Below are positions 1 through 64,000 of a DNA stretch of 64,000 nucleotides, piece by piece. A program made the position numbers and the translations under genes. How positions within the stretch are numbered: position 1 is the stretch's first letter; every line of letters begins with the position of its first letter. A model generated the notes under the pieces. It was not told the DNA's origin. It was given only the letters and a program-made list of their open reading frames with translations, and searched no databases. Origin of the DNA: Flavobacterium sediminilitoris (lineage in GTDB: Bacteria; Bacteroidota; Bacteroidia; Flavobacteriales; Flavobacteriaceae); assembly GCF_023008245.1 (NCBI RefSeq), contig NZ_CP090145.1, positions 2,232,001 to 2,296,000 of the forward strand. The letters run 5' to 3'.

Positions 1-124
1 TTGGGTTTTAAAATTTAATAATTAATAATTCAAACTGTTTTCTTTACTTAATACTCGGAAATCAATTTTTTTTTTGGCGATTTTGCATATTTAACATTTC
101 ATTAACACTTTGATTTTGGGTAAT

Positions 125-151
125 AAAAAAGCGACCTAGTCAAAGTCGCTT
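125..151 (-). terminator. Intrinsic terminator of the 175-1122 gene
   Basis: A stem AAGCGAC/GTCGCTT (129-135 with 145-151) is followed on the minus strand by a run of six T (plus-strand A, 125-130). It sits 24 bp after the stop codon of the TonB-like gene. The first 124 bases of the window hold no gene I can support. Confidence 0.7.
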
Positions 152-160
152 ATTTTACAG

Positions 161-182
161 GGGTTAAGAGGATTTTACTCTT
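161..182. repeat. Left copy of tRNA-downstream repeat
   Basis: This 22-bp sequence matches 1541-1562 at 20 of 22 positions. In both copies the same order holds on the minus strand: the repeat, a few bases, a GC-rich hairpin, then T6. The left copy overlaps the stop codon of the 175-1122 gene. Confidence 0.7.
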
Positions 183-1122
183 TCAAAGAAAAATTATAAG
201 TTAAGTAGCCAAATTGTCTTTCAGGGGCATTTAAATCGGATTCCCATTTTGTATTTTTAGCATTAATTTTAGCAATATTAATTAAACAAGAACTGGCTTT
301 AGTTCCATTACTATTAACAACATTTAATACATTACCATTTCTATCTACTATAACTTCAATGATAACTTTACCAAATTCATTACATGTATTTTCTACAACT
401 GGCTTATATCTAATTTTTCGCCCAACTAAAGGACTTTCTTCCAATCCTTTATTAGGTTCGTTAACAGAGTTAGTTTTATCGTTATTAGATTTTAAGTTTT
501 TTAAAGTATCGTTGTTTTTTTTATTCGATTGTAAAGTATCTTTTTCGGTTTGTTTTACTTTTAAATCAAATGCCTTATTTTTTTTACCAAATAATTTTTT
601 TCCAATATTATTAACTACATAACTATTACTTGCTTCATACTCATAGTAATATACAGCATTACTTGTTTTTTCTACTAAATCTTCTGGATTAATACTTATT
701 TCATTGTCACAAGAACCCCTATAAAAAGGAAATGGTTCAATTAAATAATAAGTTTCTTCTTTTTTTATAGTAAAAGTTTTTACAAGTCCCAAGCACCCAT
801 TCATTGGGTCTTCACGAACACTTAATTCGTCTGAACCATCATTATCTAAATCTCCTTCATTTATAAGTATAAACCAATAAAAATCATCTTTTATAGGTTT
901 AATATTAGCATCAGAAAAGCAAACTTCATATACATCGGGAGAACCATCTTCTAAAGGATTTCCAACTCCTTTTTTTATTAGTTTTCTATAAGCATATTCA
1001 ATTTTTTTATCTCCATTAAAATCTCCATAAATTGAATCACCAACTTTATTATTAACCTTTTGTCCAATTGTATTATTTACAAATAATATTACAAATAATG
1101 CTGAAAAGAATATTCTATCCAT
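175..1122 (-). CDS. Secreted protein with TonB-like C-terminal domain
   Basis: The 315-residue protein starts with a signal peptide ending near Gln21. Two acidic stretches (GDFNGDKK, GDLDNDGSDEL) resemble calcium-binding FG-GAP/VCBS loops. A Lys/Asn-rich low-complexity linker precedes a C-terminal domain of about 80 residues (GKVIIEVIVDRNGNV onward) resembling the TonB C-terminal fold of flavobacterial energy transducers. It has no N-terminal membrane anchor like true TonB, so a periplasmic or surface role is more likely than energy transduction. It is divergent from the small HTH gene at 1204. The exact function is unknown. Confidence 0.7.
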   Translation of the reverse strand: MDRIFFSALFVILFVNNTIGQKVNNKVGDSIYGDFNGDKKIEYAYRKLIKKGVGNPLEDGSPDVYEVCFSDANIKPIKDDFYWFILINEGDLDNDGSDELSVREDPMNGCLGLVKTFTIKKEETYYLIEPFPFYRGSCDNEISINPEDLVEKTSNAVYYYEYEASNSYVVNNIGKKLFGKKNKAFDLKVKQTEKDTLQSNKKNNDTLKNLKSNNDKTNSVNEPNKGLEESPLVGRKIRYKPVVENTCNEFGKVIIEVIVDRNGNVLNVVNSNGTKASSCLINIAKINAKNTKWESDLNAPERQFGYLTYNFSLKE

Positions 1123-1203
1123 ACTAAAAATTTCAGCTAATATAGTAATTTGTATAATATATGCGGTAAATTTTAAGCGACTTTATTTCCAATTTTCCAC
1201 TCT

Positions 1204-1437
1204 ATGGAAAATTTAGATAGAAATATAGATTTAAAAATCAAGGAAATATCTCAAAAACTTAAAGAACTCAGATTATCAAGAGGTTATACAAGTTATGAAA
1301 CATTTGCCTTTGAAAACGAACTAAATAGAGTTCAATATTGGAGAATAGAATCAGGTCAGAATATTACATTAAAGACTTTGATTAAAGTATTAGAAATACA
1401 TCAAATTTCTTTGGCTGAATTCTTCAAAGATTTATGA
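1204..1437 (+). CDS. Small XRE-type HTH regulator
   Basis: This 77-residue protein is essentially one Cro/C1-type helix-turn-helix domain: KLKELRLSRGYTSYETFAFE, then NRVQYWRIESG and TLIKVLEIHQISLAEFF. It probably binds DNA as a dimer, with no effector domain. It is divergent from the TonB-like gene, with 81 bp between the start codons, so it may control that gene. It lies between the two copies of the tRNA-downstream repeat, in host DNA to the left of the prophage. Start is ATG. Confidence 0.8.
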   Translation: MENLDRNIDLKIKEISQKLKELRLSRGYTSYETFAFENELNRVQYWRIESGQNITLKTLIKVLEIHQISLAEFFKDL

Positions 1438-1510
1438 AAATTTACAAAGGGGAATAATTAGGGGAATAAAGTTGTCCAATATTGTCCTTTAAAGTCCATT
1501 AATGTCCAAC

Positions 1511-1535
1511 AAAAAACCCGCAAATAGCGGGTTTT
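1511..1535. terminator. Bidirectional terminator, originally behind tRNA-Arg
   Basis: Stem AAAACCCGC/GCGGGTTTT (1513-1521 with 1527-1535). T6 follows on the minus strand and T4 on the plus strand. It ends the HTH gene. In the chromosome without the phage it would stand about 50 bp behind the tRNA-Arg gene and serve as its terminator. Confidence 0.75.
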
Positions 1536-1540
1536 AATGT

Positions 1541-1562
1541 GGGTTAAGAGATTTTTACTCTT
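1541..1562. repeat. Right copy of tRNA-downstream repeat
   Basis: The second copy of the 22-bp sequence at 161-182 (20/22 identical) lies 8 bp from the attachment core. It contains a 7-bp hairpin, TTAAGAG/CTCTTAA. Confidence 0.7.
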
Positions 1563-1569
1563 AAAAGTC

Positions 1570-1582
1570 GTGACCTCGACAG
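1570..1582. other. Prophage attachment site, left (13-bp core)
   Basis: GTGACCTCGACAG is identical to 40033-40045, which is the 3' end of the tRNA-Arg gene. Flanking bases differ on both sides, so the core is 13 bp. This left copy is the tRNA 3' fragment left behind by integration. Confidence 0.9.
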
Positions 1583-1719
1583 AAAAAAAACTTGAAGCGT
1601 GAGCCCTTTAAAATCAAGGAAAATTTTTCTTATTGGGGAGTTTTTGGGTAGTAAAAATTTTATTTAGCCTTTTAATGAGTTCCCCATTTTTATCAGAAAA
1701 TATTAACTCTAATTCCAAA

Positions 1720-2076
1720 CTATTTGTCTTTTTCTTTTGCGATTTCATTTATTTTTTCAATTACAGACTTCTTTTCTAAGTATTTCAAAAGTGTTTTTTC
1801 GAATGGATCGTTAGAACTGTATATTTCTGGATCTTCTGCAACCATTTGAAAATTTTCACTATTAAATTCAATTGTGCCTTCTCCGTATAACAACCAATGT
1901 ACATTCAAATTTGGGAGTGATTCATGTAATTGGTTTAATATATTAATGCCAAGCGGTCTTTTATCTGCCATTACACTAACCAGATTATTATATTCAAATC
2001 CAAATTTTTCACAAAATTCTTTTTTCTTAAAACCTTGTTTTTCAATGTAGTATGTTAATCTTTTTCCTGTGCTCAT
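1720..2076 (-). CDS. Phage repressor (XRE-type HTH)
   Basis: This 118-residue protein has an N-terminal helix-turn-helix (KGFKKKEFCEKFGFEYNNLVS-like region, residues about 14-50) and a segment LNVHWLLYGEG (about 65-75) typical of Bacteroidota phage CI-like repressors. It has no peptidase (LexA-like) domain, so induction would not be by self-cleavage. It is transcribed leftward, divergent from the Cro-like gene at 2207 and the early genes. Between them lies an operator-rich 130-bp region. The likely role is maintenance of lysogeny. Confidence 0.8.
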   Translation of the reverse strand: MSTGKRLTYYIEKQGFKKKEFCEKFGFEYNNLVSVMADKRPLGINILNQLHESLPNLNVHWLLYGEGTIEFNSENFQMVAEDPEIYSSNDPFEKTLLKYLEKKSVIEKINEIAKEKDK

Positions 2077-2090
2077 AGCTTTTTATTAAA

Positions 2091-2164
2091 AAAACAATCA
2101 AAAATTATTGTATAATCAAAAATGATTGTTATTTTTGTATAGTTAAAGTATAAAAATGTATAGT
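2091..2164. promoter_or_regulatory. Lysogeny switch: operators and rightward promoter
   Basis: A rightward promoter TTG (2108-2110), N19, TATTTTTG (2130-2137) fits the flavobacterial consensus. It is covered by two direct repeats AATCAAAAAT (2096-2105, 2114-2123; 18-bp period), an inverted repeat AACAATCA/TGATTGTT (2093-2100, 2123-2130) and two TGTATAGT boxes (2136-2143, 2157-2164; 21-bp period). The period near two helical turns fits cooperative repressor binding. Confidence 0.7.
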
Positions 2165-2206
2165 AAATATACGCAATAAAAAGATAAATCTAAATAGCAC
2201 TTTTAT

Positions 2207-2458
2207 ATGATAAAAAAAACTGAAAAAATAAAGTTAAAAAAAGTCCTTAAGAGTAAATGGATACCAGAAGTTATGAGTAAACTTGCTGAAAAAGAAATAC
2301 TTAGTAAAAAAGGTGTTCCTTATACAAAGGCATATATATCACATGTTTTTAACGGTATAAATTCTAACGATGATATCGAAATTGCAATTTTTGAGGTATA
2401 TAATGAGAGAAAAAATAAACAATCAAATTTGAGAGTTTTTAAAAAAGAGATATTATAA
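2207..2458 (+). CDS. Cro-like small DNA-binding protein
   Basis: This is the first rightward gene after the repressor promoter region. The 83-residue basic protein has a plausible helix-turn-helix around KGVPYTKAYISHVFNG (residues about 37-52), a pattern seen in small Bacteroidota phage regulators with a divergent CI-like gene. By position it would act as Cro, or as an activator or excision factor. It is followed closely by an intrinsic terminator. Function is inferred from position and the weak HTH only. Confidence 0.55.
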   Translation: MIKKTEKIKLKKVLKSKWIPEVMSKLAEKEILSKKGVPYTKAYISHVFNGINSNDDIEIAIFEVYNERKNKQSNLRVFKKEIL

Positions 2459-2466
2459 AATTAAAA

Positions 2467-2495
2467 AAACCCAGAAGGTGGCTCTTCTGGGTTTT
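2467..2495 (+). terminator. Terminator/attenuator after the Cro-like gene
   Basis: A perfect 11-bp stem AAACCCAGAAG/CTTCTGGGTTT (2467-2477 with 2484-2494) ends in TTTT. It separates the Cro-like gene from the LuxR-type gene and may limit early transcription until antitermination or a second promoter acts. Confidence 0.75.
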
Positions 2496-2525
2496 AAAGA
2501 AATCATTAATTAAAACAATTCCCTT

Positions 2526-3110
2526 ATGAACGACAAATTTAAAACAAGTCAATTAATCCACCAAATTCCTGCAGGATTATTAGTAGGCGATAATTCAACA
2601 GAATTATTTGCTTGTAGAGAAACAAAGAAGGTATATGCTTTGTCAAATGGTAAAACAATGCCTTTTGAAAAGCTAGAACCAAAAAAGATTTCATTATTAT
2701 TTGAAAAATTATTGGATGATGAAAAGGCACTTAATGATTTAAAGCACCTTTCTCAACAAGAAGCTATAGAGCAATTTGCTTTTTGTATTTATGGAGCTGC
2801 CGATCATTTTCCTGATTTTGATCTAAATGGAAATTTATCTGAAGCTGACAATTTTATTTGTTCCAATGATTGTCAATGCTTGAAATGGAAATCAAAAACA
2901 ATTACAGTTGATGGACAAAAATTAACCCCACGACAAATACAAATCATACAACTTTTAGCTTCTGATTATCCAGATAAGCAAATTGCAGATACACTGTCTA
3001 TTTCAGAAAGCACCCTTAATACTCACAAAGCACAATTATTCTCAAAGTTTTCTGTGAGTTCTAAAACTGGCCTTATAAAAAAAGCTATTGAACAAAAAAT
3101 AATACAATAA
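2526..3110 (+). CDS. LuxR-family phage transcription regulator
   Basis: The 194-residue protein has a C-terminal GerE/LuxR helix-turn-helix (residues about 130-190: LTPRQIQIIQLLA, KQIADTLSISESTLNTHKAQ). The N-terminal part has no recognisable receiver or autoinducer domain. It carries Cys residues (CSNDCQC) that could bind metal. It heads the early operon; its TAA overlaps the ATG of the next gene by one base. It is the best phage-encoded candidate to activate the middle or late promoters described here, but that is inference. Confidence 0.8.
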   Translation: MNDKFKTSQLIHQIPAGLLVGDNSTELFACRETKKVYALSNGKTMPFEKLEPKKISLLFEKLLDDEKALNDLKHLSQQEAIEQFAFCIYGAADHFPDFDLNGNLSEADNFICSNDCQCLKWKSKTITVDGQKLTPRQIQIIQLLASDYPDKQIADTLSISESTLNTHKAQLFSKFSVSSKTGLIKKAIEQKIIQ

Positions 3111-3586
3111 TGAAATACTCTTTAAAATATTCGGCTAACGAAGCACTTGAAATGGTAAAGGAATTTTATCCTAATAATTGGCTTCAAAAAATAGAAACTA
3201 ATAAACAACACCTTTTAAATCTTTCTAAAAGACATAAAATAAGTTGTAAAAAAGCATACGAAAAATTTATAATGCCATTGGCAGCAGAATATGAAGCCAT
3301 ATTATTTTTTGTAGCTCTTAACAAACTTCTAGAAATAGAAAATTCAACAAATCCAGAAAAGCTTTCAAAGTTGGAAGAATTACAAAAAACTAATCAAAAA
3401 GTCGCGGATCAACTTTTTTCACTTGAAAAATCAGAAACTATTAGTCATGGAGACAAAAAAATTATTAGATCCTTTTATAACAATAAACAAAAGGAACTTA
3501 CCTCGCAAATTAATGAACTTATTAACTCCTTCGAAGTTATTGAACCCGAACTCATCATCTACCAGCAAGGATTGTTCAGTCAGTGA
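3110..3586 (+). CDS. Early phage protein, unknown function
   Basis: This 158-residue protein is Lys/Glu-rich, helical, and probably coiled-coil in the second half (KLSKLEELQKTNQKVADQLF). I recognise no domain. It is translationally coupled to the LuxR-type gene (TAATG overlap) and precedes the primase-helicase, which suggests a replication-linked accessory role. That is inference from position only. Confidence 0.7.
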   Translation: MKYSLKYSANEALEMVKEFYPNNWLQKIETNKQHLLNLSKRHKISCKKAYEKFIMPLAAEYEAILFFVALNKLLEIENSTNPEKLSKLEELQKTNQKVADQLFSLEKSETISHGDKKIIRSFYNNKQKELTSQINELINSFEVIEPELIIYQQGLFSQ

Positions 3587-3616
3587 ATTTTACGATAAAT
3601 ATATAAAACAGAAAAA

Positions 3617-3721
3617 ATGACACGAGAAGAATTTAATAAATATGACAAAAGAATAACTAGAATTCTATGGTTTTCTTTTGGCTTCGTGGTTGGGGCATTA
3701 ATAATGTTGTACTGCCTTTAA
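3617..3721 (+). CDS. 34-residue membrane mini-protein
   Basis: A short ORF of 34 codons begins with a charged segment (MTREEFNKYDKRITR) and continues as one hydrophobic helix (ILWFSFGFVVGALIMLYCL). Its ATG overlaps the TGA of an overlapping short frame, and it ends 10 bp before the primase start. Spacing and composition fit a small inner-membrane phage protein. Function is unknown. Confidence 0.5.
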   Translation: MTREEFNKYDKRITRILWFSFGFVVGALIMLYCL

Positions 3722-3731
3722 AAGATAATTT

Positions 3732-6700
3732 ATGTATAAACAAGAATCAATAGATAGAATAAGAGAAGCAGATATACACACCATTATATCGAACTATGCC
3801 GTATTAAAAAAGTCCGGTTCTTTGTGGGAATGTAAATCTCCATTTAATCCAGAAGAGCGTTCTCCTTCATTCAAAGTTTCAACAGTAAAAAACAACTTCG
3901 TTTGTTATTCAACACAACAATCTGGTGATGGATTAAAGTTTGTGATGCTTATTGATAAATGCACTTTTATTGAAGCTGTTGAAAAGATTGCTTCAATATG
4001 TAATATTACTTTAGAAAGAGAAGAAGAGACAGAAGAAGTAAAAAGAAAGCGTTCAGAAAGAGAAGAGCATTATATATTAATGGAATGGGCTTCTAAACAG
4101 TATCAAAAATCGTTTAGAAATTTACCTTCTGAGCATTGGGTTAAACAAATGATTATCGATCGAGATATCAATGAGGAAACCATTATTTCTTTTGGTATTG
4201 GATATGCAAAAGATGATTGGAAATTTTTAACCAATATACTACTTGATAATGCAAAATTTGAATTAGGTAAAAGCTCAGGTTTAATTAGCGTAAAAGATTC
4301 TAATTCTTATGATTTTTTCAAGAATAGATTTATGTTTCCTATTCACGATGTGAATGGAAATGTAATTGGTTTTGGTGGCCGATGTGCCGAAGATGATCCT
4401 GCAAAGGAAAATGGTAGAAAGTATATTAATTCTAAGGAAACTTTAATTTATTCAAAATCAAAATCTTTATACGGTATTTTCCAAGCTAAAAATAGCATTG
4501 TTAAAAGTAGAACGGCTGTTTTAGTAGAAGGATATACAGATGTTACTGCTTTGCACCAAAATGGGTGTGACATGGCAGTTGCTTCTGGAGGAACTGCTTT
4601 AACTGATGATCAATGTAAATTGATAAAACGTTTTGCAGACCAAGTAATCATTTGTCGTGATAACGATGGTTTTAAAGAGAATGGAGAACCAAAGGCAGGA
4701 ACAAAGGCTGCTCTTGAAGATATTGATAAATTATTATTTCATGGTCTAAAAGTAAGAGTAGTTTTATTTCCTGTGGGAGAGGACCCAGATAGTTATTCAA
4801 GGAAAATTAAAGAAGAATGTGCTTCGCCATCAACAAAGAGAAATGGAAATCTTGTAGCGTATGAAAATATCAAGGATTATATTTTCGATAATTCCCAAGA
4901 TGCAGTTATTTGGAAAACTACTTTTCTAAAAAATCAAGCAGCTAATGATCCAGATAAACTTTCCGAGTGTGTAAATAAAGTTTGTGAAATGCTTTTTCAA
5001 ATTAAGGATGATGTAAAACATAATGCTTACTTAGTAGAGTGTAAAAAACTACTGAAACAGCCTGTTGCTGTTATGAAAAGTATAATTACTGATTTAAGTG
5101 AAAAGGCAATAGAAAATTTTCAAAATGCTACTGGTAGAAATGATAGAGCTACTGCAGAAGATTTAGGACTTCCAGAAGGAGCAGATTTTGAAGAGTTTAA
5201 AAAGTTTAGGTTTTGTACAATTGAAAATGCGTGTTGGTTTCAAGGCCGTTCTGGTTCATTTTTTAAAGGAACTAATTATAGAATAACTCCATTATTTCAC
5301 GTTTATGGGAAAAGTGACAATAAAAGGCTTTGTGAAATTATAAATGAGGTTGGTTCCAAAAAACTAATCGATTTTGATTCTTCGGCTTTTGTAAGTAGAA
5401 ATAAGTTTGATGAAGCTTTAATTAATGAGGGGTTCTTCGTTTCTACTGAAAACTTTGATTCCAAACAATTTACATTAATGAAGAATAGAATCTTATCTGA
5501 TTTTATTTTGGCTTTTGAATTAAAAACTTTAGGATGGCAAAAGGAAGGCTTTTTTGCCTTTGCAAATTGTGTCTATTACAATGGCATAATTAAAAATGTA
5601 AATAATTACGGAATTGTTCAAGTTGAAACAGATAGTCCTGATGAATCAGAATATTTTGAAGAGGTAAAACACTATTATTCTCCTGCATTTTCAGAAATAT
5701 ATAAACACACTAGAGAAGATGATGATCCATATGAAAATGATAGATATTTTGTGTACAAAATAAGTCCAGTAACTCTTAATACTTGGATGGCTCAAATGAA
5801 GCTCGTTTATAAAGAAAAATGTATCGAAGGCATTTGTAGTGTTTTCTTTGCTTTATTTAGAGATCTTTTTATTAAAACTCATGCGGTTTCTCCTATTTTG
5901 TTTTTATCAGGAGAAAAAGGTTCTGGAAAGTCTAAATATGCTGAAAGTTTAGCTTCATTATTTACCTATAAACAACCTGCTTTCGATTTGAATGCTTCCA
6001 CAATTCCTGCATTTTCAAGAAGAATTGCAAGAACTAAAAATGCCATTACAATATTAGAGGAGTTCAACGATAATATTCATGTAACTATTCTTCAAAGTTT
6101 AAAAGGTTCTTATGATAACAGAGGTCGTGAAATAGGAGCATATTCTTCAGACAATAGAACAAAGGTTGGTAAAGTAAACTCTTTCATAGTAATGTTAGGA
6201 CAATATTTATCTACTTGGGATGATAACTCTATTACTTCAAGAAGTATTATTCAACATTTTATTAAGCCAACTGAAAACTTTACTCAAGAAGAAATAGGTC
6301 ATTATGATTTATTAAAAAAATGGGAAGAACAAGGTTTAACAAGTTTAATTATTGAAATTCTTAATTATAGAAAAGAAGTAGAGGAACATTATATAAAGAC
6401 CTATACAAAATTATATTCTAAGTATAAAAAAGAGCTTAAAAACTTTGATTATCAAGAGAGAATGCTTCAAAATTATGTCGTAATAATGACACCATTAACT
6501 GTTCTTTGGGAAAAATTCACTTTCCCGTTTTCTTTTGAAGAAATGGAAAAACAATTTAAAAACGCAATTCTGGATTCATCAGATATGATTGTTGAAAGTG
6601 AAGGATTAGCTGAATTCTGGAGAACTTTAGAATATCTATTAGATAGACAACCTTTCGCTTTACTAAAAAGTGGGTACCACTTTAAAATTGACACACCACT

Positions 6701-7085
6701 TTCATTAAAACTTCAAGGTAGAAAACAAGAAAAAGATATTGAATGGACAAATGATGGTAGAAAAAGAATTTTGTATTTACGATTAAATGCAGTACACCAA
6801 CTATATCACAAAGAAGTTTCAACAAGAGAAGGTGTAGATGTAATAGGAGAAAATACACTTCGTAATTACTTTAAATCTAAAAAATACTTTATTGGTTCTA
6901 AGAAAAGTGAACGTTTCGAAGATACTGCTACATCTGCTTATATTTTTGACTACGACATGATGGAAAATGCAGGAGTAGTAAACCTTGTTAGACAAAAAGA
7001 TGATCCATTTAAAAAAGAAGGAGAACCTACAAAAGAAGAGAATGTAAATACTAACTCTGGAGATCAGGATGATTTACCATTTTAA
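3732..7085 (+). CDS. Primase-helicase fusion, DnaG-type primase half
   Basis: The 1117-residue replication protein has a CHC2-like N-terminus (residues about 10-90). A DnaG-type catalytic core with a TOPRIM domain follows: EGYTD near 266 and the acidic CRDNDG near 308. The C-terminal half carries an ATPase with Walker A GEKGSGKSK near 727 and an acidic Walker B-like ILEEFND. It should prime and unwind DNA at the phage fork. The zinc finger is degenerate: where DnaG has CPFH and a second Cys pair, the protein reads SPFN and CYST, so at most one or two ligands remain. It is followed directly by the Dam-like gene. Confidence 0.88.
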   Translation: MYKQESIDRIREADIHTIISNYAVLKKSGSLWECKSPFNPEERSPSFKVSTVKNNFVCYSTQQSGDGLKFVMLIDKCTFIEAVEKIASICNITLEREEETEEVKRKRSEREEHYILMEWASKQYQKSFRNLPSEHWVKQMIIDRDINEETIISFGIGYAKDDWKFLTNILLDNAKFELGKSSGLISVKDSNSYDFFKNRFMFPIHDVNGNVIGFGGRCAEDDPAKENGRKYINSKETLIYSKSKSLYGIFQAKNSIVKSRTAVLVEGYTDVTALHQNGCDMAVASGGTALTDDQCKLIKRFADQVIICRDNDGFKENGEPKAGTKAALEDIDKLLFHGLKVRVVLFPVGEDPDSYSRKIKEECASPSTKRNGNLVAYENIKDYIFDNSQDAVIWKTTFLKNQAANDPDKLSECVNKVCEMLFQIKDDVKHNAYLVECKKLLKQPVAVMKSIITDLSEKAIENFQNATGRNDRATAEDLGLPEGADFEEFKKFRFCTIENACWFQGRSGSFFKGTNYRITPLFHVYGKSDNKRLCEIINEVGSKKLIDFDSSAFVSRNKFDEALINEGFFVSTENFDSKQFTLMKNRILSDFILAFELKTLGWQKEGFFAFANCVYYNGIIKNVNNYGIVQVETDSPDESEYFEEVKHYYSPAFSEIYKHTREDDDPYENDRYFVYKISPVTLNTWMAQMKLVYKEKCIEGICSVFFALFRDLFIKTHAVSPILFLSGEKGSGKSKYAESLASLFTYKQPAFDLNASTIPAFSRRIARTKNAITILEEFNDNIHVTILQSLKGSYDNRGREIGAYSSDNRTKVGKVNSFIVMLGQYLSTWDDNSITSRSIIQHFIKPTENFTQEEIGHYDLLKKWEEQGLTSLIIEILNYRKEVEEHYIKTYTKLYSKYKKELKNFDYQERMLQNYVVIMTPLTVLWEKFTFPFSFEEMEKQFKNAILDSSDMIVESEGLAEFWRTLEYLLDRQPFALLKSGYHFKIDTPLSLKLQGRKQEKDIEWTNDGRKRILYLRLNAVHQLYHKEVSTREGVDVIGENTLRNYFKSKKYFIGSKKSERFEDTATSAYIFDYDMMENAGVVNLVRQKDDPFKKEGEPTKEENVNTNSGDQDDLPF

Positions 7086-7097
7086 TTTAAAACCAAA

Positions 7098-7934
7098 ATG
7101 AGCGGAAACACAAAAAAAACAATAGCATTTAATTATTTTGGAGGAAAGTTTACTTGGTTAGATCACTTATACCAAAACTTCCCAGATGATTTTACACATC
7201 TTATAGACTTATTTGGAGGTAGCTTTTCAGTTTCTTTAAATTATAAAGGGAAAGTAGTTAAAACTGCTAATGAACTAAATGAAGATATTACAAATTTTTT
7301 TGAAGTTCTGAGAAATAACGAATCTGATTTAATCCGATTATTATTATTAACTCCTTGTTCAAATCTTGAATATAATAACTGTTGGAAAACTTCTTCTGAC
7401 AAAATAGAACAAGCAAGAAGATTTTATGTAAGAGTTCGTCAGAGTTTTTTTGGATTAGGTGCTCAACATAAAAATAAAGGATGGCACATGGCAAAAACTC
7501 AAGTAAATGCAAATGGAGGGGAAACTGTAAGTAAGTGGAATAATGCTATCGAAAAACTTCATGATGTTGCAGAAGTTATTAGATCTAATTTTCAAATTAC
7601 AAATTTTGATTTTTTAGAATGTATTGATAAAATTGATTTTGATAAAGCTTTTTTTTATTGTGATCCTCCATATCCAAAAGAAACTAGAGCATCTTTTAAT
7701 GATTATAAATTTGAATTCTCAACAGAGAAACATATCGAATTAGCAAATAAACTTCATAAAATTAAAGGCCTTGCTATGGTAAGTAGTTATAATTCTAAAT
7801 TATATAATGATTTATATAAAGATTGGTATAAAATCGAATTCCCAATTAAATGTAACAACATAAGATCAGGGATTGTTCAAGAAGTAATATGGACTAATTA
7901 TAAACCAAATAAAACTGATTTATTTAATATTTAA
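7098..7934 (+). CDS. dam: D12-class DNA adenine methyltransferase
   Basis: This 278-residue protein has the D12/Dam order: an N-terminal AdoMet motif around YFGGKFTW and DLFGGSFSVS, and the catalytic DPPYP motif (about residue 188). It transfers a methyl group to N6 of adenine, probably in a short palindrome such as GATC. It lies 12 bp behind the primase-helicase gene. In a phage it most likely protects DNA from host restriction or marks replication. No partner nuclease is next to it. The family is secure; the target site is not. Confidence 0.88.
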   Translation: MSGNTKKTIAFNYFGGKFTWLDHLYQNFPDDFTHLIDLFGGSFSVSLNYKGKVVKTANELNEDITNFFEVLRNNESDLIRLLLLTPCSNLEYNNCWKTSSDKIEQARRFYVRVRQSFFGLGAQHKNKGWHMAKTQVNANGGETVSKWNNAIEKLHDVAEVIRSNFQITNFDFLECIDKIDFDKAFFYCDPPYPKETRASFNDYKFEFSTEKHIELANKLHKIKGLAMVSSYNSKLYNDLYKDWYKIEFPIKCNNIRSGIVQEVIWTNYKPNKTDLFNI

Positions 7935-7938
7935 AACT

Positions 7939-8172
7939 ATGCCAAAAGTAGCAATACATATAAGAGTGGCTGTAAAATCAGATTTTTTTGCACTCGATAA
8001 TACACCACATTATGGGACTGTATATTTTCTGAAAAACAGTGCAGGAAATTTTGAACTACAACCCTATTATTTAACAAAAGATACAGATAAAAAGGAGTTT
8101 AACCAATGGTTCAAAAACAAACAAATATATGTTTTTAAACGTCTTTTTGAACCAATAGAAATAATAGAATAA
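7939..8172 (+). CDS. Small early phage protein, unknown
   Basis: This 77-residue protein follows the adenine methylase by 4 bp in the same operon. It has beta-rich segments (VAIHIRVAVKSDFFALD, GTVYFLKNSAG) and a C-terminal basic/aromatic part. I recognise no family. Confidence 0.65.
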   Translation: MPKVAIHIRVAVKSDFFALDNTPHYGTVYFLKNSAGNFELQPYYLTKDTDKKEFNQWFKNKQIYVFKRLFEPIEIIE

Positions 8173-8213
8173 CACAAAAATTAAGTTCAATTTATTAAAA
8201 CCAATAATTAATT

Positions 8214-8474
8214 ATGAGTAAATCAGAAACACCAAGAGCTAAAAAAAACCAAGTTTATGTAGCAAACGAATTAAAATTTGAAAGCAACAAAGTAGAAGAA
8301 GCAGCTGCTGAAGTTCAAAAACTTCAAAAAGAAGCAACACCTTCAATTACTCTTGTTAACCACGTAGCTCAAGTAACGCACCTTTATAAAAAAGAGCGAT
8401 ACGATAAAAACTACAAAATTACAAAAGGAGTTTATCCAATGGAGTTTCCTGTAGCCGTACAAGAAACTGTATAA
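8214..8474 (+). CDS. Small early phage protein, unknown
   Basis: This 86-residue protein has an N-terminal Lys/Glu/Ala-rich helix (VEEAAAEVQKLQKEA) and a C-terminal segment ending in YPMEFPVAVQETV. It sits 41 bp after the preceding gene and before a terminator-like structured spacer. Function is unknown. Confidence 0.65.
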   Translation: MSKSETPRAKKNQVYVANELKFESNKVEEAAAEVQKLQKEATPSITLVNHVAQVTHLYKKERYDKNYKITKGVYPMEFPVAVQETV

Positions 8475-8489
8475 ACTCTTTACAATTAA

Positions 8490-8566
8490 AACTCTAACGT
8501 TCTTACCGTAATGAAAAACGCCTTTTCAGTTCACAACTAGGTTGAGAGTTAACCTAGTTTATTTTT
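8490..8566 (+). terminator. Terminator hairpin with interfering upstream pairing
   Basis: A 9-bp stem AACTAGGTT/AACCTAGTT (8535-8543 with 8551-8559) is followed by TTATTTTTT and closes the early operon. An upstream segment AACTCTAAC (8490-8498) can pair with GTTGAGAGTT (8541-8550), which lies in the loop and the 5' arm. The terminator could therefore be held in a pseudoknot or opened. Between them is a small hairpin, TGAAAA/TTTTCA (8512-8528). Confidence 0.6.
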
Positions 8567-8589
8567 TATTAATTCTAAAAATTACAATT

Positions 8590-8811
8590 ATGGGTAAAGC
8601 TTCTAAACAATTTGCAAATAAAATGATTCGATACCAGGAGAAAATGAAAATGGATATCGAAGACAATAAAGATGATCCAGATTTTATTGAAATGGTTAAA
8701 GCTATGGATCCTAAGAAATCATACAACATTAAAAAAAACGATACAGTACTTTTTTTAGGAAATAAGCTTCTAGGCTCAAAATGGAAAAGTATTTTTCAAA
8801 TTACCGAATAA
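8590..8811 (+). CDS. Small phage protein, unknown
   Basis: This 73-residue protein starts at the ATG at 8590 (MGKASKQFANKM). An upstream in-frame start at 8542 lies inside the terminator hairpin and is unlikely. It is basic at the N-terminus, with an acidic middle. I recognise no family. Confidence 0.6.
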   Translation: MGKASKQFANKMIRYQEKMKMDIEDNKDDPDFIEMVKAMDPKKSYNIKKNDTVLFLGNKLLGSKWKSIFQITE

Positions 8812-8870
8812 CAAAATAAATAGCAATGTGGCCAGAGCTATTATTTATTAATAATTAAAATGTAAACCTT

Positions 8871-8912
8871 ATGAAAACAAAACCGATTTTATTTAGTACA
8901 GAAATGGTGCAA
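8871..8912 (+). pseudogene. 5' end of a phage gene cut by the cassette array
   Basis: The frame opens MKTKPILFSTEMVQ, which I recognise as the start of a widespread phage protein family whose members usually continue with an Ala-Ile-Leu..Gly-Arg-Lys-Thr-x-Thr-Arg-Arg type segment. Here the frame runs straight into the first cassette after codon 14 (8910-8912) and stops at 8930. The rest of the gene is not found after the array. The family match is from memory. Confidence 0.55.
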
Positions 8913-8931
8913 TTATGTGGCGTTAATTAAA

Positions 8932-9099
8932 ATGGCAAAAGAACGATATTCCATAAGATTTGATAAAAAAACGAACCTTTATAATATTTTTTTATCGGGA
9001 TTTGTACCAATGTATTGTGCTACATACGACACACGGCAAGAGTGCGAGGAGCATATTAAAAACCAAAAAAAATATTATAAATCTCTTAATGCCACATAA
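8932..9099 (+). CDS. Cassette 1 protein, unknown
   Basis: This 55-residue basic protein (MAKERYSIRFDKKTNLYNI...) is the only gene of cassette 1. The ATG at 8932 is preferred to a GTG at 8917, which lies in the cassette core. The beta-strand pattern followed by a helix (YDTRQECEEHIKNQKKYYKSL) suggests a small compact fold like those of unknown cassette proteins. Its TAA stop (9097-9099) is part of the attC inverse core. Confidence 0.6.
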   Translation: MAKERYSIRFDKKTNLYNIFLSGFVPMYCATYDTRQECEEHIKNQKKYYKSLNAT

Positions 9100-9153
9100 C
9101 GGTGTGCATATGGCACGTATCCCGAAGGGTATGGGCTATATGCGATGTTGTAC
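9091..9153 (+). repeat. attC-like site 1 (end of cassette 1)
   Basis: The inverse core ACATAAC (9094-9100) and core GTTGTAC (9147-9153) flank an imperfect hairpin. Bases 9106-9123 pair with 9127-9143 through GCATAT..CCC/GGG..ATATGC, with one bulged T (9120), one mismatch (9115/9134) and a GAA loop. Bulged bases on one strand are typical of attC sites. Confidence 0.75.
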
Positions 9154-9190
9154 ATCTGTATGGCGGACTTAACCCACAAACTTTGATTAA

Positions 9191-10357
9191 ATGAACGACA
9201 GTAGTAATAATATTTTTTTGAGCGATGGCAAAAATGCCGCCACAAGCGGCAAACTAACTCACGGCTCTTTGTTTAGCGGAATAGGTGGATTTGACCTTGC
9301 GGCTGAATGGATGGGCTGGGAGAATGTATTTCATTGTGAATGGAATGAGTTTGGCCAACGAATACTCAAATACTACTGGCCTAAAGCAATATCTTATGAA
9401 GACATTACCAAAACAGACTTCTCTATTCACAGAGGAAAAATCGACATACTTACAGGAGGATTCCCCTGCCAACCGTATTCATCAGCAGGTAAAAGACTTG
9501 GTAAGGAAGACGATAGACATCTCTGGCCGGAAATGCTTAGAGCAATTCGAGAGATTCAGCCCAAGTACATCGTGGGAGAGAATGTTTATGGACTCACTAA
9601 TTGGAATGGGGGATTGGTTTTCAACGAGGTGCAAGTTGACTTGGAAAATGAAGGGTACAAAGTACAACCGTGTATTCTTCCAGCTTGTGCCGTCAACGCT
9701 CCCCATCGAAGAGATAGAGTTTGGTTTGTGGCCTACTCCGACAAGTGTACAGCGGGACCACCCCGAACGAGTGGAGAAACTGAAAGCGACTGGGGCAAAA
9801 ACAATGATGAGCAGAGCAGCAGGAGAAAACAGACCGAACAGCGTACTGGATGCAGCAATGTTTTACGGTCTGATACAGACGCCAACCACAATAGAACGAG
9901 CCGAACCGCCCGAAAAAATGAGAGAACGAGCGGAGAAAAACGGCTACAAGAACGGAACGAAGTACAACAGCTTAAAAAGCCAAATACTTTACGACCCGAA
10001 AATCCAGAGCTTTCTACCAACACCGAACACAAGCGACAACAGGAACAGGGGCAACCCGAACGACCCTTGCATACAAAAGAGAATAGAGAATGGAAAGCAA
10101 GTTGGGCTTACGATGATGGTAGATGGCCAACTCAATCCCCAATTTGTAGCGGAGATGATGGGCTTTCCAACCAACTGGACGGAATTACCTTTCCAAAATG
10201 GAGGCAGGAATCAATAAAGGCTTACGGGAATGCGATTGTACCGCAAGTGGCCTATCAGATATTCAAAGCTCTAATGATTACGGAATCAAAAGCGAGGGAA
10301 GAAAAAAATATTATTACGGGCGATATGGACGAACCTATCCAAAAGACGGGAACTTAG
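9191..10357 (+). CDS. dcm: C5-cytosine DNA methyltransferase (cassette 2)
   Basis: The 388-residue enzyme carries the classic m5C motifs in order: FSGIGGFDLA (28-37, AdoMet), GGFPCQPYS with catalytic Cys93, GENV (129-132), PHRRDRVWFVA, and GNAIVPQVAYQI near the C-terminus. It methylates C5 of cytosine. A polar, low-complexity stretch of about 130 residues (about 180-310) lies where the target-recognition region would be. A second frame is open under most of the gene. It is the only gene of cassette 2 and has higher G+C than neighbours. No restriction nuclease is adjacent, so it may be an orphan protective methylase. Confidence 0.9.
   Translation: MNDSSNNIFLSDGKNAATSGKLTHGSLFSGIGGFDLAAEWMGWENVFHCEWNEFGQRILKYYWPKAISYEDITKTDFSIHRGKIDILTGGFPCQPYSSAGKRLGKEDDRHLWPEMLRAIREIQPKYIVGENVYGLTNWNGGLVFNEVQVDLENEGYKVQPCILPACAVNAPHRRDRVWFVAYSDKCTAGPPRTSGETESDWGKNNDEQSSRRKQTEQRTGCSNVLRSDTDANHNRTSRTARKNERTSGEKRLQERNEVQQLKKPNTLRPENPELSTNTEHKRQQEQGQPERPLHTKENREWKASWAYDDGRWPTQSPICSGDDGLSNQLDGITFPKWRQESIKAYGNAIVPQVAYQIFKALMITESKAREEKNIITGDMDEPIQKTGT
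9285..10217 (+). CDS. Overlapping +1-frame protein inside the methyltransferase gene
   Basis: A 310-codon frame, one base off from the methyltransferase, is open across 80% of it. From about residue 95 it reads STSWERMFMDSL, LTWKMKGTKYNRVFFQL, FGLWPTPTS, several LPTPNTSD-like repeats, and LNPQFVAEMMGFPTNWTEL near the end. To my recollection these match a protein type found with phage cytosine methyltransferases. The first 90 residues look less convincing, so the true start may be internal. The two products would share the DNA. Expression is not shown. Confidence 0.5.
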   Translation: MDLTLRLNGWAGRMYFIVNGMSLANEYSNTTGLKQYLMKTLPKQTSLFTEEKSTYLQEDSPANRIHQQVKDLVRKTIDISGRKCLEQFERFSPSTSWERMFMDSLIGMGDWFSTRCKLTWKMKGTKYNRVFFQLVPSTLPIEEIEFGLWPTPTSVQRDHPERVEKLKATGAKTMMSRAAGENRPNSVLDAAMFYGLIQTPTTIERAEPPEKMRERAEKNGYKNGTKYNSLKSQILYDPKIQSFLPTPNTSDNRNRGNPNDPCIQKRIENGKQVGLTMMVDGQLNPQFVAEMMGFPTNWTELPFQNGGRNQ

Positions 10358-10366
10358 CCATATTGT

Positions 10367-10475
10367 GTACAACGTGACGCAACTATGCGTGGTTTTTCGG
10401 ATAGGTATAAAACCATATTCCGGATAAGCCCAAATTAAACACAATGCCGAAAATCCCGCATAATTGCTGTTATGC
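10367..10475 (+). repeat. attC-like site 2 (end of cassette 2)
   Basis: The inverse core GTACAAC (10367-10373) and core GTTATGC (10469-10475) flank a long stem. Bases 10379-10400 pair with 10447-10467 (GCAA, TATGCG, GG and TTTTCGG against their complements) with one bulged T (10390) and two mismatches. A 46-nt variable terminal loop (10401-10446) closes it. Confidence 0.8.
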
Positions 10476-10500
10476 GTTCGGCTTTTTAACACCAAACAAA

Positions 10501-10740
10501 ATGGATTTACAAATTATCTATTCGCTTTTTAGCGATTCAATTAAAAAACAATTGAAAAATCACGGTTTAAAATTCGACAAAGAAGAGGTTAAACTTATTC
10601 AAGAACTTTCTTTTGCAAATATGAATTTACAATTTCACAAAATTATTTCAGAAACGGAAGCTGAAGAAATTCATAAAAAAATACACAAGCGACTTCTTAA
10701 ACATATTGATAAGCATAATGTTGCTCAAGCTGACGCATAA
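10501..10740 (+). CDS. Cassette 3 protein, unknown
   Basis: This 79-residue, mostly helical protein (MDLQIIYSLFSDSIKKQLKNHG...) has a His/Lys-rich C-terminal half (HKKIHKRLLKHIDKH). The ATG at 10501 is 31 bp after the cassette start; upstream in-frame codons fall in attC site 2. Its TAA stop overlaps the inverse core of attC site 3. Function is unknown. Confidence 0.6.
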   Translation: MDLQIIYSLFSDSIKKQLKNHGLKFDKEEVKLIQELSFANMNLQFHKIISETEAEEIHKKIHKRLLKHIDKHNVAQADA

Positions 10741-10831
10741 CGGATTACGGCTATGAATTGTTGCCGATTAAAACACAATTCTAATTAAGCACAAGCCACA
10801 GTTAGGCAATAATTTATAGCCTTTGTTATGT
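10735..10831 (+). repeat. attC-like site 3 (end of cassette 3)
   Basis: The inverse core GCATAAC (10735-10741) and core GTTATGT (10825-10831) flank a 17-pair stem: GGCTATGAATTGTTGCC (10749-10765) pairs with 10805-10821, only two pairs being G-T. The terminal loop is 39 nt. Confidence 0.8.
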
Positions 10832-10858
10832 GGCGAAGCGAACTGTTAATTTTTTATT

Positions 10859-11227
10859 ATGATATACTCAATGCCTATCGAAAAATTTCCCAATACGGAA
10901 CAATATTTAGAATGCCATACTTACCAAGACGAAAATGACTTTGACTGGAAAATAGCGAGGGTTCAAAATGGTTTTTTTGTAGCTTATTTTGGCGACTCTT
11001 ACTTTAAAGACAAGTACTTTGATTTAGAAGTAAACGGACAAAGCAAATTATTACTAAACTCTGGATGCTTTTTTATACAATGTACAGACTTTGAAACTTT
11101 TTACGAATTTAGAACCATTTTGAAAGAGGGATGGACTGATGATATATGGGAAAGTATTGGGGAATTTTTAAGCGAAAGGTTAGCAAATGATGACGGGCTT
11201 ATGGAATGCGAAATCGTAAAAAATTAA
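10859..11227 (+). CDS. Cassette 4 protein, unknown
   Basis: This 122-residue acidic protein has alternating beta and helix segments (DWKIARVQNGFFVAYFGDS, FIQCTDFETFYEFRTIL). I recognise no family. It lies 28 bp after the cassette start and ends just before an inverse core at 11232. Its size and orphan nature resemble typical integron cassette products. Confidence 0.6.
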   Translation: MIYSMPIEKFPNTEQYLECHTYQDENDFDWKIARVQNGFFVAYFGDSYFKDKYFDLEVNGQSKLLLNSGCFFIQCTDFETFYEFRTILKEGWTDDIWESIGEFLSERLANDDGLMECEIVKN

Positions 11228-11231
11228 TTGC

Positions 11232-11262
11232 ACATAACTACTATATGTAAAAATCGTATGTA
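11232..11262 (+). repeat. Partial attC-like site at the array end
   Basis: The inverse core ACATAAC (11232-11238) matches the leading core of cassette 4, but no clear GTTRTRY core or long stem follows; only ACATA/TATGT (11232-11236 with 11244-11248) can pair. The site looks truncated, at the junction with the recombinase gene. Confidence 0.5.
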
Positions 11263-11290
11263 AAGACCAACAAACTTAATACCTAAGCCT

Positions 11291-12094
11291 ATGAATATCG
11301 GAAAGTATGTACAAATGTATTCCGAAGATTTGAAGTTGAAAAACTATGCTAAGAATACGATTGAAAACTATTGTAGCCAAGTAAGATTATTTTTGGAACA
11401 TTTTAATAATGTGGCTACAAAGCCTTCTGAAATATCAGAAAAACAAATAAAAGAATGGTTACTTTTGTCTAAATCAATTAACGGCAGAAAACATAGAATT
11501 TCTGCTGTTAAATTGTTTTATAAATTAACAGGTAAGCAACCTTTAAAATTTAAGCATATTGAATATCCAAGATCAGAAAAAAAACTTCCAAAAATAATAG
11601 ATAAAGATTTTCTACTGTATAAAATTTCAAAAATTCAAAATAAAAAACATAAAGCAATTATTTCTTTAGCTTATTCAACAGGAATGAGAGTTTCAGAAGT
11701 TTGTAATTTACTTCTTGAAGATATCGATAGCAAAAGAATGATTATTAATATTCGCCAATCTAAAGGAAGGAAAGATAGAATTGTAGCTTTGTCTGAAAAT
11801 ATTTTGGAAATACTTCGAGAATATTTTAAAGAATTCAAACCAAAAGAATATTTATTTAACGGACAATTCAATTTAAAGTATTCTCAAACAAGTTGCAATC
11901 AAATTGTGAAGAAGTATCTTGGTAAAGAATATCATTTTCATTTGCTTCGACATTCTAATGCAACTGCACTATTAGAAGCAGGAACAGACATTAGAATTAT
12001 CCAGAAGCATCTTGGGCATTCTAGTAGCAAAACAACTGAAATATACACCCATGTAAGTACTAATATCATTCAAAGAATGTCTTTACCAATATAA
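11291..12094 (+). CDS. Tyrosine recombinase next to the cassette array
   Basis: The 267-residue recombinase has an N-terminal SAM-like core-binding domain (about 1-85) and a catalytic domain with Arg133 (GMRVSEV), Lys158 (QSKGRKDR), His217 and Arg220 (HLLRH), His243 (LGHSS) and nucleophile Tyr252. All six catalytic positions are present. It resembles compact XerC/D-like enzymes. The extra IntI-specific segment between the Lys and His-x-x-Arg motifs is absent (only about 55 residues there). It is co-directional with the cassettes and starts 52 bp after the last inverse core. It is distinct from the phage integrase at 38732. Confidence 0.85.
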   Translation: MNIGKYVQMYSEDLKLKNYAKNTIENYCSQVRLFLEHFNNVATKPSEISEKQIKEWLLLSKSINGRKHRISAVKLFYKLTGKQPLKFKHIEYPRSEKKLPKIIDKDFLLYKISKIQNKKHKAIISLAYSTGMRVSEVCNLLLEDIDSKRMIINIRQSKGRKDRIVALSENILEILREYFKEFKPKEYLFNGQFNLKYSQTSCNQIVKKYLGKEYHFHLLRHSNATALLEAGTDIRIIQKHLGHSSSKTTEIYTHVSTNIIQRMSLPI

Positions 12095-12158
12095 TATTTA
12101 TATAAAAATGTTAAATTTTAGTGTAGAACATCGATTTTCTTAAAAATACTTTTTTAAT

Positions 12159-12180
12159 GATAGTAAATTTACTATCTTTG
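12159..12180 (+). promoter_or_regulatory. hicAB promoter with palindromic operator
   Basis: A perfect 18-bp palindrome GATAGTAAATTTACTATC (12159-12176) overlaps the -7 box TATCTTTG (12173-12180), 27 bp before the hicA start. This fits autorepression by HicB or the HicAB complex. Confidence 0.75.
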
Positions 12181-12206
12181 AAAAGTCAAATAATAACAAC
12201 GTTCTT

Positions 12207-12386
12207 ATGAAATACAATGAGTTTTTTAAGTTAGCCAAGCGCAACGGTTGGCAACTGCTACGACAGGGCAAAGGAAGCCATGAGATTTGGATTAAAGAAA
12301 TCAAAACAGTAGTAATTCCTAATCACGGGTCAAAAGAAATGCCCACAGGACTAGAAAAAAGTTTAAGAAAAGAAATGGGGTTGTAA
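12207..12386 (+). CDS. hicA: HicA-family mRNA interferase toxin
   Basis: The 59-residue protein matches HicA: a dsRNA-binding-like fold with KRNGWQLLRQGKGSHEIW (catalytic His in the GSH motif, about residue 25) and VVIPNHGSKEMPTGLEKSLRKEMG. HicA cleaves mRNA when free of HicB. It lies 36 bp before hicB behind a palindromic promoter. The pair could stabilise the prophage or give defence by growth arrest. Confidence 0.88.
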   Translation: MKYNEFFKLAKRNGWQLLRQGKGSHEIWIKEIKTVVIPNHGSKEMPTGLEKSLRKEMGL

Positions 12387-12422
12387 AACCTCATTTCTTA
12401 AACAATTAAAAATTAAAAAATA

Positions 12423-12812
12423 ATGAATGAAATAAAAATTATAATCGAAAAAAGTAAAGATTCATTTGGAGCTTATTCAGAAAATGTACCTGGTATTTTT
12501 GGAGCTGGAGACACAGCTGAAGAATGTAAACAATCTATTTTGGATGCTGTTGAAACTTTAAAAGGCTTAAAAGCTTGTCCTAAAGAATTATTAGGAGATT
12601 ATGTTATCAGTTATCGATTCGATACAATCTCTCTTTTAAATTACTACAAAGGAATTTTTACTAATTCGGCATTAGAAAAAATGACAGGGATTAATCAGAA
12701 ACAGATACAACATTACACAACTGGACATAGAAAGCCACGACCTGAACAACGTAAAAAAATAGAAAAGGCTTTTCACTCTTTAGGTCATGAACTTTTAGCT
12801 GTAGAACTATAG
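12423..12812 (+). CDS. hicB: HicB-family antitoxin
   Basis: The 129-residue antitoxin has the partial RNase H-like HicB fold (IIIEKSKDSFGAYSENVPGIFGAGDTAEE) followed by a C-terminal helix-turn-helix (about 75-120: NSALEKMTGINQKQIQHYTTG). It neutralises HicA and probably represses the operon through the palindrome at 12159-12176. A strong terminator follows 32 bp downstream, so hicAB is an isolated two-gene unit inside the prophage. Confidence 0.9.
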   Translation: MNEIKIIIEKSKDSFGAYSENVPGIFGAGDTAEECKQSILDAVETLKGLKACPKELLGDYVISYRFDTISLLNYYKGIFTNSALEKMTGINQKQIQHYTTGHRKPRPEQRKKIEKAFHSLGHELLAVEL

Positions 12813-12844
12813 TTATTATTTGACGTTATAACTTTTTACAGCAA

Positions 12845-12867
12845 CCACTCTTCGGAGTGGTTTTTTT
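12845..12867 (+). terminator. Terminator of hicAB
   Basis: Stem CCACTC/GAGTGG (12845-12850 with 12855-12860) with a TTCG tetraloop, followed by T7. Confidence 0.9.
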
Positions 12868-12911
12868 ATTTATAATGTTATGTATACTTATTTAACATCA
12901 TTATTCCCCAG

Positions 12912-13216
12912 ACCCCTATATTTTAAAAAAAATTTGCAAATTTTTTTTTTAGCATAAAAATAAGGGGTTTTTGCTCCACAAGTTCCACAATTCCACAATT
13001 AGTATTCTATAATAGATATAATATATTGTATATATTTAATAATCAAAGTATTAAGTAATAAAATGACTTGTGGAACTTTTTGAAAAAAACGTGGACTTTT
13101 TGTGGAACTTGTGGAGCTTTTTTTTTAAGTTCCTACAAAAAATTAATGTTTCCACAAGTTCCAACGCTTTTCGGAACTTTAAAACGTTGATTTTCAGTGT
13201 TGTGGAACTTTGGAAC
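12912..13216. other. Iteron-rich region, candidate phage replication origin
   Basis: The gene-free 12868-13317 stretch holds about a dozen copies of a 9-mer close to TTGTGGAAC or its complement. Examples: 12982, 12990, 13148 (reverse); 13068, 13100, 13109, 13200, 13209 (forward). An 18-bp perfect inverted repeat (12973-12990 with 13100-13117) flanks an AT-only core of about 45 bp. A long hairpin closed by ACCCCT/AGGGGT (12912-12917 with 12963-12968) lies to the left. The 9-mer shares the TCCACA part of DnaA boxes. I see no ORF here. A regulatory cluster is the main alternative. Confidence 0.5.
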
Positions 13217-13317
13217 TATTTTTTTTAAAATTAGCTAACATATTTGATTTTTTTACAAACTTTTTTGTTTGTAAATCAGTTAAAAATTGGTATTTTTACT
13301 ATTAATATATTGAAAAT

Positions 13318-13773
13318 ATGATAGTTATCAATATTCCTGTAAAAGTTCATGTAAAAAAATACCTTGTAAAGAGGTATGGTTCTAAACATACCATTACAAA
13401 AAAAAGCTTTATTGGCTTATTTATTTTAGAGCTTTTAGAAAGAAAAGTTGAACCACATATGAAAAACACTTCGAAAGAGTGTTCTTATGATATTGAGGTC
13501 TCAGAATTTTATTTTAATAAACGTGGCTTTTATGTGGATCATGTAAAACTTAAATTCTTAGGTATTTGTTTAGAAAAATTATTTTTGGAGGATTTTTTCA
13601 ATTTTATAGATTTAGAAATGCGCAAAGAAAACGCAAATGCTAGAAAATCAATTAAGTTTTTTCTTTCAATTAATGATATTCAAGAAGATGAACTTAAACT
13701 GGAAAGTATATACAGAAGTTACCAACGATATTCTAACGAGAATATTAAAAATAAAAAAATAGTAAAAATATAG
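13318..13773 (+). CDS. Phage protein, unknown; next to origin-like region
   Basis: This 151-residue basic protein begins MIVINIPVKVHVKKYLVKRYG. Related N-termini occur, as far as I recall, in conserved proteins of Bacteroidota prophages and conjugative elements, but I cannot assign a function. It lies directly right of the iteron cluster, so an origin-binding role is possible. Start is ATG at 13318. Confidence 0.65.
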   Translation: MIVINIPVKVHVKKYLVKRYGSKHTITKKSFIGLFILELLERKVEPHMKNTSKECSYDIEVSEFYFNKRGFYVDHVKLKFLGICLEKLFLEDFFNFIDLEMRKENANARKSIKFFLSINDIQEDELKLESIYRSYQRYSNENIKNKKIVKI

Positions 13774-13848
13774 TTTGAAAATAACGTTAAGCCTTGTTAT
13801 TGTTGGCTTTAAAAAACGACAGTTTTATAAAAATAATTCAAAATAATT

Positions 13849-14313
13849 ATGACATTTGATTGCAAAGAAATATTAGGTGGTTTTGCTGAGATTGATTTCT
13901 ACTTGCTTACTGAAGTAAGTAACTTTCCCAGAATACTTACAGACCAAAATTCGAATCAATTGGTTTTTACACCAGAAGAATTTTCAGTTGATGCCAGTAT
14001 TAAACCAGATAGCATTTCGGTAAACGTAAATAAGAAACAAGGTGCTTCTGGAATAATCCATCAAATTACTATTAAGATGGAATTCTTTACCAGAAGTGAA
14101 GCATTGGAACAACTACTGGAACAATATGAGAAGTTACCAGGAATCGTTCACGCAAAACTGAATACTAATTTCCAAAAAATTTATGGATCTGATTTAGAAC
14201 CTTTATATTTAGTTTATGAAGTAAACGATGGCAAAAAAATTGATGATGATGCCGTTACAACCATAGAAATAAAAGGAGAAACCGCAAAAAGACCAGTGTT
14301 TTACACGGTTTAA
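13849..14313 (+). CDS. Probable minor structural phage protein
   Basis: This 154-residue acidic, beta-rich protein lies at the left end of the head gene cluster, before the protease. I recognise no domain. Its length, composition and place suggest a head or connector component. Upstream, AAGCC/GGCTT (13789-13809) can form a small hairpin, but no T-run follows. Confidence 0.5.
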   Translation: MTFDCKEILGGFAEIDFYLLTEVSNFPRILTDQNSNQLVFTPEEFSVDASIKPDSISVNVNKKQGASGIIHQITIKMEFFTRSEALEQLLEQYEKLPGIVHAKLNTNFQKIYGSDLEPLYLVYEVNDGKKIDDDAVTTIEIKGETAKRPVFYTV

Positions 14314-14318
14314 AAAAA

Positions 14319-14330
14319 CTGTCCTATTTT
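14319..14330 (+). promoter_or_regulatory. Late motif CTGTCCTATTTT, copy 1
   Basis: CTGTCCTATTTT lies 71 bp before the protease ATG. It is one of five copies in the prophage, all in front of late transcription units. Possible role: late promoter element or activator site. Confidence 0.5.
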
Positions 14331-14348
14331 AATTATAGGCATTCTTAT

Positions 14349-14386
14349 AATATTGTATTGTGAAATAATAGTAACAATACAATATT
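14349..14386 (+). promoter_or_regulatory. 13-bp inverted repeat at the protease start codon
   Basis: AATATTGTATTGT (14349-14361) pairs perfectly with 14374-14386 across a 12-nt loop and is followed by TTTT and ATG at 14390. It could be an operator, or an RNA hairpin that blocks the start or terminates transcription. Confidence 0.55.
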
Positions 14387-14389
14387 TTT

Positions 14390-15730
14390 ATGAATTCAAA
14401 TTTAGTAAGCTTATTAAATTCTCCTTGGATGATTACCGATTTAGGTGCTTCTTCATTGATGCCTAATTTATTATCTATTGTAAAAGGAACGAAAATTGAA
14501 GCTATTGAAAATAAAATTCCAGTTGTATTCAATTCAATTGATGATGATTCCTATTATGAAGACCTTCCAGAATCATCTTCAAATTCTCAATACATTTCTG
14601 TTTTATCGATAAAGCAACCTCTTTTTAAATACGATCAAATGTGTGGACCAATAGGAACCAGAACAATGATGCGTGTTTTAAAGGAATGGGAATCTAATGA
14701 TTCTATTATTGGAGTTGTTTTTGATATTGATTGTCCTGGTGGACAGGTTTCTGGATTAGCTGAATTTTGTGAATTTATCTTCAACTATTCAAAACCTACC
14801 GTTTCTTTTACTGATGGTACACAGGCTTCTGCAAGTGAGTATGTTGCTTCTGCTTGCAATTATAAAATAGCTCATAAATATGCAGAATATTTGGGAAGTA
14901 TTGGAACAATGCTCAAATATGTTGATTTAGATGGAATTCTAAAAAATGAAGGTGCAGTTATTGAAGATATTTATGCAACTGGTTCGTCAAGAAAAAATGA
15001 AGAACATAGAAAAAAGCAAAATGAAAATTCAAATGAATTGATTATTCAAAACATTTTGAATCCAGCTAGAGAACAATTTGTTTCCGATATTAAAAAGTTT
15101 AGAAAATCGATAGATGAAACTTTATTTGAAGGTCAAATTGTAAGACCAGAAGAAGCTCTTTCAAAAGGATTAATAGATGAAATAGGTACTATGCAAACTG
15201 CATTTGATAAAGTAGTTGAACTTTCAAAAGCAAAAAAACCAAGTAATAATTTAAATTCAAATAGTAATATGAACCAAAAATCTCTTCCAAAAGTGGAAGC
15301 AGTTTTGGGTTTAGATGCTCCGTTAGCTCTTAGTGAGAATGGGAGCTATTTAAACACGGAACAGTTAGACACTATCGAAAATCGTTTGGATGCATTGGAA
15401 ACTGAAAATTCTACTTTGCAAACAACAGTAGCAAATGCTACAACTGAAAAAGATACTGCTGTAAAAGCAGTAACTGATCAATTAACAGAAGCAACAAATA
15501 ATGCAGCTGCATTTGAAACTTCTGTAGATGCTGTACTTACAAACTTAGGTATGGAAGTAAAAGGCACAATCACTGAAAAGCTAACTGCTTTAAATACTAA
15601 AACGCAAGTTTTAGGAAAAGGAGATGGAGCTAATCATACGAACGTTAAAGCAGATGGAAATGCAACACCAACATTAGATTATGTTGATGCAACTGCTTCT
15701 CATAATCAAATTGCTAACTCTATTAAATAA
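14390..15730 (+). CDS. S49 (SppA/ClpP-like) prohead protease with scaffold tail
   Basis: The 446-residue protein has an S49 peptidase domain (about 65-270): VVFDIDCPGGQVSG and TDGTQASASEYVASA with the probable nucleophile Ser near 147-149, then LGSIGTML and a Lys-rich stretch for the general base. The C-terminal 150 residues are Thr/Ala/Glu-rich and coiled-coil (DTIENRLDALETENSTLQT), as in fused protease-scaffold proteins. It should cleave scaffold and capsid N-termini during head maturation. It lies 6 bp before the capsid gene. Confidence 0.85.
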   Translation: MNSNLVSLLNSPWMITDLGASSLMPNLLSIVKGTKIEAIENKIPVVFNSIDDDSYYEDLPESSSNSQYISVLSIKQPLFKYDQMCGPIGTRTMMRVLKEWESNDSIIGVVFDIDCPGGQVSGLAEFCEFIFNYSKPTVSFTDGTQASASEYVASACNYKIAHKYAEYLGSIGTMLKYVDLDGILKNEGAVIEDIYATGSSRKNEEHRKKQNENSNELIIQNILNPAREQFVSDIKKFRKSIDETLFEGQIVRPEEALSKGLIDEIGTMQTAFDKVVELSKAKKPSNNLNSNSNMNQKSLPKVEAVLGLDAPLALSENGSYLNTEQLDTIENRLDALETENSTLQTTVANATTEKDTAVKAVTDQLTEATNNAAAFETSVDAVLTNLGMEVKGTITEKLTALNTKTQVLGKGDGANHTNVKADGNATPTLDYVDATASHNQIANSIK

Positions 15731-15736
15731 TAACCA

Positions 15737-16747
15737 ATGGCAACAATTAATGTACAAGATGTCGCTAAAGAAGTAGGCGAATATGTAAAGAATAATACTG
15801 AAGTTATTTCTGCAGGTGTTTATTCGGCAGAAGTTACCCTTAATAAATACTGTAAAACGCTAACAGCTATTAAAGGTAAGTTTCCTCAGTTTCATTCTAT
15901 CCTTACTAGAGTAGTTCAAGGATTTAAAGCAGAATGGCAGGAACTTGGTGATGCTCAATTCAAGCACAAAATGCTTCAAAATTATCATCACAAAGTTAAT
16001 TTTCCTGTTATCCCTGCAGAAATTTTAAATAGTTGGTTAGCAGAATTGTATACTACTGGTAAAACAGCTGCAGAACATCCTATTTCAAAATATATCATGA
16101 CTGAATTATTAGCTAAAGTTGCTGATGATTTAGAAGATTTATCTCAAACAGGAGTTAGAGATGATTTAAATGCTGATGGTCAATTTGGTGCTTCACTTGA
16201 TGGAATTGCACAACAAATTGAAAATGCAATTGCAAATGCGACACATCCAGCATTTAGAATTCCATTAAACGCAATCACTCCTTCAAATATTTTAGATGAA
16301 ATAAAATCATTTGAAAAGCAATTACCAAAGAAAACACGTAGAAAGTGTAAACACTTATTTATGAGTGATTCATTAGCTATGACATTTGCAGATCAGTATG
16401 AAAAAGAATACGGTACAAATGTAAACTATACTGCTGAGGGCAATATGAAAACACCATTGACTAAAATGGAAATTGTAGGTTTACCAAGTATCCCAGATGA
16501 TATTATTTGGACAACGGTAGATGGGAACATGGTTCGTTTAATCGATGTGCTGGATAAACCAGCTGTAACTGAAACACAAGTTTTAGATTACAAATTAAAA
16601 ATCTTTATGGAGTTCTTCCTTGGATATGATTTCTTAATCAATCAGTTGGTTTATGTAGCTGTTTTTGATGGTTCTGAAAAAGGATTGGAAAATGCAGCAC
16701 AAAATACATTATACTATGATTCTGAAACTTTAGCAGTAACTCCTTAA
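15737..16747 (+). CDS. Major capsid protein
   Basis: The 336-residue protein follows the protease-scaffold gene, the usual place for the major capsid protein. Predicted features fit HK97-fold capsids of Bacteroidota phages: a helical N-arm, an [22 protein letters not shown] spine-like helix split around residue 140, and a beta-rich C-terminal domain. I call it from context, size and composition; no short diagnostic motif exists for this fold. Confidence 0.8.
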
Positions 16748-16758
16748 TTTTAGTAATT

Positions 16759-17295
16759 ATGGCAAAAAATAATAAAAATGCTCCTTCTACGGAAGGAGCT
16801 ACTCCAGAAGAATTAGAAGCTGCTAGATTAGCAGAAGCAGAAGTCAAAGCCAAAGCAGAGCAAGAGGCTAAGGAAAAAGCGGATGCAGAAGCTAAAGCCA
16901 AAGCAGAGCAAGAGGCTAAGGAAAAAGCGGATGCAGAAGCTAAAGCCAAAGCAGAGCAAGAGGCTAAGGAAAAAGCGGATGCAGAAGCTAAAGCCAAAGC
17001 AGAGCAAGAGGCTAAGGAAAAAGCGGATGCAGAAGCTAAAGCCAAAGCAGAGCAAGAGGCTAAGGAAAAAGCGGATGCAGAAGCTAAAGCCAAAGCGGAT
17101 GAAGAAGCAAAAGCTAAGGAAGAAGAAGAAATTACACCATTTGAAGTAAATGGAAGAAATTACACTTTTTCAAAACGTTGTCCCAATAAATTGCAGTTTG
17201 AAGGGAAAGTGTATTCAAAAAATGAATTGTTAACCAATGAAGAAATTCTTACCTCTTTAGTAATAGGTGAGTCTCCATTCATTCAAAAATTATAA
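16759..17295 (+). CDS. Repeat-rich Ala/Glu/Lys phage structural protein
   Basis: In this 178-residue protein, residues 27-122 are six 16-residue units ([16 protein letters not shown], four of them perfect) predicted to form one long charged helix. A C-terminal domain of about 50 residues follows ([20 protein letters not shown] onward). Its place between capsid and tail-tube genes suggests a head-associated or head-tail protein. The repeat number is likely to vary between relatives. Confidence 0.65.
16837..17124 (+). repeat. 48-bp tandem repeat within a coding gene
   Basis: Six 48-bp units (16 codons each) start at 16837, 16885, 16933, 16981, 17029 and 17077. Units 2-5 are identical or nearly so at DNA level; the first and last are diverged. 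It creates long false ORFs on the other strand. Confidence 0.9.
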
Positions 17296-17297
17296 AA

Positions 17298-17858
17298 ATG
17301 GCAGTTACATTAGAAGATATCGGAACTGAAGTTTGCGAACCTGTCGCAGGCTTATCGCAAGTTTATTACTCTTTACATGGCGATTATGTAAGCATTGAGG
17401 ATCCTGCTGACATTTGTGGAACTGTAACCGCTTCAACTTTTGCAGAATTAGTTGAAATTCCAGATACACCAGGACACGTTATGGCTGTAGGAAAACAAAT
17501 GTTTGAATTGAAATTTGTTACCGAAACAGGAACTATTAAATCTACAATGGTAGGAGAAAAAGCAAGAAGACTTTTTGAAAATGAATTAGTAGTTGAAGTA
17601 AGTGGTTCTGAAGCAAACTTACTTGGTTTCCTTCGTTGGATTAAAAACCAACAATTAGTTTTCCATGTAGTAGAATTTGGAACTGGAAATGTGAGACAAT
17701 TAGGTTCAAAACGTTTACCTGCATGGGTAGAAGGAATTGAACATTCAATTGAAGCGGTTATTGAAGGTAAAAATTCAGTTACCATTACATTAAAGGATAA
17801 GCAAAAATGGCCATCATCTATTTATAAAGGTGCTTTACAATTAACTCCTGTACCATAA
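17298..17858 (+). CDS. Probable major tail tube protein
   Basis: The 186-residue protein is almost all beta, with segments typical of tail-tube folds (VMAVGKQMFELKFVTETGTIKS, ELVVEVSGSEANLLGF, NSVTITLKDKQ). It starts 2 bp after the repeat protein and ends just before a terminator, closing the head/tail-tube unit. Assignment rests on size, predicted fold and position. Confidence 0.55.
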   Translation: MAVTLEDIGTEVCEPVAGLSQVYYSLHGDYVSIEDPADICGTVTASTFAELVEIPDTPGHVMAVGKQMFELKFVTETGTIKSTMVGEKARRLFENELVVEVSGSEANLLGFLRWIKNQQLVFHVVEFGTGNVRQLGSKRLPAWVEGIEHSIEAVIEGKNSVTITLKDKQKWPSSIYKGALQLTPVP

Positions 17859-17878
17859 TGTGTTTTTTTAGTTTGTTA

Positions 17879-17913
17879 AACTCCTGTTCATAGCAGGAGT
17901 TTTTTTATATTTG
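17879..17913 (+). terminator. Terminator followed directly by a promoter -7 box
   Basis: Stem AACTCCTG/CAGGAGTT (17879-17886 with 17894-17901) plus T5 ends the head unit. The -7 box TATATTTG (17906-17913) overlaps the T-run and should start the next gene's transcript a few bases later. Confidence 0.75.
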
Positions 17914-17935
17914 TTAAAACTTAAATTTTTAAAAC

Positions 17936-18457
17936 ATGAAAAAAATTATTTTATTAGTATTGATTTCGTTTTATTCTTTTGGACAGGAATTACCAAAATT
18001 AACCGAAAACGGATTTGAACCTATTGTTGTAGAAATAAAAGACAAAACTGCTGCTGAAATTTATGTAAAAGCTAAAGAGTGGATTCAAACCTATTACAAA
18101 AATCCTACTGAAGTATTGAAAGGAGATATCGAAAATAACATGATTAGAATAAATGGATTTGCTAATGAAGGATATCAAACAAAAGCACTTGGAATTGTTA
18201 ATTACTATGATTATAGCTATGTTATAGAAATAAATTTTAAAGATGGTAAATATCGTTTTAATTATATTATTGGTCAGTTTTATGCAGGTTCCAAAAAAGC
18301 ATCATATTCTTATAAATATTTTTTTAAAAGCGATGGAAGCATAAAAAAAACTCAAAAAGTTCCTTTTGATACACTTAATGAAACGGCTAGTAATACAAGT
18401 ATTTCATTTTACAATTATGTTTCTGGAAATATTGAAAATAAAAAAAGTGATTGGTAA
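17936..18457 (+). CDS. Secreted DUF4468-like moron protein
   Basis: The 173-residue protein has a signal peptide (MKKIILLVLISFYSFGQ) and a beta-rich domain resembling DUF4468 proteins of Bacteroidota (AAEIYVKAKEWIQTYYKNP, INGFANEGYQTKALGI). It does not look like a virion part. It has its own promoter and lies between terminator-bounded units, so it is probably a moron exported by the lysogen. Whether it alters the host surface is unknown. Confidence 0.7.
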   Translation: MKKIILLVLISFYSFGQELPKLTENGFEPIVVEIKDKTAAEIYVKAKEWIQTYYKNPTEVLKGDIENNMIRINGFANEGYQTKALGIVNYYDYSYVIEINFKDGKYRFNYIIGQFYAGSKKASYSYKYFFKSDGSIKKTQKVPFDTLNETASNTSISFYNYVSGNIENKKSDW

Positions 18458-18479
18458 TTAAAAAAACTTTTGTATGTTT
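18450..18479 (+). promoter_or_regulatory. Promoter of pseudoknot RNA copy 1
   Basis: TTG (18450-18452), N19, TATGTTTG (18472-18479) fits the flavobacterial consensus exactly. Transcription should begin at about 18482-18486, at the 5' strand of the RNA's long stem. Confidence 0.75.
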
Positions 18480-18481
18480 GT

Positions 18482-18619
18482 CTCGACAAAACACATTAAA
18501 AGTTCTTATTCTCTGATTTTACAAAAACATTATTATTAATATGAAAGGAGTTCGGTAACAGTAATGCCCGACAGTTTCTACTTCAAATTCTTTTGATGTG
18601 TACTGGTCAGCTCCTTTCA
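18482..18619 (+). ncRNA. Structured leader RNA, H-type pseudoknot, copy 1
   Basis: Stem S1: 18491-18502 (ACACATTAAAAG) pairs with 18590-18601, and CTcGAC (18482-18487) pairs with GTCAG (18606-18610). Stem P1: TGAAAGGAG (18542-18550) pairs with CTCCTTTCA (18611-18619). Because P1 starts inside the S1 loop and ends outside it, the fold is a pseudoknot with S1 and P1 directly adjacent. A small hairpin TCGG/CCGA (18552-18571) lies between. It ends 18 nt before the next ATG. Copy 2 is at 30489. Confidence 0.65.
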
Positions 18620-18637
18620 CCTTATATTTTATATGTT

Positions 18638-18910
18638 ATGACAAAACACATCAAAAATCCAGAAATGTGGAACACCACCACGCTAGAAGTTATTGAAAAC
18701 GATGTTTTCTTTAAACAAGAGTATGAAGAAGTTACCAAAACCACAGATGATGCATTTATGAATTATTTACGAAGCGAATGCTGTGATGATATAGATGCTA
18801 GAAATAAAGCATTAGATACTTGGTTATCCATTAGAAAAACACAGGCAATTATAAAATTAAAAGAATTGCCAGATAATATTTTAACATTAGAAATATATTT
18901 AGATTTCTAA
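18638..18910 (+). CDS. Small acidic phage protein behind RNA copy 1
   Basis: This 90-residue protein (MTKHIKNPEMWN...) starts at ATG 18638; an earlier in-frame start would lie inside the RNA structure. It shares the pattern VFF, E-V-x-K, C-x-D, RNK with the protein at 30035, suggesting paralogy. It forms a single-gene unit with its own promoter, structured leader and terminator. Function is unknown; the layout fits a moron. Confidence 0.65.
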   Translation: MTKHIKNPEMWNTTTLEVIENDVFFKQEYEEVTKTTDDAFMNYLRSECCDDIDARNKALDTWLSIRKTQAIIKLKELPDNILTLEIYLDF

Positions 18911-18916
18911 TTTTTG

Positions 18917-18937
18917 ACTGAAAAGGCGTTATTCATT
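18917..18937. repeat. 21-bp element, inverted match to 8510-8530
   Basis: The sequence around GAAAAGGCGTT equals the reverse complement of 8510-8530 at 20 of 21 positions. Both copies stand 4-7 bp before a terminator hairpin. Confidence 0.6.
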
Positions 18938-18943
18938 CCAAAG

Positions 18944-18976
18944 CCACGTTAGTAGTTCTATTAATGTGGTTTTTTT
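18944..18976 (+). terminator. Terminator of the 18638 unit
   Basis: An 8-pair stem (18944-18951 with 18962-18969; CCAC/GTGG core) is followed by T7. Confidence 0.75.
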
Positions 18977-18989
18977 GTGTCCTATTTTT
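18977..18989 (+). promoter_or_regulatory. Late motif (GTGTCCTATTTTT), copy 2
   Basis: GTGTCCTATTTTT begins directly after the terminator T-run and exactly 41 bp before the ATG at 19018. Confidence 0.6.
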
Positions 18990-19017
18990 ACGCTTTCCAT
19001 TTCTACAACTTTGTATT

Positions 19018-19779
19018 ATGGATGCAGTAACAAAATGGATAAATAATGGTTGTAATTATGATGAAGGCGTTTCTTTATATGAAACGTTTCCTTCACATAA
19101 TAAAACATTGCTTAAAAACTTCAAAAGAAAGCAATCGATACAATTATTAGAAAAATTAAAGTATGAACTTAAAAAGTTTGCTAAAGAAGTAATAGAACCA
19201 ACTGTAAAAGAAAAATTTACAGTTGTACAAAAAACTTCTGGACAAATTTTGTCCAAAAATTCAATTGTTCAACATATTGCACAATCATCTACTTCAGAAC
19301 AAACAAAACAAGCCTTATACTTTCACGAATTACCTGGTGAATTAAGACCTGTATTATTAGAGGCTAATAACTTATTTAAAGAAATGTGCTTTATAAAGGT
19401 TGAATTAAACGATTTGCCAGCACATGCTGAAAAGAAAGCTTTAGAATTACAAATTGCTATTTCCCAAAAGCAAAAACAAAATTCTAATTGCTGGAAAAAA
19501 ATTGACTATTGGCAAAAGCATAGAGTAGCACCAAAGGAAAAAGAATCTAAATTTAATGAATTGGCTCCAGCTGAACTATTAAGAAAAGAACAGTATTTAT
19601 TTGCTTCAATTTCTAAAATAAATAAAAGACTAATTGCCAATAGAGCAATTTTAAAAACAATTTCTTCTTTAAATGAAAGCAATCGATTACATCGTGCAAT
19701 CGCAAAACAGGAAAACAGCTTAATAATTAAAAATGATGAATTAACCCAAATTAAAGCACTAATTAATGGCAAAGGATAA
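19018..19779 (+). CDS. Phage protein upstream of the terminase genes
   Basis: The 253-residue, mostly helical protein starts MDAVTKWINNGCNYDEGVSLY; the ATG at 19018 is set by the late motif, not an upstream frame at 18964. Similar proteins (a short YDEGVxLYE-like N-terminus, then a long helical part) sit in front of terminase genes in Bacteroidota phages, as I recall. It overlaps the next gene by 14 bp. A packaging-related role is inferred. Confidence 0.6.
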   Translation: MDAVTKWINNGCNYDEGVSLYETFPSHNKTLLKNFKRKQSIQLLEKLKYELKKFAKEVIEPTVKEKFTVVQKTSGQILSKNSIVQHIAQSSTSEQTKQALYFHELPGELRPVLLEANNLFKEMCFIKVELNDLPAHAEKKALELQIAISQKQKQNSNCWKKIDYWQKHRVAPKEKESKFNELAPAELLRKEQYLFASISKINKRLIANRAILKTISSLNESNRLHRAIAKQENSLIIKNDELTQIKALINGKG

Positions 19780-20341
19780 AAGACAAATGTTAGTAAAAAT
19801 AGGCGATTCTACCTTTGATAAGATTTCGGCTTATTACAATGATCCAGAACATTATCCATTGAGTGAATCTGTAAATGAAATACGTGAAAGATGGGTTCTG
19901 GTTGTTAATTTATTATTAAAGAAGTTTCCAAAGTTCAAAATTGCAAATATGCTAGTTCGTGATCATGGATTAAGTCAAGCACAAGCTTATATAGATATTA
20001 GAAATTCCGAAAGCTTGTTTGGTTCTGTGTTTAAGACAGAAAAAGCAGCTGAAAAAGCAATGTGGAAAGAATGGGTAAAAGATGCTTTACTAAGAGCAAT
20101 AAGAAACAGAGATTCTAAAGCAGAAATGAAAGCACTTGATCTTTTGGCAAAATATGGTGATTTAGATGAAAAGGATTTGGAATTTAATCCAGAAAAGTTG
20201 GAAAATGTAGAAATACAATTTGCTATTGCTAAAAAATACCTAGAATTATTAAAGCAAAGCGACAAAACAGGTGTAGCCGATTTTAATAGAACAGAAGCTT
20301 TAGATATTGACTTTGAAGATGTACAAGATGCAGAATCCTAA
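19766..20341 (+). CDS. terS: Probable terminase small subunit
   Basis: The 191-residue protein directly precedes and overlaps the large terminase. An N-terminal helix-turn-helix-like region (FPKFKIANMLVRDHGLSQAQAYIDIRNSE, about 50-80) fits DNA recognition at the packaging site. The C-terminal acidic tail could contact the large subunit. The call comes from position and size more than sequence. Confidence 0.7.
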   Translation: MAKDKRQMLVKIGDSTFDKISAYYNDPEHYPLSESVNEIRERWVLVVNLLLKKFPKFKIANMLVRDHGLSQAQAYIDIRNSESLFGSVFKTEKAAEKAMWKEWVKDALLRAIRNRDSKAEMKALDLLAKYGDLDEKDLEFNPEKLENVEIQFAIAKKYLELLKQSDKTGVADFNRTEALDIDFEDVQDAES

Positions 20342-21827
20342 AAATATAAAGAAAATAGATCTTACAGTTCCACAAGCTCATGCATTCATAAATATGAAGC
20401 AAAAGAACTATTGGGAATGGGGTAGGGGTTCTGGAAAATCAACTGGTTTAGCTTATGGAGCTAGAAAGCAAGTAGTTCAAATGCCTAGAGCATCTTTTTT
20501 TTTGGTTGGTGCAACATATTCACAAATATTATCTAGAACATTGCCTTCTACCATTGAAGGTCTTGAAATGTTTAATTTATACCAAGATGTTGACTATGTT
20601 GTGGGTAGATGTGGAAAAAAGCATGGTTTTGATATGCCTTTCCAACCACCTAACCAATGGAATAACATTATTCACTGGTCAAATGGAGCTATTCATCAGT
20701 TAGTATCTTTGGATAATCCAAATACGGGTCGTGGGCTTAATTCTTATGGAGGAATAGGAGATGAAGCAGCATTATTGGATCCTGAAAAATTATACAACAA
20801 TGTAAAAACTACGAATCGAGCGCAAAAAGAAATATTCAAAAATTGCTCTATGTTAGGAGCTGAAATATATGCTTCTTCTACACCGATAAATAAAAAGGGT
20901 AAATGGTTTACCGACATTGAAGAAGAAGCAAAGAAACGCCCAGATTTATACTATTTTAGTAAGTCGAATGCGTTTTGGAATCCACACATAAGAAAGAACT
21001 GGTTTGATGAAATGAAAGCAGAAGCACCAAGCGAACTGCTATACAATGCTGAAATACTAAACATAAGGCCAAAAGAAATAACTGATGGTTTCTATGCGAA
21101 TCTTAATCCAGATAAACATTATTATACGGACCATAACAACACCTACCTAGAAACAATAGGTATAAATTTAAATAAGCAAGGGAATTTCAATTCTAACCAG
21201 GACAATGATGTGTTGCACAATGAACCATTAATTGTATCATTAGATTTTGGAGTGTTCAATTCACTGGTAGTATCACAACTCAATTCCAATGAATATAGAG
21301 TGCTTAATTCAATGTGGGTTAAATCACCGAAGCTATTAGATGATCTATTCATTGAGCAGTTCATTCCTTATTACAGGCCACACCAGAATAAAACAATCTA
21401 TCTATATGGTGGGCACGATGGTAATAATCATTTACCTAATAGTCACTTGACTTTGTTTGAACAGGTACGCGATTTACTTACTAACCATGGGTGGACTGTA
21501 ATCATTATGTCTCGTGGGGCAGCTGCTACACACTTCGATAAGTATTTACTTCTTAATGCTATGTTGAAGGGACAGCGAAACCTTCCAAGAATAAGAATAA
21601 ACGAATCAAACAATTCAGATCTTATCATAGCACTTGAACGTGCAGAAGCAGTTGAATCATTGTCTGGTGTAGATAAGAACAAGAAGGATGAACGTAACAA
21701 AGAGTTTCCACAGCAACATGCCACACATCTTACAGATGCGTTTGACATTCCTATAGTAACTATGTACAACGATCTATTTAAAGGAAGCAATGCCTTTGCT
21801 TCAGAGTTTGGAATTCGAATATCATGA
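20328..21827 (+). CDS. terL: Terminase large subunit
   Basis: The 499-residue packaging motor has a Walker A WEWGRGSGKST (about 26-36), a Walker B-type acidic motif GGIGDEAALLD (about 140), and a C-terminal RNase H-like nuclease with SLDFGVFNS (first Asp), YGGHDG and HLTDAFDIP (last Asp). It translocates DNA into heads and cuts concatemers. Start options are ATG 20319 or 20328; I prefer 20328 (MQNPKNIKK). It overlaps the small subunit gene. Confidence 0.92.
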   Translation: MQNPKNIKKIDLTVPQAHAFINMKQKNYWEWGRGSGKSTGLAYGARKQVVQMPRASFFLVGATYSQILSRTLPSTIEGLEMFNLYQDVDYVVGRCGKKHGFDMPFQPPNQWNNIIHWSNGAIHQLVSLDNPNTGRGLNSYGGIGDEAALLDPEKLYNNVKTTNRAQKEIFKNCSMLGAEIYASSTPINKKGKWFTDIEEEAKKRPDLYYFSKSNAFWNPHIRKNWFDEMKAEAPSELLYNAEILNIRPKEITDGFYANLNPDKHYYTDHNNTYLETIGINLNKQGNFNSNQDNDVLHNEPLIVSLDFGVFNSLVVSQLNSNEYRVLNSMWVKSPKLLDDLFIEQFIPYYRPHQNKTIYLYGGHDGNNHLPNSHLTLFEQVRDLLTNHGWTVIIMSRGAAATHFDKYLLLNAMLKGQRNLPRIRINESNNSDLIIALERAEAVESLSGVDKNKKDERNKEFPQQHATHLTDAFDIPIVTMYNDLFKGSNAFASEFGIRIS

Positions 21828-21990
21828 AACACCTTTTTCATATATCCTGACATTTCCGAAAATGGAAAGTGAAAAAAATTTTAGGGAGAGGCGTGCAAAA
21901 GAGTTATAAAAAAGAAAATAAATCTAATTTTTAAAAGATAAATAATTAAAATTCAATTATTTAAGTGTTTAAAAATTAGAATATTATATA

Positions 21991-22032
21991 AAAATAGGAA
22001 GTTTAAAAATACATTTTAAACTGTCCTATTTT
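21991..22032 (+). terminator. 18-bp terminator hairpin behind terL
   Basis: AAAATAGGA and AGTTTAAAA (21991-22008) pair with TTTTAAACT and TCCTATTTT (22014-22032), with one bulged G and loop ATACA, followed by more T. Its 3' arm contains the late motif. The 164 bp before it (21828-21990) hold nothing else I can support. Confidence 0.75.
22021..22032 (+). promoter_or_regulatory. Late motif CTGTCCTATTTT, copy 3
   Basis: CTGTCCTATTTT begins exactly 41 bp before ATG 22062 and forms the descending arm of the preceding terminator. Confidence 0.6.
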
Positions 22033-22061
22033 TTTTTTGAGTTAAAATCGAATTTTACATC

Positions 22062-22364
22062 ATGGAACAACAGTTTTTAACCCTTAAAGAAGCTTTGCTA
22101 ATTTTTAAAAATAAAGATGCAAAAGGTATGTATTTACCTTTTGATATTGAGTACAGGACATTTAATGAGCAAACAAAAAAAGGTGGAAAGCTGAAAGCAT
22201 ACAAAGCAGTTAAATATTTGCCAGAAGCAATTGAAACAAACTCTTCAAAGTCTCCAATGCATTATGAAAATCGAACTAGAAATATAGAATTGTCAACTGG
22301 TGAAATAAGAAAAGTAAAAATAGATTTTATCATTTCGGTTAACAACATTAAAGTCATTTACTAA
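22062..22364 (+). CDS. Small phage protein before the portal gene
   Basis: This 100-residue basic protein (MEQQFLTLKEALLIFKNKDAKG...) is first in the portal unit; its stop overlaps the portal ATG. The residues YLPFDIEYRTFNEQTKKGGKL suggest a compact beta domain. I recognise no family. Placement suggests a role in head assembly. Confidence 0.65.
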   Translation: MEQQFLTLKEALLIFKNKDAKGMYLPFDIEYRTFNEQTKKGGKLKAYKAVKYLPEAIETNSSKSPMHYENRTRNIELSTGEIRKVKIDFIISVNNIKVIY

Positions 22365-23725
22365 TGAGTACAGAATATTACGGAAAAATAGCAATATCAA
22401 CTTTACCTAGTGGTGCTTTTGCGGCATATACTTTTACTAATTCAAACGATAAATTAGATACAACCGTTACTGCTGTAAAAGTTGAAGTAAAAGATAAACA
22501 AGGAGAAGTAGCTTCGTGGGGCAAAAATAACGATTACCCTCAGCAAGTTTTAAAAGCTGTTCGTTTAAATGGTGCTGCATCTTCAGGGTTACGATTTCTA
22601 AGAAAAGCTCATTATGGTAACGGACTTGTTTTAGTTAAAGATGAAGTAGATGATAATGGAAAGAAAAAACCAAAACTAGTAACACTCGAAGAAGTTCCAG
22701 AAATAAAAGAGTTTTTCCTAAAATCTCAAATGAATCGTTTCTGGAAAGAAACCATTGCCGATTTAGAATACTTTTCCATCGCTTTTCCAGAGTATATTCT
22801 TTCGGAAAATTTTACAACTATTAATCGAGTTAAACGTCAAAAAACAGCATGGTGTCGTTTTGAAATAATGAACGAAGAGAGCGGTTTAGTCGAACATGTT
22901 TACATTTCCCAAAAGTTTGGTTCTGGTTCTTCGGTTGATCTTACGAGTCAATATGTAGAAAAAGTACCTTTAATAGATTCTTATTGGTCTCCAGAGGAAG
23001 TACGTGAGTATTGCAAAACCAATGATATTAAAAAATTCATTCGTCCTGTTTTTTATCCATTATTAGACGAAGCCTTTTATCCAGAAAGTGAATGGCATGC
23101 CGTAGTAAAATCTGGATGGTTGGATGTTGCAAATTCTGTTCCTGCTCTTAAAAAAGCAATGTTTGAAAATCAGATGACGATTAAGTACATAGTTGAAGTA
23201 AATGAACTCTATTTCATTAATATGTATCGTGACAAGTGGCAAACAATGAAATTTGAAGAACGTGATAAAATAAGACAAAATTTAATCGATCAAGTAAATG
23301 ATGCTTTAGTGGGCAATGATAAAGCTGGAAAATCTATCCAGTCCATGAAAGTAAAAGATGATAAAGGAGAATATCATTCTGCAGTAACAATCACGGCTTT
23401 GGATGATAAATTAAAAAACGGTTCTTATCTTCCAGAAGCAGAAGCTGCAAACTCTGAAGTTCTTTTCGCTCTTGGTGTAGATCCTACCTTGATTGGAGCA
23501 GGAATACCAGGAGGAAAACTCGGAGCTGGTTCGGGATCTGATAAATCAACTGCATTAAATATTTTGTTTGCTCTTTTCAAAACAAATAGAGAAACAACCC
23601 TGGAATCTTATGATTTCATTGCAAGTTATAATGGATGGGATTCATCCATAAGAGCAGGATTTGAAAATACAATCCTTACTACTTTAGACAAAAATCCAAC
23701 AGGAACGCAAAACACAACAGCATGA
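22364..23725 (+). CDS. Portal protein
   Basis: The 453-residue protein lies between terminase and connector genes. Features common to portal proteins are visible: WGKNNDYPQQVLKAVRLNGAASS near the N-terminus, an acidic clip-like middle, and a C-terminal segment with EAEAANSEVLFALGVDPTLIG and a long helix. It forms the ring at the capsid vertex through which DNA passes. The call rests on position, size and these segments. Confidence 0.75.
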   Translation: MSTEYYGKIAISTLPSGAFAAYTFTNSNDKLDTTVTAVKVEVKDKQGEVASWGKNNDYPQQVLKAVRLNGAASSGLRFLRKAHYGNGLVLVKDEVDDNGKKKPKLVTLEEVPEIKEFFLKSQMNRFWKETIADLEYFSIAFPEYILSENFTTINRVKRQKTAWCRFEIMNEESGLVEHVYISQKFGSGSSVDLTSQYVEKVPLIDSYWSPEEVREYCKTNDIKKFIRPVFYPLLDEAFYPESEWHAVVKSGWLDVANSVPALKKAMFENQMTIKYIVEVNELYFINMYRDKWQTMKFEERDKIRQNLIDQVNDALVGNDKAGKSIQSMKVKDDKGEYHSAVTITALDDKLKNGSYLPEAEAANSEVLFALGVDPTLIGAGIPGGKLGAGSGSDKSTALNILFALFKTNRETTLESYDFIASYNGWDSSIRAGFENTILTTLDKNPTGTQNTTA

Positions 23726-24681
23726 TACTAACTAGCACATCTGATTTAAAAAAATATATAGCAATTGCTGCTTCATTTGATTTTGAAGACTTTGCTCCAT
23801 ACATTGAAAAAGCAGTAAATACCTACACTAGAAAATATGTAGGTGCATTGCATACTGCCTTAGAAAATGAATCAACAGGAACAAATGCAATTATTGAAAA
23901 TCAAGCTCGTGAGTATCTTCGTTCGGCATTAGCAAACTTTGCTTGGTTTCTATACATTCCATTGGCATCAGTACAAATGGATAGTGCAGGCATTTCAGTA
24001 GTTCAAAATGATAACAAAAAATCTGCAGAATGGTGGCAAATAAAAGATATTCGTAGAGAGTTACTTCGTTCTGGACATGAATCGATGGATTTGTTATTGG
24101 CTATATTAGAAGCAAATCCTACAATTTTTGCGGATTATGCTACGAATTACAGTAGCATAAACAATGAATTATTAGTGCCAAGTGCATCTGTATTCTCTAA
24201 ATACTATAATATTTTCGATAGTAGACAAACTTATCTTGCTTTACAGCCTATTATTAGATTAGTTCAAGACCAATATATAAGCACTATGCTATGCCCAGAA
24301 CTTATTGAATCTTTAAAAGTTGATGTTACAGGAAATATAAAAGCTGTTAAACTAGCCATTCAAAAAGCTATTGTGTCGCTAACAATTGCAAAAGTATCAA
24401 ACAATGGATTATTCATTCTAGATGATAGAGGAATGCGTGTGGACTTTGAAAACTTTAGTGATGGAAGAAGGGAAAGCGCATCTTATGGAAAAAGTGTGGA
24501 TCAACTTAAAATGTTAGCCGATGAACAAATTGCAAATGGTTCGCAATATTTAAAAATTGCAAAAGAATTAATTCTAAACAATCTTTCAGATTTCACAATG
24601 TGTACTTCTCCAATATTAGGTTTGGAAGATACAACAAGTGGTTACAAATCTTTTGATTCAAAAGGAGTATTTGGTATTTAA
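23722..24681 (+). CDS. Head-tail connector-like protein
   Basis: This 319-residue helical protein overlaps the portal stop by 4 bp. It resembles, from memory, the DUF6712-type family found next to portals of Bacteroidota phages, with a repeat of two similar halves (about 1-140 and 150-300) as in connector proteins. Function as adaptor or stopper is inferred. Confidence 0.6.
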   Translation: MILTSTSDLKKYIAIAASFDFEDFAPYIEKAVNTYTRKYVGALHTALENESTGTNAIIENQAREYLRSALANFAWFLYIPLASVQMDSAGISVVQNDNKKSAEWWQIKDIRRELLRSGHESMDLLLAILEANPTIFADYATNYSSINNELLVPSASVFSKYYNIFDSRQTYLALQPIIRLVQDQYISTMLCPELIESLKVDVTGNIKAVKLAIQKAIVSLTIAKVSNNGLFILDDRGMRVDFENFSDGRRESASYGKSVDQLKMLADEQIANGSQYLKIAKELILNNLSDFTMCTSPILGLEDTTSGYKSFDSKGVFGI

Positions 24682-24682
24682 A

Positions 24683-24694
24683 CTGTCCTATTTT
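24683..24694 (+). promoter_or_regulatory. Late motif CTGTCCTATTTT, copy 4
   Basis: CTGTCCTATTTT starts one base after the preceding stop codon and exactly 41 bp before ATG 24724. No hairpin precedes it, so the motif is independent of termination. Confidence 0.6.
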
Positions 24695-24723
24695 TTTTTG
24701 GTAAATAATAAGAATTTTGAACT

Positions 24724-26205
24724 ATGAGCATAAGCGGAACAAATAACCCATTTTCATGTAGCCCTGTATTAGTTGGAAATAATAACGCTATTCTTGAATT
24801 AGGAACAATAACTAGAGGGGTAGAAATTGGAGTTGATGATAATAAATTTATATTTTCAATAGGATTTAAGTGGAGAATAAATTCACTTACCTATCAAAAC
24901 AGTATTGCATACGATTTAGAAATATTACCTGCAACTACAGGTTTTAAAAGAATTGATGTTGCTATTTTAAATACCAACAATCAAATAGAATTAATGGCTG
25001 GTTTAGAAAGTGAAACAATAGCCTTACAACCTACTATTCCTATTAATTCTATTTTATTAACTACTTGGAATATTGATGGTGATACTATTGATAACAATAC
25101 AGATCCTTTACTTGGAGAAGTTTATATAAAAAAAATATTTTCAAATAGTTATGCTTATCCTGCTACTGGAACTAATGCTGTTTTAGAATTACGTCCTGAT
25201 GGGAGTTCATACTATACTTTAACTAATTCTAGTTTGGTGTCGCTATCTGGATTTAAAAAAACGCTTATTACTGGGGTTTCAGGATCTGAAGAACCTTACA
25301 ATAACAAAGAAATCACAATTTTCAATAAAACAGGAGTGGCGTTTACCATTAATAATTTAGAAGATTCTGTTGGTAATATTCCGTTTTTTTTAAAAGAAGG
25401 TGTCGATTTAGTTTTTCCAACAAATGAAAATATAACATTCTTGTATAGTGATTCAGGGATAACAGAAAAATTTAGAAGTTGGGCCTCAAATGTTGATATC
25501 GAAAGTTTATTTAAAGCAAAAGGAGATCTATACATGTGTCAAGTAACGGGTAGTTCTTTTTCTAACATTGGCTATCCATTAAATCCATCAACAATTGGTA
25601 CTCCCGCTTATTTGACTGCAAATTTAAGCGCCGATTATGACACTTCTCCTTATGCTACTTGGAATTTAAGAAGATCAATATGTGCTAATGTAGCTGGGAA
25701 TACTGCTTCTTTTGTATGGCCCTGGAAAAATGTTTCTGTTGGGTTGGGTTTTTATGTTTCAGCTAAAGTAAATGTTAATTTGTCTCCAAACGGTAGATTC
25801 TTTTTTGGATTAACAGATAGTACTTCATCTATTGGGAATGTTAATCCAAGCACATTGACTAATGTTTTAGGTTTTTCTATAGACTCTTTAGATTCAAATT
25901 TGCAAATCATAAATAATGATAGTACAGGTACTGCTACAAAAACAGATTTAGGTCCTGACTTTTTAATTAATTCTACAGATGACAATCCATATATTATTGA
26001 AGTTTGGAATAAAAAAAACTCCAATAATTGTTCTTTTAGAGTACTTAATTTACTTAATAATGTAACAAGTTCTATAATTACAAAAACAGAGGATTTACCA
26101 GCAGTTACAGATGGACTCGCATTTCAGCTATGGCTAAATAATGGTCTAGACGCAAGTTTTTTAACTCTTCATTTTTCTAATCACACATTAATAAGATTGT
26201 CATGA
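24724..26205 (+). CDS. Probable tail fibre or host-binding protein
   Basis: This 493-residue Ser/Thr/Asn-rich beta protein has no signal peptide. An N-terminal third (about 1-140) looks like a conserved attachment part. The rest (from LYMCQVTGSSFSN, about 270) resembles variable receptor-binding domains. It begins a unit leading to the lysis genes. Its stop overlaps the next gene by 4 bp, as with a fibre and its chaperone or partner. Confidence 0.5.
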   Translation: MSISGTNNPFSCSPVLVGNNNAILELGTITRGVEIGVDDNKFIFSIGFKWRINSLTYQNSIAYDLEILPATTGFKRIDVAILNTNNQIELMAGLESETIALQPTIPINSILLTTWNIDGDTIDNNTDPLLGEVYIKKIFSNSYAYPATGTNAVLELRPDGSSYYTLTNSSLVSLSGFKKTLITGVSGSEEPYNNKEITIFNKTGVAFTINNLEDSVGNIPFFLKEGVDLVFPTNENITFLYSDSGITEKFRSWASNVDIESLFKAKGDLYMCQVTGSSFSNIGYPLNPSTIGTPAYLTANLSADYDTSPYATWNLRRSICANVAGNTASFVWPWKNVSVGLGFYVSAKVNVNLSPNGRFFFGLTDSTSSIGNVNPSTLTNVLGFSIDSLDSNLQIINNDSTGTATKTDLGPDFLINSTDDNPYIIEVWNKKNSNNCSFRVLNLLNNVTSSIITKTEDLPAVTDGLAFQLWLNNGLDASFLTLHFSNHTLIRLS

Positions 26206-26687
26206 CATATGTTAAGTCTATAATTTCTAAAAAAATTTATCTGATAGAAAATGGAATTTATATAATGATTCCGTTTGATGATTCTAACCAATTGTATTTG
26301 ACTTTTATTGAATGGTTGAGTGAAGGAAATTCTATAGAATTGTTTGAAGGCACTTCCAAGGAAATTCAGAATTCACAATTAGAATTAAAACTTTTAGAAA
26401 TAAAAAATAAATATGAATTTCATAAAATAAATGGATGGGATGCGTATCAGAATTTTAGAGCAAAAGTTGTAAATGATATTTATAATGGTTTAATTTCTGA
26501 AGAACAAGCATTTATAATCGAGGAAAATCTAAGTGTTGCTTATGATCAGATTTCCACTACTGGCGATTGGAAAACAGCGAGATATAAGCTATTACAAGTA
26601 AGTCCTTATCCTCCTTATGTGCAACCTTATTATGATTTGGCTATAATTTTAATAAACGATTATATAACTAATAATTACGAAGATTAA
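26202..26687 (+). CDS. Phage protein coupled to the fibre-like gene
   Basis: The 161-residue protein has an N-terminal beta part (VKSIISKKIYLIENGIYIMIPF) and a helical C-terminal half. It overlaps the fibre-like gene by 4 bp and could be an assembly partner. I recognise no family. Confidence 0.6.
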   Translation: MTYVKSIISKKIYLIENGIYIMIPFDDSNQLYLTFIEWLSEGNSIELFEGTSKEIQNSQLELKLLEIKNKYEFHKINGWDAYQNFRAKVVNDIYNGLISEEQAFIIEENLSVAYDQISTTGDWKTARYKLLQVSPYPPYVQPYYDLAIILINDYITNNYED

Positions 26688-26688
26688 A

Positions 26689-27030
26689 ATGGGAATAATA
26701 CTTTATATAATAGCTACAATACTTTGGATAATCATTACACCTATTAATTGGGTGATTGTGACATTTAAAAACGGAATGAGCAATGCTTATTTTCTTGAAA
26801 CTGCTATTGATCTGGATAAGTTCGGGAATCGAAATTTCAGAACCTTTTTAAATGTTACAATGAAAATAAAAGAAGGCTATCAATTTGGAAATGTAAATGA
26901 AACGATTAGTAGCGCTCTTGGTAAAAATCAACGAGATAAAACGTTAAGTTGGTTTGGTAAATGTATTTGTTTTATACTGAATAAGTTAGATAAAAATCAT
27001 TGTCAAAAATCAATCAATCAATCAATATGA
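26689..27030 (+). CDS. Small membrane phage protein
   Basis: The 113-residue protein has one strong N-terminal membrane helix (MGIILYIIATILWIIITPI) and a soluble, basic C-terminal part. It lies immediately upstream of the holin-like gene with a 4-bp overlap. It may be a second lysis-timing membrane protein, but this is inference. Confidence 0.6.
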   Translation: MGIILYIIATILWIIITPINWVIVTFKNGMSNAYFLETAIDLDKFGNRNFRTFLNVTMKIKEGYQFGNVNETISSALGKNQRDKTLSWFGKCICFILNKLDKNHCQKSINQSI

Positions 27031-27569
27031 AAATAACAGAAATTTTAAATACTGCTATACCAAAATTCTCTCTTTTTGGAGAAATTTTAAAAAAACCATT
27101 AATAGGCTTATACTTAGTTGGTACTACAGTTCCAACTGCAATAATTGTAAATATCTGGAGCGCTTTTTATGTCCTATGTTGGTTTTTTGTTGCTGATTTA
27201 ATTACAGGTCTTTTTGCGTCTTACAATGATTGGAAAAAATCTGATAAAAAAGAAAGATGGTTTTTTGGAAAAGGAGAAGGTTTTTCTTCAGATAAGTTTA
27301 AAAAAATGTTTATCAAGATCATTGTTTATTGTGGAACGCCTCTGGTTATTTATAATTTCCAAAAAACTTTTTTATTAAAAAACATTAGTTATAAAAGAAT
27401 TTCAGAAGCGGAAATAGATCTAGCTACTTTTTTTATTTTGATATTTATTTTAAATGAAGGCTTCTCTATTTTTCATGAAAACCTACCAAAGTGTGGTTTT
27501 AATATTTGGCATCGAATTAAAAAAATGATTGGTTTTTATAAAGAAATTAAAAATGAAATAAAAGAATAA
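27027..27569 (+). CDS. Holin-like membrane protein
   Basis: The 180-residue protein has about four hydrophobic segments (SAFYVLCWFFVADLITGLFASY, KIIVYCGTPLVIYNF, LATFFILIFILNEGFSIF and a weaker first one), with the DLITG motif typical of the phage_holin_4 type. Start ATG 27027 is preferred. It lies directly before the endolysin. It should form inner-membrane holes for lysis. Four ATCA units overlap the start region. Confidence 0.75.
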   Translation: MKITEILNTAIPKFSLFGEILKKPLIGLYLVGTTVPTAIIVNIWSAFYVLCWFFVADLITGLFASYNDWKKSDKKERWFFGKGEGFSSDKFKKMFIKIIVYCGTPLVIYNFQKTFLLKNISYKRISEAEIDLATFFILIFILNEGFSIFHENLPKCGFNIWHRIKKMIGFYKEIKNEIKE

Positions 27570-27572
27570 ACT

Positions 27573-28028
27573 ATGAGTAAAATAGTAGAAATCGCAAAAG
27601 CGGAAATAGGAAATGTTGAAATTCCTAAAAATAGTAATAAAACAAAATATGGTAAATGGTTTGGTTTCGATGGTGTGCCGTGGTGTGGTATTTTTGTTAG
27701 TTGGTGTTATGCACAAGCTGGTCACCAATTATCGAAAATTGGATTTTCTAAAGGGTTTGCAGGATGTCAAACTGCTGTAGCTTATTTCAAGAAAAATAAA
27801 TGTATTACTAATAATCCTCAACCAGGAGATATTGTTTTTTTTGATTGGAATAAAGATGGCCGTTATGATCATACAGGTTTGTTTGTAAAATGGATAAATG
27901 AAAATGAATTTATTACGATTGAAGGTAATACATCTATCGGTAATGATAGTAATGGAGGAATAGTAATGGAAAGAAAAAGAAATAAATCTGTAGCTCTATT
28001 TGTAACTGTTAAAACATTATTATCATGA
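27573..28028 (+). CDS. CHAP-domain endolysin
   Basis: The 151-residue single-domain enzyme has a catalytic Cys in GVPWCGIFVSWCYAQAG (about residue 34), His in RYDHTGLFVKW (about 98) and a polar third residue in IEGNTS (about 113), as in CHAP/NlpC-type amidases or peptidases. It has no signal peptide, so it needs the holin. It is 3 bp behind the holin-like gene and overlaps the spanin-like gene. Confidence 0.88.
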   Translation: MSKIVEIAKAEIGNVEIPKNSNKTKYGKWFGFDGVPWCGIFVSWCYAQAGHQLSKIGFSKGFAGCQTAVAYFKKNKCITNNPQPGDIVFFDWNKDGRYDHTGLFVKWINENEFITIEGNTSIGNDSNGGIVMERKRNKSVALFVTVKTLLS

Positions 28029-28501
28029 GATTAATATTAGTAATTATTTCTTTTGTATTATTTTCCTGTGGATCTATTAAAAAAGACAAAACAAATTTAA
28101 AATTAGAATCTTCTTCTAATGAAGATTCTAATAGTTCCAGTAATACAAATCGTTGGATAAATTCAAATGATTATATCCTAGAACCTGTCGATCTTACAAA
28201 ACCTATGTTTTGGAATAACAATGGTAAAAAAGATACCGTTTGGAATACTAGAGTAATAAACAACACACGATATATAAAGGAAGAAATTAAAGAAGATACT
28301 AATCAAATTAAGAAGTCAAATGAAAAATTATCTATTGATAAGAAAAACAAAGAAACAGATAATACTTTTCTAATTCTCGGAGTTTTTTCAGCCTTCTTTC
28401 TCTTTATAATTATAGTTATAATAATTGCTATATATTTAATTATAAGAGAGTATAAAGCAACTACAAAATTATTTGAAAATTTAAAATGGAACAAAAATTA
28501 A
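28025..28501 (+). CDS. Probable unimolecular spanin
   Basis: The 158-residue protein has a lipoprotein signal with lipobox LFSCG (Cys15), a polar periplasmic stretch rich in Ser/Asn/Lys, and a strong C-terminal membrane helix (TFLILGVFSAFFLFIIIVIIIAIYLII split at about 115-141). An outer-membrane lipid anchor plus an inner-membrane helix in one chain is the defining layout of a u-spanin, which fuses the two membranes at the last step of lysis. Its position after the endolysin agrees. Confidence 0.75.
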   Translation: MRLILVIISFVLFSCGSIKKDKTNLKLESSSNEDSNSSSNTNRWINSNDYILEPVDLTKPMFWNNNGKKDTVWNTRVINNTRYIKEEIKEDTNQIKKSNEKLSIDKKNKETDNTFLILGVFSAFFLFIIIVIIIAIYLIIREYKATTKLFENLKWNKN

Positions 28502-28662
28502 GTAATCTTAGAATTAAAAAAGCGACGTTATTTTCTCATATAGAAATGATGTCAACAGTTAGTGATACTTTGTTTCGAGATTTTGGAAAAGTATGTGCCG
28601 AAATAATGCAAATTGAAAAGCAAATGGTTCGAGAAACTAAAAATCCTTTCGATGAGAATTAA
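28486..28662 (+). CDS. 58-residue phage protein, unknown
   Basis: The short helical protein MEQKLSNLRIKKATLFSH... overlaps the spanin gene by 16 bp and the next gene by 11 bp. Such tight overlaps on both sides support it as a real gene. It has no membrane segment. Function is unknown. Confidence 0.6.
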   Translation: MEQKLSNLRIKKATLFSHIEMMSTVSDTLFRDFGKVCAEIMQIEKQMVRETKNPFDEN

Positions 28663-29392
28663 TATTAACATACCTGCTAAATGGAACGAACTCAATCAAA
28701 AGCAATTCGAAAGAATTGCCTTGCTTATTTCTACTTCAGATGCAAGTCTAATCAGAGATATAAGACTTTTAAAAGTGCTTTTCAATTTCAAGTGGTACCA
28801 TTTCAAAAAGTCGGCTAATTTTTATTACTTTCTTTCTCAAGTTCCTTATTCAGAATGGAAGAAATATATTGCTTTTATTCTTACAGATAATAACCGGACA
28901 AAGTTTGAACCAATTATAAAAGTAGGTAAAAAGCTATATTATGGTCCTATGGATAGAATCATAAATCTAACTGCAGATGAATTTGCGGTTGCTGATGATT
29001 TACACATTAGATTTCGTGAAACTAAAGATATAGAGTTTGCACAAAACCTTTTTCATGTCTTGTATCAAGAACAACCACAGCGAAAACTATTTAATAAATT
29101 AGATTTACCTGGACAAATAAACAAGGCAGTTTCAAATGAAACATTATTGGCTACAGAAATAGCTTATTTTGGTTGTAAAAATCATATTGCAAACAAGTTT
29201 AAAAAGGCTTTCCCAAAATCAAAAGCAGGTGCTTCTTCAAAAAACAGAACTGGTTTTGGTAAAATAATACAACAAATGGCAAAAGGAGATTTGTCGAAAA
29301 CACCTATTATCAAGCAAACAAATATTTACGAATTCCTTTTTCAGTTTCAAGATGATATTGAAACCATGCAAAAAGCTAAATCAAAGAAATAA
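28652..29392 (+). CDS. Phage tail-associated protein, unknown
   Basis: The 246-residue basic, helical protein starts at ATG 28652 (MRININIPAKWNELNQKQFERIA), inside the end of the preceding short gene. The N-terminal pattern resembles tail assembly or minor tail proteins of Bacteroidota phages, as I recall. It overlaps the following gene by one base. Role uncertain. Confidence 0.6.
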   Translation: MRININIPAKWNELNQKQFERIALLISTSDASLIRDIRLLKVLFNFKWYHFKKSANFYYFLSQVPYSEWKKYIAFILTDNNRTKFEPIIKVGKKLYYGPMDRIINLTADEFAVADDLHIRFRETKDIEFAQNLFHVLYQEQPQRKLFNKLDLPGQINKAVSNETLLATEIAYFGCKNHIANKFKKAFPKSKAGASSKNRTGFGKIIQQMAKGDLSKTPIIKQTNIYEFLFQFQDDIETMQKAKSKK

Positions 29393-29880
29393 TGAGAGAA
29401 GCAACACATAGTAAAATAGTTCAGTTTCATGAAGAAATTGCAACAGCTCATTTAGATATTAATGGCTTTTATCGTTTTAACTGGAGTGAAATATCAGGAA
29501 AGTTTAGAGCTGGAATTGCTACACCTGCATTATTGCTAGAAAGCCATTCATTTGGTATAAAACCTAATTCTAACAATACAACTACATTTTCTCCTAAATA
29601 TATTTCATTTCTATTGTTAGATTTCACAGGAAAAGCCGATAATTATACCAAGCAAGAAGAAGTATTAGATATAACAGAAAATATTGCAATTGATATTATT
29701 AGTTATTTAAAGCAATTATATAATGATAAAACCTCATGGTTGTATGGCTGTGTAGATTTAGATTCTATTGAGTGTGAAAAAGTAGGTCCTATATTCGACA
29801 ACATGTATGGGTGGAATGTAAAGTATAGCATTACACCAAGACAACCACTTTGTTTTGAACCAGATAAATGGTTTTTTTAG
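29392..29880 (+). CDS. Phage tail/connector protein, unknown
   Basis: The 162-residue alpha/beta protein (SKIVQFHEEIATAHLDINGFYRFNW...) ends with SITPRQPLCFEPDKWFF. Its size and fold pattern resemble tail-completion proteins, but I have no family match. It is last in the operon. Confidence 0.55.
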   Translation: MREATHSKIVQFHEEIATAHLDINGFYRFNWSEISGKFRAGIATPALLLESHSFGIKPNSNNTTTFSPKYISFLLLDFTGKADNYTKQEEVLDITENIAIDIISYLKQLYNDKTSWLYGCVDLDSIECEKVGPIFDNMYGWNVKYSITPRQPLCFEPDKWFF

Positions 29881-30034
29881 TTTAAAAGTTAAATAAATGT
29901 ATAGATATACTAAAATTTTGTTTGTGTAGTTATAGTTAAACTATAAAAATTGTTAAAAAAAAGTATTTTCTGAAATAAAACTATAAAAAAAATTAAAAAA
30001 AATAATTTATGAATTCTTAATAAAAGAAAATTTT
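29881..30034 (+). promoter_or_regulatory. AT-rich promoter region of the accessory block
   Basis: It holds a near-perfect palindrome TTATAGTTAAACTATAA (about 29930-29946), a TGTATAG box (29897-29903) like those of the lysogeny switch, and otherwise only A/T runs. It likely controls the 30035 gene. Confidence 0.4.
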
Positions 30035-30415
30035 ATGGATGAAATTATTAAAAAGTACCAAGAGGCTATTTTTTTTAAAGATTTAACAAAAAAAAACATA
30101 ACCTTAAATAGATTGAAATTTGAATTAATGGATTTAATTTTTGAAAACAAATTATCCAAAAAAGAAGTTGCTATTTCTAAAGAAATTCTTCAGAATATAA
30201 CTGTAACTCTATCTTCTGAATTATTAGTAGAAATTAAAGAAAAGGTTTTTTTTGTTAGAACCTTTTCTGAAGTAAACAAATCACTCGATTTAATGTATAA
30301 TGTAACATTAAGAAGCGATTGGTGCGAAGATAATGAAACTAGAAATAAGCTTATTGATGCCTATGAAAGTTTAAAAACATTACTTCAATTTACTAATGAT
30401 GCAACTACATTATAA
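30035..30415 (+). CDS. Small phage protein, paralogue of the 18638 product
   Basis: This 126-residue helical protein's C-terminal half (KVFFVRTFSEVNKSLD, then WCEDNETRNKLIDAYESLK) lines up with the 18638 protein (DVFFKQEYEEVTKTTD, CCDDIDARNKALDTWLSIRK). It has its own leader region and opens the accessory block. Function is unknown. Confidence 0.65.
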   Translation: MDEIIKKYQEAIFFKDLTKKNITLNRLKFELMDLIFENKLSKKEVAISKEILQNITVTLSSELLVEIKEKVFFVRTFSEVNKSLDLMYNVTLRSDWCEDNETRNKLIDAYESLKTLLQFTNDATTL

Positions 30416-30445
30416 ACAGTCAATTGAGTTTTTTTTATTTTTTAT

Positions 30446-30485
30446 TGTATAGTATTTGTATAGTAACTTTTTTTGTATATATTTG
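30446..30485 (+). promoter_or_regulatory. Promoter of pseudoknot RNA copy 2 with operator boxes
   Basis: TTTG (30455-30458), N19, TATATTTG (30478-30485) is a full-consensus promoter. Two TGTATAGT boxes (30446-30453 and 30457-30464, 11-bp period) cover the -33 element. The same box occurs twice in the lysogeny switch, so the phage repressor may act here. Confidence 0.7.
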
Positions 30486-30488
30486 TAG

Positions 30489-30613
30489 TGCCAAAAAACA
30501 ATACAATGTTATTAGTTGTCCAAAAAAAAATTATTATTAATATAGCGGTGTCAGGGTTTAAATCCCTGGGGTTTTACTTTCTTTGCATTGTATTGTACCT
30601 TGGCAACACCGCT
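30489..30613 (+). ncRNA. Structured leader RNA, H-type pseudoknot, copy 2
   Basis: Stem S1: TGCCAA (30489-30494) pairs with TTGGCA (30600-30605), and ACAATACAATG (30498-30508) with CATTGTATTGT (30586-30596). Stem P1: AGCGGTGT (30544-30551) pairs with ACACCGCT (30606-30613). A hairpin CAGGG/CCCTG (30552-30568) lies between. Architecture, internal loop (AAA opposite AC-), A/T linker and distance to the ATG (17 nt) equal copy 1, while stem sequences differ throughout: strong covariation. Confidence 0.7.
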
Positions 30614-30630
30614 TCTTTTAATTTTTTATC

Positions 30631-30891
30631 ATGCCAAAAACAATTATTAATGCACAACCACTTACTCTTGAAATTGTAAAGGAGCAAGTATTTAACGAAA
30701 TGACACCACTAGAAATGTTATTGGTGTTAAACAAAATGAGTGAAGATCTACTTTGTTCTTCCATTACAGATGAAGATACTTTGTATCGCAATGAAATAGT
30801 TGTGTTTCAACGCAACATTACAAAAGGTATTCTTTCCATTCATAAAGGCTTACAGCCTAATTCTATTCATATTCTTCAAACTGTTTGTTAA
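30631..30891 (+). CDS. Small phage protein behind RNA copy 2
   Basis: This 86-residue protein (MPKTIINAQPLTLEIVKEQVF...) begins 17 bp after the pseudoknot. It has a helical middle (LEMLLVLNKMSEDLLCS) and YRNEIVVFQRNITKGIL, weakly like the RNK region of the 18638 and 30035 proteins. It is first in a four-gene unit. Function is unknown. Confidence 0.65.
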   Translation: MPKTIINAQPLTLEIVKEQVFNEMTPLEMLLVLNKMSEDLLCSSITDEDTLYRNEIVVFQRNITKGILSIHKGLQPNSIHILQTVC

Positions 30892-30893
30892 TC

Positions 30894-31193
30894 ATGGAAA
30901 AAGAATTATTTATAGAAAGCATGCTGCAACTACAAAAGCAGTATGAGTATGATGCTATTTATGCACAACAACTTAGCGTAGCTTTAATGCTAGATGAAGA
31001 ACCTTATTATAATAATCACTTTATTATAAACCAATTCATTAAAATACTACAAGTACAAATGAATGATGATGCAGAACCTTCTTTAATTGAACACTTTATT
31101 AGCGAAGAAGATTTTGGTAAAAGTCCACATTCTACAAATACAGCAGAAATTTTGTATAATAATTTAATACTTAGAAAAAATGAAAACAATTAA
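30894..31193 (+). CDS. Small acidic phage protein, unknown
   Basis: This 99-residue helical protein (MEKELFIESMLQLQKQYEYDA...) starts at ATG 30894, 2 bp after the preceding stop, and overlaps the next gene by 14 bp. Function is unknown. Confidence 0.6.
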   Translation: MEKELFIESMLQLQKQYEYDAIYAQQLSVALMLDEEPYYNNHFIINQFIKILQVQMNDDAEPSLIEHFISEEDFGKSPHSTNTAEILYNNLILRKNENN

Positions 31194-31620
31194 ATTATTT
31201 ATATTTTTATTTATAAATGCGATATCCTTTGCACAAGTAGGAATAAATACAACCACACCAACCAATGATTTAGATGTAAATGGTGGTGTTAGAGTTCGCA
31301 ATCTTCAAGAAGGAACAGTTGAAAGTCAACCTAATGGAGATTTAATATTTGCACCATATAAAGTTTACGCATTTGTAGTAATTGATAAACCTGGAACAAT
31401 ACTTAAACAATATGGAATATCAAGTGTAACAAATATTGCTACTGGAAAATATAGAATTACCTTTTCCACGCCTATGATAGATAATGACTACATTATTCTA
31501 GGTATGGGAAAAAACAGAAATCTATCTTATGATACTGTTTCATCCAATTATGTGGAAATAACAGTAAGTTCTACTAGTGGTAACTTTGATTTTAATATAA
31601 TCATAATTGATATAATCTAA
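31180..31620 (+). CDS. Secreted beta-rich protein in the accessory block
   Basis: The 146-residue protein has a signal peptide (MKTIKLFIFLFINAISFAQ), then VGINTTTPTNDLDVNGGVRVRNL, a repeat-like segment common in flavobacterial secreted proteins and fibre necks, and a beta domain. A Sec signal argues against a virion part; it is more likely exported by the lysogen as a moron product. I cannot name a function. Confidence 0.6.
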   Translation: MKTIKLFIFLFINAISFAQVGINTTTPTNDLDVNGGVRVRNLQEGTVESQPNGDLIFAPYKVYAFVVIDKPGTILKQYGISSVTNIATGKYRITFSTPMIDNDYIILGMGKNRNLSYDTVSSNYVEITVSSTSGNFDFNIIIIDII

Positions 31621-31631
31621 ATAATTAAAAC

Positions 31632-31880
31632 ATGAAAACAATAACAGTAAATGCGGCAATTGGAAATAGTAAAAAACTTACTACAATCATTTTTTTAGAT
31701 ACAGATTTTTTAAAAATTGAAAATAACCAATTATTTATTAAAAATGACAATAGAAGAATGATTTTGTCAGATGAACAAGTTAAGCAAGTTATTTTCCAAT
31801 TAGAATTAAATTCAAAAAGTTACAAGGAAGAAATTTCAGAAATAATAAAACTTTTAAAAGAAGAAATAATAAATAAATAA
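31632..31880 (+). CDS. Small phage protein, unknown
   Basis: The 82-residue protein has a beta-rich N-terminus (KTITVNAAIGNSKKLTTIIFLD) and a helical, charged C-terminus. It is last in the accessory unit, 31 bp before the terminator. Function is unknown. Confidence 0.6.
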   Translation: MKTITVNAAIGNSKKLTTIIFLDTDFLKIENNQLFIKNDNRRMILSDEQVKQVIFQLELNSKSYKEEISEIIKLLKEEIINK

Positions 31881-31910
31881 TATTAGATTAAATTTTTTGT
31901 ATTAATCTAT

Positions 31911-31937
31911 AAAACCACTCAATTGAGTGGTTTTTTT
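31911..31937 (+). terminator. Terminator of the accessory block
   Basis: Stem AAACCACTC/GAGTGGTTT (31911-31919 with 31925-31933), followed by T4 before the late motif. Confidence 0.85.
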
Positions 31938-31951
31938 CTGTCCTATTTTTT
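31938..31951 (+). promoter_or_regulatory. Late motif CTGTCCTATTTTTT, copy 5
   Basis: CTGTCCTATTTTTT directly follows the terminator T-run, 55 bp before ATG 31993, at the head of the tape-measure unit. Confidence 0.6.
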
Positions 31952-31992
31952 AGATCTACCACACTTTAATTTTACTTTAAAATAAAGTAACA

Positions 31993-32382
31993 ATGGCAGG
32001 TGAAATAGACATCTTTCTTTTAGAAAAAAAGGCTGGTAAAGAGTTCTCTAATCGTTTAAAGAGAAATCTTTTATCAAGTATTAAATCCAAAACAAATAAA
32101 GGAACTGGTTTGGCTAGTAGATCTACTGTAAAACCAGTTTTTAAAAATGAGCTGTTGGATAGAATTACTATTTCAACTCCATATTATATCTATCCTATTC
32201 TTCATGTAGGTTTTGAAGGTTCTAAGAAAAACGGGGTAAACACTCGTTTAAAAGCAAGAGAGTTTTTAGTAGATGCAATTGAAAACGGCAGATTAGTAGA
32301 AGATTTAGCCGATGTAATAGGTAGTTCCAGAGCAGAATCAATTGTTTCAAGAATAGATTTTAAACTTTTAGGAAATGGCTAA
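31993..32382 (+). CDS. Minor tail protein before tape measure, unknown
   Basis: This 129-residue basic protein (MAGEIDIFLLEKKAGKEFSNRLKRN...) overlaps the tape-measure start by 8 bp. By position it could be a tail terminator or chaperone. No family recognised. Confidence 0.6.
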   Translation: MAGEIDIFLLEKKAGKEFSNRLKRNLLSSIKSKTNKGTGLASRSTVKPVFKNELLDRITISTPYYIYPILHVGFEGSKKNGVNTRLKAREFLVDAIENGRLVEDLADVIGSSRAESIVSRIDFKLLGNG

Positions 32383-35300
32383 AGATAACGTTACACGAAG
32401 AGTTTCCATTTATGTAAATGGAAAGGAAGTAGAAAATTCTTTAAAAGGTGTTGAAGGTGCAATGGCACAAGTTCGCAATAGATTACGTCTGTTAAATAAA
32501 GATTCTGAAACATACGATCAGGATTCAAAAGAATTGACCACGACAATGGCTAATTTAAAAGTAAAACAAGCAGAATATAGACAAGAGCTTGGACTTACTA
32601 ATAACACAATGAAAGATGCCAAAGAAATTTCTGGGGGTCTTCGTGGCGCTCTATCTGGCATCTATTCTTCATTAACATCTGGTGATCTATCAGGAGCAAA
32701 GCAAGGCATTTTAGAACTAAAAGCAGGAATGGGCGGTTTACTTAAATCAACGCTTGCATTTATTGCTTCTCCAATAGGTTTAGCTATTGCAGCTCTTGCA
32801 GGATTAGTTGTTGGTGCCAAGTATCTTTTTGATTTTAATAAAAAATTAGAAGTTTCAAACAAAGAACTTAGAGCATTAGGTGTAAGTGCTTCCGAAATAG
32901 GAAAAGTTAGAGACGAAATACAAGCTACAGCTTCTACTTTTGATAAAGAATTTAGCGAAATAGCACAAAAAGCAAAATCACTTTCTGAAACATATAAAAT
33001 TTCAATGAGTGAAGCGAACGATATTATTGCTCAAGGTTTAGCAAATGGAGGTGCTCAAAATAGCGAATTTTTATCTTCATTAGGTGAGTATGATGAATTT
33101 TTTGCCAAAGCAGGATATTCTGCTCAAGAGTTTGTGGATATAATAAATACAGGATATGATCTAGGTATATATACTGATAAGTTGCCTGATGCGTTAAAAG
33201 AAGCTGATTTATCATTAAAAGAACAAACAAAAACCACACGTGATGCTTTAGTAAATGCTTTTGGTGCAAGTTTTACAGATGATATTCTTTTAAGAATTAG
33301 AACAGGCCAAACCACAACGAAACAAGCCTTAGAAGAAATTGCAATAAAATCAAAAGAATCTAATCTTTCTCAACAACAATATGCACAATTAACAGCTGAC
33401 GTTTTTAAAGGTGCTGGGGAAGATGCTGGAGGTGCAGCTAAAATATTTGATGTACTAGAGCAATCTTCTACACGTGCTTTATCAGAAACAGCAAAAGGTC
33501 AATTAGCTTTGCAAGAAGCAACAGAAAAATATAACAAAGCACAGTCTAAACTTTTTGAAATAGAAGGTTTTGGAGATATTTGGACAGGAATAAAAGTAAG
33601 TGCAACAGAATCAATGACTTCTATTTTAGATTATATCTCTGATTTAAAAGAAGACATTCAACCTCTTATTGATTTAGTAGGAGTTGTTTTTTCTAATGCT
33701 TGGGAATATACAAAAGCAACTGTAGTTACTGCTTTTGAATTAATAGGAGGTATTTTAAAGGCTTTTTCCAATGGAATAAAGACAGTTATAGATGTTGTTA
33801 CTAAATTATTTCAAGGAGATTTTAGTGGTGCTATTGATGCTGTTAAAAAAGGGTTTTTAAATTTAGGTAGTATCGTTTTTGAGACTTTTGGTAAAATTCA
33901 AAATAAAATTATTGATACTATTAAAGCTATTGTAGATAATGTGGGACCATTATTAGAAGCTCTAGGTTTTGATATTGAAAAAATTAAAAAAACTTTAGAT
34001 TCATTTAAAAATAAAGAGGTAGAACTTAAGGTAAAAACTGAAGAAGCTGAAGCTATTAAAAAGAAAGAAGCAGAAAATACTGCTTTAATAAAAGCAGAAT
34101 TAGAAAAACAGCGACTAGCAAAGGAAGAAGCTGATAAAAAAGAAGCAGATAAAAGACAAAAAGCATACGAAAAACGTAAAGCACTAGAAGAAAAAGAAGC
34201 TAGAGAATCTTATAAGTTAGCCAAAGAACTAGCTGATGCAAAAGCACGATTAGCAAAAGCTCAATTAGACCAATATCTTTTTGAAATTAAAGAAAATCTA
34301 AATAAAGAAAAGCAATTAACTCCAGAAATTTTAGCAGCTGAAGAAGATAAATTAGATACTATTCGTAATGCTCAAATAGAATTTAATAACCAAGAATTAG
34401 AGCGTAAAAAAGCCGATTTAATTGCAAAAGCAGAATTAGAAGGTACTTCGCAAGAAGTTTTAAATGCTAATCTTGAAGCTTTAAATATTGAATATTATTT
34501 AAAAAATCAAGAATTAGACCTTGAATTTCAAAGAAGAACTCAAGAATTAAAAAATAACTTTGAACTTCAAGAAAAAGAAAGAAAAGCAGAACAGTTAATT
34601 GCGGATAAAGAAATTGAACTTATAAATGCTGAAAATGAATTTGAAGAAAGAAGAATTAGGATAGATCAACAATATGAAAGAGAATATGCTGATTTAGTAG
34701 AAAGAAAAAGAAAAGGATTTATTACTGAACAACAATTTGCTTTTCTTTCAAAAGATTTAGACGAAAAAACAGCTCAAGCTAAAATTCAAATTGCAAGAGC
34801 TGAGCGTGATGCTAAACTTGCTGAATATGGAGTATTATTCTCTAATATAGCTAAACTACTAGGAGAAAATACAGCAGCAGGAAAAGCAGCTGCATTGGCT
34901 ACAGTTGCAATATCCCAAGGTTTAGCAGTTGCACGAATTTGGGAACAAGAATCAACACTTCCTTCTCCATTTGATGTGATTTCAAAAGTTGCTGGAACGG
35001 CTGTTGCTGTTGCAAATGTTTTATCAGCTGCAAAAAAAATAAATTCTGTAAAAACTCCTAAATTCTTCTATGGTGGAGCTACTGGAACAAAACCAGCACT
35101 AGGAAATGATGAATATGGACCTGTTACTGGTTATGTGCATAAAAATGAATATGTCATTCCAGAAGTAATGACACAAGATCCACAATTTGCAGATACAATA
35201 TCTTGGTTAGAAAATAACAGACAAAGGAAATTGCGTGGTTTTGTAGATGGTGGTGAAGTTTCTTCTGGAGTAGTTCAAGATAATTCAAATCAACCTTTAA

Positions 35301-35458
35301 ATGATTCAGCTATGCTTTTTCAAGCAATAAATCAATTAAATAGCATTTTGTCTTCTGGAATTATGGCAAAATTAAATATAGGCTATCAAGATGTTAAAGC
35401 TCTTAACGAGATGAGCGAAGAAATAAACCAATCAACACAAAACGGAACTGTATCATGA
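32375..35458 (+). CDS. Tail tape measure protein
   Basis: The 1027-residue protein has an N-terminal helical part, a hydrophobic segment (LAFIASPIGLAIAALAGLVV, about 130-150), a second apolar stretch near 430-500, long charged coiled coils (about 540-800, KEEADKKEADKRQKAYEKR) and a C-terminal Gly-rich domain (FFYGGATGTKPALGNDEYG). This is the usual tape-measure pattern. Its length predicts a tail of about 150 nm by the 0.15 nm per residue rule. Confidence 0.9.
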   Translation: MAKDNVTRRVSIYVNGKEVENSLKGVEGAMAQVRNRLRLLNKDSETYDQDSKELTTTMANLKVKQAEYRQELGLTNNTMKDAKEISGGLRGALSGIYSSLTSGDLSGAKQGILELKAGMGGLLKSTLAFIASPIGLAIAALAGLVVGAKYLFDFNKKLEVSNKELRALGVSASEIGKVRDEIQATASTFDKEFSEIAQKAKSLSETYKISMSEANDIIAQGLANGGAQNSEFLSSLGEYDEFFAKAGYSAQEFVDIINTGYDLGIYTDKLPDALKEADLSLKEQTKTTRDALVNAFGASFTDDILLRIRTGQTTTKQALEEIAIKSKESNLSQQQYAQLTADVFKGAGEDAGGAAKIFDVLEQSSTRALSETAKGQLALQEATEKYNKAQSKLFEIEGFGDIWTGIKVSATESMTSILDYISDLKEDIQPLIDLVGVVFSNAWEYTKATVVTAFELIGGILKAFSNGIKTVIDVVTKLFQGDFSGAIDAVKKGFLNLGSIVFETFGKIQNKIIDTIKAIVDNVGPLLEALGFDIEKIKKTLDSFKNKEVELKVKTEEAEAIKKKEAENTALIKAELEKQRLAKEEADKKEADKRQKAYEKRKALEEKEARESYKLAKELADAKARLAKAQLDQYLFEIKENLNKEKQLTPEILAAEEDKLDTIRNAQIEFNNQELERKKADLIAKAELEGTSQEVLNANLEALNIEYYLKNQELDLEFQRRTQELKNNFELQEKERKAEQLIADKEIELINAENEFEERRIRIDQQYEREYADLVERKRKGFITEQQFAFLSKDLDEKTAQAKIQIARAERDAKLAEYGVLFSNIAKLLGENTAAGKAAALATVAISQGLAVARIWEQESTLPSPFDVISKVAGTAVAVANVLSAAKKINSVKTPKFFYGGATGTKPALGNDEYGPVTGYVHKNEYVIPEVMTQDPQFADTISWLENNRQRKLRGFVDGGEVSSGVVQDNSNQPLNDSAMLFQAINQLNSILSSGIMAKLNIGYQDVKALNEMSEEINQSTQNGTVS

Positions 35459-36849
35459 GTATAACAATTTCAAATGTACCCACAGAAAATTCAATTTTAT
35501 TAGATGGTAACAATACTACCATAAGTGTTTCTTCTACGAATGGAGATGGTTATTATTTTAGAGCAAAAATATACATCAATGATGTATTATTTGATGAACA
35601 AGGATGGTCTAGACAGGATGATTATACAGCTAATAAAGATTTAATTTTTTTATACAATGCTTATTTCAACCCAGAGCTAATTCCTTTTTCTACAAGCTTA
35701 GTAGAACAAACTCATTTGATTAAAAAAATTAAGATTATAATTGAGGAAAGATTAATAGATGATGATTCTTTAATTGATTTTTTAGGAATGCCAGATTTTT
35801 ATATAATGTACAATTTAAAATCTGTAATTTTCAATGATAACGATAAAATTTCGTTTTTAGGTTTGGAACCAGAAATATTAAGAATTTCAAAAAATGGAAT
35901 TTTAGTAATTCCATTTTTTGTAAATGCTTCAGATGAATCAATTTTGATTAATGTTAAAGATGAATTAAATAATATATTGTACACAACTTCGGTTGCAACT
36001 TTTTCTGGAAAAAAAGCTTATTTATTTACTTTAGATTTAAATGATGTTACTATTGTTTATGATAATTTATACTTAAATGTTGAAATAACTGTTGGTTCTG
36101 AAACTCAAAGTAAAACATATAATATTATAAGATTGCCTAACTTTGATATAGTAGAAATAATTTTTAGAAATAATTTTGGTTATTACATTCCAGCCTATTT
36201 TGATGGAGAATTAGAAAACACTTCTGGTTATAAAGTTGAAACTTATGAAACTACTAATAACGATTTTAAAATTTACTCTATTGATGAGACAGGTACTTAT
36301 AAAATTAATACAGGTAATTTAAATATTTTAGAAAAAGACATTATTAATCAAATAGCTTTAAGTCTCGATTGCTTTTTTAAAAATGGTTCTAATTATCTAC
36401 CAATAAATACTTCAACAAAGAAAAGTACAAACTTTAAAAGTAGATTGAATATATATGATGAAGATTTACAATTTACATTTAAAAAAGGCCTTCCTTTTGA
36501 AAACTCTTTTTCTCCGACAACCATTGTAAGTGAAGAACCAGAATTGTATGCAACTATAGAAAATAATACTGGTCATGGTTCGTGGATTGTTCCAAATGTA
36601 TATAAGAGATTAAGAATAATTGTAGATGTTCCAACTAGTGAGCCTTTAAATGCTTTATTTTTCTTTAGAGTTTATTTAACAAATGTATATCCTGCTCCTG
36701 CAACTTTATTACATCAACAGGATTTTACAGAATCAGGGGTTTATGAATTTGAATTTGATTTAGTTCCAGGTACAAGCTATAGTTTTAGTAGTAATAATTT
36801 AAATGGTCCTTCTGGAACAAATGCAACATTACAACTAATCAATATTTAA
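35455..36849 (+). CDS. Distal tail protein (Dit-like position)
   Basis: The 464-residue beta-rich protein has its ATG overlapping the tape-measure stop (ATGA). It contains repeated beta-sandwich-like segments and a C-terminal jelly-roll-like part (LRIIVDVPTSEPLNALFFFRVYL). The place directly after the tape measure is that of Dit-type baseplate hubs. Function is inferred from order. Confidence 0.6.
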   Translation: MSITISNVPTENSILLDGNNTTISVSSTNGDGYYFRAKIYINDVLFDEQGWSRQDDYTANKDLIFLYNAYFNPELIPFSTSLVEQTHLIKKIKIIIEERLIDDDSLIDFLGMPDFYIMYNLKSVIFNDNDKISFLGLEPEILRISKNGILVIPFFVNASDESILINVKDELNNILYTTSVATFSGKKAYLFTLDLNDVTIVYDNLYLNVEITVGSETQSKTYNIIRLPNFDIVEIIFRNNFGYYIPAYFDGELENTSGYKVETYETTNNDFKIYSIDETGTYKINTGNLNILEKDIINQIALSLDCFFKNGSNYLPINTSTKKSTNFKSRLNIYDEDLQFTFKKGLPFENSFSPTTIVSEEPELYATIENNTGHGSWIVPNVYKRLRIIVDVPTSEPLNALFFFRVYLTNVYPAPATLLHQQDFTESGVYEFEFDLVPGTSYSFSSNNLNGPSGTNATLQLINI

Positions 36850-36850
36850 T

Positions 36851-38752
36851 ATGAGCATCATTAAAATTTTTGCAAATAATATCGAACTTAATTTTCAAAA
36901 AGACACTCTTAGATTAAAAAAAGAGAATAATTCCTTGTCTTCAGAATTTAAAGTAACTCATTCAACAGCACCTTTTCTAATTATAGAAAATGAAAATACA
37001 AAGAAAGCTCTTGGTTCTTCAGATATAACCTCCATCAATAAAAAGAAAATAATTCCAGTAACAGTACTCGAACTTGGTGTAAAATACTATGGAGAACTAC
37101 AACAATTATCTGTTTTAAATGGATTTAGAAAATGCAACTTAAAGTATAATTCTGAACTATTAACGGTAATTAATAAAAAGATTTCAGAATTTATGCCAAT
37201 TGTATCTGTTATTCCAGATGAAACAGATCCAGAACCCTTTTCTGAAATATCAGATTCTGTGTTAACAGGCGTTTCTTATTGGGAAACATATCCTTTACCT
37301 TTTTTAGATAAATCTTTTCCAGAAATTAGATGGCAGTTTCCTTCCATGTATTGGAAGAATAAATTTGGAACAGATTTAGAACTAGATGATCCTTGGTATC
37401 TATTTCAAAATTATATAAATCTTTTCGATATTGATGAAACTCTATCTGGAGTATTTGTTGAAAACACTTATGATGTAGATATTGTCAATTCAATAATTTC
37501 AGTAGAACAAAAGAATGTTGCTGCACCACAAGTTTATTTATTATCACCTCTATTTTACATTTTTGAATCTATTAATTGGAAAATAAAAGGAGATTTTGTA
37601 AACCATGAATTAGTTAAGAAAATTTTATTCTTTTCTAAAAATAATAATATGTGCAAAACTAATTTATACCTTCCAACAACCGATGTTATTTTTGATCAGC
37701 CTACATGGTTTGAGTTTAGTTCTGGTCCATATTTAAATTATAGAAAAAATGAAAATTTCACAGGATTAGCTCCAGGTAATTATATCGTTTTCTACTATTT
37801 TGAATTACAGCAAGACTTATCAGTTTCAGATGCTTCAAAAAAAATTAAACTGCAAATATTTGGAGATATAACTATTACTGCTGTAGATGTTTGGAAAAGA
37901 AGTTTTGATGATGTTAATGGTGGAGATAATATTGTTCAAGGAACATTTGAAGTAGCTGTTACAGGAGATTTGAAATTTCATTATTTCAATCCACAACAAC
38001 AAATGCCAGTTGATTATTACATTAGATTTACACCAGATATTTCTAAAGAGTATACTTTCATGCATCCAACACTAAATCTTGGCAGATTCTTACCCGAATG
38101 GAGTGTTGGTTCCTACATTAATAATCTAAAAAATTTGTTTAATCTTGATGTAGATATAGATGATTTTAAAAAAACCATTACCTTAAATTTTAATGAAAAC
38201 ATTGATATTAATGAAAAACCTGTAATTATTGAAAAATCAATGGTAAGGTCTTCTTATGATTTAGCAGCTAATTCTTCCTTTGTCCTAAAATATGCGAATA
38301 ATGAAGATGCATCTTTGTTTATATCAATTAATGATATAGCAGTAAGTTCATTTACAAAAGAATTACATAATGGATTTAAATTAGTTCCTAATAATGAAGT
38401 AACTGCCAATTTATCTGAAGATTTAGAAAACAAAGAAGGTACTGGGTTAATGATTTATGCTCCAATAAATGCTCCTTATATTTCAAATACAACTGAAGAA
38501 GGATATAGCTTAGAAATGGAAGGAAATAAAGGAATACATGATTCTTTTTGGAAAAAATGGTTGAAATTTAGACTTAGTGCTTCTTCTTGTGAAATTGTCG
38601 GAGCTTTTACAGAACCAGAAATAGCTAGAATTTATAAAGCCAAAGCAATTTACTTAGACAATCAAAGATATAGATTGGTTTCTATAGAATTTACTGAAAC
38701 ATCTAACAAGATTAATGAACTTAAAATGATTTTAGAGAGCATTAATATTTAA
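36851..38752 (+). CDS. Tail tip/baseplate protein (Tal-like position)
   Basis: The 633-residue protein lies one base after the Dit-like gene. The N-terminal part (about 1-110) resembles hub domains; the middle is aromatic-rich (FPEIRWQFPSMYWKNKFG). It likely forms the tail tip. It is the last rightward phage gene, and its end overlaps the integrase's 3' end by 21 bp. Confidence 0.65.
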   Translation: MSIIKIFANNIELNFQKDTLRLKKENNSLSSEFKVTHSTAPFLIIENENTKKALGSSDITSINKKKIIPVTVLELGVKYYGELQQLSVLNGFRKCNLKYNSELLTVINKKISEFMPIVSVIPDETDPEPFSEISDSVLTGVSYWETYPLPFLDKSFPEIRWQFPSMYWKNKFGTDLELDDPWYLFQNYINLFDIDETLSGVFVENTYDVDIVNSIISVEQKNVAAPQVYLLSPLFYIFESINWKIKGDFVNHELVKKILFFSKNNNMCKTNLYLPTTDVIFDQPTWFEFSSGPYLNYRKNENFTGLAPGNYIVFYYFELQQDLSVSDASKKIKLQIFGDITITAVDVWKRSFDDVNGGDNIVQGTFEVAVTGDLKFHYFNPQQQMPVDYYIRFTPDISKEYTFMHPTLNLGRFLPEWSVGSYINNLKNLFNLDVDIDDFKKTITLNFNENIDINEKPVIIEKSMVRSSYDLAANSSFVLKYANNEDASLFISINDIAVSSFTKELHNGFKLVPNNEVTANLSEDLENKEGTGLMIYAPINAPYISNTTEEGYSLEMEGNKGIHDSFWKKWLKFRLSASSCEIVGAFTEPEIARIYKAKAIYLDNQRYRLVSIEFTETSNKINELKMILESINI

Positions 38753-39940
38753 AATATCATCAAGATTAAACATTTGTTCGTTTGATATCGATTCTACAAT
38801 GTGTACATAAATCATTGTTTCTTCAATCTTAGAATGCCCTAGTATTTTTTGCAAAACTTCTATTCTTCCTCCAGATATCAAGAAATTAGTAGCAAATGTG
38901 TGTCTGGCCACATGGAAAGACACACGTTTTTTTATACCAGTAATTTTACAAATATCTTTCAAAGTTCTGTTTATGTATTCTCCTGTGAATTTGTTATTGA
39001 AAATGAGATTCCCTTCTAAGAATTTCTTTGCTGAATTGTTTAAGGTTATACGTTGCAATTTTTCAGTTTTTTGAGCCACAAAAACAATATAGTCACCAAT
39101 AATATTTTCTTTGTCAAACCGCAAAATATCTGATATTCTTAAACCAGAGAAGCATGAAAATAAAAACATAGCAATTACTGTTTTATGAGTTTCGTTAATG
39201 AATTCAGAATTATAGTATTTATACAATTGGGTTATTTCTAATGCATCAAGAAATGTTCTATTTCCTTTAAAAGAAGGTGTTTTTATATCATCAAAAGATA
39301 AAGGTGTTCTTATACCTCTTTTTTGAGCTATATGTAAGTATTTCTTAAAGTTTTTTATAAAAGATGCTATTGTGTTTTTACCGTTTTTTTTAGTTGTTCT
39401 AAGCCATTTCAAAATATCTTCGAAAAACTCTTCATTTAATTCATGAAAATAAATTGTCTCCTTGTATTCTTTGAGTTTAGAAAATGCAGATCGTTGTTGT
39501 CTGAGTGTAGAATCTTTAATTATTCCTTTTTGCCTTACAAGTTCTTCATCCCAAAACTGAATAAAATCTATCCATGATGTAGGATTAGTTAGTTCACGAA
39601 CTAAATTTTCCATGGTCAAGGCCATTCCTGTTAATCTATAATTTAATTCTATTTCATGAATTTGAGAAAGCAATTTTTCAATTATGATATTATAATCCTT
39701 GTAATTTTTATTTGAGGTCTTTACTCTTTGTTTTAGATCATCAAATTCAGATGGTTTTACTGAAATGTTTACAGGAAACATTTTTTTATTTGAATTAAGA
39801 AAACATTGTACATAGATAGCACAAGTACCATCAACTCTTATATGGTCCTTTTTTATTTTAACTTTATATGAAAGCTTCCCATTCATTTTTATTGGGTAGT
39901 TAATTGGGTAGTTATTAATTAAAATTTTATTTTCTAACAT
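38732..39940 (-). CDS. int: Phage integrase (tyrosine recombinase)
   Basis: The 402-residue enzyme has an arm-binding N-terminus, a SAM-like core-binding domain (about 105-205) and a catalytic domain with Arg in CFSGLRISDILRF, His-x-x-Arg in FHVARHTF, His in LGHSKIEE and nucleophile Tyr in MIYVHI. It integrates and excises the phage at tRNA-Arg. It lies 93 bp from the right attachment core. An internal ATG at 39886 (MNGKLSYKVKIKKD) may be the real start. It differs from the recombinase at 11291. Confidence 0.92.
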   Translation of the reverse strand: MLENKILINNYPINYPIKMNGKLSYKVKIKKDHIRVDGTCAIYVQCFLNSNKKMFPVNISVKPSEFDDLKQRVKTSNKNYKDYNIIIEKLLSQIHEIELNYRLTGMALTMENLVRELTNPTSWIDFIQFWDEELVRQKGIIKDSTLRQQRSAFSKLKEYKETIYFHELNEEFFEDILKWLRTTKKNGKNTIASFIKNFKKYLHIAQKRGIRTPLSFDDIKTPSFKGNRTFLDALEITQLYKYYNSEFINETHKTVIAMFLFSCFSGLRISDILRFDKENIIGDYIVFVAQKTEKLQRITLNNSAKKFLEGNLIFNNKFTGEYINRTLKDICKITGIKKRVSFHVARHTFATNFLISGGRIEVLQKILGHSKIEETMIYVHIVESISNEQMFNLDDILNINAL

Positions 39941-39974
39941 AAAGCTTTAAGTTTTAAAAAGGTTATAAAAAGCT

Positions 39975-40019
39975 AAAGGCGTGATAGTTATACTTTTTAA
40001 GTATATCTTTCACGCCTTT
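39975..40019. terminator. Phage-borne hairpin behind tRNA-Arg
   Basis: AAAGGCGTGA pairs with TCACGCCTTT (39975-39984 with 40010-40019), and inside TATACTT pairs with AAGTATA. On the minus strand it comes 14 bp after the tRNA and is followed by a T-rich stretch, so it can end the tRNA transcript and insulate the integrase. Confidence 0.7.
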
Positions 40020-40032
40020 GTAAGCATTTTCA

Positions 40033-40045
40033 GTGACCTCGACAG
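40033..40045. other. Prophage attachment site, right (13-bp core)
   Basis: GTGACCTCGACAG is the 3' end of the tRNA-Arg gene (acceptor stem and part of the T stem) and repeats at 1570-1582. Integration kept the tRNA intact. Confidence 0.9.
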
Positions 40046-40107
40046 GATTCAAACCTGTAACCTTCTGAGCCGTAATCAGATGCGCTATTCAGTTGCGCCA
40101 CGAGGCC
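40034..40107 (-). tRNA. tRNA-Arg (anticodon ACG)
   Basis: The cloverleaf is complete: acceptor GGCCTCG/CGAGGTC with one G-T pair, D stem GCGC/GCGC, anticodon stem TCTGA/TCAGA with loop TTACGGC (anticodon ACG), and T stem ACAGG/CCTGT. CCA is not encoded. Position 19 is A and position 56 is T instead of the usual G and C, which keeps the tertiary pair. It is the integration site of the prophage. Confidence 0.95.
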
Positions 40108-40209
40108 AATTTACTTAACAAAGTATAAATTATGTGCTTTGTTATTGAGGGTGCAAATATAGATATAATTGTGTAAATTGCAAACTCAAATGATAAAAAA
40201 ATATAGAAA

Positions 40210-40722
40210 ATGAATATTGAAAATTATATCCGTGATATTCAGGATTTTCCAAAGCCAGGAATTGTTTTTAAAGATATAACTCCTCTTTTAGCTAATCATG
40301 AGGCAATTGAGGCTTGTTTGCAGTTGTTAATCAATGATTTGAAAGAAAAAAAGATTGATAAAGTAGTAGGTGTTGAGAGTAGGGGATTCTTCTTTGGGAT
40401 GTTATTAGCTCAAAAATTAAATGCAGGTTTTATTCCTGTTCGCAAGCCAAGAAAATTACCTTTTGAAACTATTTCGGCTTCTTATGAGTTAGAATATGGA
40501 ACTGATAATCTTGAAATACATATAGATGCTATCCAAAAAGGAGAAAGAATTCTTATTCATGATGATGTTTTGGCAACAGGTGGAACTGCAAAAGCAGTTT
40601 GCGAATTAGTGGAAAAATTGGGTGGCGAAATTGTGCAATGTAATTTCTTAATGGAACTTTCATTTTTAAATGGAAGAGAGAAATTGAAAGGGAAAGATAT
40701 TTTTGCAGCGTTAACTTATTAA
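40210..40722 (+). CDS. apt: Adenine phosphoribosyltransferase
   Basis: The 170-residue enzyme makes AMP from adenine and PRPP (purine salvage). The signature IRDIQDFPKPGIVFKDITPL is at the N-terminus, VGVESRGFFFG in the middle, and the PRPP-binding motif RILIHDDVLATGGTA at about 118-132. Length is normal for the family. It is the first host gene right of the prophage and overlaps the end of the small convergent gene by 4 bp. Confidence 0.97.
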   Translation: MNIENYIRDIQDFPKPGIVFKDITPLLANHEAIEACLQLLINDLKEKKIDKVVGVESRGFFFGMLLAQKLNAGFIPVRKPRKLPFETISASYELEYGTDNLEIHIDAIQKGERILIHDDVLATGGTAKAVCELVEKLGGEIVQCNFLMELSFLNGREKLKGKDIFAALTY

Positions 40723-40859
40723 TCTAGAGATTTTATAGTAATATAATAACGATAAGCTATAATTGCTTTTTGCCATTTTTTAGCCTTAATAGGGTCTAAA
40801 CCTTGTTTAGTAAAACTTGGTAATAAAGCTTTGTTTAGTTTAGCCAATAATTTATACAT
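40719..40859 (-). CDS. Conserved 46-residue flavobacterial protein
   Basis: The short basic protein MYKLLAKLNKALLPSFTKQG... ends TIKSLD. Such proteins, with the LDPxKAKKWQ core and a YRYY segment, recur in Flavobacteriaceae as I recall, sometimes mislabelled. No function is known to me. It converges with apt. Confidence 0.75.
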   Translation of the reverse strand: MYKLLAKLNKALLPSFTKQGLDPIKAKKWQKAIIAYRYYITIKSLD

Positions 40860-40884
40860 CGTTTATTTTTTTGACAAATATAGA

Positions 40885-40917
40885 TAAAAAAACAACCTTA
40901 TTATAGGTTGTTTTTTT
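40885..40917. terminator. Bidirectional terminator
   Basis: Stem AACAACCT/AGGTTGTT (40891-40898 with 40905-40912), with T runs on both strands. It ends the BlaR-like gene on the minus strand. Confidence 0.8.
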
Positions 40918-40923
40918 AGATTA

Positions 40924-42765
40924 TTAATTTTTATTTTCGAGTTTTTTTAGATGTTTTTCTATTTCTTTTTCATATATCTTCATTTGCTCTTCATAAATTT
41001 TTATTTCCTTTTCATAGGCTTCTATATTTGGTTCATGTGCCTCCATTTCTTTTTCAAAAGCTTCCATTTCTTTTTCAAATTTCTTTATTTGAGGTTCTAA
41101 TTTTTCCATTTTCTTTTCAAAATCTTTCATTTTTTTGTCAAATTTCTTCATTTCTTTTTCATCATCAAGATTTGAAGGAAGTTCAGGGATATTAGGGAAT
41201 TCAGGAGGACTTGGAGGTGTTTTTAAGTTTTTATAAGGATGAGATGGAGGTATTGGAAAGCTTGGAGGACTTGGGAAATTAGAGAAATTACTCATCTCTT
41301 CTATTATTAATTCATAAGCTCCATTTTTTCCTTGACTACCATATTTTTTATTAGCTTCTTCTGCGTTTAATTCCTTTGAATGAATAACAGCAAAACCTTT
41401 ATCTAATTTGATGTTTGATCCAGGAGTTAATTTTTCTCCATTAACAACAAATAATACAGGTTTGTCATCTTTTAAATATTTTTCTACTTTCCATTTTCCA
41501 TAGTTCGTAATGTTACTATCTTCATTGCTAGAAATTTTGTTTTTTTGAATATTTATAGATGAACTTTCCGTGTTTGTAAAAACTACGTTCTTATTGTTAT
41601 AGTTATCTTCTTTTATATTTATAATAAAAGGAGAAATACCATTTTTATTTTCTAATTCGATTACTGAATTATAAGTTTTACCGATATTTGAAGAAGCTTT
41701 TATTTTTACAATCTCATTGTTTTTGTTTCTTTTTACGGTATTAAACTCTAAATTAAGATTGTGTTTGTTCTTGAAAATAGAGATTATCTCGTTAAGGCTT
41801 TTATCGGTAGTGTTTTTGTTAATTTCAAATTCAGTTTTTGATTTTTTCTCGATGTTTTTTGATTCAGGATTTTGTTTTTTTTCTTGCGCTATAGTTTCAA
41901 TTTGAAAAAAAAATACAAAAGCAACTAGGAAAGGAACTACAATGGAATATTTCCAAAGATTTTTCTTGTTTGATTGATTGGTGTTTAACATAACGATTCG
42001 TTTTTTGATTAATGATTGATAAAATTGATTTGTGATTGATAATTGATTTTTATTATTGATTGTTTTTAATAATGTTTTTTGATAATTATAAGGATTGTTA
42101 GTAATTTTTGTAGTTCTATAATCAGCAATAAATTCTAGGTTTTCGAGTATTGCTTTTCTGTATAACCAAGCTACTGGATTAATCCAAAATAGTAGACAAA
42201 GTACTTTTGAAAGTAATACATCAATACTATGTTTTTCTTCAATATGAACTCTCTCATGGATGAAAATATATTTTAGTTCTTCGTCAGTAAAATTGGATTT
42301 ACTATATATTAAATAGTTGAAAAATGAAAAAGGATTATGATTTTCATTAGTTTCTATAATTTTTATGGTTTCTAATTTGCTTTTTTGTCCTTTTTTTACA
42401 ATTTTAAAGAAAGAGATTATCTCAATAAACAGTTTGAATAATAGAACAGAACTAATAATAAAATAAATATATGCTAATATCTGATACCAATTAAAATGAT
42501 TTGTTTTTTCAATATTTGAAATAGATGAATCATGTGCTATTGGTAATAGATTATTTATGGTTTCATTTGCTATTGGTTTCGCTTCAATCCAAACAATATT
42601 TGTAAATAAAAGCGATGGTAATACAAAAGAACTGATAATTCCAATTAGAAGGAACCAACGATTGCTGTGAAAAAATGTTTCTTTTCGGAGTAAAAAATAA
42701 TATGCCAAAAAAAATACAACTAGTAAACCGTTTACTTTTAAAAGATATAGAAAAGTATTTTCCAT
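40924..42765 (-). CDS. M56 (BlaR1/MecR1-like) membrane metallopeptidase
   Basis: The 613-residue protein has four membrane helices around an M56 zinc peptidase domain with HERVH (HExxH, about residue 168) and a downstream ENLEFIADYR Glu helix. It lacks the BlaR1 penicillin-binding sensor. A periplasmic part instead holds a plug-like ANKKYGSQGKNGAYELI segment, then a Pro-rich stretch and a charged coiled coil of about 110 residues. It should cleave the BlaI-like repressor encoded 2 bp upstream in response to an unknown envelope signal. Confidence 0.85.
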   Translation of the reverse strand: MENTFLYLLKVNGLLVVFFLAYYFLLRKETFFHSNRWFLLIGIISSFVLPSLLFTNIVWIEAKPIANETINNLLPIAHDSSISNIEKTNHFNWYQILAYIYFIISSVLLFKLFIEIISFFKIVKKGQKSKLETIKIIETNENHNPFSFFNYLIYSKSNFTDEELKYIFIHERVHIEEKHSIDVLLSKVLCLLFWINPVAWLYRKAILENLEFIADYRTTKITNNPYNYQKTLLKTINNKNQLSITNQFYQSLIKKRIVMLNTNQSNKKNLWKYSIVVPFLVAFVFFFQIETIAQEKKQNPESKNIEKKSKTEFEINKNTTDKSLNEIISIFKNKHNLNLEFNTVKRNKNNEIVKIKASSNIGKTYNSVIELENKNGISPFIINIKEDNYNNKNVVFTNTESSSINIQKNKISSNEDSNITNYGKWKVEKYLKDDKPVLFVVNGEKLTPGSNIKLDKGFAVIHSKELNAEEANKKYGSQGKNGAYELIIEEMSNFSNFPSPPSFPIPPSHPYKNLKTPPSPPEFPNIPELPSNLDDEKEMKKFDKKMKDFEKKMEKLEPQIKKFEKEMEAFEKEMEAHEPNIEAYEKEIKIYEEQMKIYEKEIEKHLKKLENKN

Positions 42766-42767
42766 AA

Positions 42768-43127
42768 TTACTTCCTTTTTTCAATAATATCTAATATTTC
42801 TCTAAGTTCATCTGCCGAAATTTTTTCTTCTTCAGCAAAAAAAGAAACTAAATTTTTGTACGAACTATTAAAATAATTTTCAATAGCAGTATTCATGAAT
42901 TTCGCTCTATAATCTTCTATAGAAATTATTGGAAAATATTGATGTGTTTTGCCATAAGCAGTATAACTGACATAACCTTTTTCCTCAAGGTTTCTTACTA
43001 TAGTAGATAAAGTATTGTAATGAGGTTTGTCTTCAATAATTTCCTCAAGAATATCTTTCACGAAAGCTCTCTTTAACTTCCATAAAATTTGCATGATTTC
43101 TTCTTCTTTATTTGTGAGTTTTTGCAT
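42768..43127 (-). CDS. BlaI/MecI-family repressor
   Basis: The 119-residue protein has a winged helix (LTNKEEEIMQILWKLKRAFVKDILEEI, NTLSTIVRNLEEKGYVSYTAYGKTHQY) and a C-terminal dimerisation helix. It represses its operon by binding palindromes at 43153-43192 and is probably inactivated through the M56 protease encoded next to it. Confidence 0.92.
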   Translation of the reverse strand: MQKLTNKEEEIMQILWKLKRAFVKDILEEIIEDKPHYNTLSTIVRNLEEKGYVSYTAYGKTHQYFPIISIEDYRAKFMNTAIENYFNSSYKNLVSFFAEEEKISADELREILDIIEKRK

Positions 43128-43152
43128 AAAAAATATTTTGATATATCAAACG

Positions 43153-43192
43153 TATAACTATTTTTTTAGTTATACAACTATTTATATAGTTA
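43153..43192 (-). promoter_or_regulatory. Operators of the BlaI-like repressor
   Basis: Two inverted repeats lie upstream of the repressor start: TATAACTA/TAGTTATA (43153-43160 with 43167-43174) and AACTAT/ATAGTT (43176-43181 with 43186-43191). A further AACTA half-site follows at 43195. Confidence 0.65.
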
Positions 43193-43287
43193 TTTAACTA
43201 TTTTTTAAGTTTTTGAATTAATTGTTTTATGGTGGTTAATGTAGTCGTTTGTCGAATAATGATTTAGAATGTTAAAATTTAATTATT

Positions 43288-44132
43288 ATGAGAGAAAACT
43301 CCTTTTTATTGAGTGTAATGTTATTTTCCTTATTTGGTTATAGTCAAATGGAAGACATAGCTCCAAATGTTGAAAATCAGTGTGGTTCCCATTCTAATAA
43401 TGTTAATTTTCGACTTTAACAACAGAATTTTTGTATGATATTGGAGCATCTATTGGAGCGGCTGGGAATGCAGGAGTTGTATTTATTAATGATCAATTTT
43501 GGGTTTCAGCTTGGCAATCAAATAATATTTATGTTTTAAGTAATACAGGAGCTTTTGTTGAAATATTTCAAGTAGCTGGTCTGTCAGGTACAAGATTTAT
43601 GACTACGGATGGGATAAATGTTTATTGTGGAGCAGCAAGTATATCTATTTATGTTGTAGATCCAATAACAAAAACACTTACATCTACAATTTCAATAACA
43701 ACAACATCAAATGCAACTGCAAGATTTTGTGCTAATAATTCAAGTCCTGCTGGAGCAACAAGCTCACTAGCTGGAGGTCTTTTTATTTCAACAGATGTAA
43801 TTCTAGGAGAAACCATCTTAGTAGGAGTATCACAAGCAACATCATCTAACTTTCTTTATGGGATGGATGTGAATACTTTTAGTAATCTAAGTGTTAATTT
43901 TTCTAATTTCAAATTATATCCTAATCCAGTAAAAGATTCATTTGTGATTTCTTATAAAGATGAAAATATGTTAAATGTTAGTATACATAACTTATTAGGT
44001 AAACAAGTAATGAAAACAAAAATTAGTTCATCAATAGAGATTGTCGATGTTTCTAATTTATCTAAAGGAACTTACATTGTTTCAATTAATTCTGATAATG
44101 TTCATGAAAGTTTTAAAATAATTAAAGAATAA
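43288..44132 (+). pseudogene. Frameshifted type IX-secreted protein
   Basis: The frame from 43288 encodes a signal peptide (MRENSFLLSVMLFSLFGYSQ) and about 23 further residues, then stops at 43417-43419. The following frame (from about 43407) continues with FSTLTTEFLYDIGAS and ends in a type A T9SS sorting domain (LYPNPVKDSF to SFKIIKE). Adding one T to the TTTT run near 43407-43410 would join the two. It is either a real mutation or a homopolymer reading error. Confidence 0.75.
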
Positions 44133-44140
44133 ATAGTTAT

Positions 44141-44190
44141 TAATAAAAAGGGAAAATAATTTTATACTTTATTGCTTTCCCTTTTTATTA
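44141..44190. terminator. Long terminator hairpin between convergent genes
   Basis: A perfect 15-bp stem (44141-44155 with 44176-44190; core AAAAAGGGAAA). Its right arm lies within the 3' end of the MFS gene. Confidence 0.75.
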
Positions 44191-45388
44191 GTTTTAGAGT
44201 TAAATAGCCAAGAATAGCTCCAATTAAACCTAAACTTCCCATAAAAAACCAGTTATATTGATAACTTTTATAAGCATCGATAATTGCAAAACCGGTTTTG
44301 GCTGAGAGAATATGGGCTAAACTATAGCTCATTGAAAAAACAGCCATATAGCGTCCTTCATGTCCTTTAGGTGCTCGACTCATTGCAAAAGAATTAGAAA
44401 ATGGAAAGGCTAACATTTCTCCAAAAGTCATAAAGAAAATCATAATAATTAAAATACCTGACCAAAAATTTATTAATAGAAGGAAAAAACAAATAGACAT
44501 AATTAATGTTCCAATAGTAATTAGCTTAACTTCATTTATCTTTTTTCGCTGTAAATAATTAATTAAAGGTATTTCGAATATAAAAATCATTAAGCCATTA
44601 AAAGAGAGGAGTAAGCCAGCTTCAAATTCATTATAATTAAATTGCTTCGTATAATATATAGGTAATGTTGTAAAAAGCTGAAAAAATAATATACCTGTTA
44701 TTAAACAAATAAATAATGATATAATAAAAGGAGTGTCTTTGAAAACAGAAGGAACTATTATATCATTATTTTGATTCTCTTTTAAATATTCTGATTTCTT
44801 TTTTTCTTTGACTTTTAGCCAAAAAATTAGAATTGCAATAATACAAGTAGTGCCATCAACCCAAAACAAACCTTTGTAACCTATATTAAGAATTATTAAT
44901 CCACCAATTGCTGGTCCACCCATAAAACCTAAGTTAATTGCAGACCTAACTAAAGATAAAGCTCTTGTTCTGTTTTCTGGTTTGGCATAAGCGGCTAGAG
45001 AAACAAACATTGCAGGTCTAAACATATCAGCAACTGTCATAATCAAAAAAATGGCAACTAATAAGCCTTCATAGGTAGTAATATGACGTAATCCAAAAAA
45101 CATGAGACCGCTTGTTAGAAGACTGAATATCATTACTTTGTAAAAACCGATTTTATCTGATAATTTACCACCTAACCATGATCCTAACATAGAGCCACAA
45201 CCAAAACTTACCATAATCCAACCTACTTGATTTAAACTAAGACCTAAATCTTCATTTAAATATTTAGATAGAAATGGTAAAACCATTGTTCCTGCTCTAT
45301 TGATGAAAGTGACTAAAGTTAGAATCCAAATTTCTCTTGAAAATCCTCTAAAGTTGTTAATGTATTTTTGAAGGCTTCTTTTTAACAT
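44162..45388 (-). CDS. MFS transporter
   Basis: The 408-residue protein has twelve hydrophobic segments. The major facilitator loop 2-3 motif appears as GSWLGGKLSDKIGFYKV (about 70). It resembles drug/metabolite:H+ antiporters of the MFS_1 type. The substrate cannot be told. It stands alone between convergent and divergent neighbours. Confidence 0.85.
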   Translation of the reverse strand: MLKRSLQKYINNFRGFSREIWILTLVTFINRAGTMVLPFLSKYLNEDLGLSLNQVGWIMVSFGCGSMLGSWLGGKLSDKIGFYKVMIFSLLTSGLMFFGLRHITTYEGLLVAIFLIMTVADMFRPAMFVSLAAYAKPENRTRALSLVRSAINLGFMGGPAIGGLIILNIGYKGLFWVDGTTCIIAILIFWLKVKEKKKSEYLKENQNNDIIVPSVFKDTPFIISLFICLITGILFFQLFTTLPIYYTKQFNYNEFEAGLLLSFNGLMIFIFEIPLINYLQRKKINEVKLITIGTLIMSICFFLLLINFWSGILIIMIFFMTFGEMLAFPFSNSFAMSRAPKGHEGRYMAVFSMSYSLAHILSAKTGFAIIDAYKSYQYNWFFMGSLGLIGAILGYLTLKLIKRESNKV

Positions 45389-45450
45389 GGTTTTGCTTAA
45401 AAATCAAAGGTACAAAATCAAATAATGAAAATAATATTAGATAAAATATA

Positions 45451-45458
45451 TATTTTTG
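45451..45458 (+). promoter_or_regulatory. -7 box of the DUF1684 gene
   Basis: TATTTTTG lies 13 bp before ATG 45472, so the leader is only a few bases long. Confidence 0.5.
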
Positions 45459-45471
45459 CAAAAAATAAATT

Positions 45472-46065
45472 ATGTATAAATATCTCATTATTCTATTGAT
45501 TTTTAATTTCACTATAGCTCAAAATGCAGAAGTAAAAGAGGCTTATGAGTTTCAGGAGCAAATGAATCAGGAATTTGCAGATTCATTAAAAAGTCCCTTA
45601 ACAGACGAAGATAGATTATATTTTAAAACATTAGATTTTTATCCTGTAAATGAAAAATTAATTGTAGAGGCAGTTTTTGTAAAAGTAAAAAAAGAAAAAC
45701 CCTTTAAAATGAAAACCTCTACAGATAGAACACCTATGTATAAAAAATATGGTGAATTACATTTTAAAATAGATGGAAATGATTATATGTTAAATGTGTA
45801 TCAGAATATAGAGTTGTCTAGAAAACCAGGTTTTAAAGATTATTTGTTTTTGCCTTTTTCAGATTTAACGTGTGGGAAAGAAAGCTACATTGGAGGACGT
45901 TATATTGATATGAGAATTCCAACTTCAGATAAAGTTATTATTAATTTTAATAAGGCTTACAATCCTTATTGTGCCTATAATTATAAATATTCGTGTCCTA
46001 TAGTGCCATTGGAAAATGATTTAGACATAGCTATTGAAGCTGGTGTTAAAAAATATCATGATTAA
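45472..46065 (+). CDS. DUF1684 secreted protein
   Basis: The 197-residue protein has a signal peptide (MYKYLIILLIFNFTIAQ) and the DUF1684 hallmark near the C-terminus: FLPFSDLTCGKESYIGGRYID and NPYCAYNYKYSCPIVPLEND. The biochemical role of the family is unknown. Its stop overlaps the TatD-like start (TAATG), so the two are co-expressed. Confidence 0.88.
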   Translation: MYKYLIILLIFNFTIAQNAEVKEAYEFQEQMNQEFADSLKSPLTDEDRLYFKTLDFYPVNEKLIVEAVFVKVKKEKPFKMKTSTDRTPMYKKYGELHFKIDGNDYMLNVYQNIELSRKPGFKDYLFLPFSDLTCGKESYIGGRYIDMRIPTSDKVIINFNKAYNPYCAYNYKYSCPIVPLENDLDIAIEAGVKKYHD

Positions 46066-46718
46066 TGAAATATGTTAATTTACATACACATTCTTCCTTA
46101 AATGATAGTTCTATTTTAGAAGTTGTAAATCAGTACCCTTGGGAATTTAAAGCAGATATTTTACATTATTCTATTGGAATCCATCCTTGGTATATTAAAA
46201 AAGAAAGGCTTGAGTTAGATTTGAAATGTATTGAAGAAAAATTACAATTATCAGAATGTTTAGCTCTTGGAGAATGTGGATTAGATAAAAGAATAGAAAT
46301 CTCTTTAGAAATGCAAATAGAGGTATTTAAGAAGCAAATAGAATTAGTAAAAAAAACAAATAAGCCAATTATTCTACATTGTGTTGCGGCTTATCAAGAA
46401 ATAATCAGGCTTAAAAAAGAAATGAATATTCAAAACCCAATGATTATCCACGGTTTCTCAAAAAATGAACAAGTAGCAAAGTCTCTTTTGGATAACGGAT
46501 TTTATTTGTCGTTTGGTAAATATTTATTAAGAAACCCTGAATTAATTAATGTTTTTAAAAGTGTTCCTGATGATAAGTTCTTCTTAGAAACAGATACAAT
46601 AGAAGAAACAATTGTTGAAGTTTATGAAAAAGCGAGATTAATAAAGGAAATGAATTTGAATGAATTGAAAAGTAATATAGAAAATAATTATGTGAATGTT
46701 TTTGGTCGTCAACTATAA
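46065..46718 (+). CDS. TatD-family metal-dependent hydrolase
   Basis: The 217-residue, shorter-than-usual TatD-like TIM barrel begins YVNLHTHSS (first metal-binding His pair), with ALGECGLDK (Glu ligand), ILHCVAAY and IIHGFSK (His ligands) and FLETDT (Asp). TatD proteins are DNases/nucleases with quality-control roles. It is coupled to the DUF1684 gene and followed by the tcdA-like gene. Confidence 0.88.
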   Translation: MKYVNLHTHSSLNDSSILEVVNQYPWEFKADILHYSIGIHPWYIKKERLELDLKCIEEKLQLSECLALGECGLDKRIEISLEMQIEVFKKQIELVKKTNKPIILHCVAAYQEIIRLKKEMNIQNPMIIHGFSKNEQVAKSLLDNGFYLSFGKYLLRNPELINVFKSVPDDKFFLETDTIEETIVEVYEKARLIKEMNLNELKSNIENNYVNVFGRQL

Positions 46719-46747
46719 ACATTTAAAATTTAAATATTAAAGAGAAC

Positions 46748-47464
46748 ATGGCAAAGTGGCAAGAAAGAGCAGTATTATTATTTAAAGAAGAAGGAATAAA
46801 TAAATTAACCAATGCAAATGTTTTAGTTGTTGGATTAGGTGGAGTAGGTAGTTTTGCTGCCGAATTTTTAGCAAGAGCAGGAGTAGGAAAAATGACAATT
46901 GTGGATGGTGATACAGTAGATATTACAAATATTAACAGGCAATTACCAGCTTTGCATTCAACAGTTGGAGAACCAAAAGTAAAAATTGTAGGAGATCGAT
47001 TGCTAGACATTAACCCAGAATTAAAACTTACTAGAATAGAAGAATTTCTTTCTCCAGAAAGAGCATTTGAGCTAGTAACACCTGAATTTGATTATGTATT
47101 AGATTGTATTGATAGTGTTACACCGAAATTAAACCTTATTGTTGCTGCTAAACGTAAAAAAGTAAGAGTAATAAGTAATATGGGTGCTGGTGGGAAATAT
47201 GAAGCTAGTAAAGTTACTGTTAGAGATATTAGTAAAACCGAATATTGCCCGTTAGCAAAAAATATGCGTAAACGTTTAAAAGCGGAAGGTATAAATAAAG
47301 GTGTAAAAGCAGTTTACTCTATTGAAAGACCAGATGCTTCTAGTGTTAAATTAACAGATGGAACTAACTTTAAAAAATCATTTTACGGAACAAATAGTTG
47401 GATGCCAGCATTATTTGGACTTCATGCGGCAGAAACAGTAATAAAGTATTTGTTAAAGAAATAG
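46748..47464 (+). CDS. tcdA: TcdA/CsdL-like tRNA t6A dehydratase (ThiF fold)
   Basis: The 238-residue E1-like enzyme has the nucleotide-binding loop VVGLGGVGSFAAEFLARAGVG (about 28-48), the Arg in INRQLPALHSTVG and catalytic region DCIDSVTPKLNLI. It forms cyclic t6A at position 37 of ANN-decoding tRNAs using ATP. The YggS/CsdA partner is not nearby. A bidirectional terminator follows. Confidence 0.9.
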   Translation: MAKWQERAVLLFKEEGINKLTNANVLVVGLGGVGSFAAEFLARAGVGKMTIVDGDTVDITNINRQLPALHSTVGEPKVKIVGDRLLDINPELKLTRIEEFLSPERAFELVTPEFDYVLDCIDSVTPKLNLIVAAKRKKVRVISNMGAGGKYEASKVTVRDISKTEYCPLAKNMRKRLKAEGINKGVKAVYSIERPDASSVKLTDGTNFKKSFYGTNSWMPALFGLHAAETVIKYLLKK

Positions 47465-47474
47465 TATAATAATA

Positions 47475-47505
47475 AAAAAGAGGACTTTTTAAATCCTCTT
47501 TTTTA
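47475..47505. terminator. Bidirectional terminator
   Basis: Stem AAGAGGA/TCCTCTT (47478-47484 with 47494-47500) with T runs on both strands serves the convergent tcdA-like and ybaB genes. Confidence 0.85.
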
Positions 47506-47826
47506 TTTAAAAAAATCCATTCCAGGAATATTTGGCATACCGTCTTTAGCTATTGCAGCTAATTCTGTTTCGTTTACATTAGTTGCCTTATTAATAGCAT
47601 TGTTTAAAACAGTCACTAAATAATCTTCTAGCATTTCTTTGTCTTGAAGTAAATCATCACTTAAAGTTATAGATTTTATTTCTCTATTGGCTGTTAAAGT
47701 AACTTTAAGTAATCCATCACTACTTTGTTCGTCAACTAAAACAGTATCTAAGCGTTTTTTTGTGACTTCGATTTTTTCTTGGGTTTCTTTTATTTTGCCC
47801 ATCATTCCCATAATATCTCCAAACAT
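47503..47826 (-). CDS. YbaB/EbfC nucleoid-associated protein
   Basis: This 107-residue DNA-binding protein of the YbaB family has an N-terminal helix ([20 protein letters not shown]), then [24 protein letters not shown] and a C-terminal helix pair ([19 protein letters not shown]). It forms tweezer-like dimers on DNA. Usual partners dnaX and recR are not adjacent here. Confidence 0.92.
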
Positions 47827-47892
47827 GATATTTTAATTTTTTTATTTCTACAAAAATACTAAATTAGCTGTTAACTTTTAATGTATAACTTC

Positions 47893-50025
47893 ATGAAAAA
47901 AATTTCATACTTGGCTTCAATTTCATTTATTTTTGTTGCTTCATGTAAAGAAAAAAAGGAAGAAATGAAAACAGATATTCAGCCACCTATAGCTAAAATT
48001 GTTCCGCATACTTTAGAAAAACACGGTGATGTTCGTACAGATAATTATTTTTGGTTAAATGATAGAGAAGATAAAGAAGTAATTGATTATTTGAATAAAG
48101 AAAATGAATATTATGAGAAAATGACAGCTCATACTAAGAAATTACAAGATGATTTATTCAAAGAAATGAAAGCTAGAATTAAGGAAGATGATACATCGGT
48201 ACCTTATTTTTATAACGGTTATTATTATATAACACGATTTGAAAAAGGAAATGATTATCCAATCTATGCACGTAAAAAAGGAAGCCTAGATGCAAAAGAA
48301 GAAATTATGTTTGATTGTAACGAAATGGCAAAAGGACATTCTTATTTTAATTTAAGCGGATTAAGTGTAAGTGAAGATAATAAATGGGCAACATTTGGAG
48401 TAGATTTAGTTTCTAGAAGACAATATACAATACAAATTAAGAATTTAGAAACAGGAGAAATTCTTTCAGATAAAATTGAAAACACAACAGGAGGAAGTAC
48501 ATGGGCAAGTGATAATAAAACCATCTTTTACACAAAAAAAGATTCAAAAACACTACGCTCAGACATGATTTACAAGCATATTATAAATACAAGCGTTGAT
48601 AAAGATGAACAAGTGTACCATGAAAAAGACGATACTTTTGCAACATTTGTTTATAAAGAAAAATCTAAAAAATATATAGTTATAGGCTCTAGTAGTACAT
48701 TAACTTCTGAATATCAAATATTAGAAGCTAATAATCCAAATGGAAAATTTAGAGTTTTTCAAAAAAGAACAAGAGGATTAGAATATAGTATTTCACACTA
48801 TGGAGATAGTTTTTATATAGTTACAAATAAAGATGGAGCAACTAACTTTAAACTGATGAAAACAAATGAGCAAAAAACTACCATGGAAAATTGGTCAGAA
48901 GTTATTCCTCATAGAAATGATGTTTTATTAGAAGGAGTTGATATTTTTAAAAAATATTTAGTAGTTGAAGAACGTTCAAACGGATTAAATAAAATTCAAA
49001 TACGTCCTTGGAGTGGAGAAGGAGCTTACTATTTACCTTTTGAAAGTGAAACATATACAGCATACACTACAACAAACCCTGATTTTGATACAGATATTCT
49101 ACGTTATGCATATCAATCTTTAACAACACCATCATCAGTTATAGATTTTAATATGGAAACAAAAGATAAAACAATATTAAAAGAACAAGAGGTTTTAGGA
49201 GGGAAATTTGATAAAAATAATTATGTAGAAGAAAGAATTTGGGCAACAGCTACAGACGGAACAAAAGTGCCAATTTCTATGGTTTATAAAAAAGGAATTA
49301 AGAAAGACGGATCAAATCCATTTTTATTATACGCTTATGGATCTTATGGAGCATCGATGGATCCTTATTTTTCAACTACAAGATTAAGTTTGTTAGATAG
49401 AGGTTTTATCTTTGGAATAGCACATATTAGAGGAGGAGAAGATTTAGGAAGACAATGGTATGAAGATGGGAAACTATTGAAAAAGAAAAATACATTTACA
49501 GATTTTATAGACTGTTCAAAATATGTTATTGATGAAAAATACACATCATCAAAACATTTATATGCAGAAGGAGGATCAGCAGGAGGATTGTTAATGGGAG
49601 CAATAATAAATATGGCACCAGAATTATATAACGGAGTTATAGCTCAGGTACCATTTGTAGATGTTGTAACAACCATGTTAGACGATTCAATTCCATTAAC
49701 AACAGGGGAATATGACGAATGGGGAAATCCAAATGAAAAAGAATACTATGATTATATGTTGTCTTATTCACCTTACGACAATGTAAAAGCTCAAGATTAT
49801 CCAAATATGTACGTCTCTACAGGGCTACATGATTCTCAAGTTCAGTATTGGGAACCAGCAAAATGGGTTGCAAAGTTAAGAGCAGTAAAAACAAATAATA
49901 ATTTATTATTTTTAAATACTAATATGGATGCTGGTCATGGCGGTGCTTCAGGACGCTTTGAAGCTCTTAAAGATGTGGCTAAAGAATTTAGTTTTTTATT
50001 AGATTTAGAGAAAATTAAGGAGTAG
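47893..50025 (+). CDS. S9 prolyl oligopeptidase (oligopeptidase B-like) lipoprotein
   Basis: The 710-residue enzyme has a lipobox VASC near residue 18 (start ATG 47893; an ATG at 47881 also exists), a seven-bladed propeller, and a C-terminal hydrolase with nucleophile GGSAGG (about 564), Asp in STGLHDSQV and His in MDAGHGGASG. It cleaves small peptides after basic residues or Pro. As a lipoprotein it would sit in the periplasm. It stands alone in its unit. Confidence 0.92.
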   Translation: MKKISYLASISFIFVASCKEKKEEMKTDIQPPIAKIVPHTLEKHGDVRTDNYFWLNDREDKEVIDYLNKENEYYEKMTAHTKKLQDDLFKEMKARIKEDDTSVPYFYNGYYYITRFEKGNDYPIYARKKGSLDAKEEIMFDCNEMAKGHSYFNLSGLSVSEDNKWATFGVDLVSRRQYTIQIKNLETGEILSDKIENTTGGSTWASDNKTIFYTKKDSKTLRSDMIYKHIINTSVDKDEQVYHEKDDTFATFVYKEKSKKYIVIGSSSTLTSEYQILEANNPNGKFRVFQKRTRGLEYSISHYGDSFYIVTNKDGATNFKLMKTNEQKTTMENWSEVIPHRNDVLLEGVDIFKKYLVVEERSNGLNKIQIRPWSGEGAYYLPFESETYTAYTTTNPDFDTDILRYAYQSLTTPSSVIDFNMETKDKTILKEQEVLGGKFDKNNYVEERIWATATDGTKVPISMVYKKGIKKDGSNPFLLYAYGSYGASMDPYFSTTRLSLLDRGFIFGIAHIRGGEDLGRQWYEDGKLLKKKNTFTDFIDCSKYVIDEKYTSSKHLYAEGGSAGGLLMGAIINMAPELYNGVIAQVPFVDVVTTMLDDSIPLTTGEYDEWGNPNEKEYYDYMLSYSPYDNVKAQDYPNMYVSTGLHDSQVQYWEPAKWVAKLRAVKTNNNLLFLNTNMDAGHGGASGRFEALKDVAKEFSFLLDLEKIKE

Positions 50026-50104
50026 TTAAATTTTTTTGTTAAATTTGCAGGGTTTTGGGGCTTCAAAAAAAGTGATATGATATTCCCCAACTAATTTAGT
50101 TTTT

Positions 50105-51145
50105 ATGAAAGAAGAAATAAATGCCTACAACAATATTTTAGAATTAATTGGTAATACACCTCTAATTAAATTAAATAGAGTAACTGAAAATATAGAAGGT
50201 AATTTTTATGCTAAAGTAGAAGCTTTTAATCCGGGACATTCTACGAAAGATAGAATCGCATTATACATTATTAATGAGGCTGAGCGTAGGGGTATTCTGA
50301 AACCTGGAGATACAATTATTGAAACAACATCTGGAAATACTGGCTTTAGTCTAGCTATGGTGAGTATTATCAAAGGATATGACTGTATTTTAGCTGTTAG
50401 TTCAAAATCATCAAAGGATAAAATAGATATGTTACGCACAATGGGTGCAAAAGTATATGTTTGTCCTGCTCATGTTTCTGCTGATGATGAGCGATCTTAT
50501 TACAATGTAGCAAAGCGTTTGCATGAAGAAACAAAAGGATCAATATATATAAATCAATATTTCAATGATTTAAATATTGATGCACATTATAAAACAACAG
50601 GGCCAGAAATTTGGGAGCAAACTAAAGGAAGAATTACTCACTTGGTTGCTTGTAGTGGAACTGGAGGAACAATTTCAGGAACAGCAAGATTTTTAAAAGA
50701 GAAAAACCCAAATATTAAAATATTAGGAGTTGATGCTTTTGGATCGGTTTTAAAGAAATATCACGAAACCAAAGAATTTGATGACAAAGAGATTTATCCA
50801 TATAGAATTGAAGGTTTAGGGAAAAATTTAATTCCTACAGCTACAGATTTTGATATGATTGATAAATTTATGAAAGTATCAGATGAAGATAGTGCTCATA
50901 CAGCAAGAGAAATAGCAAGAAAAGAAGGGTTGTTTGTAGGATATACATCTGGAGCAGCTTTGCAAGCAATAAAACAATTTGGAGAAGAAGGAGAATTTGC
51001 AGAAGATAGTGTAGTGGTAGTTATTTTTCCAGATCATGGTTCTCGATATATGAGTAAAGTATTTAGTGATGATTGGATGAGTGAACAAGGCTTTTTTGAT
51101 AGCGTTAACAGTGAAGAAACGCAAAAAGTTGAAATTATAAAGTAA
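50105..51145 (+). CDS. PLP-dependent cysteine synthase family enzyme
   Basis: The 346-residue protein is of the CysK/CBS fold. The PLP lysine is in [13 protein letters not shown] (Lys, about 43); [12 protein letters not shown] binds substrate, and [16 protein letters not shown] the phosphate. The usual NPGxSxKDR reads NPGHSTKDR. It has no CBS domains but a C-terminal extension, so O-acetylserine sulfhydrylase or cystathionine synthase activity are both possible. Confidence 0.88.
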
Positions 51146-51168
51146 AAATATAATTATAAATAACTAAA

Positions 51169-51196
51169 AACTCCGAGTATAACTCGGAGTTTTTTA
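51169..51196 (+). terminator. Terminator of the cysteine synthase-like gene
   Basis: Stem AACTCCGAG/CTCGGAGTT (51169-51177 with 51183-51191) followed by T5. Confidence 0.9.
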
Positions 51197-51236
51197 TTTA
51201 ATAAAAGCGAAAAAAATATTTTTATTTTGTTTTATT

Positions 51237-51256
51237 GATACCAATCGGTATCTTTG
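51237..51256 (+). promoter_or_regulatory. tetR promoter with operator
   Basis: The palindrome GATACCAATCGGTATC (51237-51252) overlaps the -7 box TATCTTTG (51249-51256). The GTG start follows 4 bp later, so the message is almost leaderless. Confidence 0.8.
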
Positions 51257-51260
51257 TCAA

Positions 51261-51851
51261 GTGAAAAAATCAGATTTTACAAAAGATAGAATAATTAAAG
51301 AGTCTAGTATCTTGTTTAATACACAAGGATATAAAAGTACGTCCTTAAGTGAAATAACAGAAGCTTGTGGTTATACAAAAGGCGCAATTTATAGACATTT
51401 TGAAAACAAAGAAGCTTTAGAAATAGAATCTTTAGATTATATGTCAAAACTGGTGATGTTAACTCTGAATGAGAAAATAAAAAACAGAGCAAATGTTTTT
51501 GAGAAGTTATATGCTATTCTTGATTTTTATTGTTCTTATACTAATAACCCTATAATAAAAGGAGGTTGTCCTTTATTAAATACAGCTATTGAAGTTGATG
51601 AGACAGATTCTGTTTTAAGATTAAAGGCAAAATATTTTTTAGACACAATCAAAAGAGCAATTGAGAAAATTTTAATTAATGGAGTAAAACATAATCAATT
51701 AAAACCTGAAATAAATATTGAAGAAACAGTTGTAGTTATTATTGCAAGTTTGGAAGGAGCTATTATGATGAGTAAATTAAATAATAATAACATGGATATA
51801 AAATTAGTTACAAAACATTTAAAAAGACATTTAGAGATATATAAAATATAA
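51261..51851 (+). CDS. TetR-family regulator
   Basis: The 196-residue repressor has an N-terminal TetR HTH (KDRIIKESSILFNTQGYKSTSLSEI, then GYTKGAIYRHFENKEAL) and a C-terminal ligand domain like the TetR_C_6/YxaF type (GGCPLLNTAIEVDET). GTG is the start, set by the promoter. Matching operators lie before it and before the hydrolase gene at 51895, so it should control both. The ligand is unknown. Confidence 0.92.
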   Translation: MKKSDFTKDRIIKESSILFNTQGYKSTSLSEITEACGYTKGAIYRHFENKEALEIESLDYMSKLVMLTLNEKIKNRANVFEKLYAILDFYCSYTNNPIIKGGCPLLNTAIEVDETDSVLRLKAKYFLDTIKRAIEKILINGVKHNQLKPEINIEETVVVIIASLEGAIMMSKLNNNNMDIKLVTKHLKRHLEIYKI

Positions 51852-51868
51852 TTTTTTTAAATAAAAAA

Positions 51869-51882
51869 ATACCGATTGGTAT
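51869..51882 (+). promoter_or_regulatory. Second TetR operator
   Basis: ATACCGATTGGTAT repeats the palindrome at 51238-51251 (half-sites ATACC/GGTAT, same spacing), 12 bp before the hydrolase ATG. Confidence 0.75.
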
Positions 51883-51894
51883 CAAAATAAAAAT

Positions 51895-52743
51895 ATGAAA
51901 AAAATAATAATAAAATTAACAGGGGTGTATTTTAATATATTGGCATACGTAAAACCATCATTATTAAAACAAAAAGGATATGAATTATTTTGTAATCCAT
52001 TTAGTAGAAAAGTATTGCCTCATCATTTGAAGTTTCTTGAAACAGCAGAAATGTTTCAGTTTCAGTTTGAAAGAAAAAATGTGCAAGCTTATAAATGGGG
52101 AAATGGATCAAAAAAAGTTTTATTAATACATGGTTGGGCAAGTAATACTTTTAGATGGAAAAAGATAATTGAAAAAATGAAAGAAGACGATTTCACTATT
52201 TATGCTTTTGATGCTCCAGCACATGGACTATCGGAAGGGAAAATATTAAATCTTTTAATCTATAAAAATTGTTTGGATGCTTTTTTGAAAGAAATAACAA
52301 CAGTTGATTATGCAATTGCACATTCAGTAGGAGGTTTTGCTCTTCAATACGCTTTACATGATAATAAAGAAATTGATATTAAAAAAGCAGTTATAATGGG
52401 AGCACCAGGAGAAGCAAGTGATTTTTTTGTTTTTTATAAAAATTTATTATCATTAAATGCTAAATCAATGAAATTGATTATTGAGCAATTTAAACATGAA
52501 TTAGGATATTATCCTTCTTATTTTTCTGCAAAAGAATTTTCAAAAGATATTGAAATTCCAATTTTATTAATACATGATAAAGACGATAAGGATACTGATT
52601 CAAAATATACTGAAACCTTGTCTGAAGTTATTAAAAATAGCAGATTATTGTTAACAGAAGGATTAGGGCATAATTTAAAATCTAAAGAGCTAGATTATGA
52701 AATTATTAATTTTATAAAGGAAGAAGTTCAAGTTTATTATTAA
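51895..52743 (+). CDS. Alpha/beta hydrolase under TetR control
   Basis: The 282-residue protein has an alpha/beta-hydrolase fold: oxyanion motif LLIHGWAS (about 78), nucleophile elbow AHSVGG (Ser, about 144), late acid DKDD and His in EGLGHN (about 261). The elbow reads AHSVGG rather than GHSxGG. An esterase or lipase-like role is likely; substrate unknown. Confidence 0.85.
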   Translation: MKKIIIKLTGVYFNILAYVKPSLLKQKGYELFCNPFSRKVLPHHLKFLETAEMFQFQFERKNVQAYKWGNGSKKVLLIHGWASNTFRWKKIIEKMKEDDFTIYAFDAPAHGLSEGKILNLLIYKNCLDAFLKEITTVDYAIAHSVGGFALQYALHDNKEIDIKKAVIMGAPGEASDFFVFYKNLLSLNAKSMKLIIEQFKHELGYYPSYFSAKEFSKDIEIPILLIHDKDDKDTDSKYTETLSEVIKNSRLLLTEGLGHNLKSKELDYEIINFIKEEVQVYY

Positions 52744-52774
52744 AATTTATTTGTAGTAAATGTAAGTATAATAG

Positions 52775-52808
52775 TCATCTCTTAAAAAAATATATTTTTA
52801 AGAGATGA
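52775..52808. terminator. Bidirectional terminator
   Basis: A 14-bp perfect stem TCATCTCTTAAAAA (52775-52788) with 52795-52808; the stem's own A/T arm supplies the T run on both strands. Confidence 0.75.
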
Positions 52809-52826
52809 TGAAATGAAGTTTTTGAG

Positions 52827-53948
52827 TTAATCTTCGATTTTATTATCGTCAATAATTCCCATATGTTTAGCGCGATTTTCCCAACTTTTCCTAGCTAATT
52901 GTTGTAAATCAGCAACACTATCACTCTCGTCCATTATTTCTAACCCTAAAAGGGTTTCAATAACATCTTCTTGAGTAACTAAACCACTAACGGAACCGTA
53001 TTCATCTACAACTAAGGCTACGTGATTTTTACTTTCTATCAATCGTTCAAAAATGTAAGGAATTGCTAAATTACGTCCTACAACCATAATATCTCGTCTA
53101 ATATCTGCCAATGTCTTAGAGCCATTACCAAATGCCATTTCTTTAAATATATCATCTTTCAAAACGAGCCCTGTGATATTGTCAGAAGATTTGTTATAAA
53201 CAGGAATCCTAGAATAACGAAGATTAGAATTTTCTAAGAAAAATGCTTCAATAGTTGTATTTTCATCTTCTATTTTCATAATAGTTCTAGGTGTCATAAT
53301 ATCTTTAGCACGAACATCTTTAAATGTTAGTAAGTTTTTAATTACTTTACTTTCAGATTCTTGAAAAACACCTTCTTCTTGAGCCATATCTGCCATAGCA
53401 TGAAAATCTTCACGACTTAAAATGCTACCATGATGACCTTTGCCTCCAATAAGCTTTGTAGTAAGTTGTAGGAGCCATAATAAACCAGTATATTTTAATG
53501 GAAAAATTAAAACTCTAAGTGCCTTTGTAGAGAAATGTGCTAGTTGTTTCCAATAAGTAGCTCCTATAGTTTTAGGAATAATTTCAGATGCTACTAAGAT
53601 TAAAATAGTCATGATTGTTGATACAATTCCAACCATCATATCTTCAGTTAGTGTTAATCCTAAAAAATTAGCGCTTGAATTACCAAAACTTTCAGCATAA
53701 GCAACTTTTGCTTGTACACCTACTAATATAGCACCAACGGTATGTGCTATAGTGTTTAATGTAAGTATAGCAATTAAAGGACGATCAACATCTTTTTTTA
53801 AAGTTTCTAACTCACTAGCAAAAGATTTTCCTTCATTTTTTTTAACATTAATAAAGGTTGGTGTGACACTTAAAAGTACTGCTTCAAGAACAGAACATAA
53901 AAATGAAAAGAAAATAGAAATAAACGCGTAGAATAATAAGAGACTCAT
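52827..53948 (-). CDS. CNNM/CorC-type transporter-like protein with CBS pair
   Basis: The 373-residue protein has an N-terminal DUF21 membrane domain (three or four helices, about 1-180) and two CBS domains (about 215-340; KDIMTPRTIMKIEDENTTIE, LVVDEYGSVSGLVTQEDVIETLLG). Often called hemolysin-like, these are probably Mg2+ or Na+ linked transporters. It has no C-terminal CorC_HlyC domain, shorter than usual. Confidence 0.9.
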   Translation of the reverse strand: MSLLLFYAFISIFFSFLCSVLEAVLLSVTPTFINVKKNEGKSFASELETLKKDVDRPLIAILTLNTIAHTVGAILVGVQAKVAYAESFGNSSANFLGLTLTEDMMVGIVSTIMTILILVASEIIPKTIGATYWKQLAHFSTKALRVLIFPLKYTGLLWLLQLTTKLIGGKGHHGSILSREDFHAMADMAQEEGVFQESESKVIKNLLTFKDVRAKDIMTPRTIMKIEDENTTIEAFFLENSNLRYSRIPVYNKSSDNITGLVLKDDIFKEMAFGNGSKTLADIRRDIMVVGRNLAIPYIFERLIESKNHVALVVDEYGSVSGLVTQEDVIETLLGLEIMDESDSVADLQQLARKSWENRAKHMGIIDDNKIED

Positions 53949-54091
53949 TGATGTTTTTTTATTAGATAGCTAATTTACAAAAATACTGAATGTCTTTAAT
54001 TATAAGAGTGATCTATATTTTCTAAATATATGTTAAAAAAATAATAAGTTTTCTTTGTTAATCATAAAAAGAAGAATCTTGTGTAAAATAA

Positions 54092-54121
54092 AAAAATCCC
54101 AATCAAATGATTGGGATTTTT
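54092..54121. terminator. Terminator behind carB
   Basis: Stem AAATCCCAATC/GATTGGGATTT (54094-54104 with 54109-54119), with A/T runs on both sides. Confidence 0.85.
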
Positions 54122-54126
54122 AAAAT

Positions 54127-56982
54127 TTATTTACTTAAATACATTTTTCTTCGAGAATATAATTCGTAGAATTGATCGTCTTTTAAATCGTCGATGAATA
54201 AAATACTTTCACCTGTTGATTTCATCTCAGGACCTAAAGCTTTGTTTACATTTTTAAACTTACTAAAAGAGAATACTGGTTGTTTGATTGCATACCCTTT
54301 TAATTGCGGATTAAAAGTAAAATCAGTTACTTTACTATGGCCTAGCATTACTTTGGTAGCATAGTTTACATAAGGTTCGCCATATGCTTTTGCAATAAAA
54401 GGAACAGTACGAGAAGCTCTTGGATTTGCTTCAATAATAAATACAGTGTCATCTTTAATTGCAAACTGAATGTTAATTAGTCCAACTGTTTTTAATGCTT
54501 TGGCAATTTTATAAGTATGCTCTTTTATTTGTTGCATTACAAATTCACCAAGATTAAATGGAGGTAAAGTAGCATTACTATCACCCGAATGAACACCGCA
54601 AGGTTCTATATGTTCCATAATCCCTATTATGTAAACATTTCCATCTGCATCACAAATAGCATCAGCTTCAGCTTCAATTGCACCATCTAAATAATGATCT
54701 AGTAGTAATTTATTCCCAGGAATTGATTTTAGTAAATCAATTACATGCTCTTCAAGTTCTTGCTTATTGATTACAATTTTCATTCCTTGTCCTCCTAATA
54801 CATAAGAAGGGCGAACTAATAACGGAAAATCTAAAGTGTCAGCTAAAATAGAAGCTTCTTCTGCACTTTCTGCAATTCCAAATTTAGGAAAAGGAATATT
54901 TAATTCAGTTAGTAAATCAGAAAAACGACCTCTGTCTTCTGCTAAATCTAAAGCATCGAATGAAGTTCCAATGATTTTTACTCCATGTTTTGATAGTTTT
55001 TCTGCTAATTTTAAAGCGGTTTGTCCTCCTAATTGCACGATAACACCTTCTGGTTTTTCGTGTTGGATAATATCATAAATATGTTCCCAAAAAACAGGTT
55101 CAAAGTATAATTTATCTGCTGTATCAAAATCAGTAGAAACCGTTTCAGGATTACAATTAATCATAATAGTTTCATAACCACATTCTTTGGCAGCTAAAAC
55201 ACCGTGTACACAAGAATAATCGAATTCAATTCCTTGACCAATTCTGTTTGGGCCAGAACCTAATACAATTATTTTCTTTTTATCGGTTACAATACTTTCA
55301 TTATGAACATATCGAGTACCATCTGTTCTTTCAATTTCAGCTTCAAAAGTAGAGTAGTAGTAAGGGGTTTGCGCTTTAAATTCGGCAGCACAAGTGTCAA
55401 CTAGTTTGTAAACTCTATTTATTTTTTGTTCTGCTCTTAATTTATATATTTGACTTTCTAAACAACCCATCATGTGAGCAATTTGTCTGTCACCATAACC
55501 TTTCTGTTTTGCTTCAAGCAATAATTCTCTAGGAAGTGTGTCTACTTTATAGTTAGAAATTTCTTTCTCTAAAGTGTATAATTCCTCATATTGTTTTAAG
55601 AACCACATATCGATTTTTGTAATTTCATGAATTCTACTTAATGGAATTCCCATTGCAATAGCATCGTAAATAACAAAAACTCTATCCCAACTTGCGAAAG
55701 TTAGTTTTTCAATAATTTGTTCGTAATTTTTATATCCTTTTCCATCAGCTCCTAAACCATTTCTTTTAATTTCTAATGATTGTGTAGCTTTGTGTAATGC
55801 TTCTTGGAATGAACGTCCAATTCCCATTACTTCACCTACAGATTTCATTTGAAGGCCTAAAGTTCTATCTGAGCCTTCAAACTTATCAAAATTCCAACGA
55901 GGTATTTTTACGATTACATAATCTAATGTAGGCTCAAACAAAGCAGAAGTAGATTTTGTAATTTGATTTTGTAATTCATCTAAAGTATAACCAAGAGCTA
56001 ATTTTGTAGCAATTTTAGCAATTGGATAACCTGTTGCTTTTGATGCTAATGCAGAAGAACGAGATACACGTGGGTTAATTTCAATAGCGACAATATCTTC
56101 TTTGTCGTCTGGAGAAACTGCAAATTGAACGTTACAACCTCCAGCAAAATTTCCAATAGAGCGCATCATTAGAATTGCCATATCACGCATTTTTTGGAAT
56201 GTAGTATCTGATAACGTCATTGCTGGTGCTACGGTAATACTGTCTCCTGTATGGATTCCCATTGGATCCATATTTTCAATAGTACAGATAATAACAACAT
56301 TATCATTTTTATCACGAAGTAATTCTAGTTCATATTCTTTCCAACCCAAAAGTGCTTTGTCAATAAGAACTTCATGAATTGGAGACATTTCTAATCCGTA
56401 CGTTAATTTTTCATCAAACTCTTCTTTGGTATGAACAAAAGCAGCTCCAGTTCCTCCAAGGGTAAATGAAGGGCGAATTACTAATGGGAAACCAAATTCT
56501 TGAGCGATTTCTTTTCCTTTTAAGAAAGAATTAGCTGTTTTTGCGGGTGCTGCTCCAACGCCTAATTTTTCTAAAAGTTGTTTAAATTGTTCTCTGTCTT
56601 CAGTGATATTGATGGCGTTTACATCAACACCTATCATTTTTACATTAAAATCATTCCAAATCCCTTTTTCATCAGCTTCCAAGCAAAGGTTTAATGCGGT
56701 TTGCCCGCCCATAGTAGGAAGAACAGCATCAATTTGCGGATGTGCTTTTAAAATTTCAATAAGAGATTTAGTGGTAAGAGGTTTTAGGTATACATGATCA
56801 GCCATGGAAGGATCTGTCATGATTGTTGCAGGATTAGAGTTAATTAAGATAACTTCAATTCCTTCTTCTCTAAGAGAACGTGCAGATTGAGAACCTGCAT
56901 AGTCAAATTCACAGGCTTGGCCAATAACAATTGGACCTGAACCAATAATTAAAACCGATTTGATGGAGTTGTCTTTAGGCAT
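54127..56982 (-). CDS. carB: Carbamoyl-phosphate synthase large subunit
   Basis: The 951-residue enzyme makes carbamoyl phosphate from bicarbonate, ATP and glutamine-derived ammonia for arginine and pyrimidines. Two ATP-grasp halves are visible, each opening with a VLIIGSGPIVIGQ- or IIVLGSGPNRIGQ-type motif (about 8 and 565). It is about 120 residues shorter than E. coli CarB and ends after the second ATP-grasp half (FYELYSRRKMYLSK), lacking the C-terminal MGS-like allosteric domain, as is common in Bacteroidota. carA is not adjacent. Confidence 0.96.
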   Translation of the reverse strand: MPKDNSIKSVLIIGSGPIVIGQACEFDYAGSQSARSLREEGIEVILINSNPATIMTDPSMADHVYLKPLTTKSLIEILKAHPQIDAVLPTMGGQTALNLCLEADEKGIWNDFNVKMIGVDVNAINITEDREQFKQLLEKLGVGAAPAKTANSFLKGKEIAQEFGFPLVIRPSFTLGGTGAAFVHTKEEFDEKLTYGLEMSPIHEVLIDKALLGWKEYELELLRDKNDNVVIICTIENMDPMGIHTGDSITVAPAMTLSDTTFQKMRDMAILMMRSIGNFAGGCNVQFAVSPDDKEDIVAIEINPRVSRSSALASKATGYPIAKIATKLALGYTLDELQNQITKSTSALFEPTLDYVIVKIPRWNFDKFEGSDRTLGLQMKSVGEVMGIGRSFQEALHKATQSLEIKRNGLGADGKGYKNYEQIIEKLTFASWDRVFVIYDAIAMGIPLSRIHEITKIDMWFLKQYEELYTLEKEISNYKVDTLPRELLLEAKQKGYGDRQIAHMMGCLESQIYKLRAEQKINRVYKLVDTCAAEFKAQTPYYYSTFEAEIERTDGTRYVHNESIVTDKKKIIVLGSGPNRIGQGIEFDYSCVHGVLAAKECGYETIMINCNPETVSTDFDTADKLYFEPVFWEHIYDIIQHEKPEGVIVQLGGQTALKLAEKLSKHGVKIIGTSFDALDLAEDRGRFSDLLTELNIPFPKFGIAESAEEASILADTLDFPLLVRPSYVLGGQGMKIVINKQELEEHVIDLLKSIPGNKLLLDHYLDGAIEAEADAICDADGNVYIIGIMEHIEPCGVHSGDSNATLPPFNLGEFVMQQIKEHTYKIAKALKTVGLINIQFAIKDDTVFIIEANPRASRTVPFIAKAYGEPYVNYATKVMLGHSKVTDFTFNPQLKGYAIKQPVFSFSKFKNVNKALGPEMKSTGESILFIDDLKDDQFYELYSRRKMYLSK

Positions 56983-57016
56983 TGTAAGTAGTTGTATTAT
57001 GTTGTAAGTAGTTGTA
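56982..57016 (-). repeat. Direct repeat at the carB start
   Basis: TTGTAAGTAGTTGTA occurs at 56982-56996 and 57002-57016 with a 20-bp period, the first copy touching the start codon. It may be an operator or a recent duplication. Confidence 0.6.
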
Positions 57017-57028
57017 GAATTTAAATTC

Positions 57029-57063
57029 TAAAAAAAAGGTGTTACTAAAAAAATAGTAACACC
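57029..57063 (-). terminator. Terminator of rpmH
   Basis: Stem GGTGTTACT/AGTAACACC (57038-57046 with 57055-57063), with A9 on the plus strand (T9 on the minus strand). Confidence 0.88.
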
Positions 57064-57088
57064 TGATATTGTTGCTTAAAAAATAGCA

Positions 57089-57250
57089 TTATTTTTTGTG
57101 TCTAGGTTCGCTAGAAACAGTCAATTTATGTCTTCCTTTAGCTCTTCTGCGAGCAAGCACTTTTCTTCCGTTTGCAGAAGCCATTCTATCCATGAAACCG
57201 TGCTTGTTTCTTCTTTTTCTCTTTGATGGTTGAAATGTTCTCTTACTCAT
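57089..57250 (-). CDS. rpmH: Ribosomal protein L34
   Basis: This 53-residue, very basic protein ([19 protein letters not shown], then [20 protein letters not shown]) is a textbook L34 of the 50S subunit with the Bacteroidota C-terminal tail (VSSEPRHKK). It lies alone between its own terminator and the divergent gene at 57417; the usual rnpA neighbour is not seen. Confidence 0.97.
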
Positions 57251-57388
57251 TGCTTGTATTTTTTAAAATATATAAATAAAATCAATTTTTTAACTCGTGG
57301 TTTTCATCCTTAGAAAACCGAGTGCAAATATACAAAGTCTTTTTTCAATAGCAAGTACTTTTTTAAAAATATTTTTAATTGATTTTAT

Positions 57389-57396
57389 TACCTTTG
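57389..57396 (+). promoter_or_regulatory. -7 box of the TPR-like membrane gene
   Basis: TACCTTTG fits TAnnTTTG and lies 20 bp before ATG 57417. Confidence 0.6.
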
Positions 57397-57416
57397 CAAC
57401 ACCAAAAAAAATAGTT

Positions 57417-57932
57417 ATGTTCAATAAAAATATCAAATTAGTTTTAGTCGTCTTAATAATTGCTTTTGCAATATACCAATTTTATGAGAGTAATATAGGA
57501 AATGGTATTTTCTTATTGTTGTTATCTACTGTTTTTGTTTTTTTATATTTTAAGAATGAATTTATTTTATTGGCTTTTTTAAAATTGAGAAAACAAGATA
57601 TGGATGGAGCTAAGAAATGGTTAGATAAAATTGTTAATCCTGAAACTGCTCTTGTAAGAAAACAACAAGGATATTATAATTACTTAAATGGGATAATGCT
57701 TTCTCAAACTAATTTAACGCAAGCGGAGAAGTTCTTTAAAAAAGCAATAGAATTAGGATTGTCTATGGATCAAGATTTAGCATTAGCTAAATTACAGTTG
57801 GCAGGAATCGCTATGACAAAAAGAAGAAAAATGGAAGCTAATAATTTGCTCACTGAAGCTAAAAAATTAGATAAACATGGCATGCTTAAGGAACAAATAA
57901 AGATGATGAAAGATCAAATGAAGAAGATTTAG
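57417..57932 (+). CDS. Membrane protein with TPR-like C-terminal part
   Basis: The 171-residue protein (start ATG 57417, set by the promoter; a longer frame from 57297 would pass through it) has two membrane helices (IKLVLVVLIIAFAIYQFY, GIFLLLLSTVFVFLYF) and a cytoplasmic part with TPR-like helices (NYLNGIMLSQTNLTQAEKFFKKAIELG). A scaffold role is probable. Conserved in Flavobacteriaceae as I recall. Confidence 0.75.
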   Translation: MFNKNIKLVLVVLIIAFAIYQFYESNIGNGIFLLLLSTVFVFLYFKNEFILLAFLKLRKQDMDGAKKWLDKIVNPETALVRKQQGYYNYLNGIMLSQTNLTQAEKFFKKAIELGLSMDQDLALAKLQLAGIAMTKRRKMEANNLLTEAKKLDKHGMLKEQIKMMKDQMKKI

Positions 57933-58120
57933 TTTCTTAAAAATGTTAAAAAAAATATAGTTTTTCTGTATCATTTCTTAATTTTAACGAGTAAGATTAC
58001 TTCTTGTCGAGTATTTTTTTTTATTCGCTTTTAGTGCATTAATTTTACTACGGTTTAAGAGATTATATTATTGAAACAGTCTTTGCGGTTAAATAGGCAA
58101 ATTCTTAATAGCAAAGACTT

Positions 58121-58161
58121 AAAAAAGCCCCAATTTACTTAGAAAAAATTGGGGCTTTTAC
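58121..58161. terminator. Strong bidirectional terminator
   Basis: A GC-rich stem AAAGCCCCAATTT/AAATTGGGGCTTT (58124-58136 with 58146-58158), with A and T runs on the flanks. The rest of 57933-58194 shows no gene. Confidence 0.85.
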
Positions 58162-58194
58162 TTTTACTTAATTTTTTATTAAGTAGTATAAACT

Positions 58195-59091
58195 TTATTT
58201 AGGTTTAGAATATCCTGAAGTCGGAATTTCAATTTGATATTTTTTTCCAGATTTATTGGGTAGTTTTTTATCTCTTAACCAAGGATTATGAATTTTTAAG
58301 ATTTTGTAATTTATTCCTTGAGAGATTGCAAAGTCAACTAAATCATTTATTGTAGAATCAACTTCTACTATTTTAACAGGTATTTCGTTGTATAACGTAT
58401 GTTCAGGTATTTCAAATCCATATTTCTGTGGATTTTTCATTATCTCTTTTAATGCTAAAATTCTATAAACATAGCGTGCTGTTTCCTCTGTTAGTAAAAC
58501 ATCATAATAACTCGCAACTTTTTGGGATTCTAATTGGCGAGATACTCCTGCCATTCCTCCATTATATGCTGCTGCTGCTAATGTCCAATTTCCAAATTTT
58601 GCATAAGCTTCCTTTAAATAGGTACAAGCAGCTTCCGTTGATTTTTCAAGGTTATAGCGCTCATCTATAAAATCGTTAACTTCCATTCCTTTTTCTTTTG
58701 CAGTTGTAGGCATAAATTGCCAAACTCCTCTTGCTCCAGCAGGAGAGACAGCATTCACAAGACTGCTTTCAATTACTGCTAAATATTTGAAATCATCAGG
58801 AATACCATTTTTAGCTAAAATAGGCTCAATAACAGGGAATACTTTATTGGCTCTTTTGATAACAAGAGTTGTGTTGGTATGGTAATTCATATTGGTTACC
58901 ATTTCTCTATCTAGTCGTTCATTTACATCTGCTATATATGTTGGTACTTCTTCTCCTGAAAATGTCATTTGAGTTGGGTAATCAACATGAGCTTTCTGTT
59001 TAATATTTGATTTTGTAGCATGAATATATAAAGCGCTTATAATCATTACAAAGCATATTAATAAAATTCTTTTCATAACACCGTTCTTCAT
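58195..59091 (-). CDS. Lytic transglycosylase (SLT domain)
   Basis: The 298-residue protein is exported by an N-terminal signal/anchor (about 6-24). The SLT domain (about 85-215) shows catalytic Glu in LAVIESSLVNAVSPAGARGVWQF and AAAYNGGMAGVSRQ. A LysM-like or MltD-type C-terminal segment follows (INYKILKIHNPWL). It cuts peptidoglycan between MurNAc and GlcNAc. It is transcribed with the following esterase-like gene. Confidence 0.9.
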   Translation of the reverse strand: MKNGVMKRILLICFVMIISALYIHATKSNIKQKAHVDYPTQMTFSGEEVPTYIADVNERLDREMVTNMNYHTNTTLVIKRANKVFPVIEPILAKNGIPDDFKYLAVIESSLVNAVSPAGARGVWQFMPTTAKEKGMEVNDFIDERYNLEKSTEAACTYLKEAYAKFGNWTLAAAAYNGGMAGVSRQLESQKVASYYDVLLTEETARYVYRILALKEIMKNPQKYGFEIPEHTLYNEIPVKIVEVDSTINDLVDFAISQGINYKILKIHNPWLRDKKLPNKSGKKYQIEIPTSGYSKPK

Positions 59092-59094
59092 AAT

Positions 59095-59766
59095 TTAATT
59101 TTTTTCGTTTTCTAAAATAATTTTGGGTAAATTTTCATTTATCCATTTGTATTTGTTGATTATCATAATGTGAGTTCCTCCTTTTACTTGTATGGTGTTT
59201 TTTATATTTTGTATAGGAAAAACTTCATCTGCATCACCATGAATATGAATTATATTTTTGTCAGGAGTAACTCTAGACCATAAAATTACACTTTCTATTG
59301 CCCAATCCAAATATTTTTTATCTCTTACATTTAAGTATTTTTCATATAATTTCAATCTACTCGATATAATGTTCTCGCCAAACGCATATTTCACTAGTGT
59401 TTCAACATTTGCTAATAAACTTGTAGGGATCAATTTATATGCCAATGTTTTTTTTGCAATTTTCATTCTAGTAGGCATTTCTTTGTTTGATTTTACACTG
59501 GAGATGATTATTGTTTTTTTTGTTGGAATAAGTAGATTCATTTCTTGAACTAAAATACCACCAAATGACACACCTATTAGAACAGGATTGTCATGTTTGA
59601 TTTCTTTTGTCATTCGCAAAGCATATTCGCTAAGTGTTTCTTTAGTTTTTGGGATAAACCATTCTAAATAATAAAGTTCAAATTGATCTTCTGGTAATTT
59701 TATGTTTTCAAAAATGGTAGGACTAGCAGCTAATCCAGGCATTAAGTAAACGGGGATTTTTGACAT
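59095..59766 (-). CDS. Alpha/beta hydrolase
   Basis: The 223-residue protein carries VYLMPGLAASP at the N-terminus, the nucleophile elbow GVSFGG (about 84), and HGDADEVFP and GGTHIMI (late acid and His). An esterase/lipase-like fold. It lies 3 bp upstream of the transglycosylase gene, so the two form an operon. Confidence 0.82.
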   Translation of the reverse strand: MSKIPVYLMPGLAASPTIFENIKLPEDQFELYYLEWFIPKTKETLSEYALRMTKEIKHDNPVLIGVSFGGILVQEMNLLIPTKKTIIISSVKSNKEMPTRMKIAKKTLAYKLIPTSLLANVETLVKYAFGENIISSRLKLYEKYLNVRDKKYLDWAIESVILWSRVTPDKNIIHIHGDADEVFPIQNIKNTIQVKGGTHIMIINKYKWINENLPKIILENEKN

Positions 59767-59965
59767 TGTTTTAACGCTTTAAAAGGATTTTAGGATAAAA
59801 ATAACACAATTCTTTTATTTTTTGTTTTACTTATATTTTTTATATGAATAAATTAACTAAAAGTTAAAAAACTTTGATTTCTGCATTCTAATTGTTAACT
59901 TTGGTTTTAATTGTGTTTTGAGAATTTCACATTTCTTTTAATTTAAAATTTAAGTATTAGCCAAT

Positions 59966-60247
59966 ATGGAGATTAAAGATAATGAATTACTGCGTCAATT
60001 TGAAATAACTACTGATTCTGGACTTGTTTCAATTGAATATTCCTTACAAGAGCGAAAGATTTTTTTAACCAAATTTTGTGAAAATGAAAATGAAGATGAA
60101 GAACTACATAATGATTTTATTAAAAATGTACTAGCAATTGCAGAAGATAGAAAATTAAAAGTGGTTCCTACTCATTTAAAATTAATTAAATTTTTCAGGA
60201 AAAACAGAAAGTATCAAGAGATGCTTCCTCCAGGAATTAAAATATAA
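59966..60247 (+). CDS. YjdJ-type GNAT-like acetyltransferase
   Basis: The 93-residue protein has the short GNAT form seen in the YjdJ family: a beta sheet (SIEYSLQERKIFLTKF) with a C-terminal AEDRKLKVVPTHLKLIKFFRKN helix ending in YQEMLPPG. The acetyl-CoA loop is modified. Substrate is unknown. Confidence 0.8.
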   Translation: MEIKDNELLRQFEITTDSGLVSIEYSLQERKIFLTKFCENENEDEELHNDFIKNVLAIAEDRKLKVVPTHLKLIKFFRKNRKYQEMLPPGIKI

Positions 60248-60280
60248 AAAAACGTCTCTTTTAGAGACGTTTTTTTGTAC
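60247..60280. terminator. Bidirectional terminator
   Basis: Stem AACGTCTCT/AGAGACGTT (60251-60259 with 60263-60271) with T runs on both strands, between convergent genes. Confidence 0.88.
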
Positions 60281-60288
60281 TCTATTTA

Positions 60289-60903
60289 TTATTCAAATAA
60301 TACAGATCCTTTTATTTCAACTTCACTCCAAGTCTTACTAATACCATCAGCTCCTTTGTGTAAATCAAAGCAAACTTTATTAAGTGCCGCAATAGCGTCT
60401 TGAGCTCCAAAATCTTCTAGATTAATAATTGAATTTACTGAAAATTTATTATTTGTAAATTCATGAGAAACTTCCATTTGCTTAGTAACATCATTTAAAG
60501 TAAGGGTTAAAAAACATTTTCCATCTCTAAAATTAAAAGTTCCTCCAATAGCTTCAGTATTTTTTAAAGCACTAAAGAAAAATTCTTTTAATTTTCCATC
60601 TCTAATAGGATCATTTGTAAAAACACTACTAACAGGTATTGAAAATGAAGCTCCTTCTAAAATAGCTTCTGGTGTTTCTCCGTTTTGAGTATTTTTTAAT
60701 GCTATTTCTTTAAAACTTCCTCCAACAGGAACTTTGTCTGTAGTTTTATATGCGGTCCAATTCACTTTTGTAGAATCAGATACGATTTTTAGTCCTGTTA
60801 TTTCTGTTTTAGTTTCTTCAACGGGTGTTTCTTTTTTTTCTTCTTTTTTACAACTTGTAACTAATAATGCTACTGTAAATGCAATTAATGCTATTTTTTT
60901 CAT
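60289..60903 (-). CDS. YceI-like lipoprotein
   Basis: The 204-residue protein (start ATG at 60903) has a lipobox VTSC (Cys18), a short Lys/Glu linker and a YceI-like lipocalin-type beta barrel (TKVNWTAYKTTDKVPVGGSFKEIAL, GKCFLTLTLNDVTKQMEVSHEFTN). YceI proteins bind isoprenoids or other lipids in the periplasm. It stands alone. Confidence 0.85.
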   Translation of the reverse strand: MKKIALIAFTVALLVTSCKKEEKKETPVEETKTEITGLKIVSDSTKVNWTAYKTTDKVPVGGSFKEIALKNTQNGETPEAILEGASFSIPVSSVFTNDPIRDGKLKEFFFSALKNTEAIGGTFNFRDGKCFLTLTLNDVTKQMEVSHEFTNNKFSVNSIINLEDFGAQDAIAALNKVCFDLHKGADGISKTWSEVEIKGSVLFE

Positions 60904-61055
60904 ACTGTTTAATTTAATTTCTCCCAAAGATACTAAGAAAGTGCTGCTATAACAAAATACACTTGTTAAAGATTCGTAAATATTTTAATATTTAGACTAT
61001 CGTAAATGTATCTACATTTTTATAATTGGCGCATTTTCAAATTGAATTATTACGT

Positions 61056-61063
61056 TATCTTTG
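61056..61063 (+). promoter_or_regulatory. -7 box of the ABC-F gene
   Basis: TATCTTTG lies 68 bp before ATG 61132, giving a leader of about 65 nt. Confidence 0.55.
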
Positions 61064-61131
61064 CACCTTCAAAATTTTAGCTGTTATTAATGTTTTCAGA
61101 CATTTAACTTCTAATTCTTAACTTTTTAAAG

Positions 61132-62766
61132 ATGATTACAGTAAATGATATTGCCGTAGAATTTGGTGGAACAACACTTTTTAGTGATGTAACTTTTGCA
61201 ATTAATGAAACCGATAAGATTGCTCTTATGGGTAAAAACGGAGCAGGAAAATCTACATTATTAAAAATTGTAGCAGGTGAAAACAAGCCTACTCGTGGTG
61301 TAATTTCGGCACCAAAAGAAGCTGTAATTGCTTATTTGCCACAACATTTATTAACAGCAGATAATGCTACTGTTTTTGAGGAAACATCAAAGGCATTTGC
61401 TGAAGTTTTCAAAATGAAGGATGAAATTGATGAGATTAATGAGCAATTGACAATTCGTACGGATTATGAAAGTGATGCTTACATGAAATTGATTGAAAGG
61501 GTTTCTGAGCTTTCTGAGAAATTTTATGCTATTGAAGAAGTTAATTATGAAGCCGAAGTAGAGAAAGTTTTAAAAGGATTGGGTTTTGAAAGAAAAGATT
61601 TTAATAGATCTACAACTGAATTTTCTGGAGGTTGGAGAATGCGAATAGAACTTGCAAAGATTTTATTAAAAAAACCGGATTTAATTTTATTAGATGAGCC
61701 AACAAATCACTTGGATATGGATAGTATTCAATGGTTAGAAGATTTTTTAATTAATCAGGCTAAAGCAGTAATGGTAATTTCTCACGATAGAGCTTTTGTG
61801 GATAACATCACAAATAGAACGATTGAAGTTACAATGGGAAGAATTTACGATTATAAAGCAAAATATTCTCACTATTTAGAATTAAGAAAAGATAGAAGAG
61901 TACACCAACAGAAAGCTTATGATGAACAGCAAAAATTCATTGCAGATAATCAAGCATTTATTGATCGTTTTCGTGGTACTTTTTCTAAAACAGACGCTGT
62001 TCAATCGCGTGTGAGAATGTTAGAAAAGCTTGTACCAATAGAAGTTGATGAAGTTGATACCTCTGCTTTGAAATTAAAATTCCCACCTTCTGTTCGTTCA
62101 GGTCAATATCCAGTTGTGGTAAAAGATTTAGATAAAAGTTACGGTGATAAAGTGATTTTTAAAGACGCTAACATTGTTATAGAAAGAGGAGAAAAAGTTG
62201 CTTTTGTAGGTAAAAATGGAGAAGGAAAATCGACCATGATAAAAGCCATTATGAAAGAGATTGAAATTAATGGAGGTAGTGTAGAAATAGGGCATAATGC
62301 CCAAATAGGTTATTTTGCTCAAAATCAAGCTTCATTACTAGATGGTGATGCTACTATTTTTGAAACGATTGATAGAATTGCAGTTGGAGACATTCGTACT
62401 CAAATTAAAAATATTTTAGGTGCTTTTATGTTTCAAGGTGATGATATTCAAAAGAAAGTAAAAGTGCTTTCTGGAGGAGAAAAAACGCGTTTGGCAATGA
62501 TTAAACTGTTATTAGAGCCTGTGAATTTGTTGATTTTAGATGAACCTTCGAATCATTTAGATATGAAAACGAAAGATATTATAAAAGATGCTTTACGTGA
62601 TTTTGATGGAACTTTAATCTTAGTTTCTCACGATAGAGATTTCTTAGATGGATTAGCTACAAAAGTTTTCGAATTTGGAAACAAACGTGTTAAAGAACAT
62701 TTTGAAGATTTAAAAGGTTTCTTAGAAATTAAAAAAATGGATTCATTAAAAGAAATTGAGAAATAA
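61132..62766 (+). CDS. ABC-F ATPase
   Basis: The 544-residue protein has two nucleotide-binding domains without membrane parts: Walker A MGKNGAGKST (about 36) and GKNGEGKST (about 360), signature FSGGWRMRIELA and LSGGEKTRLAM, Walker B LLDEPTNHLD and LDEPSNHLD. The interdomain linker (about 220-300) is the ribosome-contacting part of ABC-F factors such as Uup and EttA. It acts in translation, not transport. Confidence 0.95.
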   Translation: MITVNDIAVEFGGTTLFSDVTFAINETDKIALMGKNGAGKSTLLKIVAGENKPTRGVISAPKEAVIAYLPQHLLTADNATVFEETSKAFAEVFKMKDEIDEINEQLTIRTDYESDAYMKLIERVSELSEKFYAIEEVNYEAEVEKVLKGLGFERKDFNRSTTEFSGGWRMRIELAKILLKKPDLILLDEPTNHLDMDSIQWLEDFLINQAKAVMVISHDRAFVDNITNRTIEVTMGRIYDYKAKYSHYLELRKDRRVHQQKAYDEQQKFIADNQAFIDRFRGTFSKTDAVQSRVRMLEKLVPIEVDEVDTSALKLKFPPSVRSGQYPVVVKDLDKSYGDKVIFKDANIVIERGEKVAFVGKNGEGKSTMIKAIMKEIEINGGSVEIGHNAQIGYFAQNQASLLDGDATIFETIDRIAVGDIRTQIKNILGAFMFQGDDIQKKVKVLSGGEKTRLAMIKLLLEPVNLLILDEPSNHLDMKTKDIIKDALRDFDGTLILVSHDRDFLDGLATKVFEFGNKRVKEHFEDLKGFLEIKKMDSLKEIEK

Positions 62767-62796
62767 TTTCTATTTTGTGCTCTTAAACTATAAAAA

Positions 62797-63063
62797 ATGA
62801 CAAGAGAAGAGCAAGTAAAGTTTTGCATGTTATGTAAAAATAGAAAAATGGATTTCCAACAAGGCTTACTATGTAGATTGACAGATAAACAAGCTGATTT
62901 TGAAGAAAGTTGTGCTTCTTTTATTCCTGATGAAACGCATAATATAGTTAAGCCATCTTATGTTCCTGTTGAGAATGAAGAAAGTTTTAATTGGAAAACT
63001 GCATTATCTGTAATTCTTATAATTTTTGCTGTTATTCGTTTGATTTATAGATTGTCGAAATAA
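62797..63063 (+). CDS. Small membrane protein with Cys-rich N-terminus
   Basis: The 88-residue protein has a CMLCKNRKMDF... CRL... C N-terminal segment (three or four Cys, perhaps metal binding) and one C-terminal membrane helix (ALSVILIIFAVIRLIY). It lies 30 bp after the ABC-F gene. Conserved in flavobacteria as I recall; function unknown. Confidence 0.75.
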   Translation: MTREEQVKFCMLCKNRKMDFQQGLLCRLTDKQADFEESCASFIPDETHNIVKPSYVPVENEESFNWKTALSVILIIFAVIRLIYRLSK

Positions 63064-63072
63064 AGAAATATA

Positions 63073-63103
63073 AAAAAGCATGGTTTTTTAACTATGCTTT
63101 TTA
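63073..63103. terminator. Bidirectional terminator
   Basis: Stem AAAGCAT/ATGCTTT (63075-63081 with 63094-63100), with GGTT/AACT extending it. Confidence 0.8.
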
Positions 63104-63766
63104 CATTTTTATATTCCAAATTTTTAAAAGGTCAATAAATTTTTCTAAAACTACTTTGTTAACCGTACCATCATTGCAATTTTTTAAATAAAATAAAGGA
63201 GCATAATGAGAGTATGAGTTGTATTTATTGTTTTGTATAAAAGTAATACTGTATCCGTTATTGTCAGTAATATAACAACCACTAACTTTATTTGTTTTGT
63301 TCTTAAAATCAGATTGATTGTAGTTTTGAAAATCGATAGTTTGTTTTGATATTAATGATTTTAATAACTCTTCTTTTTCTAAATCATTTAATTTAATTTC
63401 TTCAATAGTACTTTTGTATTTTTCTCCTTTTAAATATGCTTTAGGAATTTTTTCTTTAAAAGCTTTTATGTTTTTGTTGTCTGAAAAAATATAGTGAAAT
63501 TGATCATCATAAGCTAGCCAACCATAACTTATAGAAATAGTAACACAAATATCATTTTTATTTAATTTACAAGGTAATTTTATGGTTTCATCGTCAAATG
63601 AGCTTTTTAAATTTAAAAATAATATACTGTCAGTAGTGCTTGACTTAGATGAAATTTCAGAAATAGATTTTTCATTTTTTATTTTAATTGCGTTATTGTC
63701 TGTCGTTTTAACTTCTTTTTTGCAAGAGTAAAAAAAGGTAATTAATATTATGAATACTATTCTCAT
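63101..63766 (-). CDS. Lipoprotein, unknown
   Basis: The 221-residue protein (start at 63766) has a lipobox FYSC (Cys15) and a Lys/Ser-rich linker before a soluble domain with GWLAYDDQFHYIFSD and SGCYITDNNGYSITF. No family recognised. It overlaps the adjacent terminator by a few bases. Confidence 0.75.
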   Translation of the reverse strand: MRIVFIILITFFYSCKKEVKTTDNNAIKIKNEKSISEISSKSSTTDSILFLNLKSSFDDETIKLPCKLNKNDICVTISISYGWLAYDDQFHYIFSDNKNIKAFKEKIPKAYLKGEKYKSTIEEIKLNDLEKEELLKSLISKQTIDFQNYNQSDFKNKTNKVSGCYITDNNGYSITFIQNNKYNSYSHYAPLFYLKNCNDGTVNKVVLEKFIDLLKIWNIKM

Positions 63767-63824
63767 TGTTTTTTTATAAATTTTCAACAATAATTGTACC
63801 CTAAATTTTTAAAACTAATATTTT

Positions 63825-64000
63825 TTATTTTTTCGTCCATTTTTCAAAGCCTATAGCCGAAGATTTTATTTCTTTTTGCCAATGTTTTCCATGCTCTGAA
63901 TTAAGTTTTTCAAAAACGATAGCATTTTTATTTTCATATTCTTCAAAATTAATAGGAGCTAGACAACCAAAATCATGATACTGAATATTATATTTTTTAG
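63825..64000 (-). CDS. Partial gene at window edge, unknown
   Basis: The last 57 codons of a leftward gene (KKYNIQYHDFGCLAPINFEE to GFEKWTKK) run off the right end. The composition is soluble and charged. No family recognised. Confidence 0.6.
   Translation of the reverse strand, partial: KKYNIQYHDFGCLAPINFEEYENKNAIVFEKLNSEHGKHWQKEIKSSAIGFEKWTKK

Follow-up and report, generated by a model that had tools for sequence, protein, structure and literature searches.

The 64,000-nucleotide stretch of Flavobacterium sediminilitoris DNA analysed here (the window) carries, at positions 8913-11290 and in the tyrosine recombinase gene that follows (11291-12094), what is very probably a complete phage-borne integron with reversed cassettes (probability about 0.92, judged from sequence). 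The array is made up of a distal remnant, three cassettes that are complete and an attI-like site that is conserved, with the recombinase gene after it (Table 1). A first-pass annotation had rightly recognised four small genes on one strand with three long imperfect hairpins between them, and cassettes with attC-like sites within a Bacteroidota prophage; the array extends beyond the limits then drawn, with the attI-like site and the recombinase gene directly after them. The sites, the attI, the recombinase, the reversed linkage and, in relatives, the turnover of cassettes are all apparent in the DNA compared, and together they point to a lineage of integrons that is dedicated to phages and carries reversed cassettes.

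Table 1. Features of the array and adjoining genes in the window (positions are those of the window).
Feature	Position	Strand	Evidence
Interrupted phage gene, 5' end	8871..8911	+	Homologue of Flavobacterium phage laban6-1 gp049; 90.5% match of 8870-8911
Distal remnant: 55-aa gene (8932-9099) between an R' box that lacks a hairpin and an R'' box	8913..9099	+	13/14 nt start/end match
attC-like site A, short type, 60 nt	9094-9153	-	Scanner; fold z -1.9 on gene strand; missed by the covariance model
Cassette 1: hairpin A, then C5 cytosine DNA methyltransferase gene (9191-10357)	9100..10372	+	PF00145, E 2e-48; limits set by the linkage rule (hairpin goes with following gene)
attC-like site B	10367-10475	-	CM R1, 32 bits, E 2.4e-3
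Cassette 2: hairpin B, then gene for a 98-aa protein without assigned function (ORF 10444-10740)	10373..10740	+	
attC-like site C	10735-10831	-	CM R1, 62 bits, E 1.1e-8
Cassette 3: hairpin C, then gene for a 122-aa protein without assigned function (10859-11227)	10741..11237	+	
attI-like site: AAC, conserved TACTATATGTAAA, more sequence up to recombinase start	11236-11290	-	
Tyrosine recombinase, 267 aa, proposed integron integrase	11291..12094	+	PF00589

Candidate attC sites were searched with a covariance model (CM R1) trained on 57 viral sites, none of them from the window (of 62 candidates, five were excluded). The search, which the first-pass annotation had suggested, succeeded for sites C and B in the 64-kb window (sole further match, E 4.6) and missed the short site A, which counts against the preferred reading. 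A site of Cellulophaga phage phi17:1 shared 76% identity with site C across 91 nt. Folded as single-stranded DNA, all three sites beat dinucleotide shuffles on the gene strand (z -1.9, -3.0 and -2.4 for A, B and C); on the opposite strand z was 0.15, -2.7 and -0.9. The better z at all three belonged to the gene strand, which is the bottom strand in attC polarity, and this modelled bias is compatible with recombination of a folded bottom strand.

The start of each unit was complementary to its own end, as first proposed, over 13 of 14 nt in the first unit (arms 8913-8926/9086-9099), over 8 nt in the second and fourth and, by eye, over 9 nt in the third. The base preceding the first TT is an A (8912), which departs from the G^TT exchange core put forward earlier. 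The window thus holds the array of attC hairpins with R''/R' boxes expected of an integron: two of the three sites were found by the covariance model and the third by scanner and fold, and boxes match in the relatives.

The distal end of the array has no hairpin, which the integron model does not predict and which counts against it. Similarity to laban6-1 gp049, annotated with PF12961, ends where this distal end begins, and tblastn did not find the remainder of the interrupted gp049-like gene in the 64-kb window. Base 8913, where a comparison with related prophages had been suggested, is the junction of the array with a broken phage gene; entry, as seen in phage Freya, is at the recombinase end.

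The genes of the window lie on the plus strand and the attC polarity of sites A-C is minus. In an integron a gene is expected upstream of its attC and read away from attI, and this order, a gene and then its attC, had been assumed in the first-pass annotation; it proved to be inverted. Among 179 pairs with a shared hairpin, from viral contigs with related recombinases, blast blocks of shared DNA extended to the right only, that is to the following gene, in 52, to the left only in 0, to both sides in 3 and to neither in 124; no pair had shared DNA reaching the preceding gene only. Bacterial integrons gave the opposite pattern. Polarity was decided on this test. A first linkage test under a loose identity rule (137 pairs; match of at least 8/10 on the right in 31, on the left in 19) was not decisive, and linkage through shared gene families was too weak, with six pairs left after removal of redundant contigs.

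With a match defined as at least 6 of 10 nt, the two boxes flanking a gene matched in 69% of 133 units, whereas the two boxes on either side of a hairpin did so in 23% of 203 cases and random pairs in 15%. Genes were reversed relative to attC in 137/141 viral intervals versus 7/47 genome-contig intervals (counts that include redundant contigs); three of the latter seven came from a single locus (L089), itself phage-type in layout. For the box, linkage, attI and 49-locus counts redundant contigs were dropped, and the lists differed slightly between tests. As controls, Shewanella phage M16-3 had eight sites of one polarity, with the 14 genes there in the same direction, and 2 of 3 genes of Vibrio phage p16 were in the same direction. 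That every gene in the phage arrays is nevertheless followed by its own attC is exceedingly unlikely. The matching boxes at unit starts and ends would suit that order, though they hold under both readings; it is opposed by the single-cassette differences between phage isolates described below, by the minus strand on which the covariance model places the sites and, unless the blocks reflect selection on 5' regions only, by the 52 to 0 linkage. In related phage arrays the hairpin goes with the following gene, exchange taking place at AAC in the gene sense.

The attI-like site is proposed as the entry point for new cassettes. The motif AAC N3-6 TATAT was located between -45 and -62 relative to the start of the recombinase in 63/64 loci, versus 6% of random stretches; where a recombinase was matched only in part, its start was extrapolated for this count, and L060, L069, L080, L082, L083 and L086, in which the match lacked the recombinase start, were left out. 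An array was present just upstream of the recombinase in 49/49 viral loci that were non-redundant and had 2 kb or more of upstream sequence. Upstream of the recombinase these 49 held 176 sites of one polarity and 7 of the opposite one, and downstream of it 4 (1.6 expected from Markov shuffles). The units of phage arrays were short (median 422 bp). Cassettes in phages had been considered a rarity; the arrangement of array and recombinase is common in viral contigs. A terminase (phrog_2) was found in only 9/31 records, so that the viral status of most contigs rests on IMG/VR. Family scans covered 99 of 124 viral-type cassette proteins, plus 4 from the window.

Four viral contigs (L034-L037) were 100% identical across attI and the initial 700 nt of the recombinase gene (one longer block, 98.6%), and three different cassettes adjoined AAC. 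Isolates of Polaribacter phage Freya gave the same picture: Freya_9 and Freya_10 differed by one 307-nt cassette at attI between identical flanks of 44,823 and 3,793 nt, and Freya_6, compared with Freya_5, had a different cassette of 472 nt, also at attI. Each difference consisted of a hairpin and the following gene, adjoining the integrase, and new cassettes come in at the recombinase end, as seen in Freya. The Freya sites were recognised through box matching and exact breakpoints; CM R1 had no match on three Freya stretches. The Freya recombinase was 33% identical to the window enzyme and fell outside its 44-row clade (see below), which counts against the preferred reading. The conserved attI and the differing cassettes beside it in L034-L037 and Freya are what is expected of an attI that takes in cassettes next to its integrase, and in these relatives the sequences indicate that cassettes move as units by site-specific exchange. 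A primase search of 249 genus genomes returned no close relative of the prophage with the array present or absent, the nearest other genome (G081) having 50% identity; this too counts against the preferred reading. The earlier proposal that the phage carries and spreads the array is supported by the relatives, from which cassette turnover is presumed for the F. sediminilitoris prophage itself.

A reading of the hairpins as terminators, as regulatory RNAs or as mobile repeats of miniature type between ordinary phage genes, with the recombinase an unrelated lysogeny or Xer enzyme, is very unlikely. Promoter-like motifs do occur in a few loops, and relatives of the recombinase are named XerD or integrase in databases; this explanation fails to account for the agreement of the boxes on the two sides of each gene, for an attI that stays conserved while its left neighbour varies and for the exact cassette differences at AAC between isolates. 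No Rfam family reached its gathering score on the hairpins, an observation that is neutral here; at that threshold tRNA-Arg alone was matched in the whole window.

The catalytic residues of tyrosine recombinases (R-K-H-R-H-Y), expected of an IntI integrase, were present in the window recombinase as R133, K158, H217, R220, H243 and Y252, invariant across 22 aligned enzymes. By alignment the window enzyme lacks the additional domain that IntI carries near patch III: K158 and H217 are 59 residues apart, versus 107 in Vibrio IntIA. Most of the phage enzymes measured had a spacing of 59-60 residues, and L019 one of 64. With 181.8 bits for NF040815 (cut-off 220) and 140 bits for TIGR02249 (cut-off 265), the window enzyme scored under the curated cut-off of the XerA model and under that of the IntI model, a point against the preferred reading; its best solved relatives were 4a8e and 5hxy. 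In a phylogenetic tree, from which six rows with stops in translation were omitted (four of them, L174, L175, L177 and L179, probably with stops owing to translation of the wrong strand), the phage recombinases formed their own clade (44 rows, 100/89), separate from the chromosomal ones.

This separation bears on whether the phage picked up a fragment of a bacterial chromosomal integron, as described for Vibrio phages (Qi et al., 2023; PMC9892861). Capture would fit the array of related sites that the host chromosome itself carries (C1, 2,533-2,547 kb) and the matches of CM R1 to chromosomal sites in Bacteroidota. It is very unlikely, given the distinct clade, the contrast in gene orientation between viral and genome-contig intervals and the classical direction of the genes in the host array. 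Bacteroidia chromosomal arrays with XerA-like recombinases share the attC family (by CM R1) and, in the two recombinases aligned, the missing additional domain; they differ in that the array is 3' of the recombinase, the genes are classical, the units are longer (median 919 bp) and the recombinases are mostly 38-51% identical. Some relatives bear the database name 'site-specific tyrosine recombinase/integron integrase' (Bacteroidia XerA-like group). XerA, XerC and XerD act in chromosome dimer resolution at dif; the window enzyme is of the same sequence family and, unlike them, is linked to attC arrays. Sedentary chromosomal and class 1 integrons resemble the phage element in their hairpin attC sites with AACA...CGTT cores, attI beside the integrase, divergent array and insertion at attI, whereas the phage element has an enzyme without the IntI additional domain and reversed cassettes in short units, and is phage-borne.

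In the mechanism proposed, the dedicated recombinase would join folded, single-stranded attC hairpins to the attI directly 5' of its own gene. A cassette would be a circle of hairpin and gene, entering at attI through exchange at AAC and able to leave again. The layout of integrase, attI and array is the classical divergent one, with the genes flipped inside the cassettes; they thus point to the recombinase and run with the phage genes, and the cassettes could in this way be read by phage transcription, presumably from phage promoters. The array may in this way let the phage swap accessory genes, for example DNA methyltransferases.

The usual view takes integrons for platforms of bacteria (and archaea) that are present in phages mainly as captured pieces. 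Phage integrons are already known, mainly as bacterial-type pieces or integrase-less clusters: among 10,705 phage genomes there were 17 clusters without an integrase, against three complete integrons and a single In0 whose integrases were of bacterial type, and one of two tested sites of Polaribacter phage P12002L recombined with IntI1 (Qi et al., 2023; PMC9892861). CM R1 matched the P12002L region with methyltransferase genes. Those integrons and CALINs likewise have phage attC sites and DNA methyltransferase cassettes; they differ from the present element in its phage clade of recombinases, own attI and reversed cassettes.

It is fairly probable that phages, those of Bacteroidota at least, possess an integron lineage and a cassette pool of their own, which the reversed orientation of the genes and, for sites of the long class, a start codon in the attC loop keep apart from the bacterial pool; that the IntI additional domain is unneeded for attC recombination; and that some 'integrases' behind the 'temperate' label of flavobacterial phages (Freya, Leef, possibly Ingeline) are integron recombinases. 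If true, a widespread phage-dedicated integron would mean that viruses run a gene trade of their own, DNA methyltransferases included, and would be a natural test of what an integrase needs, in which the additional domain is dispensable; it would also suggest that cassette gene orientation is open to selection. Freya is a cultivated system for which public records already contain differences by single cassettes, apparently not recognised as such in the literature consulted. On this view a phage 'integrase' alone would be no proof of temperate life. The window contains a second tyrosine recombinase, with an arm-binding domain (38732-39940), beside tRNA-Arg (40033-40107), so that the enzyme at 11291 would be unneeded for lysogeny.

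The start codon of the gene was in the attC loop in 69 of 119 sites of the long class, and the 98-aa ORF of cassette 2 starts (10444) inside hairpin B. A promoter within the loop was considered and dropped, the motif having no strand bias: of 202 sites, 17 had TAnnTTTG on the gene strand and 26 had it on the opposite strand (12.35 expected from shuffling), and 7 and 6 respectively had a longer pattern of this type with TTG (1.25 expected). A scanner site at 13070-13164 was discarded by eye as GTGGAAC-rich repeats that are not attC-like. The stems of site C and of many related sites were seen by eye to be interrupted by G.T pairs at set places.

The prophage lies in a part of a complete 3.91-Mb chromosome and carries primase, DNA methyltransferase, head protease, terminase and tape-measure genes (PHROGs), together with an arm-binding tyrosine integrase gene beside a tRNA. 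The primase region is separated from the structural genes by four small genes, split by three hairpins as described in the first-pass annotation, and by a second tyrosine recombinase gene that follows them. The features are listed below.

Positions of the cassette array and neighbouring features in the window
Feature	Position	Strand	Remark
Distal end of the array	8871-8912		base ahead of TT is A, not G
Homologue of laban6-1 gp049 (phage gene)	cut at 8911		fused to an R' box without hairpin
Array	8913-11290
Hairpin site A	9094-9153	minus	short, 60-nt type
Hairpin site B	10367-10475	minus
Hairpin site C	10735-10831	minus
attI-like site	11236-11290
Tyrosine recombinase	11291-12094		267 aa
HicA-type toxin gene	within 12207-12812		directly 3' of recombinase; PF07927, E 4e-16
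Helix-turn-helix gene			after HicA-type gene, within 12207-12812; PF01381, slightly under cut-off
Arm-binding tyrosine integrase	38732-39940		adjoins tRNA-Arg
tRNA-Arg	40033-40107

The hairpins were picked up by a purpose-written scanner. Candidate sites of 82-98 nt in viral contigs numbered 62, and 57 of these, all from outside the window, were used to train a covariance model (CM R1). With E-values that are rough (short calibration), it matched sites C (E 1.1e-8) and B (E 2.4e-3) in the 64-kb window, both on the minus strand, the sole further match having an E of 4.6; site A was not found by it there. The attC identity proposed at first for all three hairpins was borne out by the model for C and B and missed for A. 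In the attC polarity the cores read AACA...CGTT, a pattern shared with Shewanella phage M16-3, whose integron is of the bacterial type. Sites recognized by CM R1 also occur in chromosomal arrays of Bacteroidota. On the host chromosome, four were found at C1:2,536-2,548 kb (E 0.001 to 0.57), where the scanner lists 11; no recombinase relative was located at this array among those listed for the host genome. A second relative in the host (C1:3001692-3002297; 40% identical over residues 63-260) has an open frame of 238 aa and is perhaps shortened. Sites detected by the model or the scanner also lie near recombinases of the same kind outside Bacteroidota, in Nitrospirota and Nitrospinota MAGs (L123, L132 and L164).

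A protein search with the window recombinase returned at least 7920 matches among 8000 candidates scored, and the names among the matches listed were XerD or tyrosine-type recombinase/integrase. Flavobacterium was the source of all three listed relatives with a named organism, and is probably the genus of the host as well. Of 83 viral stretches with a relative, 80 were retained, at 46-85% identity (longest contig 362 kb); of 102 such genome stretches, 80 were retained as well, at 34-51% identity with the exception of genome contig L089 at 59%. After redundant contigs were dropped, 69 viral loci remained. Upstream of the recombinase, 49 of them extend for 2 kb or more, and each of these has at least one attC-like site there, 39 having at least two and 27 at least three, with a maximum of 11; a single scanner site was present in ten. 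The scanner found 176 upstream sites of one polarity versus 7 of the other in 268 kb, and 4 in 258 kb downstream of the recombinase; Markov shuffles of the upstream DNA gave 1.6 and 2.8 sites per set.

Boxes flanking one gene are predicted to match if each cassette was once a circle closed at the core, as had been proposed. A match of at least 6 of 10 nt outside GTT and AAC was found for the boxes flanking one gene in 69% of 133 viral units, versus 23% of 203 pairs across one hairpin and 15% of random pairs, in agreement with the proposal. Directly upstream of the recombinase, the motif AAC N3-6 TATAT, with AAC 45-62 nt ahead of the start, was present in 63 of 64 tested loci and in 6% of random 220-nt stretches from the same loci. 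The sequence to the left of the attI AAC varies between loci.

The composition of the cassette was examined in 179 viral site pairs with similar hairpins. In 52 pairs the shared block extended beyond the site by at least 15 nt on the right only, and in 0 on the left only (both sides, 3; neither, 124), and the left end of the block in the 52 right-only pairs had a median position 2 nt inside the site (range, 10 inside to 14 outside). A unit consisting of a gene and its own following hairpin, the arrangement first described, would give shared hairpins common DNA ahead of them; the viral pairs do not have it, and that arrangement is very unlikely. Among 58 pairs from genome contigs the corresponding counts were left 10, right 3, both 2 and neither 43. 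The longest ORF between neighbouring sites opposes the attC polarity in 137 of 141 viral intervals. In genome intervals it follows that polarity in 40 of 47, and L089, the recombinase and layout of which are phage-type, accounts for three of the seven exceptions. As controls, the bacterial-type integron of M16-3 has 8 sites of one polarity, 14 genes in the same direction and a divergent integrase, that of Vibrio phage p16 has two of three genes in the same direction and one reversed, and the host's own chromosomal array (L192, C1:2530000-2549999; about 11 attC-like sites) has its genes in the classical direction. By the linkage blocks, the ORF direction and the controls, the genes are reversed inside the phage cassettes, the order of integrase, attI and array still being of the classical divergent kind. 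In 58 of 64 loci the genes downstream of the recombinase are coded mainly on the strand that carries the recombinase and cassettes (opposite in 3, mixed in 3), so that the cassettes could be read by phage transcription.

Four viral loci (L034, L035, L036 and L037) are 100% identical in attI and in the part of the recombinase gene that was compared, its first 700 nt. Identity begins 55 nt ahead of the gene, at AAC, the L035/L037 block extending to 90 nt at 98.6%. To the left of attI the four loci carry three different cassettes, L034 and L036 sharing one. The clearest case of turnover is the cultivated Polaribacter phage Freya, the integrase of which is 33% identical to the window recombinase. 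Seven of ten sequenced isolates were compared (1, 2, 5, 6, 8, 9 and 10; isolates 3, 4 and 7 have the lengths of 2 and 6). In the part common with Freya_10, Freya_1, _8 and _9 are identical, Freya_2 differs by 4 bases, Freya_5 by 2, and Freya_6 by one gap and a few bases. Beside the integrase, a single 307-nt cassette distinguishes Freya_10 from Freya_9, with identical flanks of 44,823 and 3,793 nt and a junction inside both records. Compared with Freya_5, Freya_6 carries a different cassette, of 472 nt, at this position, and Freya_5 lacks a 3.2-kb block with AAC at each end, the junction again being inside the record. Freya_1, _2 and _8 also begin and end at AAC points; here the join coincides with the record ends and is possibly an assembly cut. 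The isolates (L243-L251, MT732463-MT732472), with Danklef as a sister phage, make up a series in which cassettes were gained and lost at a single site. In the excerpts of the Freya phage paper used here the integrase was read as a sign of temperate potential, and the terms 'integron' and 'cassette' are absent from its main text (PMC8776804).

Residues R133, K158, H217, R220, H243 and Y252 are invariant in 22 of 22 aligned enzymes. The K-to-H spacing is 59 residues in the window enzyme by the alignment. A scripted count gave 59-60 for 11 other phage-type enzymes, 64 for viral locus L019, for Leef and for two Bacteroidota enzymes of chromosomal origin, and 107 for Vibrio IntIA, with no value for Ingeline or for five members of the group that includes the window enzyme, this enzyme among them. 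By alignment and spacing the IntI additional domain is absent from the window recombinase, whose scores stay below the cut-offs of the IntI model (140 bits, cut-off 265) and the XerA model (182 bits, cut-off 220). A tree built from 106 proteins places it in a group of 44 with 42 viral enzymes and L089 (100/89); IntI forms a separate group of 14 (100/100), chromosomal Bacteroidota enzymes fall in others, and Ingeline, Freya and Leef lie outside on long branches, their placement being unsure. Of 395 genomes sampled from the phylum, 105 have enzymes above the IntI cut-off; strong IntI matches were counted in 107 genomes, one labelled with the host's class, whose share of the 395 is not told.

Upstream of its integrase, phage Leef_1 has three sites of phage polarity by the scanner, and the CM weakly matches one of them (E 0.03). 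In phi17:1, with no integrase among its annotated features, the CM matched two sites (E 1.5e-6 and 8e-3), and in P12002L three (E 9e-4, 0.07 and 0.8), adjoining methyltransferase genes of opposite direction. Two P12002L sites, which may differ from those matched here, were assayed with IntI1 and one recombined (Qi et al., PMC9892861). In the titles and abstract starts of open-licence PMC literature, Qi et al. 2023 is the sole study found devoted to phage integrons, and reversed cassettes, a phage-specific integrase and turnover in isolates are not described; descriptions elsewhere are possible.

The distal end of the window array, a truncated phage gene and an R' box without its hairpin, is not predicted by the integron model; we take this unexplained end as a deletion or an off-site exchange. 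The HicA-type and helix-turn-helix genes form, by position, a putative toxin-antitoxin pair.

Cargo was scanned in 103 cassette proteins (4 from the window and 99 from 124 viral-type units), few of which have a Pfam family. These families are DNA methyltransferases of three types (the C5 type being the window's own), RNA ligase, GNAT acetyltransferase and domains of unknown function, to which PHROGs adds HNH endonuclease and phosphoheptose isomerase; among the 25 families listed from a defence library, the additions are mainly methyltransferase models. A loop start codon, with an ORF of 50 aa or more running on through the right arm, was present in 69 of 119 long sites, 1 of 61 medium and 0 of 22 short ones, and for chromosomal sites in the antisense reading the count was 4 of 83; the right arm of a long site would then encode the N-terminus of the following protein. 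In the viral loci (L009-L088), many loops of sites of 105-160 nt open the frame of the following gene, and several long-site loops appear, by eye, to encode similar peptides.
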